Shown here piece after piece: positions 1 through 64,000 of a stretch of 64,000 bases of DNA. The notes under the pieces were generated by a model. The model worked only from the letters and a program-made list of their open reading frames with translations, was not told where the DNA came from and made no database searches. A program made the translations under genes and the position numbers. Source of the stretch: Halorhabdus amylolytica (GTDB lineage: Archaea; Halobacteriota; Halobacteria; Halobacteriales; Haloarculaceae); contig NZ_SPQG01000009.1 of the NCBI RefSeq assembly GCF_004944975.1, forward strand, positions 1 to 64,000, written 5' to 3'. Position 1 is the first letter of the stretch, and the number at the start of each line of letters is the position of its first letter.

Positions 1-150
1 CAGATTCTCCACGGCGAGTTTCGTCTCGCCGTCGAAGTCGTAGCTGATCCACTCGTCGCGGACTGCTTCGTCGGTCTCCCCGGCAGTCGTCTGTCGGTCT
101 GTCTGTGCGTCGGCGTCTGACTCGGCTTGGGGTTGTGCTGTGTAACTCAT
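1..150 (-). CDS. pstB: Phosphate ABC transporter ATP-binding protein PstB (N-terminal fragment, runs off window)
   Basis: Only the first 50 codons are present; the gene continues beyond the left edge. The visible part is a hydrophilic Asp/Thr-rich leader followed by a stretch ending in LAVENL, typical of the start of an ABC ATPase domain. The Walker motifs lie outside the window, so the call rests on position: the ATG overlaps the pstA stop by 3 nt at the end of a pstS-pstC-pstA series. PstB would energise phosphate import at the inner face of the membrane. Confidence 0.8.
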   Translation of the reverse strand, partial: MSYTAQPQAESDADAQTDRQTTAGETDEAVRDEWISYDFDGETKLAVENL

Positions 151-1754
151 TGGTCGAGTTTCCTCCTGAAGAACGCCCGCGAGGCGATCCCGATCGCGTA
201 GAAGCTCAGTACGACCAACAGCAGGACGAAGGCGGTCCCCCACGCGAAGGCGGCGTCGTCGCCGACGCCGCCGGAGATGACCGCGTACAGCTGGTAGGGC
301 AGAGCGCTGGCCGGCTGGACGAGGTTCAGTTCCACGAACGGGAACCCGCCGGTCAGCGAGAAGATCTCCGGTGCGTCCCGCGGAAACGGCTGACTGCCGA
401 GCACCAGCAGGATAGGTGCCGTCTCGCCGGCGATCCGGCCGACGCCCAGAATGACGCCGGTGATGATCCCCGGCATCGCCGCCGGCAGTACGACGCTCCT
501 GATCGTCTCCCACTTGCTCACCCCGAGTGCTGCGCTGGCGTCACGGTACTCGTCGGGGACTGCGAGCAGTGCTTCCCGCGTCGTGATCACCACGACCGGC
601 AGCAGCATGAACGCCAGTACCAACTGTCCGGCTAGCAGCGACGGCGTGTTGCCCAGCCGGGGGACGAGAAAGGCCAGTCCGAACAGCCCGAAGACGATGC
701 TGGGTGTACTCCAGAGGCCGTTGGTGGCGATCTCGATCAGACTGGTGAACCGGCCCTGTTCGGCGTACTCCGTCAGGAAGACCGCGGCGCCGATGCCCAG
801 CGGGACCGCGAAGACGACTGTCCCGATCACCAGCCAGACGGTGCCGACGATCGCCGGCAGGACGCCGTTGATCGCGTCGGACAGTTGCGTGTAGCCGTTC
901 ATCACGAACGGCCAGTGAAACCACAGCTCCGGGCCGTGAACGATCACGTACTCGTCGATGATCGGTGCCTCGAACCAGAACTGCGGCTGCCAGAAGAGTC
1001 CGTAACGGATCCCCTCGGTCGCGGGACCGATCCCTTTCGAGACGATGAACCCCACCAGCGCAAGCAACAGCGACAGCATGCCGAGGGCGTTCGCCCCGAT
1101 CAGGCCGTAAGCACCGTTCTGCCGGCCACGGGCGCCGAATCCGCCCGCGACCCTGGCGGCGATCCACACGCCGAGGAGGCCACCGCCGAACGCGATCAGC
1201 GGGGCGCCGACCGTGCCGGTCAGCGTCACCGAAAAGCCCGCGGGGGCGAACTGCCAGCCGGGCCCGATGGTCCCCGTCGCGAGGACCCCACCGGCGAACG
1301 CGACGAAGCCGCCGCCGATCAGCGGGACGCCGATGTCCTCCTGTGAGAAGGTCGCCCCCGCGGCCGCGAGGCCGCCGAAGACGACGGCGATCAGCGGCCA
1401 TAGGGGCGTTCCGGCGACGTGCGCGGCGACCAGTCCGGCCGTCGCCAGCCAGACGAGCCCGACGAGGACGCCGTCGGTCGGACTGCCGTGGCGGTTGGGG
1501 TCGGCGTCGAGGGGACCCCACTGTGAACCGACTCCGGCGGCCATCACGCCGAGGCCGACCGCGAGCAGTCCCGCGCCCAGTAACCGGGACACTGCGACGC
1601 CGGCGACCGTCGTCGAGACAGGTACTATGACGAACAGCCCGAGGATCGAGAGTGCGATCGTCAGCGCCGCCAGCGCTGTCAGTACCGCGCCGAGGCGCTC
1701 GATCGTCGTCGACTCCGAGCGGACGAGCGTCCCGGTCATCGTGTCGGCGCTCAT
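147..1754 (-). CDS. pstA: Phosphate ABC transporter permease PstA, with long N-terminal membrane extension
   Basis: A 535-residue integral membrane protein. The last ~240 residues are a normal PstA permease domain, with the cytoplasmic coupling loop region around EYRDASAALGVSKWETI that contacts PstB. The first ~290 residues add several further hydrophobic segments, so the protein is far longer than bacterial PstA (about 300 residues). It forms the channel with PstC. The start overlaps the pstC stop by 4 nt and the stop overlaps pstB, indicating tight translational coupling. The role of the extension is not evident from sequence. Confidence 0.93.
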   Translation of the reverse strand: MSADTMTGTLVRSESTTIERLGAVLTALAALTIALSILGLFVIVPVSTTVAGVAVSRLLGAGLLAVGLGVMAAGVGSQWGPLDADPNRHGSPTDGVLVGLVWLATAGLVAAHVAGTPLWPLIAVVFGGLAAAGATFSQEDIGVPLIGGGFVAFAGGVLATGTIGPGWQFAPAGFSVTLTGTVGAPLIAFGGGLLGVWIAARVAGGFGARGRQNGAYGLIGANALGMLSLLLALVGFIVSKGIGPATEGIRYGLFWQPQFWFEAPIIDEYVIVHGPELWFHWPFVMNGYTQLSDAINGVLPAIVGTVWLVIGTVVFAVPLGIGAAVFLTEYAEQGRFTSLIEIATNGLWSTPSIVFGLFGLAFLVPRLGNTPSLLAGQLVLAFMLLPVVVITTREALLAVPDEYRDASAALGVSKWETIRSVVLPAAMPGIITGVILGVGRIAGETAPILLVLGSQPFPRDAPEIFSLTGGFPFVELNLVQPASALPYQLYAVISGGVGDDAAFAWGTAFVLLLVVLSFYAIGIASRAFFRRKLDQ

Positions 1755-2797
1755 TGGTTCCCTCCCAGTTTCCGCTCCATGTGGCGTTCGATGAGCTGGG
1801 AGCCGACCGAAAGCAGCATGACCGTCACGAACAGTACGACGCCCGCGGCGAACAGCGCCGAGAGGTGCATCCCGCTCGCATTCCCGTACTGGCTGGCGAT
1901 CAGACTCGTCAGCGACACCGTGCTGTCGAAGACGTTGAATCCGGGCACGGGGAACTCCGTGACGTTGGCGAGGATGATTACCGCGGCCATGGTCTCGCCG
2001 ACGGCCCGGCCGACGCCCAGCAGGACGGCCGCCGAGATGCCCGACAGCGCCGCCGGGATCGTCACGGCGGTCGTCGTCTGCCAGTCAGTCGACCCGAGCG
2101 CGAGCGACCCGCTTTTCATCTCTTCGGGGACGGCCGCCAGGGCGTCCTCGGCGACCGAGACGACTGTCGGCAGCGCCATCACGCCGATGACAAGCCCGGC
2201 AATCAGCAGCGTCCCGTTCTGTGGCACGCTCAGTTCGTACATCATGAACGGGTTGAGAACCATGAACCCGAGAAAGCCATAGACGATCGAGGGGATGCCG
2301 GCCAGAACTTCGACTGCGGGTTTGATGATTTCGCGGGCCCAGCCCGGCGCAATCTCGCTGATGAACACCGCGCCTGCGAGGCCGAGCGGGCCGGCGACCG
2401 CGACGGCGATACCCGTCGTCACGACTGTCCCCCAGATCATCGGCGTCAGTGAGTAGACGTGCCCGCTCGTGTCCCAGAGCGGCTCGCTCGTCTTGACCAG
2501 CAGGTCCGGCCCCATCTTCTCGAGTACGGGCCAGGCCTTCACGAACAGATAGACCATGATGAGTCCGAGGACCAGCACCGTCGACAGCGCCGCCAGCCCG
2601 AGCAGGACCTTCATCGTCGGTCCCTGGCGGGTGAGAACGCCCACGAGCGCCGAGAGACAGAACAAGCCGGCGGCGTAGGCCGGATTCACGACGCCCGTGA
2701 CGAAGGCAAGGACCGTCAGTGCCGCGAGCCCGCCGACGACGCCCGCGATGGCCGTCGTCTCGGGGTCGAACGCGGCCGTGCGTGCCCTGACGTTCAT
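1751..2797 (-). CDS. pstC: Phosphate ABC transporter permease PstC
   Basis: 348 residues with about eight hydrophobic segments: two or three near the N terminus, then the binding-protein-dependent permease domain. The coupling-loop segment reads PEEMKSGSLALGSTDW followed by a Gly-rich GVGRAVGETMA helix, as in PstC/PstA proteins. With PstA it forms the membrane channel for phosphate delivered by PstS. It overlaps pstS upstream and pstA downstream by 4 nt each, so all four pst genes are likely one transcript. Confidence 0.94.
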   Translation of the reverse strand: MNVRARTAAFDPETTAIAGVVGGLAALTVLAFVTGVVNPAYAAGLFCLSALVGVLTRQGPTMKVLLGLAALSTVLVLGLIMVYLFVKAWPVLEKMGPDLLVKTSEPLWDTSGHVYSLTPMIWGTVVTTGIAVAVAGPLGLAGAVFISEIAPGWAREIIKPAVEVLAGIPSIVYGFLGFMVLNPFMMYELSVPQNGTLLIAGLVIGVMALPTVVSVAEDALAAVPEEMKSGSLALGSTDWQTTTAVTIPAALSGISAAVLLGVGRAVGETMAAVIILANVTEFPVPGFNVFDSTVSLTSLIASQYGNASGMHLSALFAAGVVLFVTVMLLSVGSQLIERHMERKLGGNQ

Positions 2798-3891
2798 GCT
2801 TGCGTGTCGGGGAGTTTGTCCAGTTCTTCGGCCCGTCGTTCGTCCGTCAGCATCGCGTAGCCGGCGTTACTGACGAAGTTCCGCTGGCCGAACTCGCTGA
2901 CGATCATGTGTAGGAACGCCGCCTCCATGGCCGAGGTCCCCTCCCAGGTGTAGCAGTGCAGGTCACGCGAGAGGGGGTAGGACTTCTCGGCGAGGTTCTC
3001 GCCGGGACGGTAGACCGTCTCCTCGAACTCCAGGGCGATCGCCGGCGCGCTGTCCTGGTCGACGAAGGCCAGCGCCATGTACCCGATCGCGTTGTTGGAG
3101 TTGGCAACGGTGTTCTTCACTTGCTGGTTCTGCCCGCGCCGGACGTCGACGCCGTCCATGCTGGCATCAGCACTCCCGAGCATGTTCACCCGGAAGGCCG
3201 TGTCGGTACCCGACCCTTCGGCGCGTCCGACGGCCTGAATCGAGCGCTCGGGTCCGTCGTAGGTCGAGATCTCGCTCCAGTCGGTGATCTCGCCCCGGTA
3301 GATCGCCCGGACCTGCTCGGCGGTCAACTGCGTGACCCCGGCGTCGTAGACCGCCGGACTGACCACCAGCGGCTGGGCGTCGACGCCGACCACGTGGTTG
3401 GTGAACGACGCCAACTCGTCTTCGCTCATCTCCGGGAACTCCGCGGCGACCGGCGCGCTGGCGTTTCCGACGTCCACCTGGCCGTTCATGAGCTTCTCCA
3501 GGCCCGTCCCCGAGTGGCTCAATCCGACGGTCACCTGGAAGGGTGGCGAGGAACTCCCGGTCGGCTCGAAGCCGTACTTGCCCGCCCAGTAGTCCGCCAG
3601 ACGCTGGTCCGTCTCGATCCCGTACTGACTCGGGCCCCAGTATTCCCGGTCGGTCGGCGGGTAGTTCGACATCCAAAAGGACGCCGCTCGCTGGACGATC
3701 GGGAACAACGTCGAGGAACCGCCGGAGCGCAGCGTCGGCCCGCCGGCCGCTCCGGACTCGCAGTTACCGGCGACGTCGGGTGGTTGTGCGCTCGTCGTGA
3801 TACACCCCGAGAGGGTGGCCGCGGCGACCCCTGCTGTGCTTGCGAGGAACGTTCGACGGTCGACGGAGCCGTCCCACATTGAGACGTCCAT
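2794..3891 (-). CDS. pstS: Phosphate-binding lipoprotein PstS (Tat-exported)
   Basis: 365 residues. The N terminus has a twin-arginine signal (DRRTFLAST, Arg12-Arg13) followed by a lipobox LSGC with Cys30, so it should be Tat-exported and lipid-anchored, the common arrangement in haloarchaea. The mature part has the PstS fold signatures GGSSTLFPIVQRAA near residue 56 and GRAEGSGTDTAFRVN further on, which supply phosphate-binding Ser/Thr/Arg/Asp residues. It is the first gene of the pst operon and faces the AT-rich region upstream of the PhoU-like gene. Confidence 0.95.
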   Translation of the reverse strand: MDVSMWDGSVDRRTFLASTAGVAAATLSGCITTSAQPPDVAGNCESGAAGGPTLRSGGSSTLFPIVQRAASFWMSNYPPTDREYWGPSQYGIETDQRLADYWAGKYGFEPTGSSSPPFQVTVGLSHSGTGLEKLMNGQVDVGNASAPVAAEFPEMSEDELASFTNHVVGVDAQPLVVSPAVYDAGVTQLTAEQVRAIYRGEITDWSEISTYDGPERSIQAVGRAEGSGTDTAFRVNMLGSADASMDGVDVRRGQNQQVKNTVANSNNAIGYMALAFVDQDSAPAIALEFEETVYRPGENLAEKSYPLSRDLHCYTWEGTSAMEAAFLHMIVSEFGQRNFVSNAGYAMLTDERRAEELDKLPDTQA

Positions 3892-4208
3892 ACCCGAAGG
3901 GAAAGTAAATACCCTACTATTATCTCTATTGCCCAGTATTTTATCTATATAGGTCTATTTAGTATTTGTACTTCCATTCCGGGGATATCGACGTGTCTGG
4001 GATATCACCTTCTCAAGGCGTCAAACTCCGATATTCCTGCCTCCCTTTCGTGGTTAGCATTCCTTATATCGATTATATTCTATCATCAGGAGACCAAAAA
4101 ATATCGAGTCCGGGTGGATCAGGTCGTCGACGGTTGTGTATCACTATTGCTCCGTAAGATAAATAGATATGGGTGGATTTATATTGGCCCGGGGACGACA
4201 CGCGAGAC
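3892..4208. promoter_or_regulatory. AT-rich divergent promoter region between pstS and the phoU-like gene
   Basis: This 317-bp gap is strongly AT-rich compared with the flanking genes. A TATA-like TTTATATT at about 4178-4185 lies 24-31 nt before the ATG at 4209, consistent with a leaderless phoU-like mRNA. On the minus strand several A/T-rich candidates (TATATAG near 3953, TATTTTATC near 3943) precede pstS. Phosphate-responsive operators are expected here, but I cannot identify a specific box. I see no small gene in it. Confidence 0.6.
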
Positions 4209-5213
4209 ATGGAGACCCGCAAGGTCCAGGTCACGGGCGGCTCCACGTACACGGTGTCACTGCCGAAGGACTGGGCGACGGACAACGAGGTGAGCGCCGG
4301 TAGCATCGTCGAGTTCCATTCCGAGGAGGACTTCCTGTTGCTCTCGCCGCGCGACGAGGAGGAACGAACGCGAGGGACTCTCGACGTGAGTGGGTTGACC
4401 GGGGAAACCGAGTTGACCCGCGCGGTGATGACGATGTACGTCAGCGGGTTCGACATCATCGAACTGGGGGCGACCCGGATCACGGCCGCCCAGCGTCGCG
4501 TCGTCCGTGACGCCACTCAGGGGCTCGTGGGCCTGGAGGTCATCGAGGAGACCGGCGAACGCGTCGTCCTCCAGGACCTGCTGGACTCCTCGGAGCTGTC
4601 GGTACACAACGCCATCACGCGTATGCGGCTGGTCTCGCTGACCATGTCCGGCGACGCCGTCGAGGCGCTGGTCACCGACGACGACGACCTCGCCCAGGAC
4701 GTCATGGAACGGGACGACGACGTCGACCGGTTGTGGTACATGGTCTCGCGGGTGTTCCGGACGGTGTTGCGGGACCCGACGACGGCCACCGAGATCGGAT
4801 TCCCGCGGGAGACAGTCTTCGACTATCAGTCGGGCGCCCGACAACTCGAGCGTATCGCCGACCACGCGACCAAGATCGCCGGGATCGCCGAGGAGATCGA
4901 TTCGGTCCCCGACGAGGAGGCTGCGGCTCTCCAGGAACTCCAGGAGATCGCCGTCTCGGTGCCCGAGACTGCGATGGACGCCCTGCTGAGCGAGGACCCG
5001 GACGAGGCGGTTTCCCTCGCCAACGAGGCGCGGAGTCGCATCGACGAGGTCGACAGCAAGGCTCGCGAGGTCGACAACCTCATCCGGGAGTTTGACGACC
5101 CACAGCGCGCCCAGCGGCTCGGGCTCGTCGTCGACTCGCTGACCCGGACTGCCGACTACGGGAGCAACATCGCCGAGAGTGCGCTACAGAAGGCCGCACC
5201 ACGGCCGTCGTAA
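4209..5213 (+). CDS. PhoU-family phosphate regulator with N-terminal SpoVT/AbrB-like DNA-binding domain
   Basis: 334 residues. The first ~45 residues (RKVQVTGGSTYTVSLPKDWA) form an AbrB/SpoVT swapped-hairpin domain. The rest is a helical PhoU-type bundle rich in Glu/Asp with heptad-like spacing. Archaeal proteins of this architecture are placed with phosphate uptake control. The start at 4209 is preferred over an in-frame ATG 36 nt upstream, because family members begin at the AbrB domain and a TATA box sits about 27 nt before 4209. It is divergent from pstSCAB and is probably their regulator. Confidence 0.85.
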   Translation: METRKVQVTGGSTYTVSLPKDWATDNEVSAGSIVEFHSEEDFLLLSPRDEEERTRGTLDVSGLTGETELTRAVMTMYVSGFDIIELGATRITAAQRRVVRDATQGLVGLEVIEETGERVVLQDLLDSSELSVHNAITRMRLVSLTMSGDAVEALVTDDDDLAQDVMERDDDVDRLWYMVSRVFRTVLRDPTTATEIGFPRETVFDYQSGARQLERIADHATKIAGIAEEIDSVPDEEAAALQELQEIAVSVPETAMDALLSEDPDEAVSLANEARSRIDEVDSKAREVDNLIREFDDPQRAQRLGLVVDSLTRTADYGSNIAESALQKAAPRPS

Positions 5214-5303
5214 GCCGGGAACGACCGACTCCGAACTCTCTCTGACGTCTCGAATGCGTTTCAACACACATTTGGACTCCCAGCGTTTGGCCGCTCTCTG
5301 GCC

Positions 5304-5712
5304 GTGCGTGCCGTCTACGAGATCACCTGTGAGCAGCTGCCGTTCGTTTCCCTCGCCAAACGGGTGCCGGCGGCGACCCTGTCAGTGCGATTGGTCCCCA
5401 GCCAGGACGAGTACACGCCGTTCGTCGTCACCGTGACTGAGGGGGCGGCCGGGGCTGTCGAAGACGCCTTCGACGATTCGTCTTTCGTCGCCGGATACAC
5501 CTCCCTGGGCCAGCCAGGCGAGCCACAGTACAAGGTATTGCCGGCCAGGAGCATGGGCGAGCAGTACCCCACGGACTTCGACGTGGGTGGGCTCAAGGCG
5601 CTGGCGGACACGGACTCGGTTATCGAGGACATCCGCGTGACCCCAACCGGCTGGATCCAGTCGGGTCGGTTCGCCGATCGCGCGACGGTCGCGGAGTTCC
5701 ACGCGTTCTGGC
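5304..5712 (+). pseudogene. Truncated bacterio-opsin-activator-type (HTH-10) regulator, N-terminal part only
   Basis: A GTG-started frame (VRAVYEI) resembles the N-terminal ligand or scaffold domain of haloarchaeal HTH-10 regulators, up to a TGWIQSGRF / EFHAFWR segment near residue 135. The C-terminal HTH-10 domain, normally announced by an LSDRQREA-like motif, is missing. From about 5708-5712 the sequence becomes the C-terminal half of an alpha/beta hydrolase in another frame. The simplest reading is a deletion joining two genes. The paralog at 54118-54831 shows what an intact HTH-10 gene looks like. Confidence 0.7.
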
Positions 5713-6172
5713 GGCCGCACCGGCCCTCCCAATCCAGCGACTCGTACTCTACGAGCCCGCCGTGCTGGTCGGCGATCATCGGGGCGATGACCTGGCCGAC
5801 CGCATGCAGGACCGTCTCGAGGCGGGCGAACGTCGCGTGGCGTTCCGGCTGTTCATCGAGGAGGCCGGCAGGGTGCCCGACGCGACCGCATTACCGTGGT
5901 GGCCCCAGGAGGCACCGCTCGATCGCGTCGAGACCGTGGTCAGGGAGAACCGGGCTGTCGAGGGATATCGACTGCCGGCAGACTCCGAAATCGACGTTCC
6001 GACACTCCTGCTGACGGGGGAACGTGGACCGGAACATCTCCGCGACGCGGTGTGGACGCTCGAGGACCGACTGGCGGACGCGCGGGTCAAGGAGTTCGAT
6101 GGCATCGGGCACATGGGCATCGAGTCCGCGCCCGAACGCGTCGCTACCGCGGTCACGTCGTTCTGGGAGTGA
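5708..6172 (+). pseudogene. C-terminal fragment of an alpha/beta hydrolase
   Basis: From about 5708 the frame reads LVLYEPAVLVGDHRGDDLA, then a helical cap region, then PTLLLTGERGPEHL and a GHMGIESAPERV segment ending in VTSFWE. These match the second half of alpha/beta hydrolases: the strand leading to the acid residue (LLTGERGP) and the catalytic His (IGHMG). The N-terminal half with the nucleophile elbow GxSxG is absent. The frame opens exactly where the truncated HTH regulator breaks off. An ATG-less start and the missing nucleophile argue against function. Confidence 0.75.
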
Positions 6173-6214
6173 CGTCGCTACCTTCGAAACGAGTGTAGCG
6201 AAAACGAGACGTAA

Positions 6215-6586
6215 TTACGCGATCAGTTGGGCGTTGACCTGGCCGTCCTGGCCGGGTCGGGAGGTGACGCGGGCCTCGCCCTCGCTGGTCTCGATGACCG
6301 CGCCTTTGGTGATGATGTTCCGCCGGACGTAGTTGGGGTTGGCGGCGTTCTCGACGACGTTCTCGATCTCGGCGGCAACGGTGCCGTCCTCGGTTGCGAC
6401 GCTCGCGACATCGGTCGTGACGGCCCGGACCTTCTCGGTGCCGCCCCGCGCATCGACGACCTTGAGTTTCTGCTCGCCGACCTGTGTCTCCGTCGGTTCG
6501 TCACCGAGTTCGTACTTGCGCTTGTTGCGGGCGTGGCGGCGTCGGCCGCCAGTTCGCTTGCGCGTCGAGCGTCCCTGGAATTTCAT
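6215..6586 (-). CDS. rps8e: 30S ribosomal protein S8e
   Basis: 123 residues of a small-subunit protein found in archaea and eukaryotes. The N terminus MKFQGRSTRKRTGGRRRHAR is the strongly conserved basic RNA-binding segment of S8e, and NPNYVRRNIITKGAVIET is the conserved C-terminal beta-barrel segment. The start at 6586 is chosen because S8e begins at MKFQGRS; an in-frame ATG 30 nt upstream would add non-conserved residues. It is convergent with the decayed hydrolase and divergent from the DUF2240 gene. Confidence 0.98.
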   Translation of the reverse strand: MKFQGRSTRKRTGGRRRHARNKRKYELGDEPTETQVGEQKLKVVDARGGTEKVRAVTTDVASVATEDGTVAAEIENVVENAANPNYVRRNIITKGAVIETSEGEARVTSRPGQDGQVNAQLIA

Positions 6587-6676
6587 ACTCGAGAGAAGTG
6601 CCAGGGCGTACTTCAACCCCTCGAATCCGGGCCGCGATCGTCAGGTTTAGGAGCGCGAGCGGTCCACCTCCGGACG

Positions 6677-7117
6677 ATGAGTCTCCGGACGGCCGTTGCC
6701 GCACCGTTCGTCGGGGAGGGGACCGACACGCTCGCCCGCAGCGACTTCGTCGTCGACCTCTCGCTCGACCGCGACTGGTTCTCACCCGAACAGGCCAAGC
6801 GACTGATCGATGTCGCCGCCAGCGAAGGACTACTTGCCGTCGAGGGGGACACCCTCTCGCTCCAGTTCGATCTCTCCTCGGTGACGGTCCCGCCGGACTA
6901 CGTCCCCGACGAGTCGATACTCCGGGAGCGATCGACCTTCGAGCGGGTGCTGGACGCGGTCGTCGCCGAAGGGATCGACAAACAGGAGGCGGTCGCCTCG
7001 ATCAACGGCCTCCAGTCCGAGCTAGCGATCTCCCTAGAGACCGCGGCGGTCCTGTACGCCCGCCGACGGGGGATCGACGTGGGAACGGCCGCCCGGCGCG
7101 CGATCGAGGAGCTCTGA
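6677..7117 (+). CDS. DUF2240 family protein
   Basis: 146 residues, starting SLRTAVAAPF. A winged-helix-like N-terminal part (residues ~8-60, with a DWFSPEQAKRLIDVAASEGLL segment) is followed by the conserved archaeal DUF2240 C-terminal helices, where short helices KQEAVASINGLQ and TAAVLYARRRGIDV are visible. The function of the family is not known to me. One base separates its stop from the next gene, so the two are probably co-transcribed. Only the ATG at 6677 leaves room for a promoter after the S8e gene. Confidence 0.75.
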   Translation: MSLRTAVAAPFVGEGTDTLARSDFVVDLSLDRDWFSPEQAKRLIDVAASEGLLAVEGDTLSLQFDLSSVTVPPDYVPDESILRERSTFERVLDAVVAEGIDKQEAVASINGLQSELAISLETAAVLYARRRGIDVGTAARRAIEEL

Positions 7118-7118
7118 G

Positions 7119-7481
7119 ATGGTCGAGGATCGCATCACTGACGCCGAACGGATTGCGGAAGTGCTCCGTGCGGAGATCGAGGGCCGCGAGACGAACGGAC
7201 TGGGCCGATTATCGATCGACGCGGGGGACGATACGATGACTGTCCTCCTCGATGGGGAACCGCTGGCCACGCTCGAACCGGGAGAGTCCAGTCTGGAGAT
7301 CCGATTCCAGTTGGCGCGGGACGCTGCTCGGGCGACTGGCAGGGACGTGGGACTCGAAACGCGACCGGAGGGCGAGTCGGTGACGGTCCTCGTCGAATCC
7401 GTGGCGGGGACGAAACGTGTGGTGGATCTACTGGCGACCGTCGCGAGCCGGATCGATTGCGTTACCGCCGTGGACGACTGA
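7119..7481 (+). CDS. Conserved hypothetical protein, 120 aa
   Basis: An acidic soluble protein with no membrane segment or signal. It starts MVEDRITDAERIAEVLRAEI (amphipathic helix), followed by beta-rich stretches (TMTVLLDGEPLATLEPGE) and a C-terminal helix VVDLLATVASRI. I do not recognise a family. It follows the DUF2240 gene with a 1-nt gap, suggesting a joint role. Its stop codon lies in the first unit of a 16-17-bp tandem repeat that fills the space to the convergent HAD gene. Confidence 0.65.
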   Translation: MVEDRITDAERIAEVLRAEIEGRETNGLGRLSIDAGDDTMTVLLDGEPLATLEPGESSLEIRFQLARDAARATGRDVGLETRPEGESVTVLVESVAGTKRVVDLLATVASRIDCVTAVDD

Positions 7482-7572
7482 CAGCTACGGACGACTGACA
7501 GCTACGGCCGACTAACAGTACGGCCGACTAACAGTACGGCCGACTAACAGCTACGGACAACTGACAGCTACA
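7473..7572. repeat. Tandem array of six 16-17-bp units filling a convergent intergenic region
   Basis: Units of the type GACGACTGACAGCTACG begin at about 7473, 7490, 7507, 7523, 7539 and 7556. Units 3-5 carry CCGACTAACAG, and units 3-4 have lost one base (16 bp). The first unit contains the TGA stop of the upstream gene (7479-7481) and the last reaches the stop of the convergent HAD gene (7568-7570). In two frames the array supplies repeated TGA/TAA stops. Confidence 0.9.
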
Positions 7573-8227
7573 GTCCTTCGAGCACGTCGAGGAGTTCTTC
7601 GTGGAGTCGCTCTCGATCGATGTGCGCATCGGCCCGCGGGTGTGGATCCGGACCGCCCGGGTAGAGGATCTGGACGGCTCGCATGCCGGCCGCGAGCGCC
7701 CCCTCCACGTCGGCCTCCGGTTTGTCGCCGACGTAGACAGCCTCACTGGGCTCGACTGAAAGCGCTGCGAGGATCGCCTCGAAAGCGGCCGGGTCCGGCT
7801 TGCGGGTCTCCATCGTCCCGGTCACGACGGTCGCGTCGACGAGGTTGGTCCACCCCAGCGCGTCGAGCTTCGAGCACTGGGCACGTTCCGGGCCGTCGGT
7901 CAACAGGCCGACGCGGTAGCCGGCGCCGTTCGCGAGGGTCGACAGCAACTCCTCGGCCCCCTCGACCGGTTCTAAGTGTTCGTTGACGACGCCACGGTAC
8001 GCCTCGGCCAGGTCGTGGGGATCGACGGGTTCGTCCTCGTAGATGGTTTCGAAGATGCGCGCACGGGTCTCGCCCGTCACTGCCTCGCGGTGGGCGCGTT
8101 CGTAGGTCCCGTACTCGATCGGTTCTAGCCCCGCCTCGCCGACCGTGTTCGCGAGCAACGTCTGGCGATCGCGCGCGGTCACGGCGAGCGTCTCGTCGAG
8201 GTCGAACACCACCGCCGCGAGTGTCAT
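7568..8227 (-). CDS. HAD-superfamily hydrolase
   Basis: 219 residues with all four HAD motifs: FDLDETL at residues 8-14 (nucleophile Asp and acid/base Asp), LLTDG near residue 109, the Lys in ETRKPDPAAF near 142, and YVGDKPEADVEGA near 165. A helical C1 cap lies between motifs I and II. Such enzymes dephosphorylate small metabolites such as phosphoglycolate or sugar phosphates; the substrate cannot be named from sequence. It is convergent with the 120-aa gene across the tandem repeat and divergent from pyrF. Confidence 0.87.
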   Translation of the reverse strand: MTLAAVVFDLDETLAVTARDRQTLLANTVGEAGLEPIEYGTYERAHREAVTGETRARIFETIYEDEPVDPHDLAEAYRGVVNEHLEPVEGAEELLSTLANGAGYRVGLLTDGPERAQCSKLDALGWTNLVDATVVTGTMETRKPDPAAFEAILAALSVEPSEAVYVGDKPEADVEGALAAGMRAVQILYPGGPDPHPRADAHIDRERLHEELLDVLEGL

Positions 8228-8398
8228 CAGGTGTTCCTAACCCGATGGGCCTAATTGAGTCTTCCCGTTCGTGCCGATCGGACAACGGTTCGCTAGCGGT
8301 CCACACGACCGATGGGTTTCCTGTACGTCAAACTGACGGGATTGTACCAATCGTGACCGATGGAAATACTTGAGTCGACCGCGCCGGTGGCCCCAGGT

Positions 8399-9253
8399 AT
8401 GGGCTTTTTCGAGCGACTGGCCGCCCGGATCGACGCGGTCGAAAGCGTCGTCTCGGTCGGACTGGATCCCGATCCCGACCGTCTTCCCGAGCACCTCTCC
8501 GAGAAGGACCTCCCGCGATGGGCGTTCAACCGCCGGATCATCGACGCGACCCACGAACACGCCGCGGCTTACAAGCCCAACGCGGCCTTCTACGAGGATG
8601 CCGACGGCTGGCGCGCCCTCGAAGAGACGATCGTCTACGCTCACGGCAAGGGCGTGCCCGTCCTGCTTGATGCCAAACGGGCGGACATCGGCAATACGGC
8701 CCGTCAGTACGCTACCGCACTGGACGAAAACGGGCTGGACGCCGACGCGATCACCGTCAACCCCTACCTCGGCCGGGACTCCCTGGAACCGTTCCTGGGG
8801 CGCGAGGACGCAGGCGTGTTCGTCCTCTGTCGGACCTCGAATCCCGGTGGAGCCGATCTCCAGGACCTCGAACTCGCCGACGGCGAGGCCGTCTACGAGC
8901 GGGTGGCCGCGCTGGCCGATCTCTGGAACCGCAACGATAACGTCGGACTGGTCGTCGGCGCGACCGCGCCCGACGAACTCCAAGCCCTCCGCCAACAGGT
9001 TCCCGATCTGCCGTTCCTCGTGCCGGGTGTCGGCACACAGGGTGGGGATAGCGAGGCGGCGGTCGAACACGGTCTCGCCGACCGACCGGATCTCGATACA
9101 CGCGTCGGGCTGGTCAACTCCTCACGGGGAATCATCTTCGCCGGCGAAGACGCGGGCGGGCCGGGTGAGGCGGATCCCGACGCCTATTACCAGGCCGCGG
9201 GTGAGGCCGCCAAGCGTCTCAAACGCCGGCTGAACCGCTTCCGAGACACGTAA
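8399..9253 (+). CDS. pyrF: Orotidine 5'-phosphate decarboxylase (type 2)
   Basis: 284 residues. It converts OMP to UMP in pyrimidine synthesis. The catalytic Asp-Lys-Asp region is visible as LLDAKRADIGNTARQYA, and the phosphate-binding end as PGVGTQGGDSEAA and NSSRGIIF. The length matches the longer type-2 OMP decarboxylases rather than the ~230-residue type 1. The start MGFFERL at 8399 is preferred over an in-frame ATG 39 nt earlier because the family begins with this F-x-RL helix. Confidence 0.95.
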   Translation: MGFFERLAARIDAVESVVSVGLDPDPDRLPEHLSEKDLPRWAFNRRIIDATHEHAAAYKPNAAFYEDADGWRALEETIVYAHGKGVPVLLDAKRADIGNTARQYATALDENGLDADAITVNPYLGRDSLEPFLGREDAGVFVLCRTSNPGGADLQDLELADGEAVYERVAALADLWNRNDNVGLVVGATAPDELQALRQQVPDLPFLVPGVGTQGGDSEAAVEHGLADRPDLDTRVGLVNSSRGIIFAGEDAGGPGEADPDAYYQAAGEAAKRLKRRLNRFRDT

Positions 9254-9327
9254 AAACGTTACGTCGAGTTACCCGGCTTGCAGTCAATCACGCCCATTAG
9301 TATCCCGACCGGTCGTTCGGCTGATCG

Positions 9328-10038
9328 ATGACAACTCCCTCCACCCGGTCGGTGCCACGCCGGATCGTAGGCGTGGTGGCTGCCGAACGAACGTACCGCA
9401 ACCTGGCGTACCTCTTCTTGCGGTTTCCGCTGGGGATCGCGTACTTCTCGCTGTTCCTCACCGGGCTGACCCTCGGGATCGTCCTGATCCCGCTGCTCGT
9501 CGGGATCCCGATACTGATCGGTGTTCTCGGGGCCGCCGACTACGCGGGCGTGATCGAGGCGCAGATCGCCACGGCGCTGCTGGATGTCGACGCGGTCTGG
9601 GAGCCGACCGACGCCGGAGAACTATCGATGATCGAGTACGCGAAGGCGGTCGTGACCTCACCCCGTCACTACGCCCTCGTGGTGTACTTCCTGGCGCAGT
9701 TTCTCGTCGGCGTTGTCGCGTTCGTTGCGCTCACGACCGGACTGATCGTCCCGCTGGCACTGCTGGTCGCGCCACTGGTCTACTGGCTGCCGGGCGTGCG
9801 CTACCAGTTGCTGGGTGGTGACGGCTCGATGATCACGCTCGGACCGATGTCGATGGAGACGTCCGTCGGTTCCGGCGGGTTCGACATGATCGTCATCGAC
9901 ACGCTGCCGGAGGCCCTCGTCGCGTCAGTCGTCGGTGCCCTCGTCCTGCTGATCGCTCTGCACCTGTTCAACGGCGTCGCTCGCCTGCTGGGACGGCTCA
10001 CGGTCGCCATCTTCGATTCCACCGGACAGAATCGGTAG
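9328..10038 (+). CDS. Membrane protein with putative sensor domain
   Basis: 236 residues with about four to six hydrophobic segments in pairs (residues ~28-65, ~110-155 and ~190-225). The segment FLRFPLGIAYFSLFLTGLTL followed by a Gly-rich second helix resembles the prokaryotic sensor domain found at the N terminus of some histidine kinases. Here it is a stand-alone protein with no kinase part. What it senses is unknown. Its stop (10036-10038) lies inside the first copy of a 25-bp direct repeat and it is convergent with the zinc-ribbon gene. Confidence 0.6.
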   Translation: MTTPSTRSVPRRIVGVVAAERTYRNLAYLFLRFPLGIAYFSLFLTGLTLGIVLIPLLVGIPILIGVLGAADYAGVIEAQIATALLDVDAVWEPTDAGELSMIEYAKAVVTSPRHYALVVYFLAQFLVGVVAFVALTTGLIVPLALLVAPLVYWLPGVRYQLLGGDGSMITLGPMSMETSVGSGGFDMIVIDTLPEALVASVVGALVLLIALHLFNGVARLLGRLTVAIFDSTGQNR

Positions 10039-10092
10039 GTGTCGTCGTCTTCCGGCTCGATCAGACACGGTAGGTGTCGTCGTCTTCCGGCT
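10033..10092. repeat. 25-bp perfect direct repeat at a convergent gene junction
   Basis: The 25-bp string starting CGGTAGGTGTCGTCGTCTTC occurs at 10033-10057 and again at 10068-10092, a 35-bp period. The left copy contains the stop codon of the sensor-domain gene. The right copy encodes the last acidic residues (DDDTYR) of the zinc-ribbon protein on the minus strand. This looks like a local duplication of the 3' end of the zinc-ribbon gene. Confidence 0.9.
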
Positions 10093-10258
10093 GGTTGTCC
10101 TCGCCCAACCGCCCGCCACCGCCGACCTCGCCGGCGCATTCGACACAGAACCCGAGTGACGGCTCGTAATGGCGATCACAGACGAGCGAGCCACACCGAT
10201 CGCAGGTGTACTCGACGCCCTCGCGTCCGCAGACCGTGCATAGTCCCGTGACGCTCAT
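10061..10258 (-). CDS. Small HIT-type zinc-ribbon protein
   Basis: 65 residues starting MSVTGLCTVCGREGV. Cysteine pairs CTVC, CDRC, C-x2-H (VCDRH) and CVEC give a treble-clef, HIT-like zinc fold with two metal sites. The C-terminal 20 residues are Gly-rich then acidic, likely disordered. Small proteins of this type often mediate protein or nucleic-acid contacts; a specific role is not evident. The ATG at 10256-10258 is the first Met before the first Cys pair. A much longer upstream reading frame is not gene-like. Confidence 0.75.
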   Translation of the reverse strand: MSVTGLCTVCGREGVEYTCDRCGSLVCDRHYEPSLGFCVECAGEVGGGGRLGEDNQPEDDDTYRV

Positions 10259-10399
10259 ACGCTCTATTGATCGGGTGGACGTTTCAACGCTTTGGGGAAA
10301 TTCGCTCGCGTCGGTGTGATCTGCTGCCGCGTTCCGGAAGGCCCATCGGCGGCACGAATGACCATCACTTAAGCGTCGGCGTCCGAACCGCCGGATACG

Positions 10400-10945
10400 A
10401 TGACTTGGCTCTCCGTCGTCGCGACGGCTCTCTGGGCGATGTTGCCTGCCTACGTCCCGAACAACGCCGCGGTGCTGGCCGGCGGCGGTCGCCCCATCGA
10501 TGGCGGCCGGTCCTGGGGGGGACGGCGGATACTCGGCGATGGCAAGACCTGGCGGGGGACGGCCGCGGGGACGGCCGCCGGAACCGCACTGGCACTCGTT
10601 CTCGACGCGCTCGCCCCGGCCGTGAGCGACGTACTGGGAGTGACTCTTCCCGAGTTCCCGATCGTCGTGGCCGTTACGCTGGCAGTTGGCGCCATGCTCG
10701 GCGACGTCGCCGCGTCGTTCGTCAAACGCCGACTCGACCGTGAACGCGGTGCGCCGGTGCCCGGGCTCGACCAGCTCGACTTCGTCGTCGGCTCGCTGGT
10801 CGTGACGGCGGTCGCCGCGCCCGGCTGGTTCGTCGATACGTTCACACTCCCGGTGCTGGCCGTCGTGATCGTCGCGACGCCGCTTTTGCACGTCTCGACG
10901 AACGCGATCGCGTACGGTCTCGGCCTGAAGGACGAGCCGTACTGA
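10400..10945 (+). CDS. carS: CDP-archaeol synthase
   Basis: 181 residues with four to five membrane helices. CarS transfers CMP from CTP onto unsaturated archaetidic acid, the last shared step before polar head groups are added to archaeal lipids. The cytoplasmic loop [13 protein letters not shown] is the conserved nucleotide/Mg region, and [20 protein letters not shown] with its Asp is the second conserved segment. It stands alone, upstream of hemC and in the same direction. Confidence 0.93.
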
Positions 10946-11029
10946 GACCGGGCGGCAGAGACGTTCCGCGACGCGCGCCCCGAGAGTCGAGCGGTGGGGT
11001 TATCCCGCTCGACCGTGGAGACCGACCTA

Positions 11030-12157
11030 ATGAGTAGCCGAGCCAGCACGCTGACCCTGGCCACACGGGGGTCGGACCTCGCGCTCCGGCAGGCCGCGAC
11101 CGTCCGGGAGGCGCTCGCGGACCGCCGACACGAGGTCGACCTCCGGGAGGTCGAGACCGCCGGCGACCGGATCGACGACGAACTCATCCACCGCCTGGGA
11201 AAGACGGGCGCGTTCGTCCACAGCCTCGACGAGCGCGTTCTCGCGGGCGAGGCCGACGCGGCCGTCCACTCTTTGAAGGACGTACCCACCGAGGACCGGG
11301 AGGGGTTAGTCGTCGCGGCAGTCCCCGAACGCGGTCCGGCGGGCGACCTGCTGGTCTCCCCGGAGGGGGTTTCCCTGTCGGGGCTGCCGGCGGGGGCGAC
11401 CGTCGGGACGTCGAGCCTGCGCCGACGTGCCCAGTTGCTGGCCGAACGGCCGGACCTGGATGTCCAGCCGCTCCGGGGTAATGTGGACACCCGCGTCGAG
11501 AAACTCCTCGCCCCGACGCTTCACGCGGAACACGAAGCACGCGTCGAGGCCGAGGAAGCCGAAGAACAGAGCGATACAGAAGACGAAGGCGGAAAAGACG
11601 GTGACGAGGCCCCTCAGTTCGAGCGGACCGTCGAGGAGTGGTTCTCGGATCTCGCCGAGGTCGAACGCCGGGCGCTGGAGCGTGAGGTCGATGTCGAGTA
11701 CGACGCGATCGTCCTCGCCGAGGCAGGGATGGATCGACTGGGCTTGACCCATCACGTCCAGTACCAGCGCCTGCCGCCCGAACAGTTCGTCCCCGCGCCG
11801 GGGCAAGGCACTCTCGCCGTCGTCGCGAGCGAGGAGGCAGTCGTCGAGCGGGTTCACGAGACGCTCGATGATCCCCGGACACGCGTCGAGGCGACCGTCG
11901 AGCGGACGATCCTCGAGGAACTGGGTGGAGGTTGTGTCGCCCCGATCGGCGTCCGGGCGCTCTTCCAGGGCCGGGTCGTCACGACGACTGCCCGGGTTCT
12001 CTCGCCGGACGGCGAAGAGGAGGTGGCCGATCGACGGACGTTACCGGTCGAGCGCCACGCCGAGGCGGCCCGCGAGATGGCCGCGGATCTCGCTGACCGC
12101 GGGGCGGCCGAGTTGATCGACCGAGCCCGTGACGACGCGGAGGGGGACTCGACGTGA
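11030..12157 (+). CDS. hemC: Hydroxymethylbilane synthase (porphobilinogen deaminase)
   Basis: 375 residues. It joins four porphobilinogens into hydroxymethylbilane for heme, siroheme and cobalamin. Visible motifs are LATRGSDLALRQ at the N terminus, VHSLKDVPT, GTSSLRRRAQL, and the cofactor Cys in ELGGGCVAPIG near residue 302. An acidic Glu/Asp-rich insertion at about residues 164-195 is unusual for HemC and is probably a surface loop. The start MSSRAS at 11030 is preferred to an in-frame ATG 36 nt upstream. It overlaps cobA by 4 nt. Confidence 0.95.
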   Translation: MSSRASTLTLATRGSDLALRQAATVREALADRRHEVDLREVETAGDRIDDELIHRLGKTGAFVHSLDERVLAGEADAAVHSLKDVPTEDREGLVVAAVPERGPAGDLLVSPEGVSLSGLPAGATVGTSSLRRRAQLLAERPDLDVQPLRGNVDTRVEKLLAPTLHAEHEARVEAEEAEEQSDTEDEGGKDGDEAPQFERTVEEWFSDLAEVERRALEREVDVEYDAIVLAEAGMDRLGLTHHVQYQRLPPEQFVPAPGQGTLAVVASEEAVVERVHETLDDPRTRVEATVERTILEELGGGCVAPIGVRALFQGRVVTTTARVLSPDGEEEVADRRTLPVERHAEAAREMAADLADRGAAELIDRARDDAEGDST

Positions 12158-12915
12158 CGGGTGACGTCGGCACGGTCTACCTGGTCGGCAGCGGTCCCGG
12201 CGATCCCGAACTCCTGACGGTCAAGGCCCGACGGTTGCTGAAAGAGGCTGACCTCGTGATGCACGACAGGCTTCCCGGCAAGGACGTCATCGAACTTGTG
12301 CCCGCCGAGGCCCGCGTCGACGTGGGCAAGCGGGCCCACGGCGATCGGACGCCCCAGTCTGAGATCAACCGCCGGCTGGTCGAACGTGCCCGGGAGGGCA
12401 AGACAGTCGTCAGGTTGAAGGGGGGCGATCCGACCGTCTTCGCCCGCGGTGGCGAGGAGATGACACACCTCGCCGATCACGGCATCTCATTCGAGGTCGT
12501 CCCGGGTGTGACCTCGGCGACCGGCGGCCCCGCAGTGGCGGGAATCCCGTTGACCCACCGGGAGTTCGCTTCGAGCGTCACGGTCGTCACCGGCCACGAG
12601 GACCCCACCAAGGCGGAGTCGGCCGTCGACTGGGAGGCGCTGGCCGCGACCGGCGGGACGATCGTCGTGTTGATGGGTGTCACTCGGCTGCCCGAGTACA
12701 CGCAGGCGCTGATCGACGCAGGGATGGATCCCGAAACGCCGGTAGCGCTGGTCGAACGTGCGACCTGGGACGGTCAGCAGGTCGCCACCGGGACGCTGGA
12801 GACGATCGTCGACGCCCGTGATTCGGTCGGGGTCGAACCGCCGGCAGTGACGGTCATCGGCGAGGTTGCCGGCGTCCGCGAGGACGTCCGCGAGTGGCTG
12901 GAGGGATACGAGTGA
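12154..12915 (+). CDS. cobA: Uroporphyrinogen-III C-methyltransferase
   Basis: 253 residues. It uses SAM to methylate uroporphyrinogen III at C2 and C7, giving precorrin-2 for siroheme and cobalamin. The N-terminal VGSGPGDPELLTVKA is the SAM-binding loop. VVRLKGGDPTVFARGGEE and VPGVTSATGGPAVAGIPLTHR are the other signatures of the family. It begins with GTG inside the hemC stop and ends overlapping hemD, so the three genes form one translationally coupled hemC-cobA-hemD set. Confidence 0.95.
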   Translation: MTGDVGTVYLVGSGPGDPELLTVKARRLLKEADLVMHDRLPGKDVIELVPAEARVDVGKRAHGDRTPQSEINRRLVERAREGKTVVRLKGGDPTVFARGGEEMTHLADHGISFEVVPGVTSATGGPAVAGIPLTHREFASSVTVVTGHEDPTKAESAVDWEALAATGGTIVVLMGVTRLPEYTQALIDAGMDPETPVALVERATWDGQQVATGTLETIVDARDSVGVEPPAVTVIGEVAGVREDVREWLEGYE

Positions 12916-13706
12916 CTGCCGAACGCGACGACGGCGTCGACACTGAAGGCGTGGACGACGGGGAGAGCCCAGGAGCCCGACGCCCTCGTGTCGCCGTCTT
13001 CAGGCCCGACGACGAACGGCTCGCCGAGGCGGTCGCCACGCTCGAATCGCTCGGCGTCGAGCCGGTCGCGGATCCCATGCTGGCTGTCGATCCGAGCGGG
13101 TCGCTCCCCCGCGAGGACGCCGCGTTCGTCGTGTTCACGAGCAAGACGGGTGCAGAACTCGTCGCTGGCGAATGGACGCCGGGCGGGGCGACAGTGTGTG
13201 CGATCGGCGAGCCGACCGCGGCGGCACTCCGGGAACGCGGGATCGCCGTCGACGTCGTCCCGGAGACGTACTCATCGACGGGACTGGTCGAGACGTTTGC
13301 CGGACGCGTCGACGGCGAGCGAGTCGAGATCGCACGGAGTGACCACGGCAGCGACGCGTTGCCCGCGGGCCTGTGGGATGCCGGTGCCTACGTTCACGAG
13401 ACCGTGCTCTATCGACTGACCCGCCCGCAGGACGCTGGCGAGTCAGTCGGATTGGCCACTGAAGGCGATCTCGACGCGGCGCTGTTTACCTCCTCGCTGA
13501 CTGTCGAGCACTTTCTCGGGATCGCCGAGGAGCGCAAGCAGCGGGCGACGGTGATCGACGGGCTGAGCGAGGCGGTCGTGGGAACGATCGGCGAGCCGAC
13601 CCGCGAGACGGCAGCGGAACGCGGGATCGACGTCGATGTGGTTCCCCGCAAGGCCGACTTCGAAGCGCTGGCCGAGGCAGTCGTCGATCGACTGGAAGGC
13701 CGATAA
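12912..13706 (+). CDS. hemD: Uroporphyrinogen-III synthase
   Basis: 264 residues. It cyclises hydroxymethylbilane to uroporphyrinogen III. HemD is poorly conserved, but the two-domain pattern is visible: VFTSKTGAELV in the first Rossmann-like half and a typical ALFTSSLTVEHFL in the second, plus ETVLYRLT between them. The GTG at 12912 overlaps the cobA stop (GTGA), which is why it is preferred over the upstream in-frame ATG lying inside cobA. An acidic disordered leader of ~25 residues precedes the domain. Confidence 0.9.
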   Translation: MTAERDDGVDTEGVDDGESPGARRPRVAVFRPDDERLAEAVATLESLGVEPVADPMLAVDPSGSLPREDAAFVVFTSKTGAELVAGEWTPGGATVCAIGEPTAAALRERGIAVDVVPETYSSTGLVETFAGRVDGERVEIARSDHGSDALPAGLWDAGAYVHETVLYRLTRPQDAGESVGLATEGDLDAALFTSSLTVEHFLGIAEERKQRATVIDGLSEAVVGTIGEPTRETAAERGIDVDVVPRKADFEALAEAVVDRLEGR

Positions 13707-13771
13707 CCACCCGTTCTTTCGGTCACTACCACGGCCCAACAGTTAATCTACCTCCGTCTGAAGGGGCTATT

Positions 13772-14101
13772 ATGGTGGACGAGATCGACGGCCCCGAGGA
13801 ATTACCGGACGCACCCGCGCAACTGGCCGAGGAGTTCCCCGAGGTGTGGGACGCCTATTCCGAGTTGGGGAAGGCCTGCTCGGAGGCCGGCGGGATCGAC
13901 GGTGAGACGAAACGACTCGTGAAACTCGCCATGGCGATCGGAGCCCAGTCGGAGGGTGCCGTTCACTCACACGTCCGGCGTGGTCTCGAAGAGGACGTCG
14001 ACCCCGAGACCCTTCGACAGGTCGCGATCCTCGCGATCCCGACTATCGGCTTCCCGAAGGCCATGGCCGCGCTAACCTGGATCGACGACCTCGCGGAGTG
14101 A
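13772..14101 (+). CDS. Carboxymuconolactone-decarboxylase-like (AhpD fold) protein
   Basis: 109 residues, all helical. The segments VWDAYSELGKACSEAG and DGETKRLVKLAMAIGAQSEGAVHSHVRRGLE match the CMD/AhpD fold. The CxxC redox pair of AhpD is absent: the expected position reads EGAVHSH, keeping the His but not the cysteines. A peroxidase-reductase role is therefore unlikely. The substrate is unknown. A TATA-like stretch (GTTAATCT) precedes the ATG by about 30 nt. Confidence 0.75.
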   Translation: MVDEIDGPEELPDAPAQLAEEFPEVWDAYSELGKACSEAGGIDGETKRLVKLAMAIGAQSEGAVHSHVRRGLEEDVDPETLRQVAILAIPTIGFPKAMAALTWIDDLAE

Positions 14102-14255
14102 GGCCCCGGCCGCGATCAGTTCGCCGACTCGTGATCACGAATGCTTTAGTGATATCTCAATTTTCTTGTTGTCCGAGCTGACGTACTACGACTTCTATTC
14201 CCATCTAAAATGACGCTAAACTCGGTCATCCGTCCGAGTGCATCGACAGTGTTAA

Positions 14256-14271
14256 TTGAATTTCTCTTCAA
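14256..14271. promoter_or_regulatory. Candidate ArsR operator over the arsR promoter
   Basis: A 5-bp inverted repeat TTGAA-TTTCTC-TTCAA lies 10-26 nt before the arsR ATG and overlaps the TATA-like GTTAATT at 14251-14257. A repressor bound here would block the promoter, which fits autoregulation by ArsR. The half-sites are short, so this is a suggestion. Confidence 0.4.
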
Positions 14272-14281
14272 GTAAGGGTGG

Positions 14282-14737
14282 ATGAGTCAGACCACAGCCC
14301 GGATCCGGCGATATCTCGAAGACGAACTGGGGGAGTGTCGTGACGGTGAGGTCGAACAGCGCCTGGCAGAACTCGACACGCTGGAGGCAGCGATCGGGGA
14401 GTCGCGGGTCGAGGCTGAACTCGATGTCCTCGCCGCGCTCGCCAACGAGACGCGGTACAGGCTGGTGCGGGCACTGGTCGCGGCCCGAGAGGAACTGTGC
14501 GTCTGTGAACTTCAGCCGCTGGTCGGGGTCAGCGAGAGCGGCCTGAGTCACGCACTTTCGGCACTCGTCGAGGCGGGACTGATCGATGGGCGCAAGGACG
14601 GTCGCTGGAAGAAGTACCAAGCGACCAACCGCGCGATCGCGATCGTAACGGTCCTCGAAGGGACCGTGGGCGACGACGGACCCCTCGATGGGAGCGGCGA
14701 CGACGGGACGAGTTCCGAGGGGACGGCCGATGAGTGA
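14282..14737 (+). CDS. arsR: ArsR-family metalloregulator
   Basis: 151 residues. A winged-helix domain runs from about residue 40 to 125. It contains EELCVCELQPLVGVSESGLS, where the CVC pair matches the As(III)-sensing cysteines of classical ArsR proteins and the following helix is the recognition helix. A coiled-coil-like N-terminal part (EVEQRLAELDTLEAAIG) could assist dimerisation. It overlaps the arsenite transporter gene by 8 nt, so it very likely represses this pair until arsenite or antimonite binds. Confidence 0.9.
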   Translation: MSQTTARIRRYLEDELGECRDGEVEQRLAELDTLEAAIGESRVEAELDVLAALANETRYRLVRALVAAREELCVCELQPLVGVSESGLSHALSALVEAGLIDGRKDGRWKKYQATNRAIAIVTVLEGTVGDDGPLDGSGDDGTSSEGTADE

Positions 14738-15944
14738 CGTCGCCAACGAACACGGGCCGGATGACGTCGCTCACGAGCACGGGCCGGACTGTGACTGTCC
14801 GGACTGCGGGGATCCGCGCTCGATGGACTTTCTGGATAAGTACCTCACCGTCTGGATCTTCGGGGCGATGGCGATCGGCGTCGGGCTGGGGTACGTCGCT
14901 CCCGAAGTCACTCAGCCGATTCAGGACCTCCACCTCGTCGAGATCGGCCTGATCCTGATGATGTATCCACCGCTGGCGAAGGTCAACTACGGCCAGTTGC
15001 CGCGAGTATTTGCCCAGTGGCGCGTCCTGGGTCTGAGCCTGCTCCAGAACTGGCTGATCGGACCGACGCTGATGGTCGGGCTTGCACTGCTCTTTTTCGG
15101 CGGAACCGTTCCCGGCCTGCCGGCCCGCCCCGAGTTCTTCCTCGGCCTCGTCTTCATCGGGATGGCCCGGTGTATCGCGATGGTGCTGGTCTGGAACGAT
15201 CTCGCGGATGGGTCCAGTGAGTATGCCGCTGGCTTGGTCGCGTTCAACAGCGTCTTTCAGATCCTGACCTACGGTGTCTATATCACGTTCTTCGCGCTCG
15301 TCCTGCCCGACGTGCTCGGCCTGGAGTCGCTCGCAGCCAGTATCGACGCGTTCAACGTCAGCCCATGGGACGTGTTCACGGCGATCGCGATCTTCCTCGG
15401 GGTCCCCTTCGCCGCCGGCATCGCCTCACGGTACGTCGGCACACGAACGAAGGGCGTCCAGTGGTACGACGAGGAGTTCGTCCCGACGATCGATCCGCTG
15501 ACGCTGGTCGCGTTGCTGTTTACCGTCGTCGTGATGTTCGCCATGCAGGGCGAGCGGATCGTCGGCCAGCCCACCGACGTGTTGCTTGTCGCCGTGCCGC
15601 TGACGATCTACTTCCTCGTGATGTTCGTCGTCAGCTTCGCGATGGGCCACCGGATCGGCGCGGACTACTCGACGACCACGGCGATCGGGTTCACGGCTGC
15701 CTCGAACAACTTCGAGTTGGCAATTGCGGTCGCCGTGGCGGTCTTCGGCGTCGGCTCCGGCGTCGCCTTCACGACCGTGATCGGCCCGCTGATCGAAGTG
15801 CCAGTCCTGCTCTCGCTGGTGTCCGTCGCACTGTGGCTCCAGCGCACGATCGACTGGCACGGCCACACAACGGGACAACTCGAAAGCACCAAACCTACCA
15901 GTGTCCGCGAGACCGATCCCGGTGATCCCGCCGAGGACGACTGA
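14730..15944 (+). CDS. acr3: ACR3-family arsenite efflux permease with Cys/His-rich N-terminal tail
   Basis: 404 residues with about ten membrane segments. It exports arsenite, driven by the proton gradient. The family signature GMARCIAMVLVWNDLADG contains the conserved Cys needed for As(III) transport, and AIGFTAASNNFELAIAVAVA is the second conserved helix. Residues 1-30 carry a duplicated EHGPD motif and CDCPDC, a metal-binding-looking tail absent from the usual ACR3. The start at 14730 is preferred because it overlaps arsR and begins this tail. Confidence 0.93.
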   Translation: MSDVANEHGPDDVAHEHGPDCDCPDCGDPRSMDFLDKYLTVWIFGAMAIGVGLGYVAPEVTQPIQDLHLVEIGLILMMYPPLAKVNYGQLPRVFAQWRVLGLSLLQNWLIGPTLMVGLALLFFGGTVPGLPARPEFFLGLVFIGMARCIAMVLVWNDLADGSSEYAAGLVAFNSVFQILTYGVYITFFALVLPDVLGLESLAASIDAFNVSPWDVFTAIAIFLGVPFAAGIASRYVGTRTKGVQWYDEEFVPTIDPLTLVALLFTVVVMFAMQGERIVGQPTDVLLVAVPLTIYFLVMFVVSFAMGHRIGADYSTTTAIGFTAASNNFELAIAVAVAVFGVGSGVAFTTVIGPLIEVPVLLSLVSVALWLQRTIDWHGHTTGQLESTKPTSVRETDPGDPAEDD

Positions 15945-16030
15945 TACGGATTAGTGTAGATTATTTCCGAATGACGCCGACCCGGGGGTCGACGGATACC
16001 GGTACATCACGACACTAATCCGTATGAGTC
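15939..16030. repeat. Long imperfect inverted repeat downstream of acr3
   Basis: A 19-nt arm at 15939-15957 (GACTGATACGGATTAGTGT) is matched by its reverse complement at 16012-16030 with one mismatch; 14 positions are perfect in a row. The 54-nt centre contains its own GACCC/GGGTC palindrome near 15978-15992. The left arm includes the acr3 stop codon. It could be a terminator, a processing hairpin or the remnant of a small inverted-repeat element. Confidence 0.85.
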
Positions 16031-16199
16031 GGAATGTCGTCAGTCGGCCCTCGTCGCCTCTCTGACGGCTGCTGATCGTTCTCAACTGGTCTGGGAGTGT
16101 TCTACGGCCCCCGCCTTTCCTGTGTTACACAATGGCATTCTAACGTCCTTGCATTCCTCTTACGATTAATACTTAAGGATAGACGGTCAACGTTCGGTC

Positions 16200-16355
16200 A
16201 TGCCACACGGGCAAGACGTCGAAGCGGCAAACGACCCGACGAGTACCTCCACCTACGAGTGCCTCCAGTGCGGCGACATCGTCGACTCCAAGACCCATCC
16301 CGGAACCTGTGACTGCGGCGGCGACTATCACAACCGGGCGAAATCCCTCGAATAA
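16200..16355 (+). CDS. Small rubrerythrin/rubredoxin-like zinc-ribbon protein
   Basis: 51 residues, below the usual ORF cut-off. The sequence YECLQCGDIVDS followed by GTCDCGGDYHNRA has two Cys pairs (CLQC and CDC-G) as in the rubrerythrin-like domain of many haloarchaeal small proteins. It should bind one Zn or Fe. A TATA-like ACTTAA at 16171-16176 lies 25-30 nt before the ATG, supporting a leaderless transcript. No partner is evident in the neighbourhood. Confidence 0.75.
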   Translation: MPHGQDVEAANDPTSTSTYECLQCGDIVDSKTHPGTCDCGGDYHNRAKSLE

Positions 16356-16453
16356 TTTCCCGGATATTTCGTCGTGTATCGGATCTCTGCCCAACAGATT
16401 CCAGACAGTGATGGGACTCGAGACGAAGCGTGGGACGATGGTCTTGGGCCGGC

Positions 16454-17419
16454 CTAGCTGTGAATGCCCATCGCTTCGATCTGCTCCTGGTAGCGGTTGC
16501 GGATCGTGACTTCCGTCACTTGAGCGACGTCAGCGACTTCACGCTGGGTCTTCTTCTCGTTGCACAGCAGAGAGGCGGCGTAGATCGCGGCGGCGGCGTA
16601 GCCCGTCGGGGACTTCCCCGAGAGCAGCCCCTTCTCGGCAGTCGTCTCGATGATCTCGTTGGCTTTCGACTGAACTTCCTCTGAGAGTTCGAGTTCCGAG
16701 CAAAAGCGGGGGACGTACTTCTTGGGATCGACGGGTTCCATTTCGAGGCCGAGTTCCTGTGAGATGTATCGATAGGTACGGCCGATCTCCTTGCGCTCGA
16801 CGCGGGAAACTTCGCTGATCTCTTCGAGACTGCGAGGAATACCTTCCTTGCGACAGGCCGCGTACAGCGCCGAGGTGGCAACCCCCTCGATCGAGCGCCC
16901 GCGGATGAGGTCCTCATCCAGCGCCCGGCGATAGATGACGGATGCGACCTCCCGTACAGAGCGGGGGACGCCCAGTGCGGAGGCCATGCGGTCGATCTCA
17001 CTCAGGGCGAACTGCAGGTTTCGCTCCCCTGCGTCCTTGGTCCGGATGCGCTCTTGCCACTTTCGCAGGCGGTGCATCTGACTGCGCTTCTTGCTGGAGA
17101 TAGAGCGACCGTAGGCGTCCTTGTCCTTCCAGTCGATGGTCGTGGTCAGCCCCTTGTCGTGCATCGTCTGGGTGGTCGGCGCACCCACGCGGGACTTCTC
17201 CTGGCGCTCCTGGTGGTTGAACGCCCGCCACTCCGGTCCCGGGTCGATACTCTCCTCCTCGACGACCAGCCCGCAGTCCTCGCAGATGATCTCGCCGCGA
17301 TCTCCGTCCTTTACCAGATTCTCAGAATCACACTCCGGACATGCCCGCACCCCCTCTTGTTCGTCTTGTTCGGTCTCGGATTCTCGCTCGCGCTCCCGCT
17401 GGCGGGTGGACCGTGTCAT
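16454..17419 (-). CDS. tfb: Transcription initiation factor TFB
   Basis: 321 residues. TFB bridges TBP and RNA polymerase at archaeal promoters. The zinc ribbon is at about residues 24-48 ([10 protein letters not shown] ... IICEDCG), followed by the B-finger/linker [15 protein letters not shown] and two cyclin-fold repeats ending in [19 protein letters not shown] charged [10 protein letters not shown]-like run leads the ribbon. Haloarchaea carry several TFB paralogs, so this may be a general or a specialised copy; sequence alone does not decide. It is divergent from the RNase HI gene. Confidence 0.97.
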
Positions 17420-17605
17420 CGCACTTTTATAGTAGCAGCTTCGCCCGACTTAAATCCTTGGCATTCGTCGACGCCAGTTGTCATGTCCTCCCGGGAGATG
17501 GGGGAACGACCGGGATGAGAGTCCGTATTCATGGCCGGCGTGGGGCGGTTGCATCGGGCGTCCTGACCGGAAAGGTCTAACCCGTCGACGGAATAGCCTC
17601 GATCG

Positions 17606-18202
17606 ATGCCAGTCATCGAGTGCGATCCGTCGGCCGCCCGTGATCGCCTTCGGGACGCGGGGGTCGAGATCGAACCCGGTAACACCGATCACGAGTGCTG
17701 GCGGGCGAGTCATGCGGGTGCGACCGCTGTCGCCTACGACGGGAAGGTCGTCGTCCAGGGTGGGGATCCCGAACGCCTCGCGGGGCTGTTGTCCGACAGT
17801 GGGGGTCGCGCCCACGTTTACGTCGACGGTGCGTCCCGGGGTAATCCCGGCCCGGCGGCGATCGGCTGGGTACTCCTCACCGGTGATGGGGGTATCGTCA
17901 CCGAGGGCGGCAAGCGGATCGGGCGCACGACCAACAACCGTGCGGAGTACGAGGCGCTGATTCACGGGCTGGAACTCGCCACCGAGTACGGCTTCGATGC
18001 CGTCGAGGTCCGTAGCGATTCCGAGTTGATCGTCCGGCAGGTCCGCGGGGAATGGGATGCCAACGATCCCGATCTGCGCGAGCGACGGGTTCGTGTCCGG
18101 GAGTTGTTGACCGAGTTCGACGACTGGTCACTGGAACACGTCCCGCGGGAGGTCAACGAGCGGGCCGATCGGCTGGCCAACGAGGCGTTCGAAGATGACT
18201 GA
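17606..18202 (+). CDS. rnhA: Ribonuclease HI, archaeal type
   Basis: 198 residues. It cleaves RNA in RNA-DNA hybrids. Catalytic acidic residues are visible in order: VYVDGASRGNPGPAA, NNRAEYEAL, VRSDSELIV and ERADRLANEA. The first ~70 residues form an extra N-terminal domain, as in the Halobacterium enzyme. The stop overlaps the next gene by 8 nt, indicating co-transcription. An RNase HII gene is also present at 49377-50123. Confidence 0.94.
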   Translation: MPVIECDPSAARDRLRDAGVEIEPGNTDHECWRASHAGATAVAYDGKVVVQGGDPERLAGLLSDSGGRAHVYVDGASRGNPGPAAIGWVLLTGDGGIVTEGGKRIGRTTNNRAEYEALIHGLELATEYGFDAVEVRSDSELIVRQVRGEWDANDPDLRERRVRVRELLTEFDDWSLEHVPREVNERADRLANEAFEDD

Positions 18203-18770
18203 GCCGGACGAGAACCCGACCGCGGACGAACTCCCGGCCGACGTGATCGAGACTGTCGAACGGCTGACTCGACAGGCCCGTCGCACCGACGCCGAGTGGG
18301 CCGAACAGCACTGCAAGCGCCGCGAGAAGATCCTCGACAGGCATGGCTTCGAGGCACGCGTCCGCGAAGGGAGCGACGGGGACGTGCTCGTCTGCTATCC
18401 GGCCGAGTGGCTCGAGGACGGAGAAGTCGTCCTCGAACGGATCGAAGATCGATCGCGTGCGGTCGAACGGCCGCTGGATACGAGTGTTGCCGACTGGGAA
18501 GTCGTCGAACGGGACAACCGCAGTATCGTCGAGGCGGTCGAGGACGAACACGGCCCGATCCACGGGGCGAACGTCCGCGCGTTCGCCGACTTCATGGGTA
18601 ATCACCACGCCACCCGGATCGTCGACGCGACCGAGGAGCACGTCACGGAGTTCCTCGTGGAATACCACCCGCGAAACGCCTGGCCGAGCGACGAACAGCG
18701 AGCCGTCGTCGAGGAGTCGCTCCGTGTGGCTTTCGAAGTAGCGGGCGTCGACCGGCCGCCGATCGATTAA
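18195..18770 (+). CDS. rnhA-operon conserved haloarchaeal protein
   Basis: 191 residues, acidic and soluble. Helical segments ETVERLTRQARRTDAEWAEQ and ESLRVAFEVAGV flank a beta-rich middle (VLVCYPAEWLEDGEVVLERI). A region FADFMGNHHATRI suggests a nucleic-acid or metal contact but matches no motif I can name. Haloarchaeal rnhA genes are regularly followed by such a gene. It overlaps rnhA by 8 nt. Function unknown. Confidence 0.7.
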   Translation: MTEPDENPTADELPADVIETVERLTRQARRTDAEWAEQHCKRREKILDRHGFEARVREGSDGDVLVCYPAEWLEDGEVVLERIEDRSRAVERPLDTSVADWEVVERDNRSIVEAVEDEHGPIHGANVRAFADFMGNHHATRIVDATEEHVTEFLVEYHPRNAWPSDEQRAVVEESLRVAFEVAGVDRPPID

Positions 18771-18880
18771 TACCGGTCACTGGCGAGTGCGTTATGCGGT
18801 AGCTGGTGGGTGAAGTGATACCAGTAGCTGTTCGTGTGAGAAATACCGCCACGCGATGTGGCGAAAACGGGACGTCGATT

Positions 18881-19240
18881 CTACCGGGTCGCTTCGAGGA
18901 GTTCCTCGAAGTCCGCCGCGCGGTCCTCGGTCTGGATGATCTTCGAGAACTCCCACTCGATCTGTTCGAGAAGGACTTCGTAGCCCTTCTCGGTGAGGCC
19001 GTACTCGTTGGTCCGCTTGTCGAGTTCGCTCTTCTCTACCAGATCCATCTCGACCAGATCGTCGAGGTTGGGGTAGAGCCGCCCGTGGTTGACGTCCGAA
19101 TCGTAGTAGGTCTCAAGTTCGCGTTTGACCGCCAGGCCGTAGCGAGCCTCTTCGGCCAGGATTACCAGGATGTTCTGCTGGAAAGCGGTCAGTTCTCGTG
19201 CGATGCTCGGAGCCTCGGTTTCGCTCTGCGCCTCTGACAT
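18881..19240 (-). CDS. PadR-family winged-helix regulator
   Basis: 119 residues. LTAFQQNILVILAEEARYGLAVKRELE and HGRLYPNLDDLVEMDLVEK form the winged helix with the typical PadR Y-x-NL-LV-GLV pattern; DKRTNEYGLTEKG is the wing. A C-terminal helix probably dimerises. The start MSEAQSE at 19240 is preferred to an ATG 39 nt upstream because an inverted repeat and TATA-like element occupy that space. It is divergent from the pyrophosphatase gene. Confidence 0.85.
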   Translation of the reverse strand: MSEAQSETEAPSIARELTAFQQNILVILAEEARYGLAVKRELETYYDSDVNHGRLYPNLDDLVEMDLVEKSELDKRTNEYGLTEKGYEVLLEQIEWEFSKIIQTEDRAADFEELLEATR

Positions 19241-19249
19241 GCTTAGATG

Positions 19250-19266
19250 AATGTCATCACGACATT
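19250..19266. promoter_or_regulatory. Perfect 6-bp inverted repeat in the PadR promoter
   Basis: AATGTC-ATCAC-GACATT lies 10-26 nt upstream of the PadR-type gene start and abuts a TTTAAC box at 19264-19269, read as a TATA element on the minus strand. Its position over the core promoter suggests autorepression. Half-site length and symmetry suit a dimeric winged-helix protein. Confidence 0.45.
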
Positions 19267-19395
19267 TAACCTTTGTCAACTGTCCCGACAGTACGCGAAA
19301 TTTCTCTTCTGACAGTTTTCGTCAAGATGTCAGGTGGTTCGGCTTCGTTTCGTAACTCGAAAGGCATTTTTTCCGGCCTGCCGGAGAGGGGCGTG

Positions 19396-19929
19396 ATGAC
19401 GAACCTCTGGACCGATCTCGAGACTGGACCGAACCCACCCGAGGAGATCTACGCGGTCGTCGAGTGCCTCAAAGGCGAGCGCAACAAGTACGAGTACGAC
19501 AAGGACGTCCCCGGCGTCGTGCTCGACCGCGTCCTGCACAGCAACGTCCACTACCCCTCCGACTACGGGTTCATTCCCCAGTCCTATTACGACGACGAGG
19601 ATCCTTTCGACGTACTCGTTCTCGTCGAGGATCAGACGTTCCCCGGCTGTGTCATCGAGGCGCGTCCGGTCGCACTGATGAAGATGGACGACGACGGCGA
19701 GCAGGACGACAAGGTCATCGCCGTCCCGATCGAGGACCCCCGGTACGACCACATCGAGGATCTGGCGGATATCCCACAGCAGACGCTCGACGAAATCGAC
19801 GAGTTCTTCGCGACCTACAAGAACCTCGAAGAAGACAAGGAAGTCGAGACGCTGGGTTGGGAGGACAAGCAAGCTGCGATGGACGCCATCGAACACGCCC
19901 AGGATCTCTACGAGGAAGAGTTCGAGTAG
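19396..19929 (+). CDS. ppa: Inorganic pyrophosphatase (family I)
   Basis: 177 residues. It hydrolyses pyrophosphate from biosynthetic reactions. The metal-binding core is seen as SDYGFIPQSYYDDEDPFDVL and a following EDPRYDHIEDL, and KYEYDKD near residue 30 supplies further active-site residues. The start MTNLW at 19396 matches the usual N terminus and has a TATA-like TTTTTTCC about 25 nt upstream; an earlier in-frame ATG would add 41 non-conserved residues. Confidence 0.96.
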   Translation: MTNLWTDLETGPNPPEEIYAVVECLKGERNKYEYDKDVPGVVLDRVLHSNVHYPSDYGFIPQSYYDDEDPFDVLVLVEDQTFPGCVIEARPVALMKMDDDGEQDDKVIAVPIEDPRYDHIEDLADIPQQTLDEIDEFFATYKNLEEDKEVETLGWEDKQAAMDAIEHAQDLYEEEFE

Positions 19930-20075
19930 GATTTCCCCAGGGAGGTCGTTCGAGTGAAGCGACGGACTCGGACTGTTCGAACCACCGTCATTCTCACCGG
20001 TTATACCTGATTGTGTCCCCATGCGGTATGATTATGGGTAATTATTTGAGCGTGGCACCCGTGGCTTTGAGTGTA

Positions 20076-20189
20076 ATGGCTGCCGAACGTTCCACGGTCG
20101 GGATCGCCCATTTGACGGTCGTCCCGGAGAACTTCAAACCGAGCGAATCGGGTCCCGTCCCCGAGAACCGTCCGGACCGGGACGACTAG
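20076..20189 (+). CDS. Possible small protein, 37 aa
   Basis: A 37-codon frame starting MAAERSTVGIAHLTVVPENF and ending in a charged EN-RPDRDD tail. Codon use is like the neighbours (third-position C/G) and it lies alone in a 345-bp gap. The VGIAHLTVVPxNF string looks protein-like, but I cannot assign a family. An in-frame ATG lies further upstream. Treat as tentative. Confidence 0.35.
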   Translation: MAAERSTVGIAHLTVVPENFKPSESGPVPENRPDRDD

Positions 20190-20274
20190 ACGCGAGATTT
20201 GCCGGCGTCGCGGTGAGCCGTCGGCCTGGGCCCCTAGAAGAACCTTCTTGTGTCAGTCCCAAGTACCGCGAGGT

Positions 20275-21615
20275 ATGGGTCTGTTCGATCGGATACGCGG
20301 CGACGACGATCCACGGGTCGCCTTCATCGGTATCGACGGCGTCCCCTATAGTCTGATCGCCGACAACGAGGATCGCTTCGAAAACCTCACCGCTATCGCC
20401 GAGGAGGGCGCCGCCGGCGCCATCGACAGCATCGTCCCGCCGGAGTCTTCGGCCTGCTGGCCGTCGCTGACGACGGGCGTCAACCCCGGCCAGACGGGTG
20501 TCTACGGGTTCCAGGATCGGGAGATCGGGTCCGACGAGACGTACGTCCCGATGGGCCGGGACGTCCAGGCGACGCGATTGTGGGACCGTGTCCAGTCTGC
20601 GGGTCGGGACGCGACCGTAATGAACGTCCCCGTCACGTTCCCGCCCCAGCGCGACGTCCAGCGGATGGTCTCGGGCTTTCTCTCACCCGGCGTCGAAAAG
20701 GCGGCGTATCCGGACGAACTCCGTGATACCCTCGAGGAGTTGGACTACCGGATCGACGTCAATGCGAAACTCGGTCACGACGACGACAAGACTGACTTCC
20801 TGGAAGATGCCCACAGGACGATCGAGAAGCGTTTCGAGGCCTTCCAGCGGTACGTCGAGACCGACGACTGGGACCTCTTTTTCGGCGTCTTCATGACGAC
20901 CGACCGGGTCAATCACTTCCTGTTCGAGGACTACGAGACCGAGGGGGAGTACGAAGAGGAGTTCCTCGAGTTCTACGAGCAGGTCGACGAGTACATCGGC
21001 CGCCTGCGCGAGCAGTTACCCGACGACGTGACGCTGATCGTCGCGAGCGATCACGGGTTCACCACACTCGAACACGAGGTCCACTGCAACGAGTGGCTCC
21101 GGGAGGAGGGCTGGCTCGAGTTCGACGCCGAGGAACCCGAGGAACTGGCCGACATAGACGAGTCGACGAAGGCCTACTCGCTGATCCCGGGTCGATTCTA
21201 CGTCAATCTGGAGGATCGGGAGGCCAACGGTGGCGTCCCGGAGGAGAAGTACGACGAGGTCCGTGACGAACTCAAGGCGAAACTGGAGGCCTGGGAAGGG
21301 CCTGACGGGACGCCAGTCGCCGAACGAGTCGTCACCAGAGAAGAGGCGTTCCGCGGCGACCACTCCGACATCGCGCCCGATCTGGTCGTGATCCCGAACC
21401 ACGGCTTCGACCTGAAGGCGGGGTTCAAGGGGAACGAGGATATCTTCGATGTCGGGCCCCGAAACGGGATGCACAGTTTCGACAACGCCTGTCTGTTCGT
21501 CGACGACGACGCTCGGATCGACGACGTCGATCTGTACGACATCGCGCCCACGATCCTCTCGCTGATGGACGTCGAGTACGATCGGGCGGACTTCGACGGC
21601 GCGAGTCTCGTGTGA
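20275..21615 (+). CDS. Alkaline-phosphatase-superfamily phosphodiesterase/nucleotide pyrophosphatase
   Basis: 446 residues. The first metal Asp is in FIGIDGVPYSL and the nucleophile region is SSACWPSLTTGVNPGQTGVY. ASDHGFTTLEHEVHCNEWL carries the Asp-His pair, and RNGMHSFDNA plus LYDIAPTILSLMDV are the C-terminal signatures. These fit the type I phosphodiesterase / nucleotide pyrophosphatase family; the substrate is unknown. There is no signal peptide, so it acts in the cytoplasm. The start at 20275 begins the common MGLFDRI leader; a TATA-like CTAGAAGAA lies ~40 nt before. Confidence 0.88.
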   Translation: MGLFDRIRGDDDPRVAFIGIDGVPYSLIADNEDRFENLTAIAEEGAAGAIDSIVPPESSACWPSLTTGVNPGQTGVYGFQDREIGSDETYVPMGRDVQATRLWDRVQSAGRDATVMNVPVTFPPQRDVQRMVSGFLSPGVEKAAYPDELRDTLEELDYRIDVNAKLGHDDDKTDFLEDAHRTIEKRFEAFQRYVETDDWDLFFGVFMTTDRVNHFLFEDYETEGEYEEEFLEFYEQVDEYIGRLREQLPDDVTLIVASDHGFTTLEHEVHCNEWLREEGWLEFDAEEPEELADIDESTKAYSLIPGRFYVNLEDREANGGVPEEKYDEVRDELKAKLEAWEGPDGTPVAERVVTREEAFRGDHSDIAPDLVVIPNHGFDLKAGFKGNEDIFDVGPRNGMHSFDNACLFVDDDARIDDVDLYDIAPTILSLMDVEYDRADFDGASLV

Positions 21616-21725
21616 ACGGGTGGGCTTTCGCCTTGCTACCGCCGTAATTATCACTCGCGGGCCGCAACGGGATCGCGGTATCGGGGGGGCAGTTTTTTGC
21701 AGTGAGACTCCCTACCGGGGGGCAG

Positions 21726-22310
21726 ATGGAGATCGATCTGGACCCGGAGACGGTCGACGCGCTGGCGGCGGAAGCCGACGAGCGTGGGTTCGAGTCGCCG
21801 GAGGCCTACGCCAGCTGGTTGCTGGAACACCGCGAGTCGATCCTCCGGCCGCCGGGCGAACAGCTGGCAGCCCGCCTCGAACGCGTCGAGGGACAGCTAC
21901 AGCGTCTCCGTCGGACACTCGAGGACGGGTTCGCGACGGAGATCACCGTCGAGTCCGGCGCCGGCGGCCTGCCGGACGCGAGTGCGGAGGGCGAGTGGTT
22001 CGACGAGAACCGTGCGTCGGGCGAAGGGGGCAAACAGGCATCCGCTGACGAGTTCGGTGAGGGGTCCGCTGACGATATCGAGGATTCCGCTCCGGCGGAT
22101 AGCGTCTCGGAGTTCGCCTATTCTGATTCCCTGGAACCACCGGCCGAGGACGCGCCGCCGGAACCGCCGATCGAGGGGGAGTCAGCGGACGCGGCCGACG
22201 ATGACGAAATCGCCGAGGCGCTCGCGGAGGTCGAACTCGAAGACGAGAACGAAGACGTGGCCGACGACACGAGCGAGGACGACGGGAGCGACAGCGAACC
22301 CGACACGTGA
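21726..22310 (+). CDS. Acidic protein with short helical N-terminal domain and long disordered tail
   Basis: 194 residues. Residues 1-62 look like a ribbon-helix-helix-type or coiled-coil domain (DLDPETVDALAAEADERGF, then EQLAARLERVEGQLQRLRRT). The remaining two thirds are extremely Glu/Asp/Ala-rich and of low complexity, ending in repeated DED-type residues. I do not recognise a function. It ends 7 nt before the convergent cetZ stop. Confidence 0.6.
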   Translation: MEIDLDPETVDALAAEADERGFESPEAYASWLLEHRESILRPPGEQLAARLERVEGQLQRLRRTLEDGFATEITVESGAGGLPDASAEGEWFDENRASGEGGKQASADEFGEGSADDIEDSAPADSVSEFAYSDSLEPPAEDAPPEPPIEGESADAADDDEIAEALAEVELEDENEDVADDTSEDDGSDSEPDT

Positions 22311-22317
22311 GTGTCGA

Positions 22318-23391
22318 TCAGAAGAGATCCTCGAGTTCCTCGTTGCGGAAGTCCGTCGTCTCCCGGGGTTTCTCGGCTTCCTTTGCGGCCTCGGCCGCCC
22401 GGTCCATGAACTCCTGAACCCGCTGTGAACGCTCGACGCCCCCGAGCAACACGAGTGCGGCTAGCCGGTCAGTCTCCAGCGGGAAGTCCCCGCCCCGTAC
22501 CTCGAGGCTGCCGGTTTCGTCTTCGACCCATCGACGTGCCCGCTCGACGCCCTTCCGGGAGATGCGACTGGGTTCGCCCGCGATAACGAGCAACGCCGTC
22601 TCGGCTTTGACCGCATTGGGCAGACTCGTTCCCGTCAGCAGAGCTTTGCGCGCCAGACTCGTGATCGTGTTTACGTTGTCACTCCCGTCGGTGCTCGCCT
22701 CGGCGCTGGCATAGCCAACTGCAGCGATTCCGCCGGGGTTCAGCGTGTTGATGATCTCGCTGGAGTCGACGACACTCTCGCCGACTCCCTCGACGGCCTC
22801 CCCTGAGGCGAGCAACAGCCCCACGCGCTGGGCGATTTGGTCGTTGATCGTCTCGAAACCTTCTCCGATACTCTCCTCGGAACTCTTCCAGGCGTCGTTG
22901 TCGATCAACAACGTTGCATCGGCTTCCCGCGCGACGGTCTTCAGCGATCGCCCGGCGTTGGCCTGATAGATTGCTCCTTCGCCCCGGCCCGGAAGGACGC
23001 CGAGGACGTAGACTGGAACGTCGTAGATGCGTTTGAGTTCCTTCGCCAGCACCGGCGCGCCGCCACTGCCCGTACCGCCGCCCAGTCCGGCGACGACAAC
23101 GAGTGCCTCGGCCCGAGAGGTGACCCGTCCGTCCAATCCGTCGAACACCTCCTCGCTCTCGGCCTGCATGATTTCGGCGCCGAGTTCGTTGTCGCCGCCG
23201 ACGCCGTGGCCCTTCACGCGGTCCTGCCCGATCAACATCGTGTCGATGTCGAGTGACTGCAGATCCGCTCTGGCCGTGTTGATGGCCATCGCGTCCTGGA
23301 CGGCACCGAACTCCTGTTCGTAATCGTGGGTTGCGAGCGCCTGGGCGATCTTTCCCCCGGCCTGCCCGAGACCAATCAGGACGACCTTCAT
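22318..23391 (-). CDS. cetZ: CetZ tubulin-like GTPase
   Basis: 357 residues. CetZ proteins form GTP-dependent filaments that control haloarchaeal cell shape. The N terminus MKVVLIGLGQAGGKIAQAL is the nucleotide fold, and the tubulin/FtsZ signature GLGGGTGSGGAPVLA is intact, followed by a conserved LPGRGEGAIYQANA and the T7 region TLNPGGIAAVGYA. The C-terminal tail RNEELEDLF is the short conserved peptide of the family. The start at 23391 skips 10 upstream codons that are not conserved. Which CetZ class it is cannot be decided here. Confidence 0.93.
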   Translation of the reverse strand: MKVVLIGLGQAGGKIAQALATHDYEQEFGAVQDAMAINTARADLQSLDIDTMLIGQDRVKGHGVGGDNELGAEIMQAESEEVFDGLDGRVTSRAEALVVVAGLGGGTGSGGAPVLAKELKRIYDVPVYVLGVLPGRGEGAIYQANAGRSLKTVAREADATLLIDNDAWKSSEESIGEGFETINDQIAQRVGLLLASGEAVEGVGESVVDSSEIINTLNPGGIAAVGYASAEASTDGSDNVNTITSLARKALLTGTSLPNAVKAETALLVIAGEPSRISRKGVERARRWVEDETGSLEVRGGDFPLETDRLAALVLLGGVERSQRVQEFMDRAAEAAKEAEKPRETTDFRNEELEDLF

Positions 23392-23580
23392 AGGAATACG
23401 GTCGTGATAGCTCGTCTTCAATCCTGGGTATGGATTGCAGGGTCAGTATCTCTCCTTCGACGTCCGTTCGATCTCAGAGCTGACCGTCCGGACTATTGCC
23501 GTGAGGTCCAGTATCCATCCTTCGGAAATCCGCGCATCGCCGTTCACCCCGGAACCGGCCGGCCGGCGATCGAGGGGCAG

Positions 23581-24030
23581 TCAGACCCCACCAAGGACCC
23601 TTTCGAGTGCGTCGATCGCCCCGGGGATTCGATCCGCAACCGGTGGAGATAATCCCTCGCCCAACCCCGTCTCAACCGGCTGGATACCGACAACGCGGAC
23701 TGTCGGAGAGGTCTCCCTCAGCCGTTCGGCCATCGCGAGGAGTTCGAACGCGTCGGTCCCGTGACTCGCCCGCCGATCGCGGGTCCCGTCTGCGTCCGTC
23801 GGATCGAACACCACGACCTCGCCAGGGTCGCCGCCGAAATCGACGGCGTCGACGATCACGATGGCCTCGTAGTCCACGACGACGTGCACCAGGTCGAACC
23901 CCGCGTCCCCGAGGTCGAGGCAGTCAGCCCGGAGGTCACGGTCACGTAACCGCGCGACCAGCGCCGGGCCGACGCCGTCGTCACGACGGTAGGGATTCCC
24001 CAGTGCGACGACGGCCAGTTCGGCGGTCAT
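23581..24030 (-). CDS. Hydrogenase maturation protease
   Basis: 149 residues of the HyaD/HycI fold. The N terminus LAVVALGNPYRRDDGVG contains the GNP...DDG motif that binds nickel, and VDAVDFGGDPGEVVVF plus SHGTDAFELL carry the later Asp/His. It should clip the C-terminal peptide of the hydrogenase large subunit after nickel insertion. It starts 34 nt after the large-subunit stop on the same strand, and that subunit indeed keeps an 11-residue tail after its last metal ligand. Confidence 0.9.
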   Translation of the reverse strand: MTAELAVVALGNPYRRDDGVGPALVARLRDRDLRADCLDLGDAGFDLVHVVVDYEAIVIVDAVDFGGDPGEVVVFDPTDADGTRDRRASHGTDAFELLAMAERLRETSPTVRVVGIQPVETGLGEGLSPPVADRIPGAIDALERVLGGV

Positions 24031-24064
24031 GTTCGATCCGGTCACCTGTCGACGGAGCCTCCGA

Positions 24065-25384
24065 TCATCTCTCCTCACCGACGAACTCCACGTCGAGGTA
24101 GTGCGTCGAACAGGAGATACAGGGGTCGTAGGCCCGCACGAGCATTTCCAGGGTGTGTTCGATCTCCTCGGCGTCCCGATCGACGATCGTCGGCACCAAC
24201 GTTTCCATGTCGCGCTGGATGTTGCCGTGGTTCTGGTTGGTCGGAATGACGCAGTTGGCCGCGGTCACTTTGCCCGCCTCATCGTAGTCGTACTCGTGAA
24301 AGAGCACACCACGGGGTACCTCGATGGCACCGATTCCCGATCCGGCAGTCGGATCGATCTCGGGGACGCGATAGTCCGACTGGGGGGCGAGCCCGTCGGC
24401 AAGCAACGCCTCGATCAGCCGGACAGACTCGGCGAGCAGGTGGGCCACCTCGACGAGCTGGGCGACGTTGTTCAGATAGGGATTGTGGACAGGCGCGGCC
24501 AGGCCGAAGCGATCGGCAATCTCCGTCGCTCGTGGGGCAAGTTGCTCGGCGTTGTTGTTGAAGCGAGCGAGCGCGCCGACCATGTACGAATCGCGTTCGT
24601 GACGGGCGAACTTGGCCGTCGAATGGTCGACGACATACTCGTTGGCGACGTCGCGGTAGTCGGAAACGGGGATCTCGCCCACGTCCGAGGAATAGATGGA
24701 TCCTTCGGCGAAGGCGTACTCCTCGGGATGGGTGAGCGAGATGTACTCGGTCTCCCGTTCGAAGTCGGGGAGTTCGTCGGCCAGTACCGCGAGCAGGTCG
24801 GCGAGTTCCGCGACCGCGTCCCAGCTGTTGAGGAGTCGATCGAGCAGTTCTTCGAGTTTGCTCTCCTCGGGAAGCTGGGAGAACCCACCGGCGAGCAACC
24901 GCTGGGCGTGAACTGACCGACCGGTGACGACTTCGGTCAGCTCGTTGCCCAGTCGGTGGAGGTCGATCACGGTCTCCAGTTCGTCAGGGTGGGTATCGGC
25001 CAGCGGCAGGACGGACTTCTCGCCGACCAGATCCGGCAGCGCGAGGTAGCCCAGATGCAAGACGTGACTCTGGAGGGTCTCGCCGTAGAGCGCGAGCTTA
25101 CGCAGTCGCCGATCCTGCTCGGAGACAGCGACTCCCATGGCGGCCTCGGTCGCCTGCAACGACGCGATGGTGTGGCTGACCGAACAGATGGCACAGATCC
25201 GCGAGGTGACGTGGTGGGCTTCCCTGAACGACCGGCCGACGAGCATCGACTCGAAGTACCGTGGTGACTCGACGACGTGCCATTCACAGGTCTCTACGTC
25301 GCCCTCGGCGACGTTGACGACGATCGAGCCGTGCCCCTCGACGCGCGTGACGAGGTCTCCCTCGACGTCGACGGTGTGGCTCAT
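24065..25384 (-). CDS. [NiFe] hydrogenase large (catalytic) subunit, group 3 cytosolic type
   Basis: 439 residues. The NiFe(CN)2CO site ligands are present: Cys64 and Cys67 in RICAICSVSH near the N terminus, and Cys422 and Cys425 in DPCISCSTH with His428, near the C terminus. TRVEGHGSIVV is the conserved Mg-site Glu region. Overall length (~440) and the operon of four subunits fit group 3b NADP-linked (sulf)hydrogenases. Eleven residues follow His428, the expected protease-removed tail. The ATG at 25384 overlaps the small-subunit stop by 4 nt. A longer upstream frame is a shadow. Confidence 0.93.
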   Translation of the reverse strand: MSHTVDVEGDLVTRVEGHGSIVVNVAEGDVETCEWHVVESPRYFESMLVGRSFREAHHVTSRICAICSVSHTIASLQATEAAMGVAVSEQDRRLRKLALYGETLQSHVLHLGYLALPDLVGEKSVLPLADTHPDELETVIDLHRLGNELTEVVTGRSVHAQRLLAGGFSQLPEESKLEELLDRLLNSWDAVAELADLLAVLADELPDFERETEYISLTHPEEYAFAEGSIYSSDVGEIPVSDYRDVANEYVVDHSTAKFARHERDSYMVGALARFNNNAEQLAPRATEIADRFGLAAPVHNPYLNNVAQLVEVAHLLAESVRLIEALLADGLAPQSDYRVPEIDPTAGSGIGAIEVPRGVLFHEYDYDEAGKVTAANCVIPTNQNHGNIQRDMETLVPTIVDRDAEEIEHTLEMLVRAYDPCISCSTHYLDVEFVGEER

Positions 25385-26181
25385 CGGTTCCCTCCATCGG
25401 CGACGGCTCGTGAATCCCGTTGCCAGTTCCAGTACAGTTGATACTCCTCGATGATTTCCTCGGTAGTCAGTCCGTGGTCCTCGAGAACGTCCGTGTAGGC
25501 GCCCTCGTTGGGATCGTCGACCATGCCCCGACAGCCCCAGCAGTGGGTGCCCGCCGAGACACAGGTCGCCGAACAGCCGCCGCGCGTGATCGGTCCGAGA
25601 CAAGTCTCGCCGCGCTCGAACGCACAGGTGTTCTCCTCGAACTTGCACTCTACGCAGACGGGATAGTTGGGGATCGACGGCTCGGCACCGTTGACCAGCG
25701 CCGTGACGGCCCCGACGAACTCCTCGCGATCGATCGGACAACCCGGGATCTCGTAGTCGACCTCGATGACGTCGTCGATCGGCCGGGCGATCGGATAGGA
25801 CGTGATCGAATCGCTATCCTCGCCGTACACCCGCTCCTTGACGGTCTCGAATTCCTGGTCGTTTCGTAGGGCGTTGATCCCCGCGAAGGCGGCACACGAG
25901 CCAAGCGCGACCACGATGTCGGCGTTCTCGCGGATCCGGGTCAGCCGGCGTTCGTCGTGGGCCGTCGCGACGCCGCCCTCGACGAAGGCGATCTCGTAGT
26001 CGTCTCCGTGCTCGGTCATCGCCTCGCGGAAACTGACGACCTCGACGACCTCGACGAGGTCGAGCAGACGGTCTTCGAGATTGATCACCTGCAACTGATC
26101 GCCCTCACACCCCGTGAAGTCGAAGAAGGCGACGCGCGGTCGTCGCCCGTCGCTGACCGATGGCGCGCTCGCGTCGCTCAT
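25381..26181 (-). CDS. [NiFe] hydrogenase small (electron-transfer) subunit
   Basis: 266 residues, no Tat signal, so cytosolic. Proximal-cluster positions are Cys25 in FTGCEGDQLQ, Cys96 in ALGSCAAFA and Cys148 in EIPGCPID. The fourth position, normally Cys three residues after Cys25, is Asp28. Eight further cysteines (176, 179, 186, 194, 203, 207, 214, 217) in PVCVECK, CLGPITRGGC and CWGCRG would hold two more 4Fe-4S clusters as in group 3b enzymes. It overlaps both neighbouring subunit genes by 4 nt. Confidence 0.92.
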   Translation of the reverse strand: MSDASAPSVSDGRRPRVAFFDFTGCEGDQLQVINLEDRLLDLVEVVEVVSFREAMTEHGDDYEIAFVEGGVATAHDERRLTRIRENADIVVALGSCAAFAGINALRNDQEFETVKERVYGEDSDSITSYPIARPIDDVIEVDYEIPGCPIDREEFVGAVTALVNGAEPSIPNYPVCVECKFEENTCAFERGETCLGPITRGGCSATCVSAGTHCWGCRGMVDDPNEGAYTDVLEDHGLTTEEIIEEYQLYWNWQRDSRAVADGGNR

Positions 26182-27038
26182 ACTTCGGCCTCCTCCTTGT
26201 CCCGGACGGTCGGATAGTGAAACACCGGGCCGTCCAGACAGACGTACAGTTCGTTGAGCTGGCAATGCCCACAGAGCCCGCGGCCACAGTGCATGTTCCG
26301 TTCCAGGGAGAGGTAGATGCGGTCGTCGGCCAGCCCTTTCTCCCGCAAGGCCTTGATGACGAACCGATACATCACGGGCGGACCACAGACGAGTGCGACT
26401 GTCGTCTCGGGATCGAATTCGAGGGGCGGAATGAGCGACGTGATGACGCCCGTATCGCCGTCCCACTCCTGGCTGTCCGGAACCTCGTCGACCGTCTCGC
26501 GGTAGTCCATCACGTCCGAATCAGCCCACTCGTCGAGTTCACCCGGGAACAGTTGCTCTGCGGGTTCGGTACAGCCGTACAGCGTCGTCAGGTCGCCGAA
26601 CTCCGCGGGCCGGTCCAGAGCGTAGTTGATCACCGACCGGAGCGGTGCGAGGCCGATCCCGCCGGCGATAAAGAGCAGATCCTGACCGGCGATCGCGTCG
26701 ATGTCGAAGCCCTGACCGTACGGGCCACGGATGCCGACCACGTCGCCGGCTTCTAGATCGTGGATGGCGTTGGTCACGTTGCCAACCGCGCGGATGCACA
26801 ACTCGAAGGGACCTTCTTTGGTCGGCGAGGAGGCGATCGAGAACGGTGCCTCGCCGACGCCGGGGACGAATAGCTGGACGAACTGGCCGGGGTCGTGATC
26901 GAGACTGACGCCGTCGGGCAGGTCGATGACGAACAGCTTGTCGTCGTCGGTGTGGCGATCGATCCAGACGATCTGTCCTTCGATCGGCTGGTACTCGCTT
27001 TCGCCGTGTTCGAAGTGCGTCCGGGCAGCGCTACGCAT
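26178..27038 (-). CDS. Hydrogenase FAD/NAD(P)-binding diaphorase subunit
   Basis: 286 residues of the ferredoxin-reductase-like fold (gamma subunit of sulfhydrogenase). GEAPFSIASSPTK is the FAD-binding segment, GPYGQGFDI and AGGIGLAPLRS the nucleotide site, and ALVCGPPVMYRF the C-terminal NAD(P)H motif. A 2Fe-2S cluster is expected in MHCGRGLCGHCQLNELYVCL (four Cys). It passes electrons between NAD(P)H and the iron-sulfur beta subunit. The start overlaps the beta-subunit stop by 8 nt. Confidence 0.9.
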   Translation of the reverse strand: MRSAARTHFEHGESEYQPIEGQIVWIDRHTDDDKLFVIDLPDGVSLDHDPGQFVQLFVPGVGEAPFSIASSPTKEGPFELCIRAVGNVTNAIHDLEAGDVVGIRGPYGQGFDIDAIAGQDLLFIAGGIGLAPLRSVINYALDRPAEFGDLTTLYGCTEPAEQLFPGELDEWADSDVMDYRETVDEVPDSQEWDGDTGVITSLIPPLEFDPETTVALVCGPPVMYRFVIKALREKGLADDRIYLSLERNMHCGRGLCGHCQLNELYVCLDGPVFHYPTVRDKEEAEV

Positions 27039-28068
27039 GCTGGGCCTCCCGAAGTTCGTTGTAGACCTCACAGGGATCGGCTACGTCGGCGACGCAATGT
27101 CGGGTACACCGACCACAGCCGACGCAGGCGACGTCGCCGTACCGTTCGTAGATGTACCAGCCCTTGCGCATGAACCGGTGACGGTGCCGTTGAGCGACCT
27201 CCTCACGGAAGTTCTCGCCCTGGGCGACCGTCGCGAAGTCCTCCAGCAGACAGCCGTCCCACCGGCGTTCCTGGCGACCGCTGTCGCCGTCGAGATCCCG
27301 GACCATGTCCACGCTGAAACAGAAGCAGGTCGGACAGACCACGTTGCAGGTGCCACAGGAGAGACACTGCTCGGCGTAATCTTCCCAGAAGTCCATGTCG
27401 TCGTAACTGGCTTCGAGCAACGTCGGGAGTTCCGCCGGCGGGAACGCCAGTTCCCGGTCGAACCCGTCTTTGAGGTCCGCCTCGATCTCTGCGACACGTT
27501 CGATCTCCTCGGCAGTCGCGTTCCGCGTTTTCGTCGACTCCAGCAACCGGTCGCCCTCGAAGGTTCCGATGTCGACGGCGAAGGTATCGCCGAGATCAGT
27601 TACCATGAGGTCGTACCCCGAGTCGACCGTGGCCGTCCCCATGCTCGCGGCGAAGCAGTTGTCGGCCACGTCCTGCATGGTCACCCCGATCAACACGGAG
27701 TTCTCACGCTTGCGGCGGTACGGTTCGTCCTGTAAGGTGTCGATGAATATCTTGTCGAGATGCTCGATCGCCGCCAGGTCGTAGGGGTGGACGCCGACGA
27801 CGATGTGTCCCGTCGGATCAGCCTCCGCCCGCATCTCGTACTCGTCGTCCGTCCGGTCGTAGGTCAGCAGCGTCTCCCGCTGTGGCATGACGTACTTCTT
27901 CGGAGAGAGCGCTGTCAGGTCGTAGTCCAATGTGAGTTCGTCGGCCGATTCCAGATGATCGAAGACGTACTGTTCGCCGTCCTCCTGTACCCCGACCACG
28001 TCCCGCGGATCGGACGCGATCAACTCCTCGATCAGGGCATCGAGGTCCGATCGATCGATGACTTTCAT
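27031..28068 (-). CDS. Hydrogenase iron-sulfur (beta) subunit
   Basis: 345 residues. The last ~110 residues carry two 4Fe-4S motifs, CLSCGTCNVVCPTC and CVGCGRCTRHC with a trailing DPC. The N-terminal ~220 residues match the sulfhydrogenase beta-type domain, with GHIVVGVHPYDLAAIEHLD and VDSGYDLMVTDLGD visible. It links the diaphorase to the small subunit. It is the first gene of the five-gene operon (beta, gamma, small, large, protease). The ATG at 28066-28068 faces pdaD across a 198-bp gap. Confidence 0.9.
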   Translation of the reverse strand: MKVIDRSDLDALIEELIASDPRDVVGVQEDGEQYVFDHLESADELTLDYDLTALSPKKYVMPQRETLLTYDRTDDEYEMRAEADPTGHIVVGVHPYDLAAIEHLDKIFIDTLQDEPYRRKRENSVLIGVTMQDVADNCFAASMGTATVDSGYDLMVTDLGDTFAVDIGTFEGDRLLESTKTRNATAEEIERVAEIEADLKDGFDRELAFPPAELPTLLEASYDDMDFWEDYAEQCLSCGTCNVVCPTCFCFSVDMVRDLDGDSGRQERRWDGCLLEDFATVAQGENFREEVAQRHRHRFMRKGWYIYERYGDVACVGCGRCTRHCVADVADPCEVYNELREAQHA

Positions 28069-28156
28069 AGTGGTGCTCCCCGAGACGACGCGAGATCGTC
28101 GCTCACTCGTCTCTCGCCCATCAGGAGTGGGAGTATCCGAATTAGTTCCCCTGGCA

Positions 28157-28175
28157 ATTCCCAGTTTGCGGGAAT
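28157..28175. promoter_or_regulatory. Candidate operator of the hydrogenase operon
   Basis: ATTCCC-AGTTTGC-GGGAAT is a perfect 6-bp inverted repeat. On the minus strand it lies six nt after a TATAA-like box (ATTATAA at 28181-28187), about where transcription of the hydrogenase operon would begin, which is a repressor position. The regulator is unknown. The pdaD gene has its own TATA-like CTTTACC at 28236-28242, about 28 nt before its ATG. Confidence 0.45.
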
Positions 28176-28266
28176 CTATCATTATAATGTTTGTTACTCG
28201 AAGATTGTGGCCGGCCGTCGATCCCGAACGAAGCACTTTACCCTCTTCTCGCCCGATTTCCCGGTG

Positions 28267-28743
28267 ATGGGAACGATCCGGATCGTTTCGGGTTCGGGCC
28301 ACGGGCCGACGCCGACGGCCGCCTACGACGCGGCCCTGTCCGAGGCTGGCGTCCACAACTACAACCTCGTGACGTTGTCGTCAGTTATCCCCGCCGATGC
28401 GACCATCGAGCGCGCCGGGACGGCCCCGGAGCTGGGTCCCACAGGGCAGGGTCTGTACGTCGTCGAGGCCGCCGCGACGACCGACGCGGGCGAGGCAGCG
28501 GCGGCGATCGGCTGGACTCGCGAACCCGACGGACCGGGCATCTTCTACGAGGTCTCGGGAGCGAACGAGGACCGTGTCCGGGCGGACGTCCGGGCGGGAC
28601 TGGCGGCCGGCACGGGCCTCCGGGAGTGGGATTTCGGCGACGAGCACGTCGAAGTCGAGACCGCGAGCCCGGACGGGGGCGAGACCGAGTACGCCACAGC
28701 GCTCGTTCTGGCGGTCTACGGCCGGAGTCAGGTCCTCGTCTGA
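28267..28743 (+). CDS. pdaD: Pyruvoyl-dependent arginine decarboxylase
   Basis: 158 residues. It decarboxylates arginine to agmatine, needed in archaea for agmatidine in tRNA-Ile and for polyamines. The proenzyme cleaves itself at a Ser-Ser pair, seen here as Ser38-Ser39 in NYNLVTLSSVIP, leaving a pyruvoyl group on the second serine. The conserved GPTGQGLYVV and AAIGW segments follow. Length agrees with the Methanocaldococcus-type enzyme. It is divergent from the hydrogenase operon. Confidence 0.93.
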   Translation: MGTIRIVSGSGHGPTPTAAYDAALSEAGVHNYNLVTLSSVIPADATIERAGTAPELGPTGQGLYVVEAAATTDAGEAAAAIGWTREPDGPGIFYEVSGANEDRVRADVRAGLAAGTGLREWDFGDEHVEVETASPDGGETEYATALVLAVYGRSQVLV

Positions 28744-28780
28744 GTGCGTTTGCGTTCACGACCGTCCGGTCTCGCCCGCA

Positions 28781-28818
28781 TGGTAGGCTTCGGTGATCGT
28801 GGTAAGCTTCGGTGAACG
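28781..28818. repeat. 19-bp tandem duplication
   Basis: Two adjacent 19-bp units (TGGTAGGCTTCGGTGATCG and TGGTAAGCTTCGGTGAACG) differ at two positions. They lie 38 nt after the pdaD stop and 89 nt before the next gene. Both contain TGA. Confidence 0.8.
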
Positions 28819-28906
28819 GAATCTTCCCGTTCGAGAGTGTCAACCATAGTCATGGCACGGCCGGCGCCTTTATTAGGGACTATCGCATACTCACCGAGAC
28901 ATCCAA

Positions 28907-29263
28907 ATGTACGGAAACACGTCGTTCGCCGGACAGCCGGGTAACGAAGTAGACCTCTCGCCGGACGAGCGTCGAGCGCTCCGGAGCGACCTTACCCGCG
29001 TCGCGGCACGGACGCGGGAACTGCTCCCCGCGGACTTCGTGGTCGGCTCGGAACTCACGACCGGCAACGACGGCCCGCAGGCGATGATCGCCGTCCAACC
29101 GCCGATCGGCTCGCCCGTCAGTGCCGGCTACACGCCTGATTCGACGGCCGAACTCCGTATCGACGAGGGAGAGTGTACGGAACTCGCACAGGGGCTGGCC
29201 GCCAGCGCCGCTCTCCAGGTCAAGCAGGCGATGGGCAACAACGACTCGCCCGCCGCCCAATAA
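28907..29263 (+). CDS. Conserved haloarchaeal protein (DUF5811-like)
   Basis: 118 residues, soluble and acidic. The conserved-looking parts are MYGNTSFAGQPGNEVDL, RELLPADFVVGSELTTG and MIAVQPPIGSPVSAGYTP. The C terminus is a helix LAASAALQVKQAMG. I associate this pattern with haloarchaeal DUF5811, from memory, without a known function. TATTAGGG at 28872-28879 may be its TATA region, about 30 nt upstream. Confidence 0.65.
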   Translation: MYGNTSFAGQPGNEVDLSPDERRALRSDLTRVAARTRELLPADFVVGSELTTGNDGPQAMIAVQPPIGSPVSAGYTPDSTAELRIDEGECTELAQGLAASAALQVKQAMGNNDSPAAQ

Positions 29264-29313
29264 CGCGACTCTTTCGCGGACGGGTCAGTTTCTTCAGTCT
29301 CCCTGAGGGCCCT

Positions 29314-29372
29314 TTACTTGCCTCAGAAGGGATCCCGATTCCGGTGTTTGTCCAGATACATTGACAGCGCCT
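29314..29372 (-). pseudogene. Decayed copy of the infB 3' end
   Basis: On the minus strand this 59-bp stretch reads [15 protein letters not shown], then TGA, then GK and TAA. It equals the last codons of infB at 30555-30613 with three substitutions, one of which turns the Trp codon into a stop. It lies 1.2 kb downstream of the real infB end, with a two-gene module between the copies. It represents either an att-like duplication from insertion or a tandem duplication that was later split. Confidence 0.9.
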
Positions 29373-29388
29373 TCGAGCTTGCCACCCC

Positions 29389-30009
29389 CTATTCCAGCCG
29401 AGGCAGATCTCCGCGCCGCTCACGGTGCATGATCTCACCCGCGAATCGCCGAAGTTTGCCCACGAGTTCATCTTCGCTTTCGTAAGCCACGACCCGTAGA
29501 TCCCACCGCACCGACGCCGACCGGATCATCGCACTCGTCACGTCGTCCTCGTGGATGAAAATCACCCGCTCGCCGTGTGTTTCGGAGACGTTCTCGAGGA
29601 CACTGCCGGCTTCTTCCCCGACACCGAAATTGTGGCCGAGGAACGGTACCACGAACGCCGTCGCGTTGCTATGCCGGGTATATTCGATGCTTTGTGTCAC
29701 TACATCTATATTTTCGGTATCGATGTCCGCGTCGATCGCGAGAAACGCATTCACGCCCGGATCCGCCCGGAGCTTCCCCTGAACACGTCGGAGGAGGGCC
29801 TGGGCTTCGTCGATGTCGTCCTTGTTACGAAAGAGGTGGCGCAAAGGACCCGGAAGGTCATTGATGTCAATGTCTCGCCGTTCTTCCTCGCTGAGTACGT
29901 AGTTGAGGTTGAACGACTTGTACGGCCCCATCAGATAGAAGAGAAACCGATCGTACGTCACATCCCCGAGCCGATCGGTGAGCAGGTCGCGCGTGATCGT
30001 TGCAGTCAT
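29389..30009 (-). CDS. Haloarchaeal hypothetical protein (DUF7509-like)
   Basis: 206 residues, soluble. The N-terminal half reads LLTDRLGDVTYDRFLFYLMG then a long charged stretch. The second half alternates strands and helices (NAFLAIDADIDTENIDVVTQ, TAFVVPFLGHNFGVGEEAG, RVIFIHEDDVTSAMI), resembling a Rossmann- or TIR-like sensor/effector fold. I recall such proteins as a haloarchaeal DUF, with unknown function. A TATTTAAA box at 30033-30040 is 24-31 nt upstream, fitting a leaderless start at 30009. It pairs with the divergent HTH gene. Confidence 0.65.
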   Translation of the reverse strand: MTATITRDLLTDRLGDVTYDRFLFYLMGPYKSFNLNYVLSEEERRDIDINDLPGPLRHLFRNKDDIDEAQALLRRVQGKLRADPGVNAFLAIDADIDTENIDVVTQSIEYTRHSNATAFVVPFLGHNFGVGEEAGSVLENVSETHGERVIFIHEDDVTSAMIRSASVRWDLRVVAYESEDELVGKLRRFAGEIMHRERRGDLPRLE

Positions 30010-30108
30010 GGATACCCCTGTTCGCGGACAAGTATTTAAAGAGCGGTGTATTCGAGAGATCCTGGCTCGACAACGACTAAACGTTTCCCCGTCGTAGTCG
30101 GAGCTACG
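30010..30108. promoter_or_regulatory. Divergent promoter of the two-gene module
   Basis: This 99-bp gap holds a TATTTAAA box (30033-30040) serving the minus-strand gene and a GACTAAAC box (about 30075-30082) some 30 nt before the ATG at 30109 of the HTH gene. Both distances fit leaderless transcripts. The close back-to-back layout suggests the HTH protein controls both genes. Confidence 0.55.
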
Positions 30109-30519
30109 ATGGCGACGGATCAAACGCGGACGGCCGGCAGTGATGTCCCGGACGATCCGGGGGACCTGTTGCCCGAGGATAGCGTCCTCACGCTCGAGGA
30201 GTACCTCGACATGCACGCCGCCGTCGGCCACCGAACCCGTTACGGGATCCTTTATCGGCTCGTCCACGGCGGGGAGATGAGCCCGAAAGAACTCGAAGCA
30301 GCCCTCGATGTCGACGACAGCACGCTCCATTACCACCTCAACGAACTGCTCGACGTCGGTCTCGTCGAGAAACGACAGCGTACCGAGCGGGGCCAGGACG
30401 GACTGTACACCTACTATCGGGCGACCGTCTTCGGCAAGGTGACACTCACTGACGGGGTCGAGGCGTTGATCCGCGGCGAAGGGGCGTTCGACGCGATGTA
30501 CGACAGTTCGAGCAGCTGA
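30109..30519 (+). CDS. ArsR-like winged-helix regulator
   Basis: 136 residues. The HTH is seen as GHRTRYGILYRLVHGGEMS, then PKELEAALDVDDSTLHYHLN (helix-turn-helix), LLDVGLVEKRQRT and a wing ending in YTYYRATVFGK. No cysteine sensor pair is present, so it is not a typical metal sensor. The N-terminal ~25 residues are acidic. The ATG at 30109 is preferred because the in-frame upstream ATG would cover the promoter. It probably controls itself and the divergent 29389-30009 gene. Confidence 0.85.
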   Translation: MATDQTRTAGSDVPDDPGDLLPEDSVLTLEEYLDMHAAVGHRTRYGILYRLVHGGEMSPKELEAALDVDDSTLHYHLNELLDVGLVEKRQRTERGQDGLYTYYRATVFGKVTLTDGVEALIRGEGAFDAMYDSSSS

Positions 30520-30554
30520 TAGTTCTGGCTATCTGGAAACGCCGGTAGAATCAC

Positions 30555-32363
30555 CTACTTGCCCCAGAAGGGGTCCCGATTCCGGTGTTTGTCCAGATAC
30601 ATCGACAGCGCCTCGCGCTCGTCGGCAGGGATCTCCTCGGTGAGTTCCTGTTCTAAGATCTTGGCGTGTTTCTCCGGGAGTTCGATCCAGAGTTCGTCGC
30701 CCTCCTCGATGTCCCGTCCGACGGTCGGGCCGTCGATCGAGACGGCGACGCGCTCGCCCGCCCGGGCCTGATCGACATCCTCGCCCTCGTCCTGAATGCC
30801 CTTCAGCCCCCCGACGCGTTCGGGTTCGGCCCCTTCGAAGAGGACAACGTTGGAGTTGCGCACGATCGTCCCCGAGAGGATCTCGACGCCGACGACCGCG
30901 GGATCGGACTGCCTGAACGTGTGATCCTCGAGTATCCGGAAGCGCGCCGGGCGAGTGATGTTTTCGAGGATCTGTTCCTGCTGGGACTCCTCGATCGCCG
31001 TGACGTGTTCGCTGTAGTCCTCGACGAGCTGATATATAACGTCGTGCTCGAAGATCCGGACATCCTCCTGTTCGGCCAGCCTGACGGCGTCGTCGAGGAT
31101 GTCGACGCCGAACGCCAGGATCGCCCGGTGGATCGGCTCGTTGGCCGTCTCTGCCACGCGGACGTCACGCGGCGCGACGTCGCCGACCTCCGCGCGCATG
31201 ATCGGGATCTCCTCCTCGGCGAGGGTCCCGGAAAGCGCCTCGAGGCTACCCAGCGTGTCGGCCTTGACGACGACGCCCTCCTCTTCGGTCCCGACCTCAA
31301 TCTCGGCGAGTTCGGCCTCGACCTCGGCGATAACCTCCCCGACCGGCCGGTCGCGGACGACGCGGACCGGCGCGCCGGCCATCGCGTCGTCCAGATCCGG
31401 CGCGGCGATCTTCACCCCCGCGGCGGCCGCCACCGAGTCGACCTTCTCGAACTCCTTTTCGGTGCGGATCTCCGCGAGTGGGCGGGGCTGGAGCAGCGCA
31501 CGGACTTCGGTGACGATCGACTCCTCCAATCCCCCGACGACGATCTGATCGTCCGCCCGGATCGTCCCGTCGTAGACGACGGCGTCGATAGTCGCCCCGA
31601 ACCCGCGCTCGTCAGTGACTTCCAGCACCGTGCCCGCGCCCGGTCCCGTCACGTCGATGGCCATCTCTTCCTTGAGGTAGCGCTGGGACAGCCCCATCAG
31701 CACAGTCAGCAGGTCCGGGACGCCCTCGCCGGTCAGCGCCGACAGCGGGACGACCCCGATGTTGTTCTGAAAATTCTGGACGCGCCAGTAGAAGTCCGCC
31801 GAGAACCCCTCGTCGCTCAACTGGCCGATGAGTTCATAGAGCCGGTCATCGAGATCGGACTGCACACGATCGGGCTGGCGCTCCTTGGTCACCTGGATTG
31901 GCTGGTCGTCGTTCGGGTTCCAGCCCGGGATCGTGTCGACCTTGTTTGCCGCGACGACGAAGGGGGTCTGTGTTCGCTTGAGGATATCTAACGCCTCCTC
32001 GGTCTGAGGCTGGAACCCGTCGGTGACGTCGACGACGACGATCGCGATGTCGGCCAGAGCACCGCCACGAGAGCGCAGCGTCGAAAAGGAGTGATGGCCA
32101 GGCGTATCGATGAACAGCAGGCCGGGCAGGTCGAAGTCCGCGGGATCAACGAGGTCGCCGGCCATCTCGCCGATCACGGAGAGCGGAACCGCGGTCGAAC
32201 CGATGTGCTGGGTGATCGCGCCGGCTTCGCCCTCGGTGACCGCCGAGCCGCGGATCGTGTCCAGTAGCGTCGTCTTGCCGTGGTCGACGTGACCCAGGAC
32301 CGCGACGATCGGGGTCCGGAGCGACGACGACTCGTCTGTATCGTGTGGTGTTTCCTCGGACAT
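30555..32363 (-). CDS. infB: Translation initiation factor IF-2 (aIF5B)
   Basis: 602 residues. This GTPase joins ribosomal subunits and places initiator tRNA. G-domain motifs are [15 protein letters not shown], the DTPGHHSF switch, and AANKVD. Two beta-barrel domains and the Ala/Glu-rich linker follow, and the C-terminal helix ends in [10 protein letters not shown]. It is the short archaeal form without the bacterial N-terminal extension. Its final 59 bp are repeated, decayed, at 29314-29372. In haloarchaea I recall infB being divergent from a PRC-barrel gene and nob1; here those lie 9.9 kb away. Confidence 0.97.
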
Positions 32364-32490
32364 CCCGTCTCACCCTGAGAAGTGGTTGTCGAATTTCGGC
32401 GTTCTCGCCATTTAAGGGGTTCGTATCGCCGCCGGGCCTGGTGTCCGAGCGGCGGACACGGGAGTGTCTGGTGAGTGTTAGCCGGGCACG

Positions 32491-33114
32491 TCACGCGGCG
32501 ACGCTGCTCACGTCGAACAGGGCGATCCCATCCGTCCTGAAGGCGTCGTTGACCAGTTCCAGACCGACGGTGAACGACTCCTCTGCAATGAGTTTCTCGT
32601 CGTACTCGACGTCGGCATCGGTCTGGTTTTCCGTGACCTCGAACTCGACCGTTCCGTCGTCGCCTTCGTCCGTCGTGTCGACGACTTCGATCTCGTCGCC
32701 GTCAAGTTCGATAGTTGTCATCTCGGAAGCGTTGACCGTCATCGGTTCGTCGACCTCTGTCACGACGCCGGCATCCAGATCGACCGTAGCGTAGACTCGG
32801 TCGTCACCCGTGTCGGACGAGGGGCCGGCCGAGACGTGGACATGCTCGTCCGGTCCCGGCGCCCACACGTCGAAGTGGACGTATTCACCCGTCTCGAAGT
32901 AACTGCGGAACGCCTCGTCGTCCCATGCGGTCGCGATCGCGCGATCGACGTCCGCGTCGTTCAACACGTCTTCGGAATCAGTCACGTCGACCCCGTACTC
33001 GTCGGGAAGCTGTACCCCTGAGCGCTCGGCGGAGCCCGCATCCGCGGCGACGACGCCGCTGGCACCGATCGCCAGGGTCACCGCGAGTGCGAGCGCGAGT
33101 AGCTTGTTTCGCAT
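32491..33114 (-). CDS. Secreted protein of unknown function
   Basis: 207 residues. MRNKLLALALAVTLAIGASG is a Sec signal peptide with likely cleavage at VVAADA. The mature protein is acidic and beta-rich, with repeated short strands (YVHFDVWAPGPDEHVHVSAG, TTIELDGDEIEVVDT). I recognise no family. Its upstream region shares a 30-nt promoter motif (33198-33227) with the exported protein gene at 34129, so the two are probably controlled together. Confidence 0.65.
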   Translation of the reverse strand: MRNKLLALALAVTLAIGASGVVAADAGSAERSGVQLPDEYGVDVTDSEDVLNDADVDRAIATAWDDEAFRSYFETGEYVHFDVWAPGPDEHVHVSAGPSSDTGDDRVYATVDLDAGVVTEVDEPMTVNASEMTTIELDGDEIEVVDTTDEGDDGTVEFEVTENQTDADVEYDEKLIAEESFTVGLELVNDAFRTDGIALFDVSSVAA

Positions 33115-33197
33115 AGTCTTTCCGGAGCGTCGGGGCCGTCCCCGGATCGCTCCGATCGACCCTTGTGAGAAAAGCCCCTTAGAGATCCGTTGAGAGG

Positions 33198-33227
33198 GCG
33201 TTCGAAACGGATTTCGGAACGCGTTTC
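33198..33227 (-). promoter_or_regulatory. Shared promoter motif, copy 1
   Basis: Read on the minus strand, this starts GAAACGC, then GAAA, and ends in GTTTCGAACGC, about 85-115 nt before the ATG at 33114. The same three blocks in the same order and orientation occur at 34056-34084 before the gene at 34129. The shared 11-mer GTTTCGAACGC makes chance similarity unlikely. It is a candidate operator for the HTH protein encoded between them. Confidence 0.55.
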
Positions 33228-33248
33228 TACAGGCTGAGCAGGCCGAGT

Positions 33249-33380
33249 GCCTCGGGGTCGTCCGGAAATCGGAGATTTCCGTGATGGGCGTGGGACGAAG
33301 TCCCACGAACCTGCGAACGGCGCAAGCGCCGTGAGCAGATCACGAGAATCGAAGATTCTCGAACCACTTGGCCCCGAGGC
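33249..33380 (-). ncRNA. Multibranched hairpin array in the 3' region of the HTH membrane-protein gene
   Basis: Four perfect stem-loops with 7-8-bp stems and 2-3-nt loops occur at 33263-33281, 33289-33307, 33317-33332 and 33343-33361, about 26-28 nt apart. A 9-bp stem (33249-33257 with 33372-33380) closes the set. On the minus strand the loops read C(UUC)G, G(CUUG)C, C(UUC)G and C(UCC)G, favouring an RNA on that strand. The structure starts 3 nt after the stop of the gene at 33384, so it may be a 3' UTR or a separate small RNA. It could also be a dispersed palindromic element acting as DNA. Confidence 0.6.
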
Positions 33381-33383
33381 GGT

Positions 33384-33983
33384 TCACAGCAGTAACACCG
33401 TATTCCCCATGCCGCGGCGCTTGCGTTCGAGGAGGTTCTTCGTCTCCAGGCTGTCCAGCGTCCGGCTGACCGTCGCCTTCGAGAGGTCGGTCGTCTCGAC
33501 GATGTCGCTCTGGGCCATGACGCCGTCCGCCTCGAGGACGGTTTCGTAGATCTCCTGTTCGTTGTCCGCAAGTCGCTCGGCCGTCTCCTCCCACTCGGCA
33601 CGGCGCGATTCGAGTAGATCGTCGCTCGGTTCGAAGGCGCTGTCCGACCCGTCAGCTCGAACTGTCGCGGCTGAAGCGTCGGCAGCGGTCCGTTCGATCG
33701 ACCGACTGGCGGCAGTCCGTTCGTCCGCTCGACCGGCGGCGGTCGGGTGGCTGCTCGTCAACAGGTAGGTCCCGCTCGAACCGAGAAGCGTTGCCGATCC
33801 GGCGATGATCGCCACGTCGCGGTACCGGAAGTACCCGCCCAGTTCCGCGACGTCCGCGCCGTTCTCGCCGACGGAGACCACGACGGGCGAGGGCGTGATG
33901 AGCTGAATCGCGAGCACGAGCGTGGCGGCGACGAAGGCGACCGCGGCGAGGAGTTGCTTGCCGTGGAGGGCCCGCAGATCCAT
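33384..33983 (-). CDS. Membrane-anchored winged-helix regulator
   Basis: 199 residues. Two hydrophobic segments (LLAAVAFVAATLVLAIQLIT and DVAIIAGSATLLGSSGTYLL) flank a short extracytoplasmic loop. A low-complexity linker follows, then an HTH: EIYETVLEADGVMAQSDIVE and TDLSKATVSRTLDSLETKNL with a basic RKRRGMG end. Such proteins probably sense the envelope and bind DNA directly. It is divergent from the exported-protein gene at 34129 (145-bp gap). Its stop lies 3 nt from the hairpin array. Confidence 0.75.
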   Translation of the reverse strand: MDLRALHGKQLLAAVAFVAATLVLAIQLITPSPVVVSVGENGADVAELGGYFRYRDVAIIAGSATLLGSSGTYLLTSSHPTAAGRADERTAASRSIERTAADASAATVRADGSDSAFEPSDDLLESRRAEWEETAERLADNEQEIYETVLEADGVMAQSDIVETTDLSKATVSRTLDSLETKNLLERKRRGMGNTVLLL

Positions 33984-34055
33984 GAGTGGACGTTCCGGAT
34001 TCGACCCCCTAATGTGCGTCGATTCGTCGAGCAAAAATCGGCGTGAAACAGGGTT

Positions 34056-34084
34056 GAAACGCCCGTGAAACGTGTTTCGAACGC
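34056..34084 (+). promoter_or_regulatory. Shared promoter motif, copy 2
   Basis: GAAACGC, GAAAC and GTTTCGAACGC occur in order 45-73 nt before the ATG at 34129, inside the divergent promoter shared with the HTH gene. A GAAAC-GT-GTTTC palindrome is embedded at 34067-34078. It has the same layout as copy 1 at 33198-33227. Confidence 0.55.
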
Positions 34085-34128
34085 ATTTCTCCCCAGCGCT
34101 GATGAGGGTTTTCACCCAACGGGGACAC

Positions 34129-34794
34129 ATGAACGACGACGCCCGAGTCCGGCTCTTCCTGCTGGTCGGGCTGACGGCGATCGGTGTCAGTCTCGCGGGC
34201 GCAGGTGTCGCTCTCGGAGTCGGAGATCGCCTCGCGGCTGGCGACCGGACGGGGGAAGTCAGTGTCACCGGGACCAACGTGACCGTCTCCAGCAGCGACG
34301 GCGACGTCGTACTGATGGAGAATCTCTCGGACGTCAGCGACATCGAGATTACGGAGGACGGGGGCGGGATCACGGTCGCGGAACGCGACGACAGCCCCTT
34401 CACCCGTTCCGAACGCGAGCGAGCCGTCGAGATAGCCCGAACAAACGGAACCGTCGAGTCGTACCTCGAAACGATCGAAACCCCCGATATCAGTGTCGAA
34501 CCGATCGAGAAGTTGAGCCTGGAAGCGTCCGAGAGCACCACGGTCGAGTTCGACGTGAACGGGACGAACGACACGATCGCGTCCGGGGAGGGCGTTCAGA
34601 TCGTGAACGTCAGTGTCGAGGAATCGGACGGCTCCGTGAAGATCGATCGCGAACCGTCCTACGTCGAGGACGAGGCGGTCGTCCGGATCGGATCTTCCGC
34701 CCGCGAACGCTCCCGATACTGGGTCAAGGTCGATCTGGCGATCGGGACCGTCACGGACGTGACCGACTGGGACGCTGTCAGTCAGTCGCCGTGA
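34129..34794 (+). CDS. Exported or membrane-anchored protein of unknown function
   Basis: 221 residues. A single N-terminal hydrophobic segment (RLFLLVGLTAIGVSLAGAGV) is an uncleaved anchor or signal. The outside part is acidic and rich in Thr/Val/Ser with several N-x-T/S glycosylation sequons (for example TNVTVSS and ENLSDVS). I recognise no domain. It is divergent from the membrane-anchored HTH regulator and carries the shared promoter motif, so it is a likely target of that regulator. Confidence 0.65.
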   Translation: MNDDARVRLFLLVGLTAIGVSLAGAGVALGVGDRLAAGDRTGEVSVTGTNVTVSSSDGDVVLMENLSDVSDIEITEDGGGITVAERDDSPFTRSERERAVEIARTNGTVESYLETIETPDISVEPIEKLSLEASESTTVEFDVNGTNDTIASGEGVQIVNVSVEESDGSVKIDREPSYVEDEAVVRIGSSARERSRYWVKVDLAIGTVTDVTDWDAVSQSP

Positions 34795-34943
34795 TTCCGC
34801 TGGGAGTCTCCCGGTCGGCACTTCTGCCGTTTCATCATGCTCGACTACAGCCCGTTCCGTCGTCCTGTTCACGTTCGCCTAACCTTTGTCCTGAAACCAA
34901 ATACCGGAAAATTTTACAGCATGTTGTTTCAATTCTGTATCAC

Positions 34944-35627
34944 ATGCGATCGATACGTCGCCCTTCCCTCGCGATCGGCATCGGAGCCCTCCTGATCGGC
35001 GTCGCGACCGTGGCAGGCTGGATATACGCGCTTTCGACGCCGTGGGCCGAAGGATCGGGATTTGTCGCCGGGTGGCGATGGATATTCGCGATGGTCGGTA
35101 TCGCGTCCGGCGTCGTCGCCGTGGGGTGTGCGGTTGCATTGCTTGCCGTCGAACGATTCCTCTCGCCCTCCAGTACGGAGCGAAAGCTCCTCGTCGGCGG
35201 TGCGAGTATGCTGGCCATCGGTGTCCTCGTTGTCCACCTCCATTTGGCATTTCTTTGGTACGTTCCGGTCGAGTATCCGAGGAGAACCTGGATGGTCATT
35301 CTGGGGATCCTGGCCAAAATCGGGGCGGCCTTCCTGCCTTTGGGTTTCATCCTCGCCGTTTCCGGCCTCCTCCTGGTCGTCGCATCGACGAGAAGGGACG
35401 GGCATGCCCCGCCAGGGCGGACGCTGGTTCGGATCAGCGCTGGCATGGTGCTTTTCGGGATCGCCTTGCTGGGGCTCTCGAACGGGCTACGGATGCTGGG
35501 GTGGCGGGCGATGGGCGGCCTTCCGGCCACGCTCGGCGGGTTGTTGCTTCCCATCGGCGTTCCGACACTGATCGTTGGCGGTCTCCTCACGGTGATCGCG
35601 CGGTGGCGAGGATCGCCAGCGAGATGA
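34944..35627 (+). CDS. Polytopic membrane protein of unknown function
   Basis: 227 residues with about six hydrophobic segments, for example LAIGIGALLIGVATVAGWIY, then WIFAMVGIASGVVAVGCAVA, and a last one ending in LPIGVPTLIVGGLL. Loops are short and Arg-rich on one side (positive-inside). No family is recognised. The ATG at 34944 follows an A/T-rich stretch (AAATTTTACAGC, 34910-34922), a plausible TATA region. A longer frame starting at 34065 is a shadow of the upstream gene. Confidence 0.6.
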   Translation: MRSIRRPSLAIGIGALLIGVATVAGWIYALSTPWAEGSGFVAGWRWIFAMVGIASGVVAVGCAVALLAVERFLSPSSTERKLLVGGASMLAIGVLVVHLHLAFLWYVPVEYPRRTWMVILGILAKIGAAFLPLGFILAVSGLLLVVASTRRDGHAPPGRTLVRISAGMVLFGIALLGLSNGLRMLGWRAMGGLPATLGGLLLPIGVPTLIVGGLLTVIARWRGSPAR

Positions 35628-35653
35628 ACACAAAAAACGGCTGTGTGAGACGA

Positions 35654-36670
35654 TCAGGCGTCGACTGCGGCGTCGATGCGCTCCCACTGGTCCTCGGAGA
35701 GGGAGACGTCAACCGCACCCAGGTTCTCGTCGAGTTGGTCGATAGTTCGGGCACCGATGATCGGAACAATTGTCAGATCGTCGTGGTCTATCAACCAGCG
35801 CAGTGAGACCTGTGCGGGCGTCGCCTCGACCTCCGTGGCGACCGCACGAACCTCTTCGAGGACGTTCCACGCCGCGTCCGCGACGTAGTCGCTCTCGAAC
35901 GCCTGATCGATCTCGGCGCGGGACCCGTCGGGCGCCCGGATCTCGCCGTCCACGCGCTCGTACTTGCCGGTGAGGAACCCGCCGTGCAGCGGCGAGTACG
36001 GGCACACGGCGAGATCCTGGTCTCTGCACACGTCGAGGTACTCCGCGATCGGTTCTTTGTGTTCCGGCGGTTGATCCAGTTCGTCGACGATCGGCTCGCG
36101 GTACACCGCCGAGTACTCGGGCTGGGTGACGGTGAACGCCTCGTAATTGTTGACGTCCGCCTTCCAGAGACCCTTGGTCAGTTTCCAGGCTTCAGCCGTC
36201 GAGAGGCCGACGTGATGGACTTTCCCCTCGCTGACGAGGTCGTCGATCGTGCGGAGCGTTCGTTCGATCGGGGTCTCGTCGTCGAAGCGATGCAAATAGA
36301 GGATGTCCAGGTAATCGGTCCCGAGTTTGTCGAGAGATGCCTCGACTTCAGCACGGACGTTCTTCCGCGAGAGGTTGTCGTCGAACCGCGAGACGTCCGA
36401 CCAGTAGACCTTCGAGGCAACCACGAACTGCTCACGATCGCGCTCGGCGAGCCACTCGCCGATCCAGCGCTCGCTGTCGCCACCGCCATAGACGTTTGCG
36501 GTGTCGATGAAATTCCCGCCGCGGTCGGCGTAGGCATCGAGGAGTTCGTGAGCCTCCTCGCGACCGGTCTCGACGATCCCCGTCTCTTCGTGTTCCATCC
36601 CGAAGCGCCACGTTCCCAGCGCGATCGGCGATACTTCCAGGCCAGTGGAGCCGAGTCTGACATACTCCAT
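35654..36670 (-). CDS. Aldo/keto reductase
   Basis: 338 residues of the NADPH-dependent (alpha/beta)8 family. The tetrad is visible: Asp and Tyr in NFIDTANVYGGGDSERWIGE, Lys in FVVASKVYW and His in DILYLHRFDDETP. The C terminus IVPIIGARTIDQLDENLGAV binds the cofactor. Family members reduce sugars and other carbonyls. Lying next to two GH127 genes on the same strand, it may act on pentoses released from plant-type polysaccharides; that is inference. Confidence 0.9.
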   Translation of the reverse strand: MEYVRLGSTGLEVSPIALGTWRFGMEHEETGIVETGREEAHELLDAYADRGGNFIDTANVYGGGDSERWIGEWLAERDREQFVVASKVYWSDVSRFDDNLSRKNVRAEVEASLDKLGTDYLDILYLHRFDDETPIERTLRTIDDLVSEGKVHHVGLSTAEAWKLTKGLWKADVNNYEAFTVTQPEYSAVYREPIVDELDQPPEHKEPIAEYLDVCRDQDLAVCPYSPLHGGFLTGKYERVDGEIRAPDGSRAEIDQAFESDYVADAAWNVLEEVRAVATEVEATPAQVSLRWLIDHDDLTIVPIIGARTIDQLDENLGAVDVSLSEDQWERIDAAVDA

Positions 36671-36752
36671 AATGGTAATTGATCGGGGCCTGAAATCAAT
36701 CCACGGATTGGGGAACGCGAGGGTACCCGTGATTTCGGGACTGCGCTCGGAT

Positions 36753-38768
36753 CTACGTGGTCGGGATCCAGACCGTCATGGCCCCGTCCTCGCGGTTGTC
36801 CCAGGCGAAGTAGGGGATCGCGACGATCTCCGTTTCCGTCCGATTGACTCTATCGACCGAGCGGTACAACGAGTCCGTCCACGTGTCCAGGTCAGAAGCA
36901 GTCCCCTCGCCCCGGAGAACGGTCGTCCCGCCGAGGAGGTCCGGGTCGTGCTCGGGGTCGGGATCGAAGTCGTCGGGGTCCGACACCGCGAGTGTCTCGA
37001 CCGGAACGGAGTGGTCGGCGTCCTCGACGCAGTAGACGAGCGGACCCCGCCTGACGGCGACGCGGCCGGCGTCGTCCCTGACGCGCGGGTCCGCCGCGAG
37101 CACCTCGACCGGTTGGGAGAACGAGAGCGCGACCTCGTCGCCTGCTTCCCACGTTCGTTCGACCGAGAGGTAGTCGTCGCTCGCGGACGGGACATTCGTT
37201 TCGGCGATCGTCTCACCGTTGACGGTGGCCTCGACGTTCGTGACCCACTCCGGGATTCGGACGCGGAGTTCGAATGCCCCAGGGTCGTCGTGAGTGAACT
37301 TGATGTTGGTCTCGCCCTCCCAGGGCATCGCGGTCGACTGCGTTAGCGCCACGGTATCCTCACCCAGTTCCGTCTCGATCGAACTCCCGACGAACTGGTT
37401 CACGTACAGCGTCTCGCCATCGGTTCCCCGCGCGTAGATGTACCGTTCGAGCGAGGCGAGCAACCGTGCGGCGTTCGGCGGACAGCACGCCACGTAGAAC
37501 CACTCCTTGCGGTGGTGATCGCCCGTCGTCTCCAGCGGATTGACGTAGAAAAAGCGGTCGCCGCTGACGGAAACCCCTGCCAGAAAGCCGTTGTACAGCG
37601 TCCGTTCTATCAGGTCGGCGTAGTCCCTCTCGGCGGTCAACTCGAACAGGCGGTGGTTCCAGAAGATGCTGCCGATGGCGGCGCACGTTTCGGCGTAAGC
37701 GGTGTCGTTGGGGAGGTCGTAGTCCTCAGTGAACCCCTCGTGTTCGTGTTCGGAACCGATGCCACCGGTCACGTACATCCGTTTCGTCGTCATGTTCTCC
37801 CAGAGCCGTTGGATCGCCGTCCACAGCTCCTCGTCGTCGCGTTCCTGCAGGAGCGACGTCACGCCCGTATAGAAGTACATCGCCCGGACGGCGTGTCCCT
37901 CGACGGTCTCCTGCTCACGGAGGGGGAGGTGGTCCTGGGCGTAGCTGCCGTCGTACTCGCCGTCCCTGAGGAAATGATTACGGGCCCCCTCGGCGGCGGT
38001 CTGACCGTGGTGAACGAAGTCGGCACCGGCGATCTCCTCGACGTTCGCGAGTTCGTCCGCAAGCGGCGACGGGTCCTGTCCGCGCGCGTCGACGAAGTAC
38101 TCGGCGAGATCGAGATACCGCTCCTCGCCGGTGACGCGATACAGTTTGACCAGCGCGAGTTCGATCTCTTCGTGACCTGGTACGCCGTTTTGCCCGTCGG
38201 GTCCGAACTGCCGGTCGATGTGGTCGGCGAACGCCCTCGCGACGTCGAGCAAGCCCTCGGACCCGGTAGCGCGGTAGTGGGCAACAGCGGCCTCGATCAG
38301 GTGACCGGCGCAGTACAGTTCGTGCATCACCGCGAGGTTGGTCCACTTCATCTCCGGCTCGACGAGCTGGAAGTAGGTGTGGAGGTAGCCGTCGTCCTCC
38401 TGGGCGTCGGCTAGCAGCTCGATCACCTCGTTGACGCGCTCGCGAAGGTCCGGTTCCTCGCCCGTCGCGAGGACGTAACTCGCCGCTTCGAGCCACTTGT
38501 AGGCGTCCGAGTCGATGAACATCGGTCCCTCGAAAGCGCCGTCCTCTCCGGACGAATCGCCTTCCTGGCCCCCGCTCGTCTCGTCCGCTGTGGCACCCCT
38601 GGCGACGCGCCGGAAGTTCGCCAGACAGCCGTTCGCCTCCAGCTGATCGTACTGGTGGGCGATCGTCACCTCGCGGTTGGTCTCGACGCGCGGAGTCCAG
38701 AAGTCGTCGTCGAGTTCAACGTCCGAGATCGGCACTGACTCCGCTGTCGCTCTGGGTCCTGCGGGCAT
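36753..38768 (-). CDS. GH127 family glycoside hydrolase (beta-L-arabinofuranosidase-like)
   Basis: 671 residues. The zinc-site residues known from Bifidobacterium HypBA1 (Glu, Cys, and a Cys-Cys pair) match Glu360 and Cys362 in YAETCAAIG and Cys428-Cys429 in VACCPPNAAR, one of which would be the nucleophile. The N-terminal (alpha/alpha)6 domain includes DAQEDDGYLHTYFQLVEPEM and the C-terminal part is beta-rich. No signal peptide, so it acts on imported oligosaccharides. A Gly/Ser/Glu insertion at residues ~60-82 is missing from its neighbour. It lies downstream of a paralog. Confidence 0.9.
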   Translation of the reverse strand: MPAGPRATAESVPISDVELDDDFWTPRVETNREVTIAHQYDQLEANGCLANFRRVARGATADETSGGQEGDSSGEDGAFEGPMFIDSDAYKWLEAASYVLATGEEPDLRERVNEVIELLADAQEDDGYLHTYFQLVEPEMKWTNLAVMHELYCAGHLIEAAVAHYRATGSEGLLDVARAFADHIDRQFGPDGQNGVPGHEEIELALVKLYRVTGEERYLDLAEYFVDARGQDPSPLADELANVEEIAGADFVHHGQTAAEGARNHFLRDGEYDGSYAQDHLPLREQETVEGHAVRAMYFYTGVTSLLQERDDEELWTAIQRLWENMTTKRMYVTGGIGSEHEHEGFTEDYDLPNDTAYAETCAAIGSIFWNHRLFELTAERDYADLIERTLYNGFLAGVSVSGDRFFYVNPLETTGDHHRKEWFYVACCPPNAARLLASLERYIYARGTDGETLYVNQFVGSSIETELGEDTVALTQSTAMPWEGETNIKFTHDDPGAFELRVRIPEWVTNVEATVNGETIAETNVPSASDDYLSVERTWEAGDEVALSFSQPVEVLAADPRVRDDAGRVAVRRGPLVYCVEDADHSVPVETLAVSDPDDFDPDPEHDPDLLGGTTVLRGEGTASDLDTWTDSLYRSVDRVNRTETEIVAIPYFAWDNREDGAMTVWIPTT

Positions 38769-38842
38769 ACGTCCCTCATAAGCGAGCGCGACGAACTAAT
38801 AGATACTGCGTCTGCGACTCCGGCCCCATCGACGATCGGATG

Positions 38843-38961
38843 CGATCACTTCGATCCCGCGTTGGCGACGAGGGACGATCACTCCGATCTGGTGTCGGCG
38901 ACGAGGGACGATCACTCCGATCTGGTGTCGGCGACGAGGGACGATCACTTCGGTCCCGCCG
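38843..38961. repeat. 33-bp tandem repeat running from the end of the second GH127 gene
   Basis: Units begin at 38843, 38876, 38909 and 38942 (the last partial), each starting CGATCACT and ending GGCGACGAGGGA. Units 2 and 3 are identical; unit 1 differs at a few positions. The last, partial unit covers the final codons and stop (38945) of the upstream GH127 gene, so the array extends that 3' end into the 176-bp spacer. Confidence 0.9.
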
Positions 38962-40936
38962 ACCGCCGGGACGCTGCCTCGACCCAGACGCGCATCTCGT
39001 CCTCGCCGCGGTTGGCCCAGCCGTAGTAGGGGATCGCACGGACGGTCACAGGTTCCGTGTCAACCTGTGAATCCGGCTTGTAGAGCTCTTCGTCGGTCCA
39101 GGACGACTCCTCGGGGACGAGGGCGTCGAGATCCAGCGTCGTGACGCCGTCGAGCAGTTCGTCGTCGTGTTCGATGCCGACGTCCCCGTCGGGATCGAGC
39201 TCGACCTGGTGGAGCGGCCGCGGACTGTCAGTCCCTTCCAGACAGTAGACGATCGGGCCCCGCTGGACGGCGACGCGGCCGGCGTCGCTTTCGAGTGCTG
39301 GATGCCCCCGGAGGAACTGGACCGGGAACCCGGCCCCGAACCTGACTTCGTCGCCAGGCGCCCACTCACGCTCGATCCGACAGAACTCGCCGGGGGACGC
39401 TTCGACGGACTCCTCGGTACGCTCGCCGTCCGAAGCCGCGACAGTCACGGAAACATCGCTACACCACGACGGGATCCGGAGTGCGAGTTCGAACGTCAAC
39501 GGTTCCTCGGGCGTCACTGAAATCGTCGTCTCGGCGTCCCAGGGGAACGCCGTCTCCTGGTCGACGGTCACGGTCGTCTCCCCGAGTTCGACCGTCGCCT
39601 CGCTGCCGATGTGGTGGTTGACGTACAGCGAGGCGTTGCCGACTGCGTAGACGTGACTCCCAAGCGACCCGACGAGTCGCGGCACGTTCGTCGGACAGCA
39701 GGCGGTCTCGAACCAGCCCTGTCGTTGGGCCGCGAACCGGTTGGGATCCTCGTCATGGAGCGGGTGACCGTCAGTCCCCATCTCGTGTGGGTTGGCATAG
39801 AAGAACCGTCGCCCGTCGAGCGAGAGTCCCGCCAGAAACGCGTTGTAAAGCGTCCGGGACTGCAGGTCGCCGTAGCGCGCCTCGCCGGTCAACTGAAGCA
39901 GACGCTGGTTCCAGAGGATGCTCCCGAGGGCGGCACACGTCTCAGCATACGAGGTGTCGTTGGGGAGGTCGTAGTCCTCGGTGAACCGCTCGCCGACGTG
40001 CGAGGAGCCGACGGCGCCGGTGACGTACATCCGCTTCGTCGTCATGTTTTCCCACAATCCTTCGAGGACATCGAGCAGTTCCTCGTCGTCGGTTTCGAGC
40101 GCCACGTCGGCTGCCCCAGTGTAGAAGTACATCGCCCGGACGGCGTGTCCCTCGACGGTCTCCTGCTCGCGGAGGGGTGCGTGGTCTTGCAAGTAGCGTC
40201 CGTCGTACTCGCCGTCATCGACGACGTGGTCGGACGGTTCACCCGCGATCTCCTCGGGATGGGAGACCTCGTAGGCCAGCCGCGAGTCCGCGGCGCCTCG
40301 CCGGTCGACGAAGTACTGCGCGAGGTCGAGATATCGCTCCTCGCCGGTGACGCGATACAGTTTGACCAGCGCGAGTTCGATCTCCTCGTGACCCGGCACA
40401 CCGTCTTTGCCGTCAGGTCCGAACCGCCGGTCGATGTGGTCGGCGAACGCCGTCGCGACATCGAGCAACCGCTCCTCGCCCGTCGCTTCCTCGTGGGCGA
40501 TCGCCGCCTCGAAGAGGTGACCGGCGCAGTACAGCTCGTGGAGTACGTGAAGGTTGGTCCACTTCATCTCCGGCTCGACGAGCTGGAAGTAGGTGTTGAG
40601 ATAGCCGTCGTCCTCCTGGGCGTCGACTAGCAGGTCGACCACTTCGTCGATGCGCTTGCGCAGTTCCGAATCCTCGTCCGTCGCGAGGAAGTAACAGGCC
40701 CCCTCGAGCCACTTGTAGACGTCCGAGTCGTTGTAGAACCGGCCCTGGAACTCCCCGTCGACGTGGCCAGCAGCGACGCGGAAGTTCTCGATGCGGCCTG
40801 ACTCGACCAGTCGGTCGTACACGAAGTCGATCGTCGTCTCCCGGACCGTCTCGATCCGGGGGGTCCAGAACTCGTCATCGATCGTCGCGTCCTCGACACT
40901 CACTGGTTCGGGATACGCGTGGACGTTCGACGTCAT
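38945..40936 (-). CDS. GH127 family glycoside hydrolase, second copy
   Basis: 663 residues, clearly paralogous to the 36753-38768 protein along the whole length. The catalytic metal set is intact: Glu332 and Cys334 in YAETCAALG, Cys413-Cys414 in ETACCPTNVPR. It has a longer loop before the Cys pair (HPLHDEDPNRFAAQRQ) and lacks the Gly/Ser insertion, so specificity may differ. No signal peptide. It is the promoter-proximal member of the pair. Its 3' end is repeated in the spacer. Confidence 0.9.
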   Translation of the reverse strand: MTSNVHAYPEPVSVEDATIDDEFWTPRIETVRETTIDFVYDRLVESGRIENFRVAAGHVDGEFQGRFYNDSDVYKWLEGACYFLATDEDSELRKRIDEVVDLLVDAQEDDGYLNTYFQLVEPEMKWTNLHVLHELYCAGHLFEAAIAHEEATGEERLLDVATAFADHIDRRFGPDGKDGVPGHEEIELALVKLYRVTGEERYLDLAQYFVDRRGAADSRLAYEVSHPEEIAGEPSDHVVDDGEYDGRYLQDHAPLREQETVEGHAVRAMYFYTGAADVALETDDEELLDVLEGLWENMTTKRMYVTGAVGSSHVGERFTEDYDLPNDTSYAETCAALGSILWNQRLLQLTGEARYGDLQSRTLYNAFLAGLSLDGRRFFYANPHEMGTDGHPLHDEDPNRFAAQRQGWFETACCPTNVPRLVGSLGSHVYAVGNASLYVNHHIGSEATVELGETTVTVDQETAFPWDAETTISVTPEEPLTFELALRIPSWCSDVSVTVAASDGERTEESVEASPGEFCRIEREWAPGDEVRFGAGFPVQFLRGHPALESDAGRVAVQRGPIVYCLEGTDSPRPLHQVELDPDGDVGIEHDDELLDGVTTLDLDALVPEESSWTDEELYKPDSQVDTEPVTVRAIPYYGWANRGEDEMRVWVEAASRRSAGPK

Positions 40937-41025
40937 GGGTACCGATCTCTACCCCTCTTCTTAAGCGTTTCCCGCCGCGCGAACGCGTTCGATCTACTGT
41001 CTGTCGGCGGATAGGCCGAGGCAGT

Positions 41026-42006
41026 TCACTGTCTGTCGTCGTCGATGACGATTTCGCCCGATTCGACCAGTGCCTCGACAGCTTCGCGGGTGGCTTCCAG
41101 CGACGTGTACCGTGGTTCGTATCCCAGGGACTCGCGGGCTTTTTCGATGCTCACGTTCGGGCTGTGGCGGATGTGATCCTCAGTCGCCTCGATCGCATCC
41201 TCGTCGTACTCCGGACGGCCAGCCCATTCTTCGAAGGGGAGGAAGGTGAGATCGGCTTCCCGGCCGAACCAGCCAGCCGCGGCTTCGGCGTATCCTCTGA
41301 GTGTGAGTGCCCGTGGCGAGACGACGTGGAAGGCTTCCCCGACGGCGGCCGACCAGTTCTCTAGAGCCCGCTGGAAGCCCTGGGCCACGTCGTCGGCATG
41401 GACGTGATGGACGGTCTCTAGCCCGAAGTTCGGCAGTGCAACTTCCTCACCCTCCGCAAGTCTCGAGAACACGGCGGGATCGAAGTTGCCCGCCGGATTC
41501 AGCGGCGTCCAGCCGGGACCGACGATGTGGCCGGGATGGAGTATCGTCGCCGGGAAGTCGTTCTTGCGGGCCTCTTCGAGGAGGTATTCTTCTATCTCCG
41601 CTTTCTTGCGACCATACTCGCCGATCGGGCGACGAGTCCGGGGATTGTCTTCGGTCGTCGGGACGACGTCGCTATGGCCGTGAACCCAGATCGTCCCACA
41701 GTGCAGGAAGTGTTGGATATTGTCCCGGAGTACTGATACCAGATTCTCCGCACTCTCCCGGTCGAAACAGATGAGGTCGATCACGGCATCGGGGTCGGTG
41801 GCGAGGATTTCTTCACCGAACTCGCCACGTTCTTCCGCGTTCTCGCGATCGATCTCGACCGATTCGACGGACTGCCACGCACCGTCGTCTCGGTACGGAT
41901 CGCTCTCTCCACGGCTGACCGAGACGACTTCGTGGCCAGCACGGACCAGTCGGGGAACGAGATACGTCCCGATGTGTCCGGTCGCTCCGATGATCGTGAC
42001 TCGCAT
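41026..42006 (-). CDS. NAD-dependent epimerase/dehydratase family protein
   Basis: 326 residues, short-chain extended type. The start MRVTIIGATGHIGTYLVPRL has the TGxxGxxG dinucleotide loop, and YGRKKAEIEEYL gives the catalytic Tyr-x3-Lys. The segment ILHPGHIVGPGWTPLN follows. Substrates are usually nucleotide sugars or related compounds; the precise one is unknown. The start at 42006 is the first Met at the Rossmann strand; a long upstream extension is a shadow. It stands next to the GH127 genes on the same strand. Confidence 0.85.
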   Translation of the reverse strand: MRVTIIGATGHIGTYLVPRLVRAGHEVVSVSRGESDPYRDDGAWQSVESVEIDRENAEERGEFGEEILATDPDAVIDLICFDRESAENLVSVLRDNIQHFLHCGTIWVHGHSDVVPTTEDNPRTRRPIGEYGRKKAEIEEYLLEEARKNDFPATILHPGHIVGPGWTPLNPAGNFDPAVFSRLAEGEEVALPNFGLETVHHVHADDVAQGFQRALENWSAAVGEAFHVVSPRALTLRGYAEAAAGWFGREADLTFLPFEEWAGRPEYDEDAIEATEDHIRHSPNVSIEKARESLGYEPRYTSLEATREAVEALVESGEIVIDDDRQ

Positions 42007-42297
42007 GCTCTTTACCGCCCTCCCAATGCGCTTAGATGTTCGGGATGGTGTAAACCCGACGTGACGAGTGAATGGTACGAACCACGCCGATCGAGACGTT
42101 CCATTCTCTCCGATGGGTCGTATCCCCGTCGATGGACTCGTTTCGGTCGTGACGCGATGGTGTGGATCAGCACAGGGGTGAGTGGACGGGGAGTTCTGGG
42201 GGAGACGAGACAGCACAGTACAACAGACCGACAGTTCGACGGTCAGATGTCAGACGGGCCCGTGGAGTTTATGTAACAGGACCGGGTACACGGCGGT

Positions 42298-42537
42298 ATG
42301 GCCGAAATACTCGCCGAGAACCTCTCCGGGAAGGACGTCATGGGCTCGGACGGGGCCGAGATGGGTATGCTGTACAACATCACGATGGACATCGAGTCGG
42401 GGAAACTCGTCGACCTCGTCATCGAACCCGACGAGTCCCTGGGTGAGGCGTCTTTCGACGTCGATGAGGCGGGGCGTGTCCACGTCCCGGTCAGTCGCGT
42501 ACAGGCCGTCAAAGACCACATGATCATCCAGCGTTAA
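42298..42537 (+). CDS. PRC-barrel domain protein
   Basis: 79 residues, the whole protein being one PRC-barrel: LSGKDVMGSDGAEMGMLYNI, IESGKLVDLVIEPDE and VHVPVSRVQAVKDHMI. PRC-barrels occur in RNA-processing and photosynthesis proteins; in archaea this stand-alone form is commonly next to nob1. The next gene starts directly after its stop codon, so the two are translated from one mRNA and probably both act in ribosomal RNA maturation. Confidence 0.9.
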   Translation: MAEILAENLSGKDVMGSDGAEMGMLYNITMDIESGKLVDLVIEPDESLGEASFDVDEAGRVHVPVSRVQAVKDHMIIQR

Positions 42538-43002
42538 ATGAACGTTCTCGACGCCTCGGCTTTCATCAACGAGTATCACACCGACGACCGGATCGCGACC
42601 ATCCCGCTCGTCCGCGAGGAACTCGAAGACGAGAGCGCCTATCGCTTCGACGCCCTCGAGGGATCGGGGATGCACTTGCACATCCCCGACGAGGAGACCG
42701 TCGAACAGATCCGCCGGGCCGCCGGGGAGACCGGCGACCTGGACGGACTCTCGACGACGGACATCAGGCTCGTCGCGGCCGCCTTCGAACTCGACGGCCG
42801 GCTGGTCACCGACGACTACGCCATGCAGAACGTCGCCGAGAAGCTCGACATCGACGTCGAAGTGATCGCCAGGGACGGCATCGAGGAACAACGCGAGTGG
42901 CACTTCCAGTGTCAGGGCTGCGGCCGGGAGTTCGACGAACAGCACGACCGCTGTCCGATCTGTGGGAGCCCGCTTTCGAAGAAGAACCCGTCCAGCGCTT
43001 AG
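42538..43002 (+). CDS. nob1: Nob1 rRNA endonuclease
   Basis: 154 residues. Nob1 cuts the 3' end of 16S rRNA. The PIN domain shows LDASAFINEY (first Asp), LSTTDIRLVAAAFELD (second acidic set) and LVTDDYAMQNVA (third). The C-terminal zinc ribbon is CQGCGREFDEQHDRCPICG. The length equals archaeal Nob1. The start codon directly abuts the PRC-barrel stop. Confidence 0.95.
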   Translation: MNVLDASAFINEYHTDDRIATIPLVREELEDESAYRFDALEGSGMHLHIPDEETVEQIRRAAGETGDLDGLSTTDIRLVAAAFELDGRLVTDDYAMQNVAEKLDIDVEVIARDGIEEQREWHFQCQGCGREFDEQHDRCPICGSPLSKKNPSSA

Positions 43003-43051
43003 GCTTCGGTCTCGTCGGGCCGATCCGACGCCGGTGACGTCGCCGTTGCCC

Positions 43052-43240
43052 CTAGATCCGTGTATCGTCGCTCCGGGGTGATCGTCCCTCGTCGTCCCTG
43101 TGTTCGCCTTCTAGTGCGTCCAGTCCGAGGCTCAGTAACTGCCCCAACACCTCTTCCTCGGTCAGATCGTACTGCCGGGCGAGGGTCTCGATCTCGCGCG
43201 CCCGGTCGTCGTCGAGAACGACCGAGAAACGGGTCGGCAT
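43052..43240 (-). CDS. Small ribbon-helix-helix protein
   Basis: 62 residues. The strand TRFSVVLDDDRAREIETLAR followed by QYDLTEEEVLGQLLSLGLDAL is a CopG/Arc-like strand-helix-helix. The tail is charged. Such proteins bind DNA as dimers, either as stand-alone regulators or as antitoxins; no toxin gene lies next to it. It is convergent with nob1. Confidence 0.7.
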   Translation of the reverse strand: MPTRFSVVLDDDRAREIETLARQYDLTEEEVLGQLLSLGLDALEGEHRDDEGRSPRSDDTRI

Positions 43241-43324
43241 ACGTATCGAGAGTCAGTATCAGTTCATAAAACCACGTCAGACTTTTGTCGGACGACGCGG
43301 GAACGGGATCGACTTCTTTCGGGC

Positions 43325-44098
43325 TCAGCGGAGGAGGGTGAGGGATTCCATCATTTCTGGATTGGTCGCGGCGTACCACTGGACGGTAAACAGCATTGCG
43401 TTCCACGCGCCGTGAATGACGATCGGAACGACGACGTTCTCGGTGCGCTCGTAGACGGCCCCGAGCACCAGTCCGAGCCCCGTCGCGATCGCGATGTAGG
43501 TCACCTGCCCCTCGCCGACCAGGGCGAGGTAGTGGGCGACGCCGAAGAGGACGCTGGTGATCACGACCGCCGGGACGACACCGTAGGCCTTCCGGAACAG
43601 CCCCTGAACGACGCCGCGAAAGACCAGTTCCTCGCCGGGGCCGATGAACAGCAGCGAGACGGGAATCATGTACAGGAAGAACTGTGGGTTCTCCTGACCG
43701 AGTTTAACGACGGCGTTCGTCGCGGTCTCCAGGCCCAGCACTGTGATGACGATCGACAGCCCGTAGGCGACCACGAACAGGAGGACGAAGCCGCCACCCA
43801 TCCAACCGACATCCCGAAGCGATGGAAGCGAGAGGTCATAGAGGTCGACGTCCTGCCACTTGACGTAGCCAACCGCGACGAGCACGAAGCCGACGAACTG
43901 TGTCATCGTCAACAGAAGGTTCCCCGCTATCGTGAGGCCACCGCTGACGCGAAGCGGATAGAACGGGTTGACGAGTACGAGGACGGCGACCGGGAGGACC
44001 AGCGCACCGACCAGGAACGCCGCGATGATGACGCCGAGAGCGTGGGCGACGCTGCGTAGCCGAGTCCGGAAGTCCGCGTAGCGGGTCAGGTCGTCCAT
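43325..44098 (-). CDS. CPBP-family intramembrane metalloprotease
   Basis: 257 residues with about seven membrane helices. The CPBP (Abi/Rce1-type) motifs are present: PGEELVFRGVVQGLF with the Glu-Glu and Arg, and VLFGVAHYLALVGEG with the zinc-site His. A third conserved HGAWNAM lies near the C terminus. Such enzymes cut membrane or prenylated proteins, or act in immunity to peptide toxins; the target is unknown. It is divergent from the next membrane-protein gene. Confidence 0.88.
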   Translation of the reverse strand: MDDLTRYADFRTRLRSVAHALGVIIAAFLVGALVLPVAVLVLVNPFYPLRVSGGLTIAGNLLLTMTQFVGFVLVAVGYVKWQDVDLYDLSLPSLRDVGWMGGGFVLLFVVAYGLSIVITVLGLETATNAVVKLGQENPQFFLYMIPVSLLFIGPGEELVFRGVVQGLFRKAYGVVPAVVITSVLFGVAHYLALVGEGQVTYIAIATGLGLVLGAVYERTENVVVPIVIHGAWNAMLFTVQWYAATNPEMMESLTLLR

Positions 44099-44237
44099 GG
44101 ATAGGGGTCCGTTCGACGCGGATCCGTATTATAGCACCGACTGCGACAGCCGTCTCTGGCCGGTCGCAACGGCGACGCCGGACCAGACCGAACCGGACAC
44201 CAGTCGGTTTAACCCCGCCCCCTCCCAACAACGAGTC

Positions 44238-44783
44238 GTGACCGACACGACTGCCGACGACGCCTACGGCGGATTCCTCGGTGCGATCCCATACGCGTTC
44301 CGGGCGAGTGGTTCCCGGTTTTGCCGGCTGTACGTGGTCGTCGGCACGGTGGTCGCGGGACTCGTGACGCTGGTGTTCGCTCTCGGCGTCGTGACGCTCA
44401 TCGGACGGAGTGTCGGCAATCCCGGTGGTCTCCTGACGAGTGCCCGGACGTTCTACGTCGTCGTTGCGCTGTTCGCCGTCGTGCCGCTGCTCGCCCCGAT
44501 ACTGTCGGTCGCCCGTCGGCATCGCCACGGCCGTACCGACGCCCGGTACGATCGAGCGATCGCTGCCACCGGGTTCCTGTTCGTCCTGTCGCTGTATCTC
44601 GGACTCGTCGCCTCGATGCCGCCCAGCTTCGAACTGGACGGCGAGACCGTTACCCGGCCGGCCGCCGAGGGGCTGTTCGCACCTGTGATCGAACTGCTCT
44701 ATGCGATGCCGGAGTCCGCCTGGCCGACCGTCCCGGCCGCCGCCGGGGCTGTTATGCTGCTCGTTCACCGCCGCTACCGGTGA
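44238..44783 (+). CDS. Small membrane protein of unknown function
   Basis: 181 residues with four hydrophobic segments (YVVVGTVVAGLVTLVFALGV, then a second starting FYVVVALFAVVPLLAPIL, and two more). Start choice: an ATG frame begins at 44097, but a GTG at 44238 lies 25-31 nt after a GTTTAAC box (44207-44213), matching leaderless transcription, so 44238 is preferred. No family recognised. Its last codons and stop are repeated downstream. Confidence 0.6.
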   Translation: MTDTTADDAYGGFLGAIPYAFRASGSRFCRLYVVVGTVVAGLVTLVFALGVVTLIGRSVGNPGGLLTSARTFYVVVALFAVVPLLAPILSVARRHRHGRTDARYDRAIAATGFLFVLSLYLGLVASMPPSFELDGETVTRPAAEGLFAPVIELLYAMPESAWPTVPAAAGAVMLLVHRRYR

Positions 44784-44843
44784 AGCGACCGCCGTTATCG
44801 GTGAAGCGGAGTTCGACCCGATACCGCCGCCATCGGTGAAACA
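44767..44843. repeat. 21-bp direct repeats starting with the 3' end of a gene
   Basis: Copies at 44767-44787 (ACCGCCGCTACCGGTGAAGCG), 44788-44808 and 44823-44843 share the core ACCGCCG-TA-CGGTGAA. The first copy contains the last codons and the TGA stop (44781-44783) of the membrane-protein gene, and each later copy repeats that TGA. The first two are in tandem; the third follows a 14-bp spacer. Confidence 0.85.
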
Positions 44844-44870
44844 AAGGGGATCGAGCCTCTCACGACAGGT

Positions 44871-45335
44871 ATGAGCGAGAAGACGGGGACGTTCGTCGTC
44901 ACGAACGCCGACGAGGAGTCGGCCGTGTTGCGGGACGTCACGGACGCGCAGGTCCACACGCTTTCGGCCCACCCTGACCTCTCCGTCGGTGAAGTGCTGG
45001 ATGCGACGATCCGGCCGGAACCACCGATGGAGGTGACCTGGGAACTGCTTTCCGTCTCCGAGCGTCGGGAAATCCCGATCGAGCGCAGCCCCGAGCGGCC
45101 GACGAAGCAGGCCCGAGAGATAGCCGCCGCCCAGGATGTCGGCGAAGTGACCACACGCGAACGGGCCGGCGAAGGTGAACTCCACGTGCTGACGGTCCCC
45201 GGGGAGCGGACCGAGGAGGCAGTCGTCGACGTCCGTGAAGACGACGCGACCCTGCGGCGGGCCGCCCGACTCGGCGTCGACCGCGTCGAGATACGGGCCG
45301 ACGATGGGGTCCTCAGCGTGCGGTACTTGCCGTAG
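44871..45335 (+). CDS. Conserved haloarchaeal protein (DUF5812-like)
   Basis: 154 residues, soluble and acidic. It begins EKTGTFVVTNADEESAVLRD, followed by an S1-like or OB-like beta-rich part (HPDLSVGEVLDATIRPEPPM) and a second domain AREIAAAQDVGEVTTRERAG with a C-terminal RVEIRADDGVLSVRYLP. I associate the pattern with a haloarchaeal DUF from memory; function unknown. A TATA-like AACAAAG lies near the ATG, so promoter spacing is not clear. Confidence 0.65.
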   Translation: MSEKTGTFVVTNADEESAVLRDVTDAQVHTLSAHPDLSVGEVLDATIRPEPPMEVTWELLSVSERREIPIERSPERPTKQAREIAAAQDVGEVTTRERAGEGELHVLTVPGERTEEAVVDVREDDATLRRAARLGVDRVEIRADDGVLSVRYLP

Positions 45336-45371
45336 CGTTTTCGGGAATGGACAGTTACTCGAAACGAACAG

Positions 45372-46436
45372 TCACTCCGTGCCGTCGCCGACGACGCTCT
45401 CCCAGTCGTGGTCGAAGTGTGCGCCCTCGCGTTCGCGGGCGCTGGCCTCGACGGCCATGAACTCGGCGTTCTCCCGAGCCTCGGCGATCGTGTGCCCGCC
45501 ACAGTAACTCAGCCCCGAACGGATCCCGGCGGCGAACCCGTCGGCGACATCCGCGAGCGGCCCGCTGTAGGGCGTCATCGCCTCGACGCCCTCGTCGGCC
45601 GCGGGGCCGTCGGTATCCTTGTCGGTGCGATCCTGGGCAGCGGCAGTCGTCGCCATCCCTCGCGATCGCTTGTAGCGCTCGCCGTCGACTTCGATGACCT
45701 CGCCGGGTGACTCCGCAGTCCCGGCGAAGAGACTTCCCATCATGACCGTGTCGGCACCGGCCATCAGGGCCTTGACGGCGTCCCCGGAACTGCGGATCCC
45801 GCCGTCGGCGATCACCGGCAAATCGAGAGGATCGGCGGCGTCGGCACACTGATCGACGGCTGTGAGTTGCGGGACGCCAGCGCCCGCGACCTTCCGGGTC
45901 GTGCAATGGGAGCCCGGCCCGACGCCGACCTTCACTGCGTCCGCACCGACGGCGTAGAGGTCCTCGACCGCGTCGGCGGTCGCGACGTTGCCCACGACGA
46001 GGTTTTCGGGATCGTATTCGGCAACGAGGGTCTCGACGGCGTCGAGACAGCGTTCGAGGTGGGCGTGGGCCACATCCAGGACGATCGCGTCCGCACCGGC
46101 TGAAAGTGCCGTCTCGGTCCGTTCGAGATACCCCTCGCTGATCCCGACGGCCGCCCCGGCGCGCTCGCCCGCCTCGACGACCGCACGGATCTCGGCGGCC
46201 TGCTCGTCGATCGAAAGGAAGCGGTGGATCGTCCCGAAGCCGCCGGCCCGCGAGAGGGCGATCGCCGTTTCTCGTTCGGTCACGGTGTCCATCGGCGCCG
46301 AGAGCAACGGCCGATCGAGTTCGATCCCGGGCGTCAGTCGCGTCGCGAGGTCGACGTCGTCGCGGCTGTCGACCGGCGAGCGCTGTGGCACGAGCAGGAC
46401 GTCCCCATAGGAACGTCCCGTGGTGAGGTCGTTCAT
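45372..46436 (-). CDS. IMP dehydrogenase/GMP reductase family protein without CBS domains
   Basis: 354 residues of a TIM barrel. The catalytic Cys loop is [20 protein letters not shown] and the phosphate site [17 protein letters not shown] then [12 protein letters not shown]. Bona fide IMPDH carries two CBS domains between helices of the barrel (total ~490 residues); they are missing, so a GMP reductase-type or nucleotide-salvage role is more likely. A flap-like insertion [15 protein letters not shown] is present. The start at 46436 begins the usual [14 protein letters not shown]. It is divergent from secF. Confidence 0.85.
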
Positions 46437-46574
46437 CCCTGGCGAACCATGAGGCGGCGCCAATTAACTCCGTCGGGTTCCTTGTTCGACCGGAAGTCGA
46501 CGCGGGGGCTGTAGCGAGCGAACGGTCGGGACGCTTTAGGAAGGCTTATTCAGGGCCGTGCCACACCCACGGCC

Positions 46575-47468
46575 ATGGTCGAGTTCGAGGTCCCGGAGGT
46601 CGATTACACCCGGTACTCCAACCGCCAGTTGCTCGCGGTTCCGCTGGCGGTCCTGGGGATCGCGCTGGCAATCATCGTCGGCGCGTATTTCCTCACCGGC
46701 ACACCCGTGACGCCTGGGGTCGAGTTCACGGGCGGGACGGAGTTCCACGTCGCAACTGAGGACACGCAGGCCACGCTTCAGGGACTCGCCGGCGAAACGG
46801 CGGAGATCAGACCCGTCGGTCTCGGTGGCGAGGAGTATATCATCACGGTCCAGCCCGATCGGACGGAGGCAGTCGAATCGGCGCTCCGCAACGCGGGATA
46901 CACCACGGGCGAACAGTGTATTGCCACCGGTGGCGGGACGATATGCTCCATCAGCGAACGCTCGGCGGCGTTCGGGGAGCGCGCACAGCAGACGGCACTG
47001 CTCGGCGTCGCCGCCGCGTTCGTCGGTATGAGTATCCTCATCTTCGTCGTTTTCCGGTCGTTCGTGCCGTCGATCGCGGTCGTCGCTTCGGCGTTTTCCG
47101 ACATCATGATCCCCGTCGCACTGATGAACGTCTTCGGGATCAAACTCTCGCTCGGTGCGGTCGCCGCACTGCTGATGTTGATCGGGTACTCCGTCGACTC
47201 GGACATCCTGTTGAACAACCACATTCTTCGACGGCGGGGTGGGTTCTACGAGAGTACCTACCGGGCAATGCGGACCGGTGTGACGATGACGCTGACCTCG
47301 CTGTCGGCGATGATCGTGATGGCCATCGTCTCGCGGCTGTTCGGGATTCCACTGTTGCCCGACATCGCACTGATACTCGTCTTCGGACTCGCGGCCGACC
47401 TGATGAACACCTATATGATGAACGTCAGCCTGCTTCGCTGGTACAAGTACGAGGGGGTGGCCCGATAA
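46575..47468 (+). CDS. secF: Protein-export membrane protein SecF
   Basis: 297 residues with six membrane segments and one large outside loop after the first. The loop carries PGVEFTGGTEFHVATED, a SecF/SecD signature (D/G-x-GG-x-E). The membrane core contains MLIGYSVDSDILLNNHILRR and ALILVFGLAADLMNTYMM. SecF works with SecD to help proteins leave the Sec channel. The order secF-secD and the 2-nt gap to secD are as usual in haloarchaea. Confidence 0.96.
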   Translation: MVEFEVPEVDYTRYSNRQLLAVPLAVLGIALAIIVGAYFLTGTPVTPGVEFTGGTEFHVATEDTQATLQGLAGETAEIRPVGLGGEEYIITVQPDRTEAVESALRNAGYTTGEQCIATGGGTICSISERSAAFGERAQQTALLGVAAAFVGMSILIFVVFRSFVPSIAVVASAFSDIMIPVALMNVFGIKLSLGAVAALLMLIGYSVDSDILLNNHILRRRGGFYESTYRAMRTGVTMTLTSLSAMIVMAIVSRLFGIPLLPDIALILVFGLAADLMNTYMMNVSLLRWYKYEGVAR

Positions 47469-47470
47469 CC

Positions 47471-49114
47471 ATGGACCTGAGCCTCAGGGAAAACTGGCGG
47501 GTCTGGATGCTCGTGGCGCTGTTGATCCTCAGCACGATCGCACTCTTCCCGTTCGGATCGCTACTGGCCGGCGGCGACGGTGCCAGCGACGGACCGACGG
47601 CCGTCAACGACACGCTGGTCAACGGCACCGACGGAGGGGTAGCCAACGAGACGTACGGGACCCAACCGGGCGGTGACTTCACCAACCTCGACTACGGTCT
47701 CGACCTGGCGGGCGGGACCCGCATCCGGGCGCCGTTCGTCGGCGTGACGGCTGAAATCTCGATCGCTGCCGAAGAGGCCGACGCTCTCGAACGCTCGCTC
47801 GCCTCGAAACTCGGCGTCGACCCGATCGACGTCAGCGTGACGCCCTATCAGAACGCGCCAGGGACCGTCGAAGTGTTCTCTGGCGACGTGAGTCCCGCAG
47901 AACTCGAAGCGACCCTCCAGGATGCCGGCTACGATCCCGATCCCGAGACCGTCCGTGACGGCGTCACCGAGCAGACGCGTAGCGAGGTTGTCGATGTCCT
48001 CACGAACAAGATAAACGAGGGTGGACTGACCGGCGGGACCGTGAGCGTCATTTCCACGGCCGGTGGCGAGGAGTACTTCGCCGTCGTCGAGGTGCCGGGC
48101 GCCACCCAGTCCGAGGTCGAGAGGCTCATCGGGACGCGGGGTGTCATCGAGGTGATCGCCCAGCGTCGCGTCGGAAACGAGACGACCAGCGAAACGGTCC
48201 TCTACGGCGAAGACTTCACGAACCCCGGCATCGCCCAGCAGGCGAACCCGTCTGAGGGTGTTCAGCGGCCGTATGTGCCGGTGAGTATCGAGCCCGACGC
48301 GGCCAGGAACTTTACCGACGTCATGAACCGCCTCGACTTCTCGACGCAAGGAGTCGGCAACTGTGACTACGGCGCCGCGACCGGCGGCGACGGGAGTTAC
48401 TGTCTTGTCACGACGCTGGACGGCGAGGTAATCTACACGGCACCGCTCGGCGACGGACTCGCTCGGGAGTTCCGACAGGAGACGTTCGCTGAAAATCCGG
48501 GTTTCGTCATGGAGACGGGCAACTACTCAGACGCCCGCCAGCTCTCGATCAGCCTCCGGGTCGGGACCATGCCGACGAACGTCAACCTCAGTTCGGGGAC
48601 GACCTACTATCTCCAGCCCAGCCTGGCCGAGCGCTTCAAGAGCCTGGCGCTGGTGACCGGGCTCGTCACCTGGCTGGCGGTCAGTATCGTCGTCTTCATT
48701 CGTTATCGCCGCAAGGAAATCGCGATCCCGATGCTTGCGACGGCGACCGCCGAGGTGTACCTGTTGCTCGGATTCGCGGCCTCGATCGGACTGGCGCTTG
48801 ACCTCTCGCACATCGCCGGGTTCATCGCCGTGATCGGGACGGGGGTCGACGACCTCGTGATAATCGCCGACGAGATCCTCCAGCGGGGTGAGATCGCCAC
48901 CGGCAGGGTCTTCCAGGATCGCTTCCGGAAGGCCTTCTGGGTGATCGGCGTCGCCGCCGTCACGACGATCATCGCGATGAGCCCGCTGACGGTCCTCTCG
49001 CTGGGTGACCTGACCGGGTTCGCCATCGTGACGATCGTCGGCGTCCTCATCGGTGTCCTCGTTACCCGCCCGGCCTACGGGGACATCCTCCGGAACCTCG
49101 TTCTGGAGGAGTAG
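47471..49114 (+). CDS. secD: Protein-export membrane protein SecD
   Basis: 547 residues: one N-terminal membrane segment, a large outside domain, then five membrane segments. The signature LDYGLDLAGGTRIRAPF (D-x4-GG-x-R) is near residue 75, and AVIGTGVDDLVIIADEILQR holds the membrane Asp residues typical of SecD. It partners SecF, encoded 2 nt upstream. The outside domain is large for SecD, with an extra VGNCDYGAATGGDGSYC Cys pair. Confidence 0.96.
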   Translation: MDLSLRENWRVWMLVALLILSTIALFPFGSLLAGGDGASDGPTAVNDTLVNGTDGGVANETYGTQPGGDFTNLDYGLDLAGGTRIRAPFVGVTAEISIAAEEADALERSLASKLGVDPIDVSVTPYQNAPGTVEVFSGDVSPAELEATLQDAGYDPDPETVRDGVTEQTRSEVVDVLTNKINEGGLTGGTVSVISTAGGEEYFAVVEVPGATQSEVERLIGTRGVIEVIAQRRVGNETTSETVLYGEDFTNPGIAQQANPSEGVQRPYVPVSIEPDAARNFTDVMNRLDFSTQGVGNCDYGAATGGDGSYCLVTTLDGEVIYTAPLGDGLAREFRQETFAENPGFVMETGNYSDARQLSISLRVGTMPTNVNLSSGTTYYLQPSLAERFKSLALVTGLVTWLAVSIVVFIRYRRKEIAIPMLATATAEVYLLLGFAASIGLALDLSHIAGFIAVIGTGVDDLVIIADEILQRGEIATGRVFQDRFRKAFWVIGVAAVTTIIAMSPLTVLSLGDLTGFAIVTIVGVLIGVLVTRPAYGDILRNLVLEE

Positions 49115-49180
49115 GCCGGCGGTCTCGCAACCGGGGAACGGGCCGGCGGCCTTTTCACGGACGGCCACGAACGATCGCCG

Positions 49181-49351
49181 ATGACCGACGACAGCGACGG
49201 GTTCTACTGTGAGACCTGCGAGCAGTCAGTAGCCCGCGAGGACGTGATCCGCACGGAGACGATGGGCGGGCTCGATCCGAAGAAGTGGCAGACGTTCTGC
49301 TGTCCGGATTGTGGTAACCGTCTGAAGACTGTCTTCGTCGGAGAGAAGTGA
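49181..49351 (+). CDS. Small zinc-ribbon protein, 56 aa
   Basis: Below the usual ORF cut-off. The sequence FYCETCEQSVAREDVI followed by FCCPDCGNRLKTVFVG has CETC and CPDC pairs that would bind one zinc ion. GGLDPKKWQTF separates them. It follows secD in the same direction with a 66-nt gap and is convergent with rnhB. Such small zinc ribbons are very common in haloarchaea; function unknown. Confidence 0.75.
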   Translation: MTDDSDGFYCETCEQSVAREDVIRTETMGGLDPKKWQTFCCPDCGNRLKTVFVGEK

Positions 49352-49376
49352 ACGCGGATCGCTTCGGCGAGTCCGA

Positions 49377-50123
49377 TCAGAAGTCGTCCAGCGCGGCCTG
49401 GTCGTCGTCCTCGTCGTCGAGGGCATTCAGATCGTCGCCCTTCTCGAAATCCACGAGCGCAGCCTGATCGGCCTGCCGACGCACGTCCCGGCTGGTCTGC
49501 CAGGTCTCCCGGGCACAGGCCGGGAGGCGTCCTTGCTCGTCGACGTAGTCCTCCAGGAACTCCCGAGTCGTCCCGTCGCCCGGATAGCCGCTGCCGACGT
49601 CGCCGTACTCGGTAGCCAGTTCCGCGACGTGAGCGTCGCGAGCGACCTTGGCGAGGATACTCGCTGCGCCGACGATCGGGTAGGACTCGTCCGCGCCGTG
49701 TTCGGCCCTGAGGTCGAGGTCGGCGTCGACCCGTTCGGCGACGCGGCGTTCGAACCGGACGGCGTTCGTGTCCCCGGCGTCGAGGTACGTCGCCAACCCG
49801 TCGCGGGCGACCGCCCCGAGGGCCTCGGCGTGAGCGACGACGGTCAGCGTGTTCATGTCCGTCTCCGGATCGTCGATCCGTTCGACGCTGATCTCGCTGA
49901 CGGCGACCGCCGCCGCACACTCCCGGATCGCCGTCGCCAGTTCCTCGCGTCGCTCCGGGGCGATGTCTTTCGAGTCACCGACGTCCTCGGGGAGGTCAGC
50001 GGGATCGGCGACCACGCAGGCCGCGAACATCGATCCCAGGACCGGCCCCTTGCCGGCCTCGTCGACGCCCGCCCGCAGCCCATCGGATCGGTCACCGCCC
50101 GGTTGCTCGCTGTCGCTTGTCAT
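49377..50123 (-). CDS. rnhB: Ribonuclease HII
   Basis: 248 residues. The acidic active-site residues are in RAGVDEAGKGPVLGSMF, in SYPIVGAASILAKVARDAHV and around TREFLEDYVDEQGRLPAC. It removes ribonucleotides from DNA. The last ~35 residues are an unusual acidic tail with a repeated DQAALxDF pair (residues ~219-226 and ~241-248). It overlaps the pus10 gene upstream by 4 nt. Confidence 0.93.
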   Translation of the reverse strand: MTSDSEQPGGDRSDGLRAGVDEAGKGPVLGSMFAACVVADPADLPEDVGDSKDIAPERREELATAIRECAAAVAVSEISVERIDDPETDMNTLTVVAHAEALGAVARDGLATYLDAGDTNAVRFERRVAERVDADLDLRAEHGADESYPIVGAASILAKVARDAHVAELATEYGDVGSGYPGDGTTREFLEDYVDEQGRLPACARETWQTSRDVRRQADQAALVDFEKGDDLNALDDEDDDQAALDDF

Positions 50124-51487
50124 TCCTCGCCGTCGTCCCTGAAGTACGTCTCGTCCGCGAACGGTTCCTCTTCGCCCTCGACGGCCAGCACGTCCAGGGC
50201 CGTCACCTCGGCGTCGACCCCGAGCAGTCCGGCGAGGCTGGGTTCGGTCCGGCCCTCGTCGCCCGAGACGAGTTCCTTCACGTAGAGTCCACCCTCGCCG
50301 TGGATGTCGATCGTGGCTCGCGCCGCGTCGTCGCTGTCCCCCAGGGTACCGTCACGCTCCCCGTCGGTGGTATCTTCGAGTTCGCCACTCGCTTCATCAT
50401 CGTCGAGTTCGCCACTCGTTTCGTAGACTTCGCGCGTGCGGACGATATCGCCACGCCGGTGTGCGACGCGGTTGGGCGTGCGCTGTTCGATCGTCTCGCC
50501 TTCGAGTTCTTCGAGTGCGTCCGAAAGCGTCTCGTTCCCGACCGGCTCCGTGAACGCGACAGTCATCCGGTAGGTCTTGCTCGCGTCGTGTTCTTTGACG
50601 CGTTCGACCATATCGTGGGTCGCCACGCGGAGCCCCTCGACCTCGGCCTTCCCGTCGGCGAAGTCGTTGATCTCTCTCTCCAGACTCTCGACATCTACGT
50701 CGCGCGTCCGTGGCTCTTTCACCTCGATCACGAACGGGCGGCCGGTCCCGAGCATCAGGGCGTCGACGTCCTCGCGGCCGGCGCCGTGAAAGACTGCCTC
50801 GGCGCCGTCCATGGACTCCCGGACGACTGGCGCAGTGAGCTCCTCGACACTCTCGTCGTAGCGATACCCCGTCCCGTCACAGCCCGGACAGGGCTCGCCG
50901 TCGATCACTCCTGTCTCGTTGCACTCCTTGCATGGCCACTCCGTCTGGGGGATGTCCCGCTCCAATTTGCGGTACCGGCCGTAGACGAACGCGGAGTTGA
51001 TCTGGACGTCGACGGTCTCGGTGTCGAGATCCAGCGTGACCTGGACGTCCGGGCGTTCGAAGTCCACATCGGCCTCGACGCGGGCGCCCACGCGTTTGCC
51101 GACCTCGCGGTTGACTTCCCGCTTGAGCGGTTCGCCCGCCTCGGCGTCGAGACCGGCGTCTTCCCGGAGCAGGCGTTCGTTCTCTTCGAGCAGGGCCGGC
51201 ACTCGCGTTCCGACCTGGTAGGTGTCGAACTCGTCGCCGGCCAGGGCTTCGGCCACGCGATCGGCCCACGTATCGAAGGAGTCACAGACACCCGCACAGA
51301 CCCAGCACTCCCCCGCCTCACCCGGCTCGTAGGGCTCGTCGTCTTCGAGCGCGACCGTCGTCCGGAGCGCACGGCCACGTTCGGCGTTGCCCAGCCCGAA
51401 ACTTCGGTCGCCGATGGGGCGGCCAAGACAGGCGTCACACAGCGGCCCCGTCGAAAGCGCGTCCCGGGCGTACGCAAGCACGTTCAT
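50120..51487 (-). CDS. pus10: tRNA pseudouridine synthase Pus10
   Basis: 455 residues. It makes pseudouridine at tRNA positions 54 and 55 in archaea. The N-terminal zinc-binding part shows CDACLGRPIG and CWVCAGVC, followed by a THUMP-like region. A second Cys set CKECNETG / CPGCDGTG lies mid-protein. The catalytic region GREDVDALMLGTGRPFVIEV includes the Asp. An acidic low-complexity insertion occurs at about residues 360-400. The ATG at 51487 is the only sensible start. Confidence 0.92.
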   Translation of the reverse strand: MNVLAYARDALSTGPLCDACLGRPIGDRSFGLGNAERGRALRTTVALEDDEPYEPGEAGECWVCAGVCDSFDTWADRVAEALAGDEFDTYQVGTRVPALLEENERLLREDAGLDAEAGEPLKREVNREVGKRVGARVEADVDFERPDVQVTLDLDTETVDVQINSAFVYGRYRKLERDIPQTEWPCKECNETGVIDGEPCPGCDGTGYRYDESVEELTAPVVRESMDGAEAVFHGAGREDVDALMLGTGRPFVIEVKEPRTRDVDVESLEREINDFADGKAEVEGLRVATHDMVERVKEHDASKTYRMTVAFTEPVGNETLSDALEELEGETIEQRTPNRVAHRRGDIVRTREVYETSGELDDDEASGELEDTTDGERDGTLGDSDDAARATIDIHGEGGLYVKELVSGDEGRTEPSLAGLLGVDAEVTALDVLAVEGEEEPFADETYFRDDGEE

Positions 51488-51636
51488 ACGCGAGGTGTGG
51501 CGAGGGGGCCGTAATTCCCTTTCGAGTCACCGTCGATGGGATCTTCCCGGCGTGAACTGTTCTCTACCACGGGCTGTCCCGTTCCGGACCGAACAGTTTA
51601 CCTCCGGGAGCGGATTCCCGTCGGGTAGGGTTGCCC

Positions 51637-53160
51637 GTGACCGACGAGATTCCCGACGAGGAACGCGAGGCGTTGCTCACGATCGTTCACGGTGCCGCCG
51701 TGACGTCCGGAGGCGTCTCCGTCCAGCGCTTGCTCTCGACGGCGACGGAGTTCGTCCTCGCACGCGGCTTGCCTCCCGCCGTCTACGGCGTTTACGCACT
51801 CGCGTGGCGGATCGCCCAGCTGTTGATCCGGCTGGTCACGTTCGGCAGTGTCCCGACGCTCCAGCGGTACCTGCCCGCTTACGAAGGCGAGCCCGGGGGC
51901 CAGTCGCGGGTCGCGGGACTGGCCTACGCGACCACCCTCGGGTTCGGACTTTTGATCGCCGTCGGCGTGTGGCTGGCGGCCCCGACGATAAACGCCCTCA
52001 CTGTTTCCCATCCCGCGTTCCCGTCGACGATGGGGCTGTTCGGCCTGCTCGTGGGATTGTTCGGTCTGGTGATGATCTCCGCTGCCGTATTCCGGGCTGT
52101 GGGGTCGGCCAGGGGCGAGGTCCTTTTCAATAAGATCCTCCGACCGGTTGTACGCCTCGGCGGCGCGTTCCTGGCACTGGCGCTGGGATACTCGGTCGTC
52201 GGTGTTGCCGGTGCTATCGTGGGCGCGACGGCGCTGTTGGTCGTCCTCGGCGTGCCGGCCACGATCCGGGTGACTGGGATCAGGCCGACCTTTCGCAGTG
52301 CCCGCCGGGAGGGGCGACGCTTTTACAATCACGCCGCGCCGGTCGCGATGAGCAGCCTTGGGAAAGTCTTCCAGAACCGGATCGACCTGCTGCTGGTCGG
52401 CGCGTTGCTGACTGCCGTGGCTGCCGGCATCTACAACGTCGTCCTCGTGTTGATCGCGATCGCGTGGATCCCGTTGCTCTCGTTCAACCAGTTGTTACCG
52501 CCTGTGGCCACCGATCTGTACGCGAACGATCGGATGGTGACGCTCAATGCCGTCTATTCGTCTGCCACGCGACTGATCGTCACCACGGTGGTTCCGATCC
52601 TCGCTGTCCAGGCCGTCTACGGTCAGACGCTGCTTGGGGTCTTCGGGGAGGCGTTCGTCCGGGGATACGTCCCGCTGGTGGTCTATCTGGGTGGGGTCTT
52701 CGTCGGGAGCGCGGTCGGCGCGACCGGGTGGTTGCTGATGATGACCGACCATCAGTACGCCCGGATGGCACTGGACTGGCTGTTGGCCGTCCTCAACGTA
52801 CTCCTGACGTACGCGTTCATCGAGACTCTCGGTCTCTCGGGTGCGGCACTGGGTACGTCCCTCGCAATCGCCATCCAGAACGGATTGCAAGTACTTCTCC
52901 TCCGGCGCTTCGAGGGACTGTGGCCGTTCGAGGCGGCGTTCCTCAAGCCGTTGGAGGCCGGAATCGTCATGAGCGCCGTCATGCTCGGCGTTCGGGTCTC
53001 GATCGGCGGGCTTCAGGCAGTAGGTATCGGCACTGTCGCCGGCCTGATCGCGTACGTCTGGGCTCTGTCCGTCCTCGGCGTCGATCCACGCGATCGGTTG
53101 GTCGTCGGTGAACTCGCCGGGCGGTACCGCAATGCGATCGCCGAAAGGTTCCCACGGTGA
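51637..53160 (+). CDS. MOP-superfamily polysaccharide flippase
   Basis: 507 residues, about 12-14 hydrophobic segments, no signal peptide. It has the Wzx/MurJ-like pattern with a Gly/Ala-rich first helix and PPAVYGVYALAWRIAQLLIR, a conserved AVFRAVGSARGEVLFNKILR, and the second-half repeat. It likely moves lipid-linked sugars across the membrane for glycoprotein or polysaccharide assembly. The GTG at 51637 is preferred; a TTG two codons upstream is also possible, and a GTTTACC box lies 34-40 nt upstream. No glycosyltransferase lies nearby. Confidence 0.85.
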   Translation: MTDEIPDEEREALLTIVHGAAVTSGGVSVQRLLSTATEFVLARGLPPAVYGVYALAWRIAQLLIRLVTFGSVPTLQRYLPAYEGEPGGQSRVAGLAYATTLGFGLLIAVGVWLAAPTINALTVSHPAFPSTMGLFGLLVGLFGLVMISAAVFRAVGSARGEVLFNKILRPVVRLGGAFLALALGYSVVGVAGAIVGATALLVVLGVPATIRVTGIRPTFRSARREGRRFYNHAAPVAMSSLGKVFQNRIDLLLVGALLTAVAAGIYNVVLVLIAIAWIPLLSFNQLLPPVATDLYANDRMVTLNAVYSSATRLIVTTVVPILAVQAVYGQTLLGVFGEAFVRGYVPLVVYLGGVFVGSAVGATGWLLMMTDHQYARMALDWLLAVLNVLLTYAFIETLGLSGAALGTSLAIAIQNGLQVLLLRRFEGLWPFEAAFLKPLEAGIVMSAVMLGVRVSIGGLQAVGIGTVAGLIAYVWALSVLGVDPRDRLVVGELAGRYRNAIAERFPR

Positions 53161-53242
53161 CGTATATCGCAGTTTTTCCCGACGAGTGGACGGTGAGAAC
53201 ATATATGCACCTCACTCCCGAACGTCAGGGCACGCACGGGGT

Positions 53243-54103
53243 ATGAGCGAGGAGGAACGGAAACTGCTGGATGCGGCCGGGGATTACCGCCACGCCATCA
53301 GGGACGGTGAGCGTGTTTCCGAAAGTGACTGGCAGTCCTGTCGAGTGGTGCTGACCGACAAGCGACTGGTGTTGGCCGCGGACGGATCGAACCGCTCGAT
53401 CCCGCACGGAAAAGTCACCATCCCGGACGACCCGGCGGAGTTCGTCGACGACGTAGCGGGGTCGATTCCGCTCCGGATCGGATCGAACGTGATCGTCGTC
53501 TCGACCCCTGACTCCGAGGACGTCACCCTGGCGTACTGCCGGGCTAACATCGCCGGCGCCGTGTTGCTTGTCCGCCACCCGGCCGTCGTCGGCGGCGTCG
53601 TTCAGGACGACGCAGAGTGGACGAAGGCACGTTTTCTCCTCGACGACGAATCGTTTACCCTGCAGTATCCCGATGGACGACAGGTCTCCTGTACGCTCGA
53701 TGACGTGGGGACCGTCGAGGTCGAGTCCCGGACAGTCATGGACACCCAACGTCGGGTCGTCGAGATCGAACACACCGACGCCGAGGGACGGAGCGTCGAG
53801 ACCTATCTTTCCGGGACCGAGCGCCACACGTCGGTCCTCCGGACGCTCTTCGAACGGATCGTCGACGCACGCGACGGCGAGTACGAACTCAGCGAGACCG
53901 AGAGCCAGGTATTGATGGCGCTGTACTCGGGGGTCTCACCGTTCGAGATGGCCGACTTCGTCGGCCTCAGCGTCGAGGAGGTCGAAGAGATCTACCAGCG
54001 CCTCCTCGAGGTCGGTGCCGTCGACGAGGTCCGCACGCGAACGGAAGTCTCACTCAACGCACAGGGCCGGAACATGGCAAGCGAGGCGATGAACGAACAG
54101 TGA
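53243..54103 (+). CDS. cheF: CheF-family chemotaxis-archaellum adaptor
   Basis: 286 residues. CheF links CheY to the archaellum switch in haloarchaea. The protein has two beta-rich halves (residues ~25-110 with LTDKRLVLAADGSNRSIP, and ~130-210) and a C-terminal winged helix with VLMALYSGVSPFEMADFVGL and a helix VEEVEEIYQRLLEVGAVDEV. No archaellum or che genes occur in this window, so it is either a scattered paralog or part of a dispersed system. The start at 53243 is the first Met of the conserved part. Confidence 0.78.
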   Translation: MSEEERKLLDAAGDYRHAIRDGERVSESDWQSCRVVLTDKRLVLAADGSNRSIPHGKVTIPDDPAEFVDDVAGSIPLRIGSNVIVVSTPDSEDVTLAYCRANIAGAVLLVRHPAVVGGVVQDDAEWTKARFLLDDESFTLQYPDGRQVSCTLDDVGTVEVESRTVMDTQRRVVEIEHTDAEGRSVETYLSGTERHTSVLRTLFERIVDARDGEYELSETESQVLMALYSGVSPFEMADFVGLSVEEVEEIYQRLLEVGAVDEVRTRTEVSLNAQGRNMASEAMNEQ

Positions 54104-54117
54104 GGGAGTCCGTCCGT

Positions 54118-54831
54118 TCACCATCGGCTCGGCTTCGGACCGTCCCCGTCATCGTATTTGCCTCCTGGGTCGACGCGGCCCATCCCGGCCCGGACGAGTT
54201 TCGCCTCCGCTTTCTGGAGATGTTCGCTCGCAGTGTTGGTTGCACACCCGAGTTCAGCGGCGATGTCCTCCTGGGTCGCCTCCCGGGGATGCTCGTAATA
54301 CCCCAGATCGAGGGCGACGGCGACGGCCTCGCGCTGGCGATCGCTCAACGCACTGGCGGGGTTCGTCCGCCCGCATGGGAACTGACCGATCTCGTCGATC
54401 CGGCAGTCGATCTCCTCGGGTAACGCCTCGAGTGCCCCCTGGAGCGCAGTCGGATCGCCGACGACGTGACAGTGACTCCGGTCGTCCCGCCAGACGATGG
54501 GTCGGCGAACGATCAACCCGGCACGGGCGATCGCCTCGACGGCCTCCTCGATCACCGGAATCAGGTGTTCACGCGCGGTCAGAAATGCGTACGACACTGT
54601 CTCCTCGGCGGAAACGAGCCGAACCGACTCGACGGCTTTGGTCGCCTCGGCCGCCTCAGCGAACCCATCGGCGTCTCCCTCGATCGCGTAGAGGAACGTC
54701 GATACCTCCGATGCCGCCCGGTTCCAGTCGACCAGTCTGACTTCTTCTATTGCGGACGGATCGCCGAGTCGGACGAACAGTTCCGGCGCCGACTCGGCGT
54801 CGAACCGCAACGTGACTCGTGTGTGTTTCAT
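54118..54831 (-). CDS. Bacterio-opsin-activator-type (HTH-10) transcription regulator
   Basis: 237 residues. The N-terminal ~155 residues are the scaffold/GAF-like part with VRLVSAEETVSYAFLTAREH. The C-terminal HTH-10 domain begins ALSDRQREAVAVALDLGYYE, followed by EATQEDIAAELGCATNTASE as the recognition helix-turn-helix. It has the C-terminal half that the pseudogene at 5304 lacks. A TATA-like GTTTTAAGG (minus strand, about 54857-54865) is 26-34 nt upstream of the ATG at 54831, supporting this start. It is convergent with cheF. Confidence 0.88.
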   Translation of the reverse strand: MKHTRVTLRFDAESAPELFVRLGDPSAIEEVRLVDWNRAASEVSTFLYAIEGDADGFAEAAEATKAVESVRLVSAEETVSYAFLTAREHLIPVIEEAVEAIARAGLIVRRPIVWRDDRSHCHVVGDPTALQGALEALPEEIDCRIDEIGQFPCGRTNPASALSDRQREAVAVALDLGYYEHPREATQEDIAAELGCATNTASEHLQKAEAKLVRAGMGRVDPGGKYDDGDGPKPSRW

Positions 54832-55135
54832 GGGGTGGCGGGCACGCCAGTGCCCCTTAAAACCCCCGACTATATCCTGCAGGGAACACTCCACTGTCCG
54901 GCGTCTACCTCATCCCGATGGCACTACAACCACGGGGTGTCCCGGCGGGTCGACGTGAACCCGCTCTCTGTACCGACCCGACGGTCCGAAGCAGTGCCCT
55001 CCCGTGGCATCGGCGGATCAAAAGATTCATAACCTACGACCGGTGCTCACTAAACGTTCAGTCAACGCCTTCGAACAGTCGGCCGATCACGATTCACCAC
55101 CAAACCTTATTCACAGACGAGACTTCGTACAAGCA
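54832..55135. promoter_or_regulatory. Intergenic region before the CARDB-like and RND genes
   Basis: A 304-bp gap between divergent genes. Near the left end is the TATA-like box of the HTH-10 gene (minus strand). Near the right end CCTTATTC at 55105-55112 lies 24-31 nt before the ATG at 55136, suggesting a leaderless transcript for the exported protein. The middle has no gene-like frame that I can support. Confidence 0.5.
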
Positions 55136-56800
55136 ATGATACGCAGTATCCGTTCACGATCGAATCGCATCCAAATCGCCCTGGTTGTGGCCCTGCTGGT
55201 AGGGTCGAGCGTCGCGGCGATCCCGGGCGCCGTCTCCGCTCAGCAAGCCACTCAAAGCGTCGTGGGAGAACCCGATATCACGTTCAGCACAGCTAGTGGG
55301 TCGGTCACCGCTGGAACTGCCAGCGAACTCGCCGTCTCTATCACCAACCGCGGGGAAGTCTACCGAACCGGCCCGCCGGGCTACGAGGACCAGGTTACCA
55401 CGGCACGGGCGATGACGCTCCGGTTCAAGGACGGCAACGTGCCGATCGACGTCAAGTCGGGTGAAGTCACTGCGGGCCAATCCGGCGCGGTGCCGGTCGG
55501 CAGTCTGACCCAACCCGTCCCGATCACGATCGCCGAGAATACCGACCCCGGCACGTACAAGATCCCCATCGAATACGAGTACCTCTACACCCGCCAGGTC
55601 GAATACAACGCTAACGGCGTCGTCGACCGGACCGAGTATACCCGCACCAAAACTGGCTCGATCACCGTCAGAGTCGAAGAAGACGCCCGCTTCGAGGTGA
55701 TCGAAACGAACGGCACCGCACAGGTCGGCGACACCAGCGACGTTTCAGTCACGCTCGAAAACACCGGCACTCAGACCGCACACAGCGCCACTGTCGTCGC
55801 CTCCTCCCAGAGCGGCTCGATGAGTTTCGACGCCGGGTCGCCAAGCGCCAGCGCCTATATCGGCGAGTGGGCACCCGACGAGACCCGCACCGTCACCTAC
55901 GACGTGGGCCTGGCACCCGAAGCCAGTGTCCGGGAGTACACGGTGGGTCTCACCGTCAACTACGAAGACAGTGACGGCATCCCACAACAATCCGGCTCGC
56001 TGACCGCCGGCATCGACACCCTCCCCGAGCAATCGTTCGCCCTCTCGAACGTCGAATCGACGCTTCGCGTCGGTGAGGACGGAGAGATCACCGGCACGAT
56101 CGAGAATACTGGCCCTCAGCCGGCCGGTAGCGTCGTCGTCCGGTACGCTGACGACGCCACGACGCTGATCCCGATCGAGCAATCCGCGGCCGTCGGCCCG
56201 CTCGATTCTGGTGAATCCGCGTCGTTCACCCTGCCGATCGAGGTCAACAGCGAGGCCGAGGCTGGGCCGAAGTCGATCGATCTAGCAGTCAGCTATCGCA
56301 ATACGGACGACGAGAAACGGCTCTACGAGCAACTCGACGTCCGGGCTGCCGTGGCTCAAGAGCGCGATCAGTTCGAGGTCGCGCTGGCCGATCGGACGGT
56401 CGAAGCCGGTGGATCGGCCATGCTGTCGGTCGAGGTGACGAACAACCTCGACGAGACGGTCAGCGACGTCGAAGGACGGCTGTTCGCGGACGACCCGCTG
56501 GACACCGGGAGTACGGATACGGGCTACGTCGAATCGATCGAGCCCGGTGAGACCGCGACGATGACCTTCGAACTCACTGCCGGGAGTTCCGCGGTGACCG
56601 AGAAGACCTACCCGATCTCCTTTGACTTCCGGTACGACGACGCCGACGGCGACAGTAAACTCTCGGATACGACCCGCGTCGCGGTGACGGTCGTCGAGCC
56701 CGCCGACGACGGCGGCGGCCTGCCGCTCCCGCTGATCGGCGGCGGTATCGTCCTGCTGGTCGCCCTCGGGGGCGGGTACTACTACCTGCGTGATCGATAG
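55136..56800 (+). CDS. Exported CARDB/NEW3-like repeat protein with C-terminal anchor
   Basis: 554 residues. The Sec signal RIQIALVVALLVGSSVAAIP should be cut near VSAQQ. Three or more Ig-like beta domains follow, each with an N-x-G turn and ETG-like strand pattern (VSVTLENTGTQTAHSATVV, GEITGTIENTGPQPAGSVVV). The end PLPLIGGGIVLLVALGGGYY is a membrane anchor with a short basic tail. The stop codon directly abuts the ATG of the RND transporter, so this is probably its extracellular partner. Confidence 0.8.
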   Translation: MIRSIRSRSNRIQIALVVALLVGSSVAAIPGAVSAQQATQSVVGEPDITFSTASGSVTAGTASELAVSITNRGEVYRTGPPGYEDQVTTARAMTLRFKDGNVPIDVKSGEVTAGQSGAVPVGSLTQPVPITIAENTDPGTYKIPIEYEYLYTRQVEYNANGVVDRTEYTRTKTGSITVRVEEDARFEVIETNGTAQVGDTSDVSVTLENTGTQTAHSATVVASSQSGSMSFDAGSPSASAYIGEWAPDETRTVTYDVGLAPEASVREYTVGLTVNYEDSDGIPQQSGSLTAGIDTLPEQSFALSNVESTLRVGEDGEITGTIENTGPQPAGSVVVRYADDATTLIPIEQSAAVGPLDSGESASFTLPIEVNSEAEAGPKSIDLAVSYRNTDDEKRLYEQLDVRAAVAQERDQFEVALADRTVEAGGSAMLSVEVTNNLDETVSDVEGRLFADDPLDTGSTDTGYVESIEPGETATMTFELTAGSSAVTEKTYPISFDFRYDDADGDSKLSDTTRVAVTVVEPADDGGGLPLPLIGGGIVLLVALGGGYYYLRDR

Positions 56801-59287
56801 ATGACTCGGCTCGGCGAGTGGATCGAGACGTCGGTCAGGTGGACAAACGAGCGGATCGTCTCCCACCCTGGACCGGTCGTGGTAGCCTTCCTCGTCATGA
56901 CGGTCGTGCTGGCCGCTGGCATGCCGTTGATCCAGACGTCATCGGATGTCGAGGATACGTTCACCGAGGGGATTCCCGAACAGCAGGCCTACGACTCGAT
57001 CCAGGAGGAATTCGAGGACCCCTTCACCAACGGCGAGGAAACGACTCAGCTCATCCACACGGGCTCGGACGTACTCACTCGCCAGGCACTCCTCGACGAA
57101 CTCCGGCTGCTGGAACGCATCGAAGACAGAGACGACCTCCGGATGGACTCGGCGAACGGTCCCGCGACCAGCGTCGCTCAAGCACTCGACCCCGGGGCCG
57201 AGACGATCGCCCAGCAGCGGCGCGCACTCGAAGGGGCGACCGACCGAGAGGTCAGACGGACCATCCGGAAACTCGCGAACAATCCCCAGTTTTCCCGGAC
57301 ACTCTCGAACGATTTCAACAGTCAGGAGGCCACTGCCTCCGCCTCGATCACCCTCGTCTCACACGACGTCCCGCCGGCGTTCGGTGACGACGAACTGCAG
57401 GACATCCAGCTGTCGATCGACGCGCTCACCGAGGACGCGAACGGGGACATCCGGGCGTACGGGACCGGCGTCATGAACGCCGAACTGAACAACATTATCG
57501 GCGACTCGATGACGATGGTCATGCCGGTCGTGCTCCTGCTGTTGTTGGCCTTCCTCGTCGTCGCCTACCGGGATCCGTTCGACCTGATGCTCGGGCTGGT
57601 CGGACTCGTTATGACGATCATCTGGACGTTCGGGTTCCTTGGCTACTCCGGGATCCCGTTCAGCCAACAGATGATCATCGTCCCAGTGTTGTTGCTCGCG
57701 GTCGGTGTCGACTTCGGTATCCACGTCGTCAACCGCTACCGTGAGGAGACTGTCGAGGGCGTCAACCCAGTCCCGGCGATGGAGACTGCGACCAACCAGC
57801 TCGCGATCGCGTTCCTCATCGTCACCGTGACCGCGGTGATCGGTTTCGGGGCCAATCTGGTCTCGGACCTCCAGCCCATCCGCCAACTCGGGATCGCTCT
57901 GTCGGTGGGGATCGTGTTCACGTACTTCATCTTCGGCTGGTTCCTGCCGGCCGCGAAGCTCCTGGTCGATCGCCTCCGAGAGAACTACGGTATCCCGGAG
58001 TTCGGGTCCGACCCGATCTCCTCGGAGGATTCGGCGCTGGGACGCGTCCTCGCGATGTCGGCGACCGTCGGACGGCACGCGCCGCTCCTGCTGGTCGTCG
58101 CCGTCATCCTGCTCAGTGCCGGGGCCGGGGCCTATGGCTCCGGCGTCGACACCACCTTCGATCAGGAGAGCTTCCTCCCACCCGAGGAGGAGGCCGGCTA
58201 CGTCGAGTACTTCCCGGCCGCGCTCCAGCCCGGAGAGTACACTGTCACCGAGACCCTCAATCTGCTGGAGGATCGCTTCGAGACGAACATCGGCCAGTCC
58301 CTGCTGATATACGTCGAGGGTCCCTTCGAGGAGGCCCACGCACTCGAAGCACTGACTGCGCCCGACGACAGTCCGCCGAGTTCCCTCGCCGTCGGGGAAG
58401 GCGGCCAGGCTGACGCCCAGAGCATCGTCACCGTGATCCAGTCCTACGCCGACCGCAACCCCGAGTTCGCCGCGCTGGTCGAGCGCAACGACCGGAACGG
58501 CGACGGCGTCCCCGACCGCAACCTCGATCGGATCTACGACGAACTGTTCGCCTCCCCGATGGGCGACCGGGCCAGCCAGTACCTCGCCGACGACCGGCGG
58601 GGCGCCAAGATCGAGTACTCGGTGAAAGCTGACGCGAGCCAGCAAGAGATCTCCGCGGACGGCGCCGAACACGCCGAGAGCTTCCGGTACACCGCGACCG
58701 CCACCGGACAGACGGTCATCTTCGCCGCGATCTCGGACATCCTCTTTCAGTCTGCCATCCAGGGGATGGTTCTGGCGCTGGTACTCACGGCGATCTTCCT
58801 CGTCGTCGTCTACGGCGTTCTCGAGGGCAAACCCGGGCTCGGCGTCGTCAACGTGCTCCCGATCGGCGTCGCCGTTGCGTTCCTGCTCGGGACGATGCGT
58901 GCACTCGGCATGTCGCTGAACGGACTGACGACGATGATCCTCTCGATCGCCATCGGGCTCGGGGTCGCCTACTCGGTACACATCACCCACCGGTTCACCG
59001 ACGAGTACGACGATCGCACCGACGCCCTGGAGGCGCTCCGGCCGACGCTGTCGGGGACTGGCGGGGCGCTGGCGGGCAGCATGCTGACGACGTCGATCGG
59101 GACCGGGGCGCTCGCGCTCGCGATCACCCCCGTCCTCGGGGACTTCGGCCTGTTGATCGCGCTGAGCGTGCTCTACTCGTTCGTCGCGTCGATCCTCGTG
59201 TTGCCCCCCGGTCTGTTCCTCTGGGAGCGGTTCAACACGACCGACCGGACAGGTCTCGCTCGAGCTGTCGCGATCGTCCTGCCGTAG
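56801..59287 (+). CDS. RND-superfamily (MMPL/HAE3) exporter
   Basis: 828 residues with twelve membrane segments in two halves, each having one segment followed by a large outside loop and then five. The first half contains LLAVGVDFGIHVVNRYREET and the second SIAIGLGVAYSVHITHRFTD, the paired membrane motifs with the Asp/His-type residues of RND proteins. HAE3 members move lipids or hydrophobic compounds. It directly follows the CARDB-like gene without a gap. Confidence 0.88.
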   Translation: MTRLGEWIETSVRWTNERIVSHPGPVVVAFLVMTVVLAAGMPLIQTSSDVEDTFTEGIPEQQAYDSIQEEFEDPFTNGEETTQLIHTGSDVLTRQALLDELRLLERIEDRDDLRMDSANGPATSVAQALDPGAETIAQQRRALEGATDREVRRTIRKLANNPQFSRTLSNDFNSQEATASASITLVSHDVPPAFGDDELQDIQLSIDALTEDANGDIRAYGTGVMNAELNNIIGDSMTMVMPVVLLLLLAFLVVAYRDPFDLMLGLVGLVMTIIWTFGFLGYSGIPFSQQMIIVPVLLLAVGVDFGIHVVNRYREETVEGVNPVPAMETATNQLAIAFLIVTVTAVIGFGANLVSDLQPIRQLGIALSVGIVFTYFIFGWFLPAAKLLVDRLRENYGIPEFGSDPISSEDSALGRVLAMSATVGRHAPLLLVVAVILLSAGAGAYGSGVDTTFDQESFLPPEEEAGYVEYFPAALQPGEYTVTETLNLLEDRFETNIGQSLLIYVEGPFEEAHALEALTAPDDSPPSSLAVGEGGQADAQSIVTVIQSYADRNPEFAALVERNDRNGDGVPDRNLDRIYDELFASPMGDRASQYLADDRRGAKIEYSVKADASQQEISADGAEHAESFRYTATATGQTVIFAAISDILFQSAIQGMVLALVLTAIFLVVVYGVLEGKPGLGVVNVLPIGVAVAFLLGTMRALGMSLNGLTTMILSIAIGLGVAYSVHITHRFTDEYDDRTDALEALRPTLSGTGGALAGSMLTTSIGTGALALAITPVLGDFGLLIALSVLYSFVASILVLPPGLFLWERFNTTDRTGLARAVAIVLP

Positions 59288-59574
59288 CGACTTCCGCTCC
59301 GACGCCTGTTCTCGGCGCTTCGACCTCTTTCTGGACGTCCACTCTTTTCCGCGCCCCCGTTATTTCCGGACACGGGATGCGAGCCAAGATGACCGTCCAA
59401 TACCCGACAAACGATGTGACGGCGCGACGATCCATTCTCCCGGCGGATTCGACTGTCACGTTGCCGGCTCTCTGTCGGCCCCAGCAAGGTCTAACCTGGG
59501 GTGCAACCGCCGGCTCCACACTCGGATTGCCTCATTCCGAAGATTGTTTTGAGTGGTATGTCACCATCTATCGT

Positions 59575-60000
59575 ATGAGTGGTCGACAGTCCGGATCGAA
59601 CGACTATCCGCTCCTCACTCTGCCATCCCACCCGGTGGGATACGTCGCGATCGGTTCCGCCCTCCTCACAGGTGTCATTCACCTGTTTCTCGGGCAGAAC
59701 GTCTTCGCGTTCAGTCAGACGATGGGAGCACTATTCGTGTTGAACGGGCTCGGGTTTCTCGGCGGCGTCGGTCTGTACCTGAGTCACTACTGGCGCCAGG
59801 AACTGTATATCGTCGCCGCAGGGTACGCCCTCATCACCGTCCTTGCGTTCTTCCTCCTTCGGGGGTTCAGTCTCGACGCGTTCTACGTTCGCGGCGCTCT
59901 CGACTCGATAGCAGTCGTATCGAAGGTGGCCGAGGGCGTCCTCGCGGTGGCTGTCCTCTCCCTGTTCGCTCAGGAATCGTCCGCAGAGAGCGTGAACTGA
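59575..60000 (+). CDS. Small haloarchaeal membrane protein
   Basis: 141 residues with four hydrophobic segments (for example VAIGSALLTGVIHLFLGQNV with its His, and LFVLNGLGFLGGVGLYLSHY). The terminal part is soluble. It resembles a common haloarchaeal four-helix membrane DUF; function unknown. The ATG at 59575 follows a TATA-like TTGTTTTGAG (59546-59555), 20-29 nt upstream, so the upstream in-frame extension is rejected. Its last 31 bases overlap the convergent secreted-protein gene. Confidence 0.7.
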   Translation: MSGRQSGSNDYPLLTLPSHPVGYVAIGSALLTGVIHLFLGQNVFAFSQTMGALFVLNGLGFLGGVGLYLSHYWRQELYIVAAGYALITVLAFFLLRGFSLDAFYVRGALDSIAVVSKVAEGVLAVAVLSLFAQESSAESVN

Positions 60001-61487
60001 TACGTCGAGTCGCTGAGGTCGTCGCTCTGTGGCGTCACCCGCACGGCAGTCCCGTCCTGAAGGTCGCTGACATCGACAGTCGTCCGGAACTGTCTGCGTT
60101 CGTCGACGACCGCCCGCACGTCGTAGAGGGTGGACGTGAACTGGTTCTCGGCGTGGATGTACAGTTCGACGTCGCTCCCGGGTGCGAGCGTGGTCGATCC
60201 GAAGACGGTCAACTCGCCGTCCTCGAGGTCGTGATCGTCGAACGAGACCGATCGCTCGACGACTTCGACGGTCGTCGACAGCGAGTCGGTCGTGCCGTCG
60301 ATCGGGTTCGGCTTCGTCAGCCCCACGTCCATCGTGGACGGTTCGTCGGTGGGAAGCGTGACGTAGAGGGTGTCGTCCTCGCCGTCGAGAACGTACTCGA
60401 AGGGCATCGGATCGACGATCGTTCCGGCGTCGTTCTCGACGGTCACGTCGACGCCGTTGCCGAAGACGCCGTCACCGGCTGGCCCGTAGGCGACCTCACC
60501 CGTTTGCGTGTAGTCACCGACCGTCACGGAGACTGAGTACGTCCCGTCCGTCGTGGGGTTGGTGAGTCCGTCGTATTCGAGGTACAGCGTCTCGTTGGCT
60601 CCGAGCGTGTGGCGATCGTCGAACGAGACGGTCATCGTTCCCGCCTCGCGAACGGCGGTTCCGGCGACTGAACTCGTCAGCTCCCGATCCGCGCGTCCGT
60701 CCCCGTCGCTATCGACACTGACGCGCTGGACGTTCACACCCGTCAGTCGCCCGGGCGTCGCCCCGTCCGCCGTCGCGTAGGTGATCCGAGCCGTGTTGAA
60801 CGTCACGTTCCGATCCCCGGCATCGATCTGGACGGTATGTCGTGTCTGTTCTCCGGGAGTGCTCGGGTCGGCATACACGAGATTCTCGCCCGGCGGGTTC
60901 TCGACGTTCATCGGCCCGGTCAGGCCGTCGGCGTCGAAGGCGACGACGCCCAGATCGCCGGCCGCAACCGACCCGACGGCCGGGAGCGACTCGAAGGGCG
61001 CTCCGTCGGTGACGTTCAAGTCCCCCGGCGCGGCGATCGTCCGGGCACTCCGCATCTCCCCCTCGACGATCCGGAGCAGGGACGTGTCATGGTGGACGCC
61101 GTCGATCGAGAGTTCGAGCATGTGGTTGCCGGTCGTCATCCCCTCCATGCGCTCGTTGCGGGTGAGGACCCTGTCTGGCGGGGCGGCCGTATAGCCGGCC
61201 CCGTGTCCGGTCCGTTCGGCGTGTGTGTCCAGTCGAACCACGACTTCCCCGTCGTCGTCGGTGTCGACGATGGAAATCTTCCGTTCGTACGTCCCGCCCG
61301 TGACTGAGAGTGTCGCCTCGGCCCCCTTGGGAAGATCGATCGGGAGCTCGACGACGTCGTCGAGTTCCTCCCGGAAGACGCTCTGTCCGATCTCGCCGTC
61401 GGCCGGCGCCGCCAGTACGGGTGCCACTCCCGCCAGGGCACACGTGACGGCGATCGCGACGACGAGGATTCCCCTGTATCTGCTCAT
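59970..61487 (-). CDS. Secreted beta-rich protein, DUF7827/S-layer-like
   Basis: 505 residues. A signal peptide YRGILVVAIAVTCALAGVAP ends near VLAAPA. The rest has Thr/Val/Asp-rich Ig-like segments (TLSVTGGTYERKISIVDTDD, GTYSVSVTVGDYTQTGEVAY, and LGANETLYLEYDGL). Several N-x-S/T sequons suggest glycosylation. There is no C-terminal anchor. Composition resembles parts of haloarchaeal S-layer or BGTF-type secreted proteins. It is divergent from the S-layer gene. It overlaps the convergent membrane-protein gene by 31 bp. Confidence 0.72.
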   Translation of the reverse strand: MSRYRGILVVAIAVTCALAGVAPVLAAPADGEIGQSVFREELDDVVELPIDLPKGAEATLSVTGGTYERKISIVDTDDDGEVVVRLDTHAERTGHGAGYTAAPPDRVLTRNERMEGMTTGNHMLELSIDGVHHDTSLLRIVEGEMRSARTIAAPGDLNVTDGAPFESLPAVGSVAAGDLGVVAFDADGLTGPMNVENPPGENLVYADPSTPGEQTRHTVQIDAGDRNVTFNTARITYATADGATPGRLTGVNVQRVSVDSDGDGRADRELTSSVAGTAVREAGTMTVSFDDRHTLGANETLYLEYDGLTNPTTDGTYSVSVTVGDYTQTGEVAYGPAGDGVFGNGVDVTVENDAGTIVDPMPFEYVLDGEDDTLYVTLPTDEPSTMDVGLTKPNPIDGTTDSLSTTVEVVERSVSFDDHDLEDGELTVFGSTTLAPGSDVELYIHAENQFTSTLYDVRAVVDERRQFRTTVDVSDLQDGTAVRVTPQSDDLSDSTYQFTLSADDS

Positions 61488-61882
61488 ACCTGAGATACCT
61501 CTATACGGTGGTATATGTCTTGTGTCCGGTGTCCCAGAATCGGATGGACCATCTTCGACACCCGCGCGTGAGGCACAGACCGTCGGCCATGAACAGGATG
61601 ACGGTGGATTTGCTTGCACTTGTCTTCGGACACGAAGGTTCATTTATATACTTCTCAGTGGATCGATCCCATCCGGTATCGAACGTAGACCCGGACACGG
61701 AGCCGTGGTAGCGGCCGTCAGGCCCGACTGAATCACACAAGACTTATTACAGGAGGGATTGGGAATACGTCATGTATGTCTGCACCTGGTGTGGCCACCG
61801 GGTACTCCCGTCGACACGTCGTCGCTGATGTCGATGATGTCGTCGGTGGTGCGCTGGGTGCAGCAAACACAACTAACAAACC
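61488..61882. promoter_or_regulatory. Long regulatory region before the S-layer gene
   Basis: A 395-bp region. It contains the minus-strand promoter of the secreted-protein gene on the left. For the S-layer gene there are two TATA candidates: TTTATATA at 61643-61650 and CTTATTA at 61743-61749. The second would start a transcript near 61772, giving a leader of ~111 nt that opens with a tiny ORF (61772-61828). An AGGAGG lies at 61751-61756. The middle part is free of convincing genes. Confidence 0.5.
61772..61828 (+). CDS. Possible 18-codon upstream ORF in the S-layer leader
   Basis: ATG-started frame encoding MYVCTWCGHRVLPSTRRR and ending in TGA, 54 nt before the S-layer ATG. The CTWCGH string is zinc-knuckle-like, but with one Cys pair only. 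A CTTATTA box ends 23 nt before the ATG, the spacing of a leaderless haloarchaeal mRNA, so translation could begin at the very 5' end. It may be an uORF influencing the S-layer gene, or chance. Confidence 0.35.
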   Translation: MYVCTWCGHRVLPSTRRR

Positions 61883-64000
61883 ATGACAACAGACACAAAC
61901 GAAAAACTGCGTGCGGTGACGCTCGCAGCGCTGATGGTGCTGTCGGTATTTGCAGCCACCGTCGCGTTCTCGGGCGGCGCTGCCGCAGGAAATCGGGCCG
62001 CTAGTGGCGGCACGGAGATCGTGTATTTAGGCGAAGAAGACGTCGATCTAGGTGGCCTTTCCGATGCGCCTAGTTCAGGTACAGTCACATTCATCGGTGA
62101 CTCCGGAGATGCTGATGGTGACGTCGTTACTATCGGCGACGTCACTAGCGTCGATATCGACGACTTCATGACCGGCGCATACTATGTCGATGGACCTAAC
62201 GAAGACATCGATCTCAGCGTCCAGCAACACGAGATCGATGGTCTGACGATTTACTCGGGTAGCGGCACAAGCGGTGCCGAGATCCAGGGTGAATCCATCC
62301 CGACCACGCAGAACACCGTCACGGTTGAGGCCGAAGGTAACTTCGAAGAAGCATACCAGAACGTCGGAACCGCTCCGTTCGCGGAACTGACCGTCGAACA
62401 GGACGGTCTCGACGTCACGAACGAAGTCCTCGCCAGCGGTGAAGATGCAGTCTTCGCAGGTAGCAGCAGTGATCTCATCGACACGATCGAGCTTGACCTC
62501 TCATCGATCGACACCGGTGATGTCACGGTGACTGTCGAAGGGTACGAGTTCGACGGCGAGAACCCGCTCCCTAACGACGACTACAGTGGCGCTTCCAACA
62601 CGAAGACGTTCACCATCCGTGACGACGAGAACACCGTCTCGCTGAACAAGGAGGAAGTCACCCGCGGCGAGAACGTTCAGGCGACCGTCGAGGGCGCCCC
62701 CGGCGAGTGGACCTGGGTTCGCATCGACACTGGTGACCTCGATGTCCCGTCCGGCACGACTGTCAATGCTGACCAGGTCTTCCGTCGCGCCGGTGACTAC
62801 GAGACGATCACGGGCACCAGCAATGACAACTACGTCGGTGCGAGCGTCGACCTCGGTGACGCTGGCTCCGGAACGGTCAGCATCAACACGGAGTATCTCG
62901 ACACCGGCACGGTTGACATCGAAATGACCGAGACTGCTGGCTCCGAGAGTGCCACCGACCTTCAGGGCGATGGCGACGTCGCCAGTGCCTCCGTCTCGGT
63001 GAACGAGAAGGCGATCTCGGTCGACTCGTCGCCCAACAGCGTCCGTATCGGTGAGGACTTCACGATCAACGGTACCGCGTCCGAGAGCGATGACGTCAAG
63101 GCGTGGGCCAAGATCGGCGACCGGTACGAACCGCTGTACGAGGATGCCCAAGACGGTGACCTCGCCGAGGACAACGTCGAATCGGATGGCACGTTCGAGA
63201 TTACCGTCGACTCCAGTGACGTGATCGACCTTCCGGACTCCTACCGGATCGCGATCACCGCCGACACGAACCAGGGAGCGACGAACAGCATCGACACGTC
63301 CACCTACAGCGAAGTCGATGTCAAGACATCCATCTCGGTGCGCTCCGTCGAGGGCGACCTCTCGGCGCAGCTGTCCACCGACCGCATCGCTGCGTCCGTT
63401 GGTGACGAAGTGACTCTGTCCGGCGGTGCCTTCGGTCAGGGCGACAACGTCCGGCTGTACGTTATCGGTCCGCGCGGAAGCGTCCAGAACGCCAACGGTG
63501 GAACGATCACGACGGTCGGCGGTGCTGACAAGGTCTCCATCGACGAGAACCAGTTCGAAGAGGACATCTCCGGCTTCAACAACCGGGGCACGTACAACCT
63601 CTTCGTCGTCGGTCAGGGTCGTGACGGTGATTACGGCGTCGAGAGCCCGGGTACCAGCCTCTCTGGCGTGACCCAGCAGCAGGCGCTGGAAGTCATCCGA
63701 GACCAGTACAACCAGGCCGGATCCGACAACCCGATGGTCGAGCTCTCGCTGCAGGCCCAGAACCCGCAGCTGAGTATCGACGACTTCACGACCAACGGTC
63801 AGGTCGGTCAGGGTGAAGTCACCATCACTGGTGAGTCCAACCGTGAAGACGAGACGGTCGTCTTCATCGAGGTTCTCGACGACAGCGATAACGTCATCGC
63901 GAGCACCGAAGCCGAAGTCGACGGCGCAAGCAGCTCGTGGGAGACCACGATCGACATGTCCAATGTTGAGACCGGTTCCTACACGCTGCGTGCCGACGAT
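61883..64000 (+). CDS. csg: S-layer glycoprotein (N-terminal 706 codons, continues past window)
   Basis: The gene is open to the right edge. MTTDTNEKLRAVTLAALMVL begins a long haloarchaeal-type signal peptide ending near GGAAA. Repeated Ig-like beta domains follow, Asp/Thr/Ser-rich and with N-glycosylation sequons such as INGTASE. It includes EVTRGENVQATVEGAPGEWT and SQTD-type strands (VSVNEKAISVDSSPNSVRIG). These fit the major cell-wall protein of haloarchaea, normally ~800-900 residues with a C-terminal PGF-CTERM anchor, which lies outside the window. Confidence 0.88.
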   Translation, partial: MTTDTNEKLRAVTLAALMVLSVFAATVAFSGGAAAGNRAASGGTEIVYLGEEDVDLGGLSDAPSSGTVTFIGDSGDADGDVVTIGDVTSVDIDDFMTGAYYVDGPNEDIDLSVQQHEIDGLTIYSGSGTSGAEIQGESIPTTQNTVTVEAEGNFEEAYQNVGTAPFAELTVEQDGLDVTNEVLASGEDAVFAGSSSDLIDTIELDLSSIDTGDVTVTVEGYEFDGENPLPNDDYSGASNTKTFTIRDDENTVSLNKEEVTRGENVQATVEGAPGEWTWVRIDTGDLDVPSGTTVNADQVFRRAGDYETITGTSNDNYVGASVDLGDAGSGTVSINTEYLDTGTVDIEMTETAGSESATDLQGDGDVASASVSVNEKAISVDSSPNSVRIGEDFTINGTASESDDVKAWAKIGDRYEPLYEDAQDGDLAEDNVESDGTFEITVDSSDVIDLPDSYRIAITADTNQGATNSIDTSTYSEVDVKTSISVRSVEGDLSAQLSTDRIAASVGDEVTLSGGAFGQGDNVRLYVIGPRGSVQNANGGTITTVGGADKVSIDENQFEEDISGFNNRGTYNLFVVGQGRDGDYGVESPGTSLSGVTQQQALEVIRDQYNQAGSDNPMVELSLQAQNPQLSIDDFTTNGQVGQGEVTITGESNREDETVVFIEVLDDSDNVIASTEAEVDGASSSWETTIDMSNVETGSYTLRADD

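What the first reader, a model, noticed from the sequence alone, without database searches (positions are those of the whole stretch)
23581..28068. Complete group-3b-type [NiFe] hydrogenase operon in a haloarchaeon
Five same-strand genes encode beta (two 4Fe-4S motifs), gamma (FAD/NAD(P) plus 2Fe-2S), small, large and protease, the four subunits overlapping by 4-8 nt. The large subunit keeps all four NiFe cysteines. Most described haloarchaea are aerobes without hydrogenase, so this points to fermentative H2 turnover or sulfur/polysulfide reduction with NAD(P)H. The nearby sugar hydrolases fit disposal of reductant from sugar breakdown. No hyp maturation genes are in the window.
Basis: partly seen in the sequence, partly recalled or inferred. 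Interest (0 to 1): 0.75.

Follow-up and report, generated by a model that had tools for sequence, protein, structure and literature searches.

The report
Cytosolic NADP-linked hydrogenase of fermenting haloarchaeon
A salt-loving, sugar-fermenting archaeon (Halorhabdus) carries a complete enzyme for exchanging electrons between NAD(P)H and hydrogen gas; it and its close relatives have an aspartate where well-studied versions have a cysteine holding the iron-sulfur cluster next to the active site.

Summary
Window 23581-28068 (minus strand) encodes beta, gamma, small and large subunits and a maturation protease of a cytosolic [NiFe] hydrogenase. All four subunits match Pyrococcus furiosus sulfhydrogenase I best among solved structures. 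The genome is a Halorhabdus. The enzyme occurs in all 7 Halorhabdus and 4 of 6 Halapricum genomes searched, but in only 12 of 391 sampled Halobacteria. The same genome carries a second [NiFe] hydrogenase, an electron-bifurcating NiFe-Bfu type already reported for Halorhabdus. The unexpected detail is in the small subunit: one of the four proximal [4Fe-4S] cysteines is aspartate (TGCEGD). This holds in all 13 haloarchaeal copies and in a well-supported clade with Bathyarchaeota, hypersaline Thermoplasmata and a Bipolaricaulota sequence; the solved P. furiosus enzyme has cysteine. Best reading: a reversible NAD(P)H-linked 3b-type hydrogenase acting as a redox valve during sugar fermentation, in an aspartate-ligand subclade. 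Direction, cofactor and sulfur reduction are inferred, not shown.

The parts
27031..28068 (-). beta subunit, 345 aa, two 4Fe-4S motif regions
   Evidence: Fer4_22 E 4e-29; best PDB hit P. furiosus SHI beta 9nez_B, E 4.5e-50; cluster cysteines invariant in haloarchaeal relatives
26178..27038 (-). gamma subunit, 286 aa, FAD/NAD(P)-binding and 2Fe-2S domain
   Evidence: FAD_binding_6, NAD_binding_1, DHODB_Fe-S_bind; best PDB hit SHI gamma 9nez_C, E 5e-60
25381..26181 (-). small (delta) subunit, 266 aa, 11 Cys plus Asp as predicted ligands for three 4Fe-4S clusters; no Tat-type signal seen
   Evidence: Oxidored_q6; best PDB hits SHI delta 9e15/9nez, E 2e-46
26098..26100 (-). codon of the Asp that replaces the second Cys of the proximal-cluster CxxC (TGCEGDQLQ)
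   Evidence: alignment to SHI delta TSCYGCQLQ; invariant in 12 haloarchaeal copies and a 13th; 19 of 75 readable relatives also Asp
24065..25384 (-). large (alpha) catalytic subunit, 439 aa, NiFe site RICAIC...DPCISC, with C-terminal tail after the L2 motif
   Evidence: NiFeSe_Hases; SHI alpha 9nez_D E 2e-69; tree
23581..24030 (-). hydrogenase maturation protease (HycI/HyaD superfamily); alternative GTG start at 24078
   Evidence: PF01750 E 3e-19; TIGR00072 113 bits, over its cut-off
28181..28187 (-). TTATAAT, possible TATA box about 115 nt upstream of the beta start codon
   Evidence: read by eye from sequence; function not tested

Best explanation
A cytosolic, reversible [NiFe] hydrogenase of group 3b type. 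Shown by sequence: the NiFe site in the large subunit, three Fe-S cluster sites in the small subunit, Fe-S cluster motifs in beta, FAD/NAD(P) and 2Fe-2S domains in gamma, the protease, and complete hyp maturation genes in the genome. Inferred: electrons pass from NAD(P)H through the gamma FAD and the Fe-S relay to the NiFe site, making H2 when sugar fermentation over-reduces the NADP pool, and the flow reverses when H2 is present. It works beside a NiFe-Bfu enzyme that would use NADH plus reduced ferredoxin. It belongs to a 3b subclade whose proximal cluster is predicted to be held by three Cys and one Asp; the effect on potential or O2 response is unknown.
For: Domain and family matches. All four subunits have SHI as best solved relative; the only strong PDB match of beta is SHI beta. 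Gene order beta-gamma-small-large is kept in haloarchaea and in distant relatives. hypCDEAB at C21 about 202568-206420 and hypF at C21:214441-216684. Present in 7/7 Halorhabdus and 4/6 Halapricum genomes. G073 is H. utahensis by exact genome length, a glucose fermenter. Second hydrogenase: NiFe-Bfu of A. mobile (7t2r) is best hit for the HydB-like, HydA-like and large subunits, with conserved B2-cluster His/Cys and the GAxM flavin-site residues read from the alignment. Asp invariant in 13 haloarchaeal small subunits; Asp clade supported 100/98 in the large-subunit tree.
Against: Similarity to SHI is low and NCBIfam equivalog cut-offs are not reached (260 vs 700 bits for ShyA, 249 vs 880 for HydA). 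HydDB could not be run. In the tree the SHI and Mvh references sit on very long branches and the root is uncertain. No expression, activity or H2 data. Asp as a ligand is inferred from alignment only.
Confidence: 0.75

Rival explanations
1. The enzyme mainly oxidises H2 in vivo to supply NADPH, as an uptake rather than an evolving hydrogenase.
For: Group 3b enzymes are regarded as likely bidirectional (PMC9258230). The same genome has a NiFe-Bfu enzyme that could be the fermentative H2 producer.
Against: H. utahensis of the same genus ferments glucose (PMC3035240), which creates surplus reductant. The large-subunit search showed two hydrogenases in this genome, neither of group 1 uptake type; a third, partial match on C20 was not identified.
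Confidence: 0.3
2. Its main role is sulfur or polysulfide reduction with NADPH (sulfhydrogenase).
For: The homologous P. furiosus enzyme is called sulfhydrogenase. Gamma and beta also resemble AsrB and AsrA.
Against: No feature specific to sulfur reduction was found. The AsrA/AsrB resemblance is weaker than or similar to that to sulfhydrogenase subunits, and no AsrC was looked for. The genome has a tetrathionate-reductase-like molybdoenzyme that could serve sulfur compounds.
Confidence: 0.15
3. An inactive or decaying remnant, or a contaminant contig.
For: Only the Asp-for-Cys change in a cluster motif could suggest decay.
Against: All genes open; active-site and cluster cysteines invariant; Asp itself conserved across phyla. 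Operon present with shared flanking genes in other genomes of the genus, including H. utahensis. Full hyp set present.
Confidence: 0.03

Closest known systems
Pyrococcus furiosus soluble hydrogenase I / sulfhydrogenase I (PDB 9nez, 9nf0, 9e15, 9e1j), group 3b
   Same: Four subunits beta-gamma-delta-alpha, same domains, best solved match for every subunit.
   Different: Distant; below the NCBIfam equivalog cut-offs. SHI delta has CYGC at the proximal site, here CEGD. The haloarchaeal large subunit has a longer tail after DPCISCSTH.
NiFe-Bfu / NiFe-HydABCSL (Acetomicrobium mobile, PDB 7t2r; Halorhabdus versions in PMC9304861)
   Same: The second hydrogenase of this genome (contig C16) is of this type.
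   Different: The window operon lacks NuoE/F/G-like subunits and its large subunit is only about 34-37% identical to the genome's Bfu-type large subunit.
Haloarchaeal group 1 membrane hydrogenases HydABC (Halodesulfurarchaeum; natronoarchaea)
   Same: Also [NiFe] hydrogenases of haloarchaea (PMC5437934, PMC6176080).
   Different: Membrane-bound respiratory uptake type with cytochrome b; the window enzyme looks soluble, with NAD(P)-binding subunits.
F420-reducing hydrogenase FrhABG, group 3a
   Same: FrhG has Asp60 in place of one proximal-cluster Cys (PMC3591093). I did not check that it is the same one of the four positions.
   Different: No F420 subunit here; beta/gamma are NAD(P)-type.

Membership tests
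[NiFe] hydrogenase group 3b | NiFe large subunit with L1 and L2 CxxC motifs | tested here: met
   RICAIC and DPCISC, invariant cysteines in relatives
[NiFe] hydrogenase group 3b | Beta Fe-S and gamma FAD/NAD(P)-2Fe-2S subunits in the same operon | tested here: met
[NiFe] hydrogenase group 3b | Large subunit closer to 3b than to 3a/3c/3d references | tested here: met
   PDB scores: SHI 238 bits, Mvh (3c) 185, A. mobile Bfu 176, HoxH (3d) 140, Frh (3a) about 90. The tree alone is not decisive because of long reference branches
[NiFe] hydrogenase group 3b | HydDB classification | not testable with these tools
   web tool; a Methanoperedens sequence, from a genus whose enzymes HydDB calls 3b, lies in the same ingroup
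[NiFe] hydrogenase group 3b | NAD(P)-dependent H2 activity | not testable with these tools
   needs enzyme assay
NCBIfam sulfhydrogenase 1 or 2 equivalogs | Score above the curated cut-off | tested here: not met
   ShyA 260 vs 700, HydA 249 vs 880 bits; likewise the other subunits
Proximal cluster with four Cys ligands, as in SHI | CxxC plus two further Cys in the small subunit | tested here: not met
   C-E-G-D in place of C-x-x-C; the other Cys are kept
Functional [NiFe] hydrogenase system | hypA-F and a protease in the genome | tested here: met
   hypA is below its cut-offs (86 vs 146, 71 vs 88 bits) but lies in place within the hyp cluster

The most novel reading that the evidence does not exclude
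Aspartate is a real fourth ligand of the proximal [4Fe-4S] cluster in a whole subclade of group 3b hydrogenases (Halobacteria, Bathyarchaeota, hypersaline Thermoplasmata and others). It changes the cluster's potential or its response to oxygen, suiting a hydrogenase to organisms that switch between aerobic and fermentative life.
Probability: 0.3. Interest if true: 0.6.

Novelty: new variant of a known kind. Interest (0 to 1): 0.42.

Why it matters
It points to cytosolic NAD(P)H-linked H2 turnover, paired with electron bifurcation, in fermentative haloarchaea, a group usually seen as aerobic; Halorhabdus is culturable, so this can be tested directly. The conserved Asp gives a natural set of variants for asking what the proximal cluster ligand does in group 3 hydrogenases. 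In the papers I could search I found no description of either the haloarchaeal 3b enzyme or this Asp subclade, but subscription journals are largely missing from that library.

Tried and rejected
Contamination or remnant: rejected (same operon with shared flanking genes in other Halorhabdus genomes, full hyp set). Using the large-subunit tree alone to prove group 3b: set aside, because the SHI and Mvh reference branches are very long; the first tree also used wrong segments for several loci that carry a second hydrogenase and was redone. Joint transfer of 3b and NiFe-Bfu as one block, suggested by their divergent pairing in Halapricum and in a Bathyarchaeota contig: not pursued; HoxF-like identity to the Bathyarchaeota copy is only 49%, so it is neither shown nor excluded. 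Literature: no paper on haloarchaeal 3b enzymes found in the held library; the 2014 H. tiamatea proteogenomics paper was not available. Searches for Asp-ligated proximal clusters gave nothing useful beyond FrhG.

Full report
Observation. Window 23581-28068, minus strand, holds beta (28068-27031), gamma (27038-26178), small (26181-25381), large (25384-24065) and protease (24030-23581, alternative GTG start at 24078). Neighbouring subunit genes overlap by 8, 4 and 4 nt. Pfam and NCBIfam assign each gene to the expected family. All four subunits have Pyrococcus furiosus sulfhydrogenase I as best match among solved structures, and the beta subunit has no other strong match. No signal peptide of the Tat type is evident in the small subunit, so the enzyme is probably cytosolic (inference). 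A TTATAAT sequence lies about 115 nt upstream of the beta start.

Host. The window is on contig C26 of a 3.46 Mb genome, 99% complete. H. utahensis grows anaerobically on glucose by fermentation (PMC3035240).

Maturation. hypC, hypD, hypE, hypA and hypB are contiguous at C21 about 202568-206420, and hypF lies at C21:214441-216684.

Second hydrogenase. Contig C16 carries NuoE-, NuoF- and NuoG-like subunits, a small and a large subunit and a protease. The NuoF-like, NuoG-like and large subunits have the electron-bifurcating NiFe-HydABCSL of Acetomicrobium mobile (7t2r) as best solved match. In the alignment the residues named in PMC9304861 as Bfu hallmarks that I could place (A202 and M204 at the flavin site; B2-cluster His525, Cys531, Cys536) are conserved. 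PMC9304861 already reports NiFe-Bfu in Halorhabdus. So the organism has two predicted soluble group 3 type hydrogenases: one for NADH plus ferredoxin, one for NAD(P)H.

Distribution. The 3b large subunit at about 62% identity or more occurs in 7 of 7 Halorhabdus and 4 of 6 Halapricum genomes and in 12 of 391 sampled Halobacteria, the twelfth from another family. Flanking genes (PvlArgDC and the orf beside it) are shared among Halorhabdus. In G068, flanking DNA is mostly 75-93% identical to the window (conserved genes 86-93%) but gamma-small-large only about 71-82%, while the same three genes match H. tiamatea-size genome G072 at 88-91%; at protein level G068 is 89% identical in beta but 69-72% in gamma, small and large. 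In the tree the G068 large subunit groups with Halapricum (93/75). Homologous replacement of the catalytic genes in one lineage is the likely reason (inference).

Aspartate. The proximal-cluster motif CxxC of the small subunit reads C-E-G-D here, where SHI has C-Y-G-C. The other three proximal-type positions and the eight cysteines of the remaining two clusters are all Cys and invariant in 12 haloarchaeal copies (positions); a 13th copy also has Asp. The genome's own Bfu small subunit has the usual Cys. Among 75 readable relatives from a named-genome scan, 19 have Asp. In a large-subunit tree, 28 of the 29 Asp rows form one clade (100/98), with haloarchaea monophyletic inside it (100/100), beside hypersaline Thermoplasmata, a Bipolaricaulota contig and Bathyarchaeota; one further Asp row (L073) stands apart. 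The scan returned only the nearest relatives, so the true share of Asp among 3b enzymes is unknown. For L066, L067 and L070 the small subunit scored lies about 5 kb upstream of the large subunit, not adjacent. An Asp replacing one proximal-cluster Cys is documented in FrhG, group 3a (PMC3591093), so the chemistry has precedent. I have no structure of the Asp type.

Mechanism. Shown by sequence: all parts of an electron path from NAD(P)H (gamma FAD) through Fe-S clusters to a NiFe site, plus complete maturation. Inferred: a redox valve in sugar fermentation, making H2 from NAD(P)H or recovering reductant from H2; co-operation with NiFe-Bfu. Not shown: cofactor preference, direction, sulfur reduction, expression.

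Verdict. What is new to me is the Asp subclade. Novelty: variant of a known kind. Interest moderate.

Noticed in passing
G000 contig C16:13896-20735 (L006/L007): Second [NiFe] hydrogenase, electron-bifurcating NiFe-Bfu type, with its own protease and a NuoE-like subunit; already noted for Halorhabdus in PMC9304861.
   Followed up: yes
L046 (G068) versus window 23581-28068: Mosaic operon: flanks and beta are close to the window, gamma-small-large much less so; suggests in-place replacement of the catalytic genes between haloarchaeal lineages.
   Followed up: partly
L047, L048, L049 (Halapricum); L058 (Bathyarchaeota): The 3b operon and the NiFe-Bfu operon stand divergently about 1 kb apart, in both haloarchaea and a Bathyarchaeota contig, whereas in the Halorhabdus genomes they are far apart.
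   Followed up: partly
L066, L067, L070 (hypersaline Thermoplasmata/Nealsonbacteria bins), L082, L085, L088, L097 (Balneolales): A 3b-like large subunit and a small subunit about 5 kb upstream enclose a NuoF/HydB-like gene, without beta/gamma genes detected: possibly a 3b catalytic core joined to a Bfu-type module.
   Followed up: no
L045/L051 (Halapricum hydrolyticum): Two distinct 3b operons in one genome, one on a 5.3 kb contig.
   Followed up: no
window 36756-40936: Two adjacent GH127 beta-L-arabinofuranosidase genes.
   Followed up: partly
G000 C20:396068-397273 (L139): Tetrathionate-reductase-like molybdoenzyme match, a candidate for sulfur-compound reduction.
   Followed up: partly
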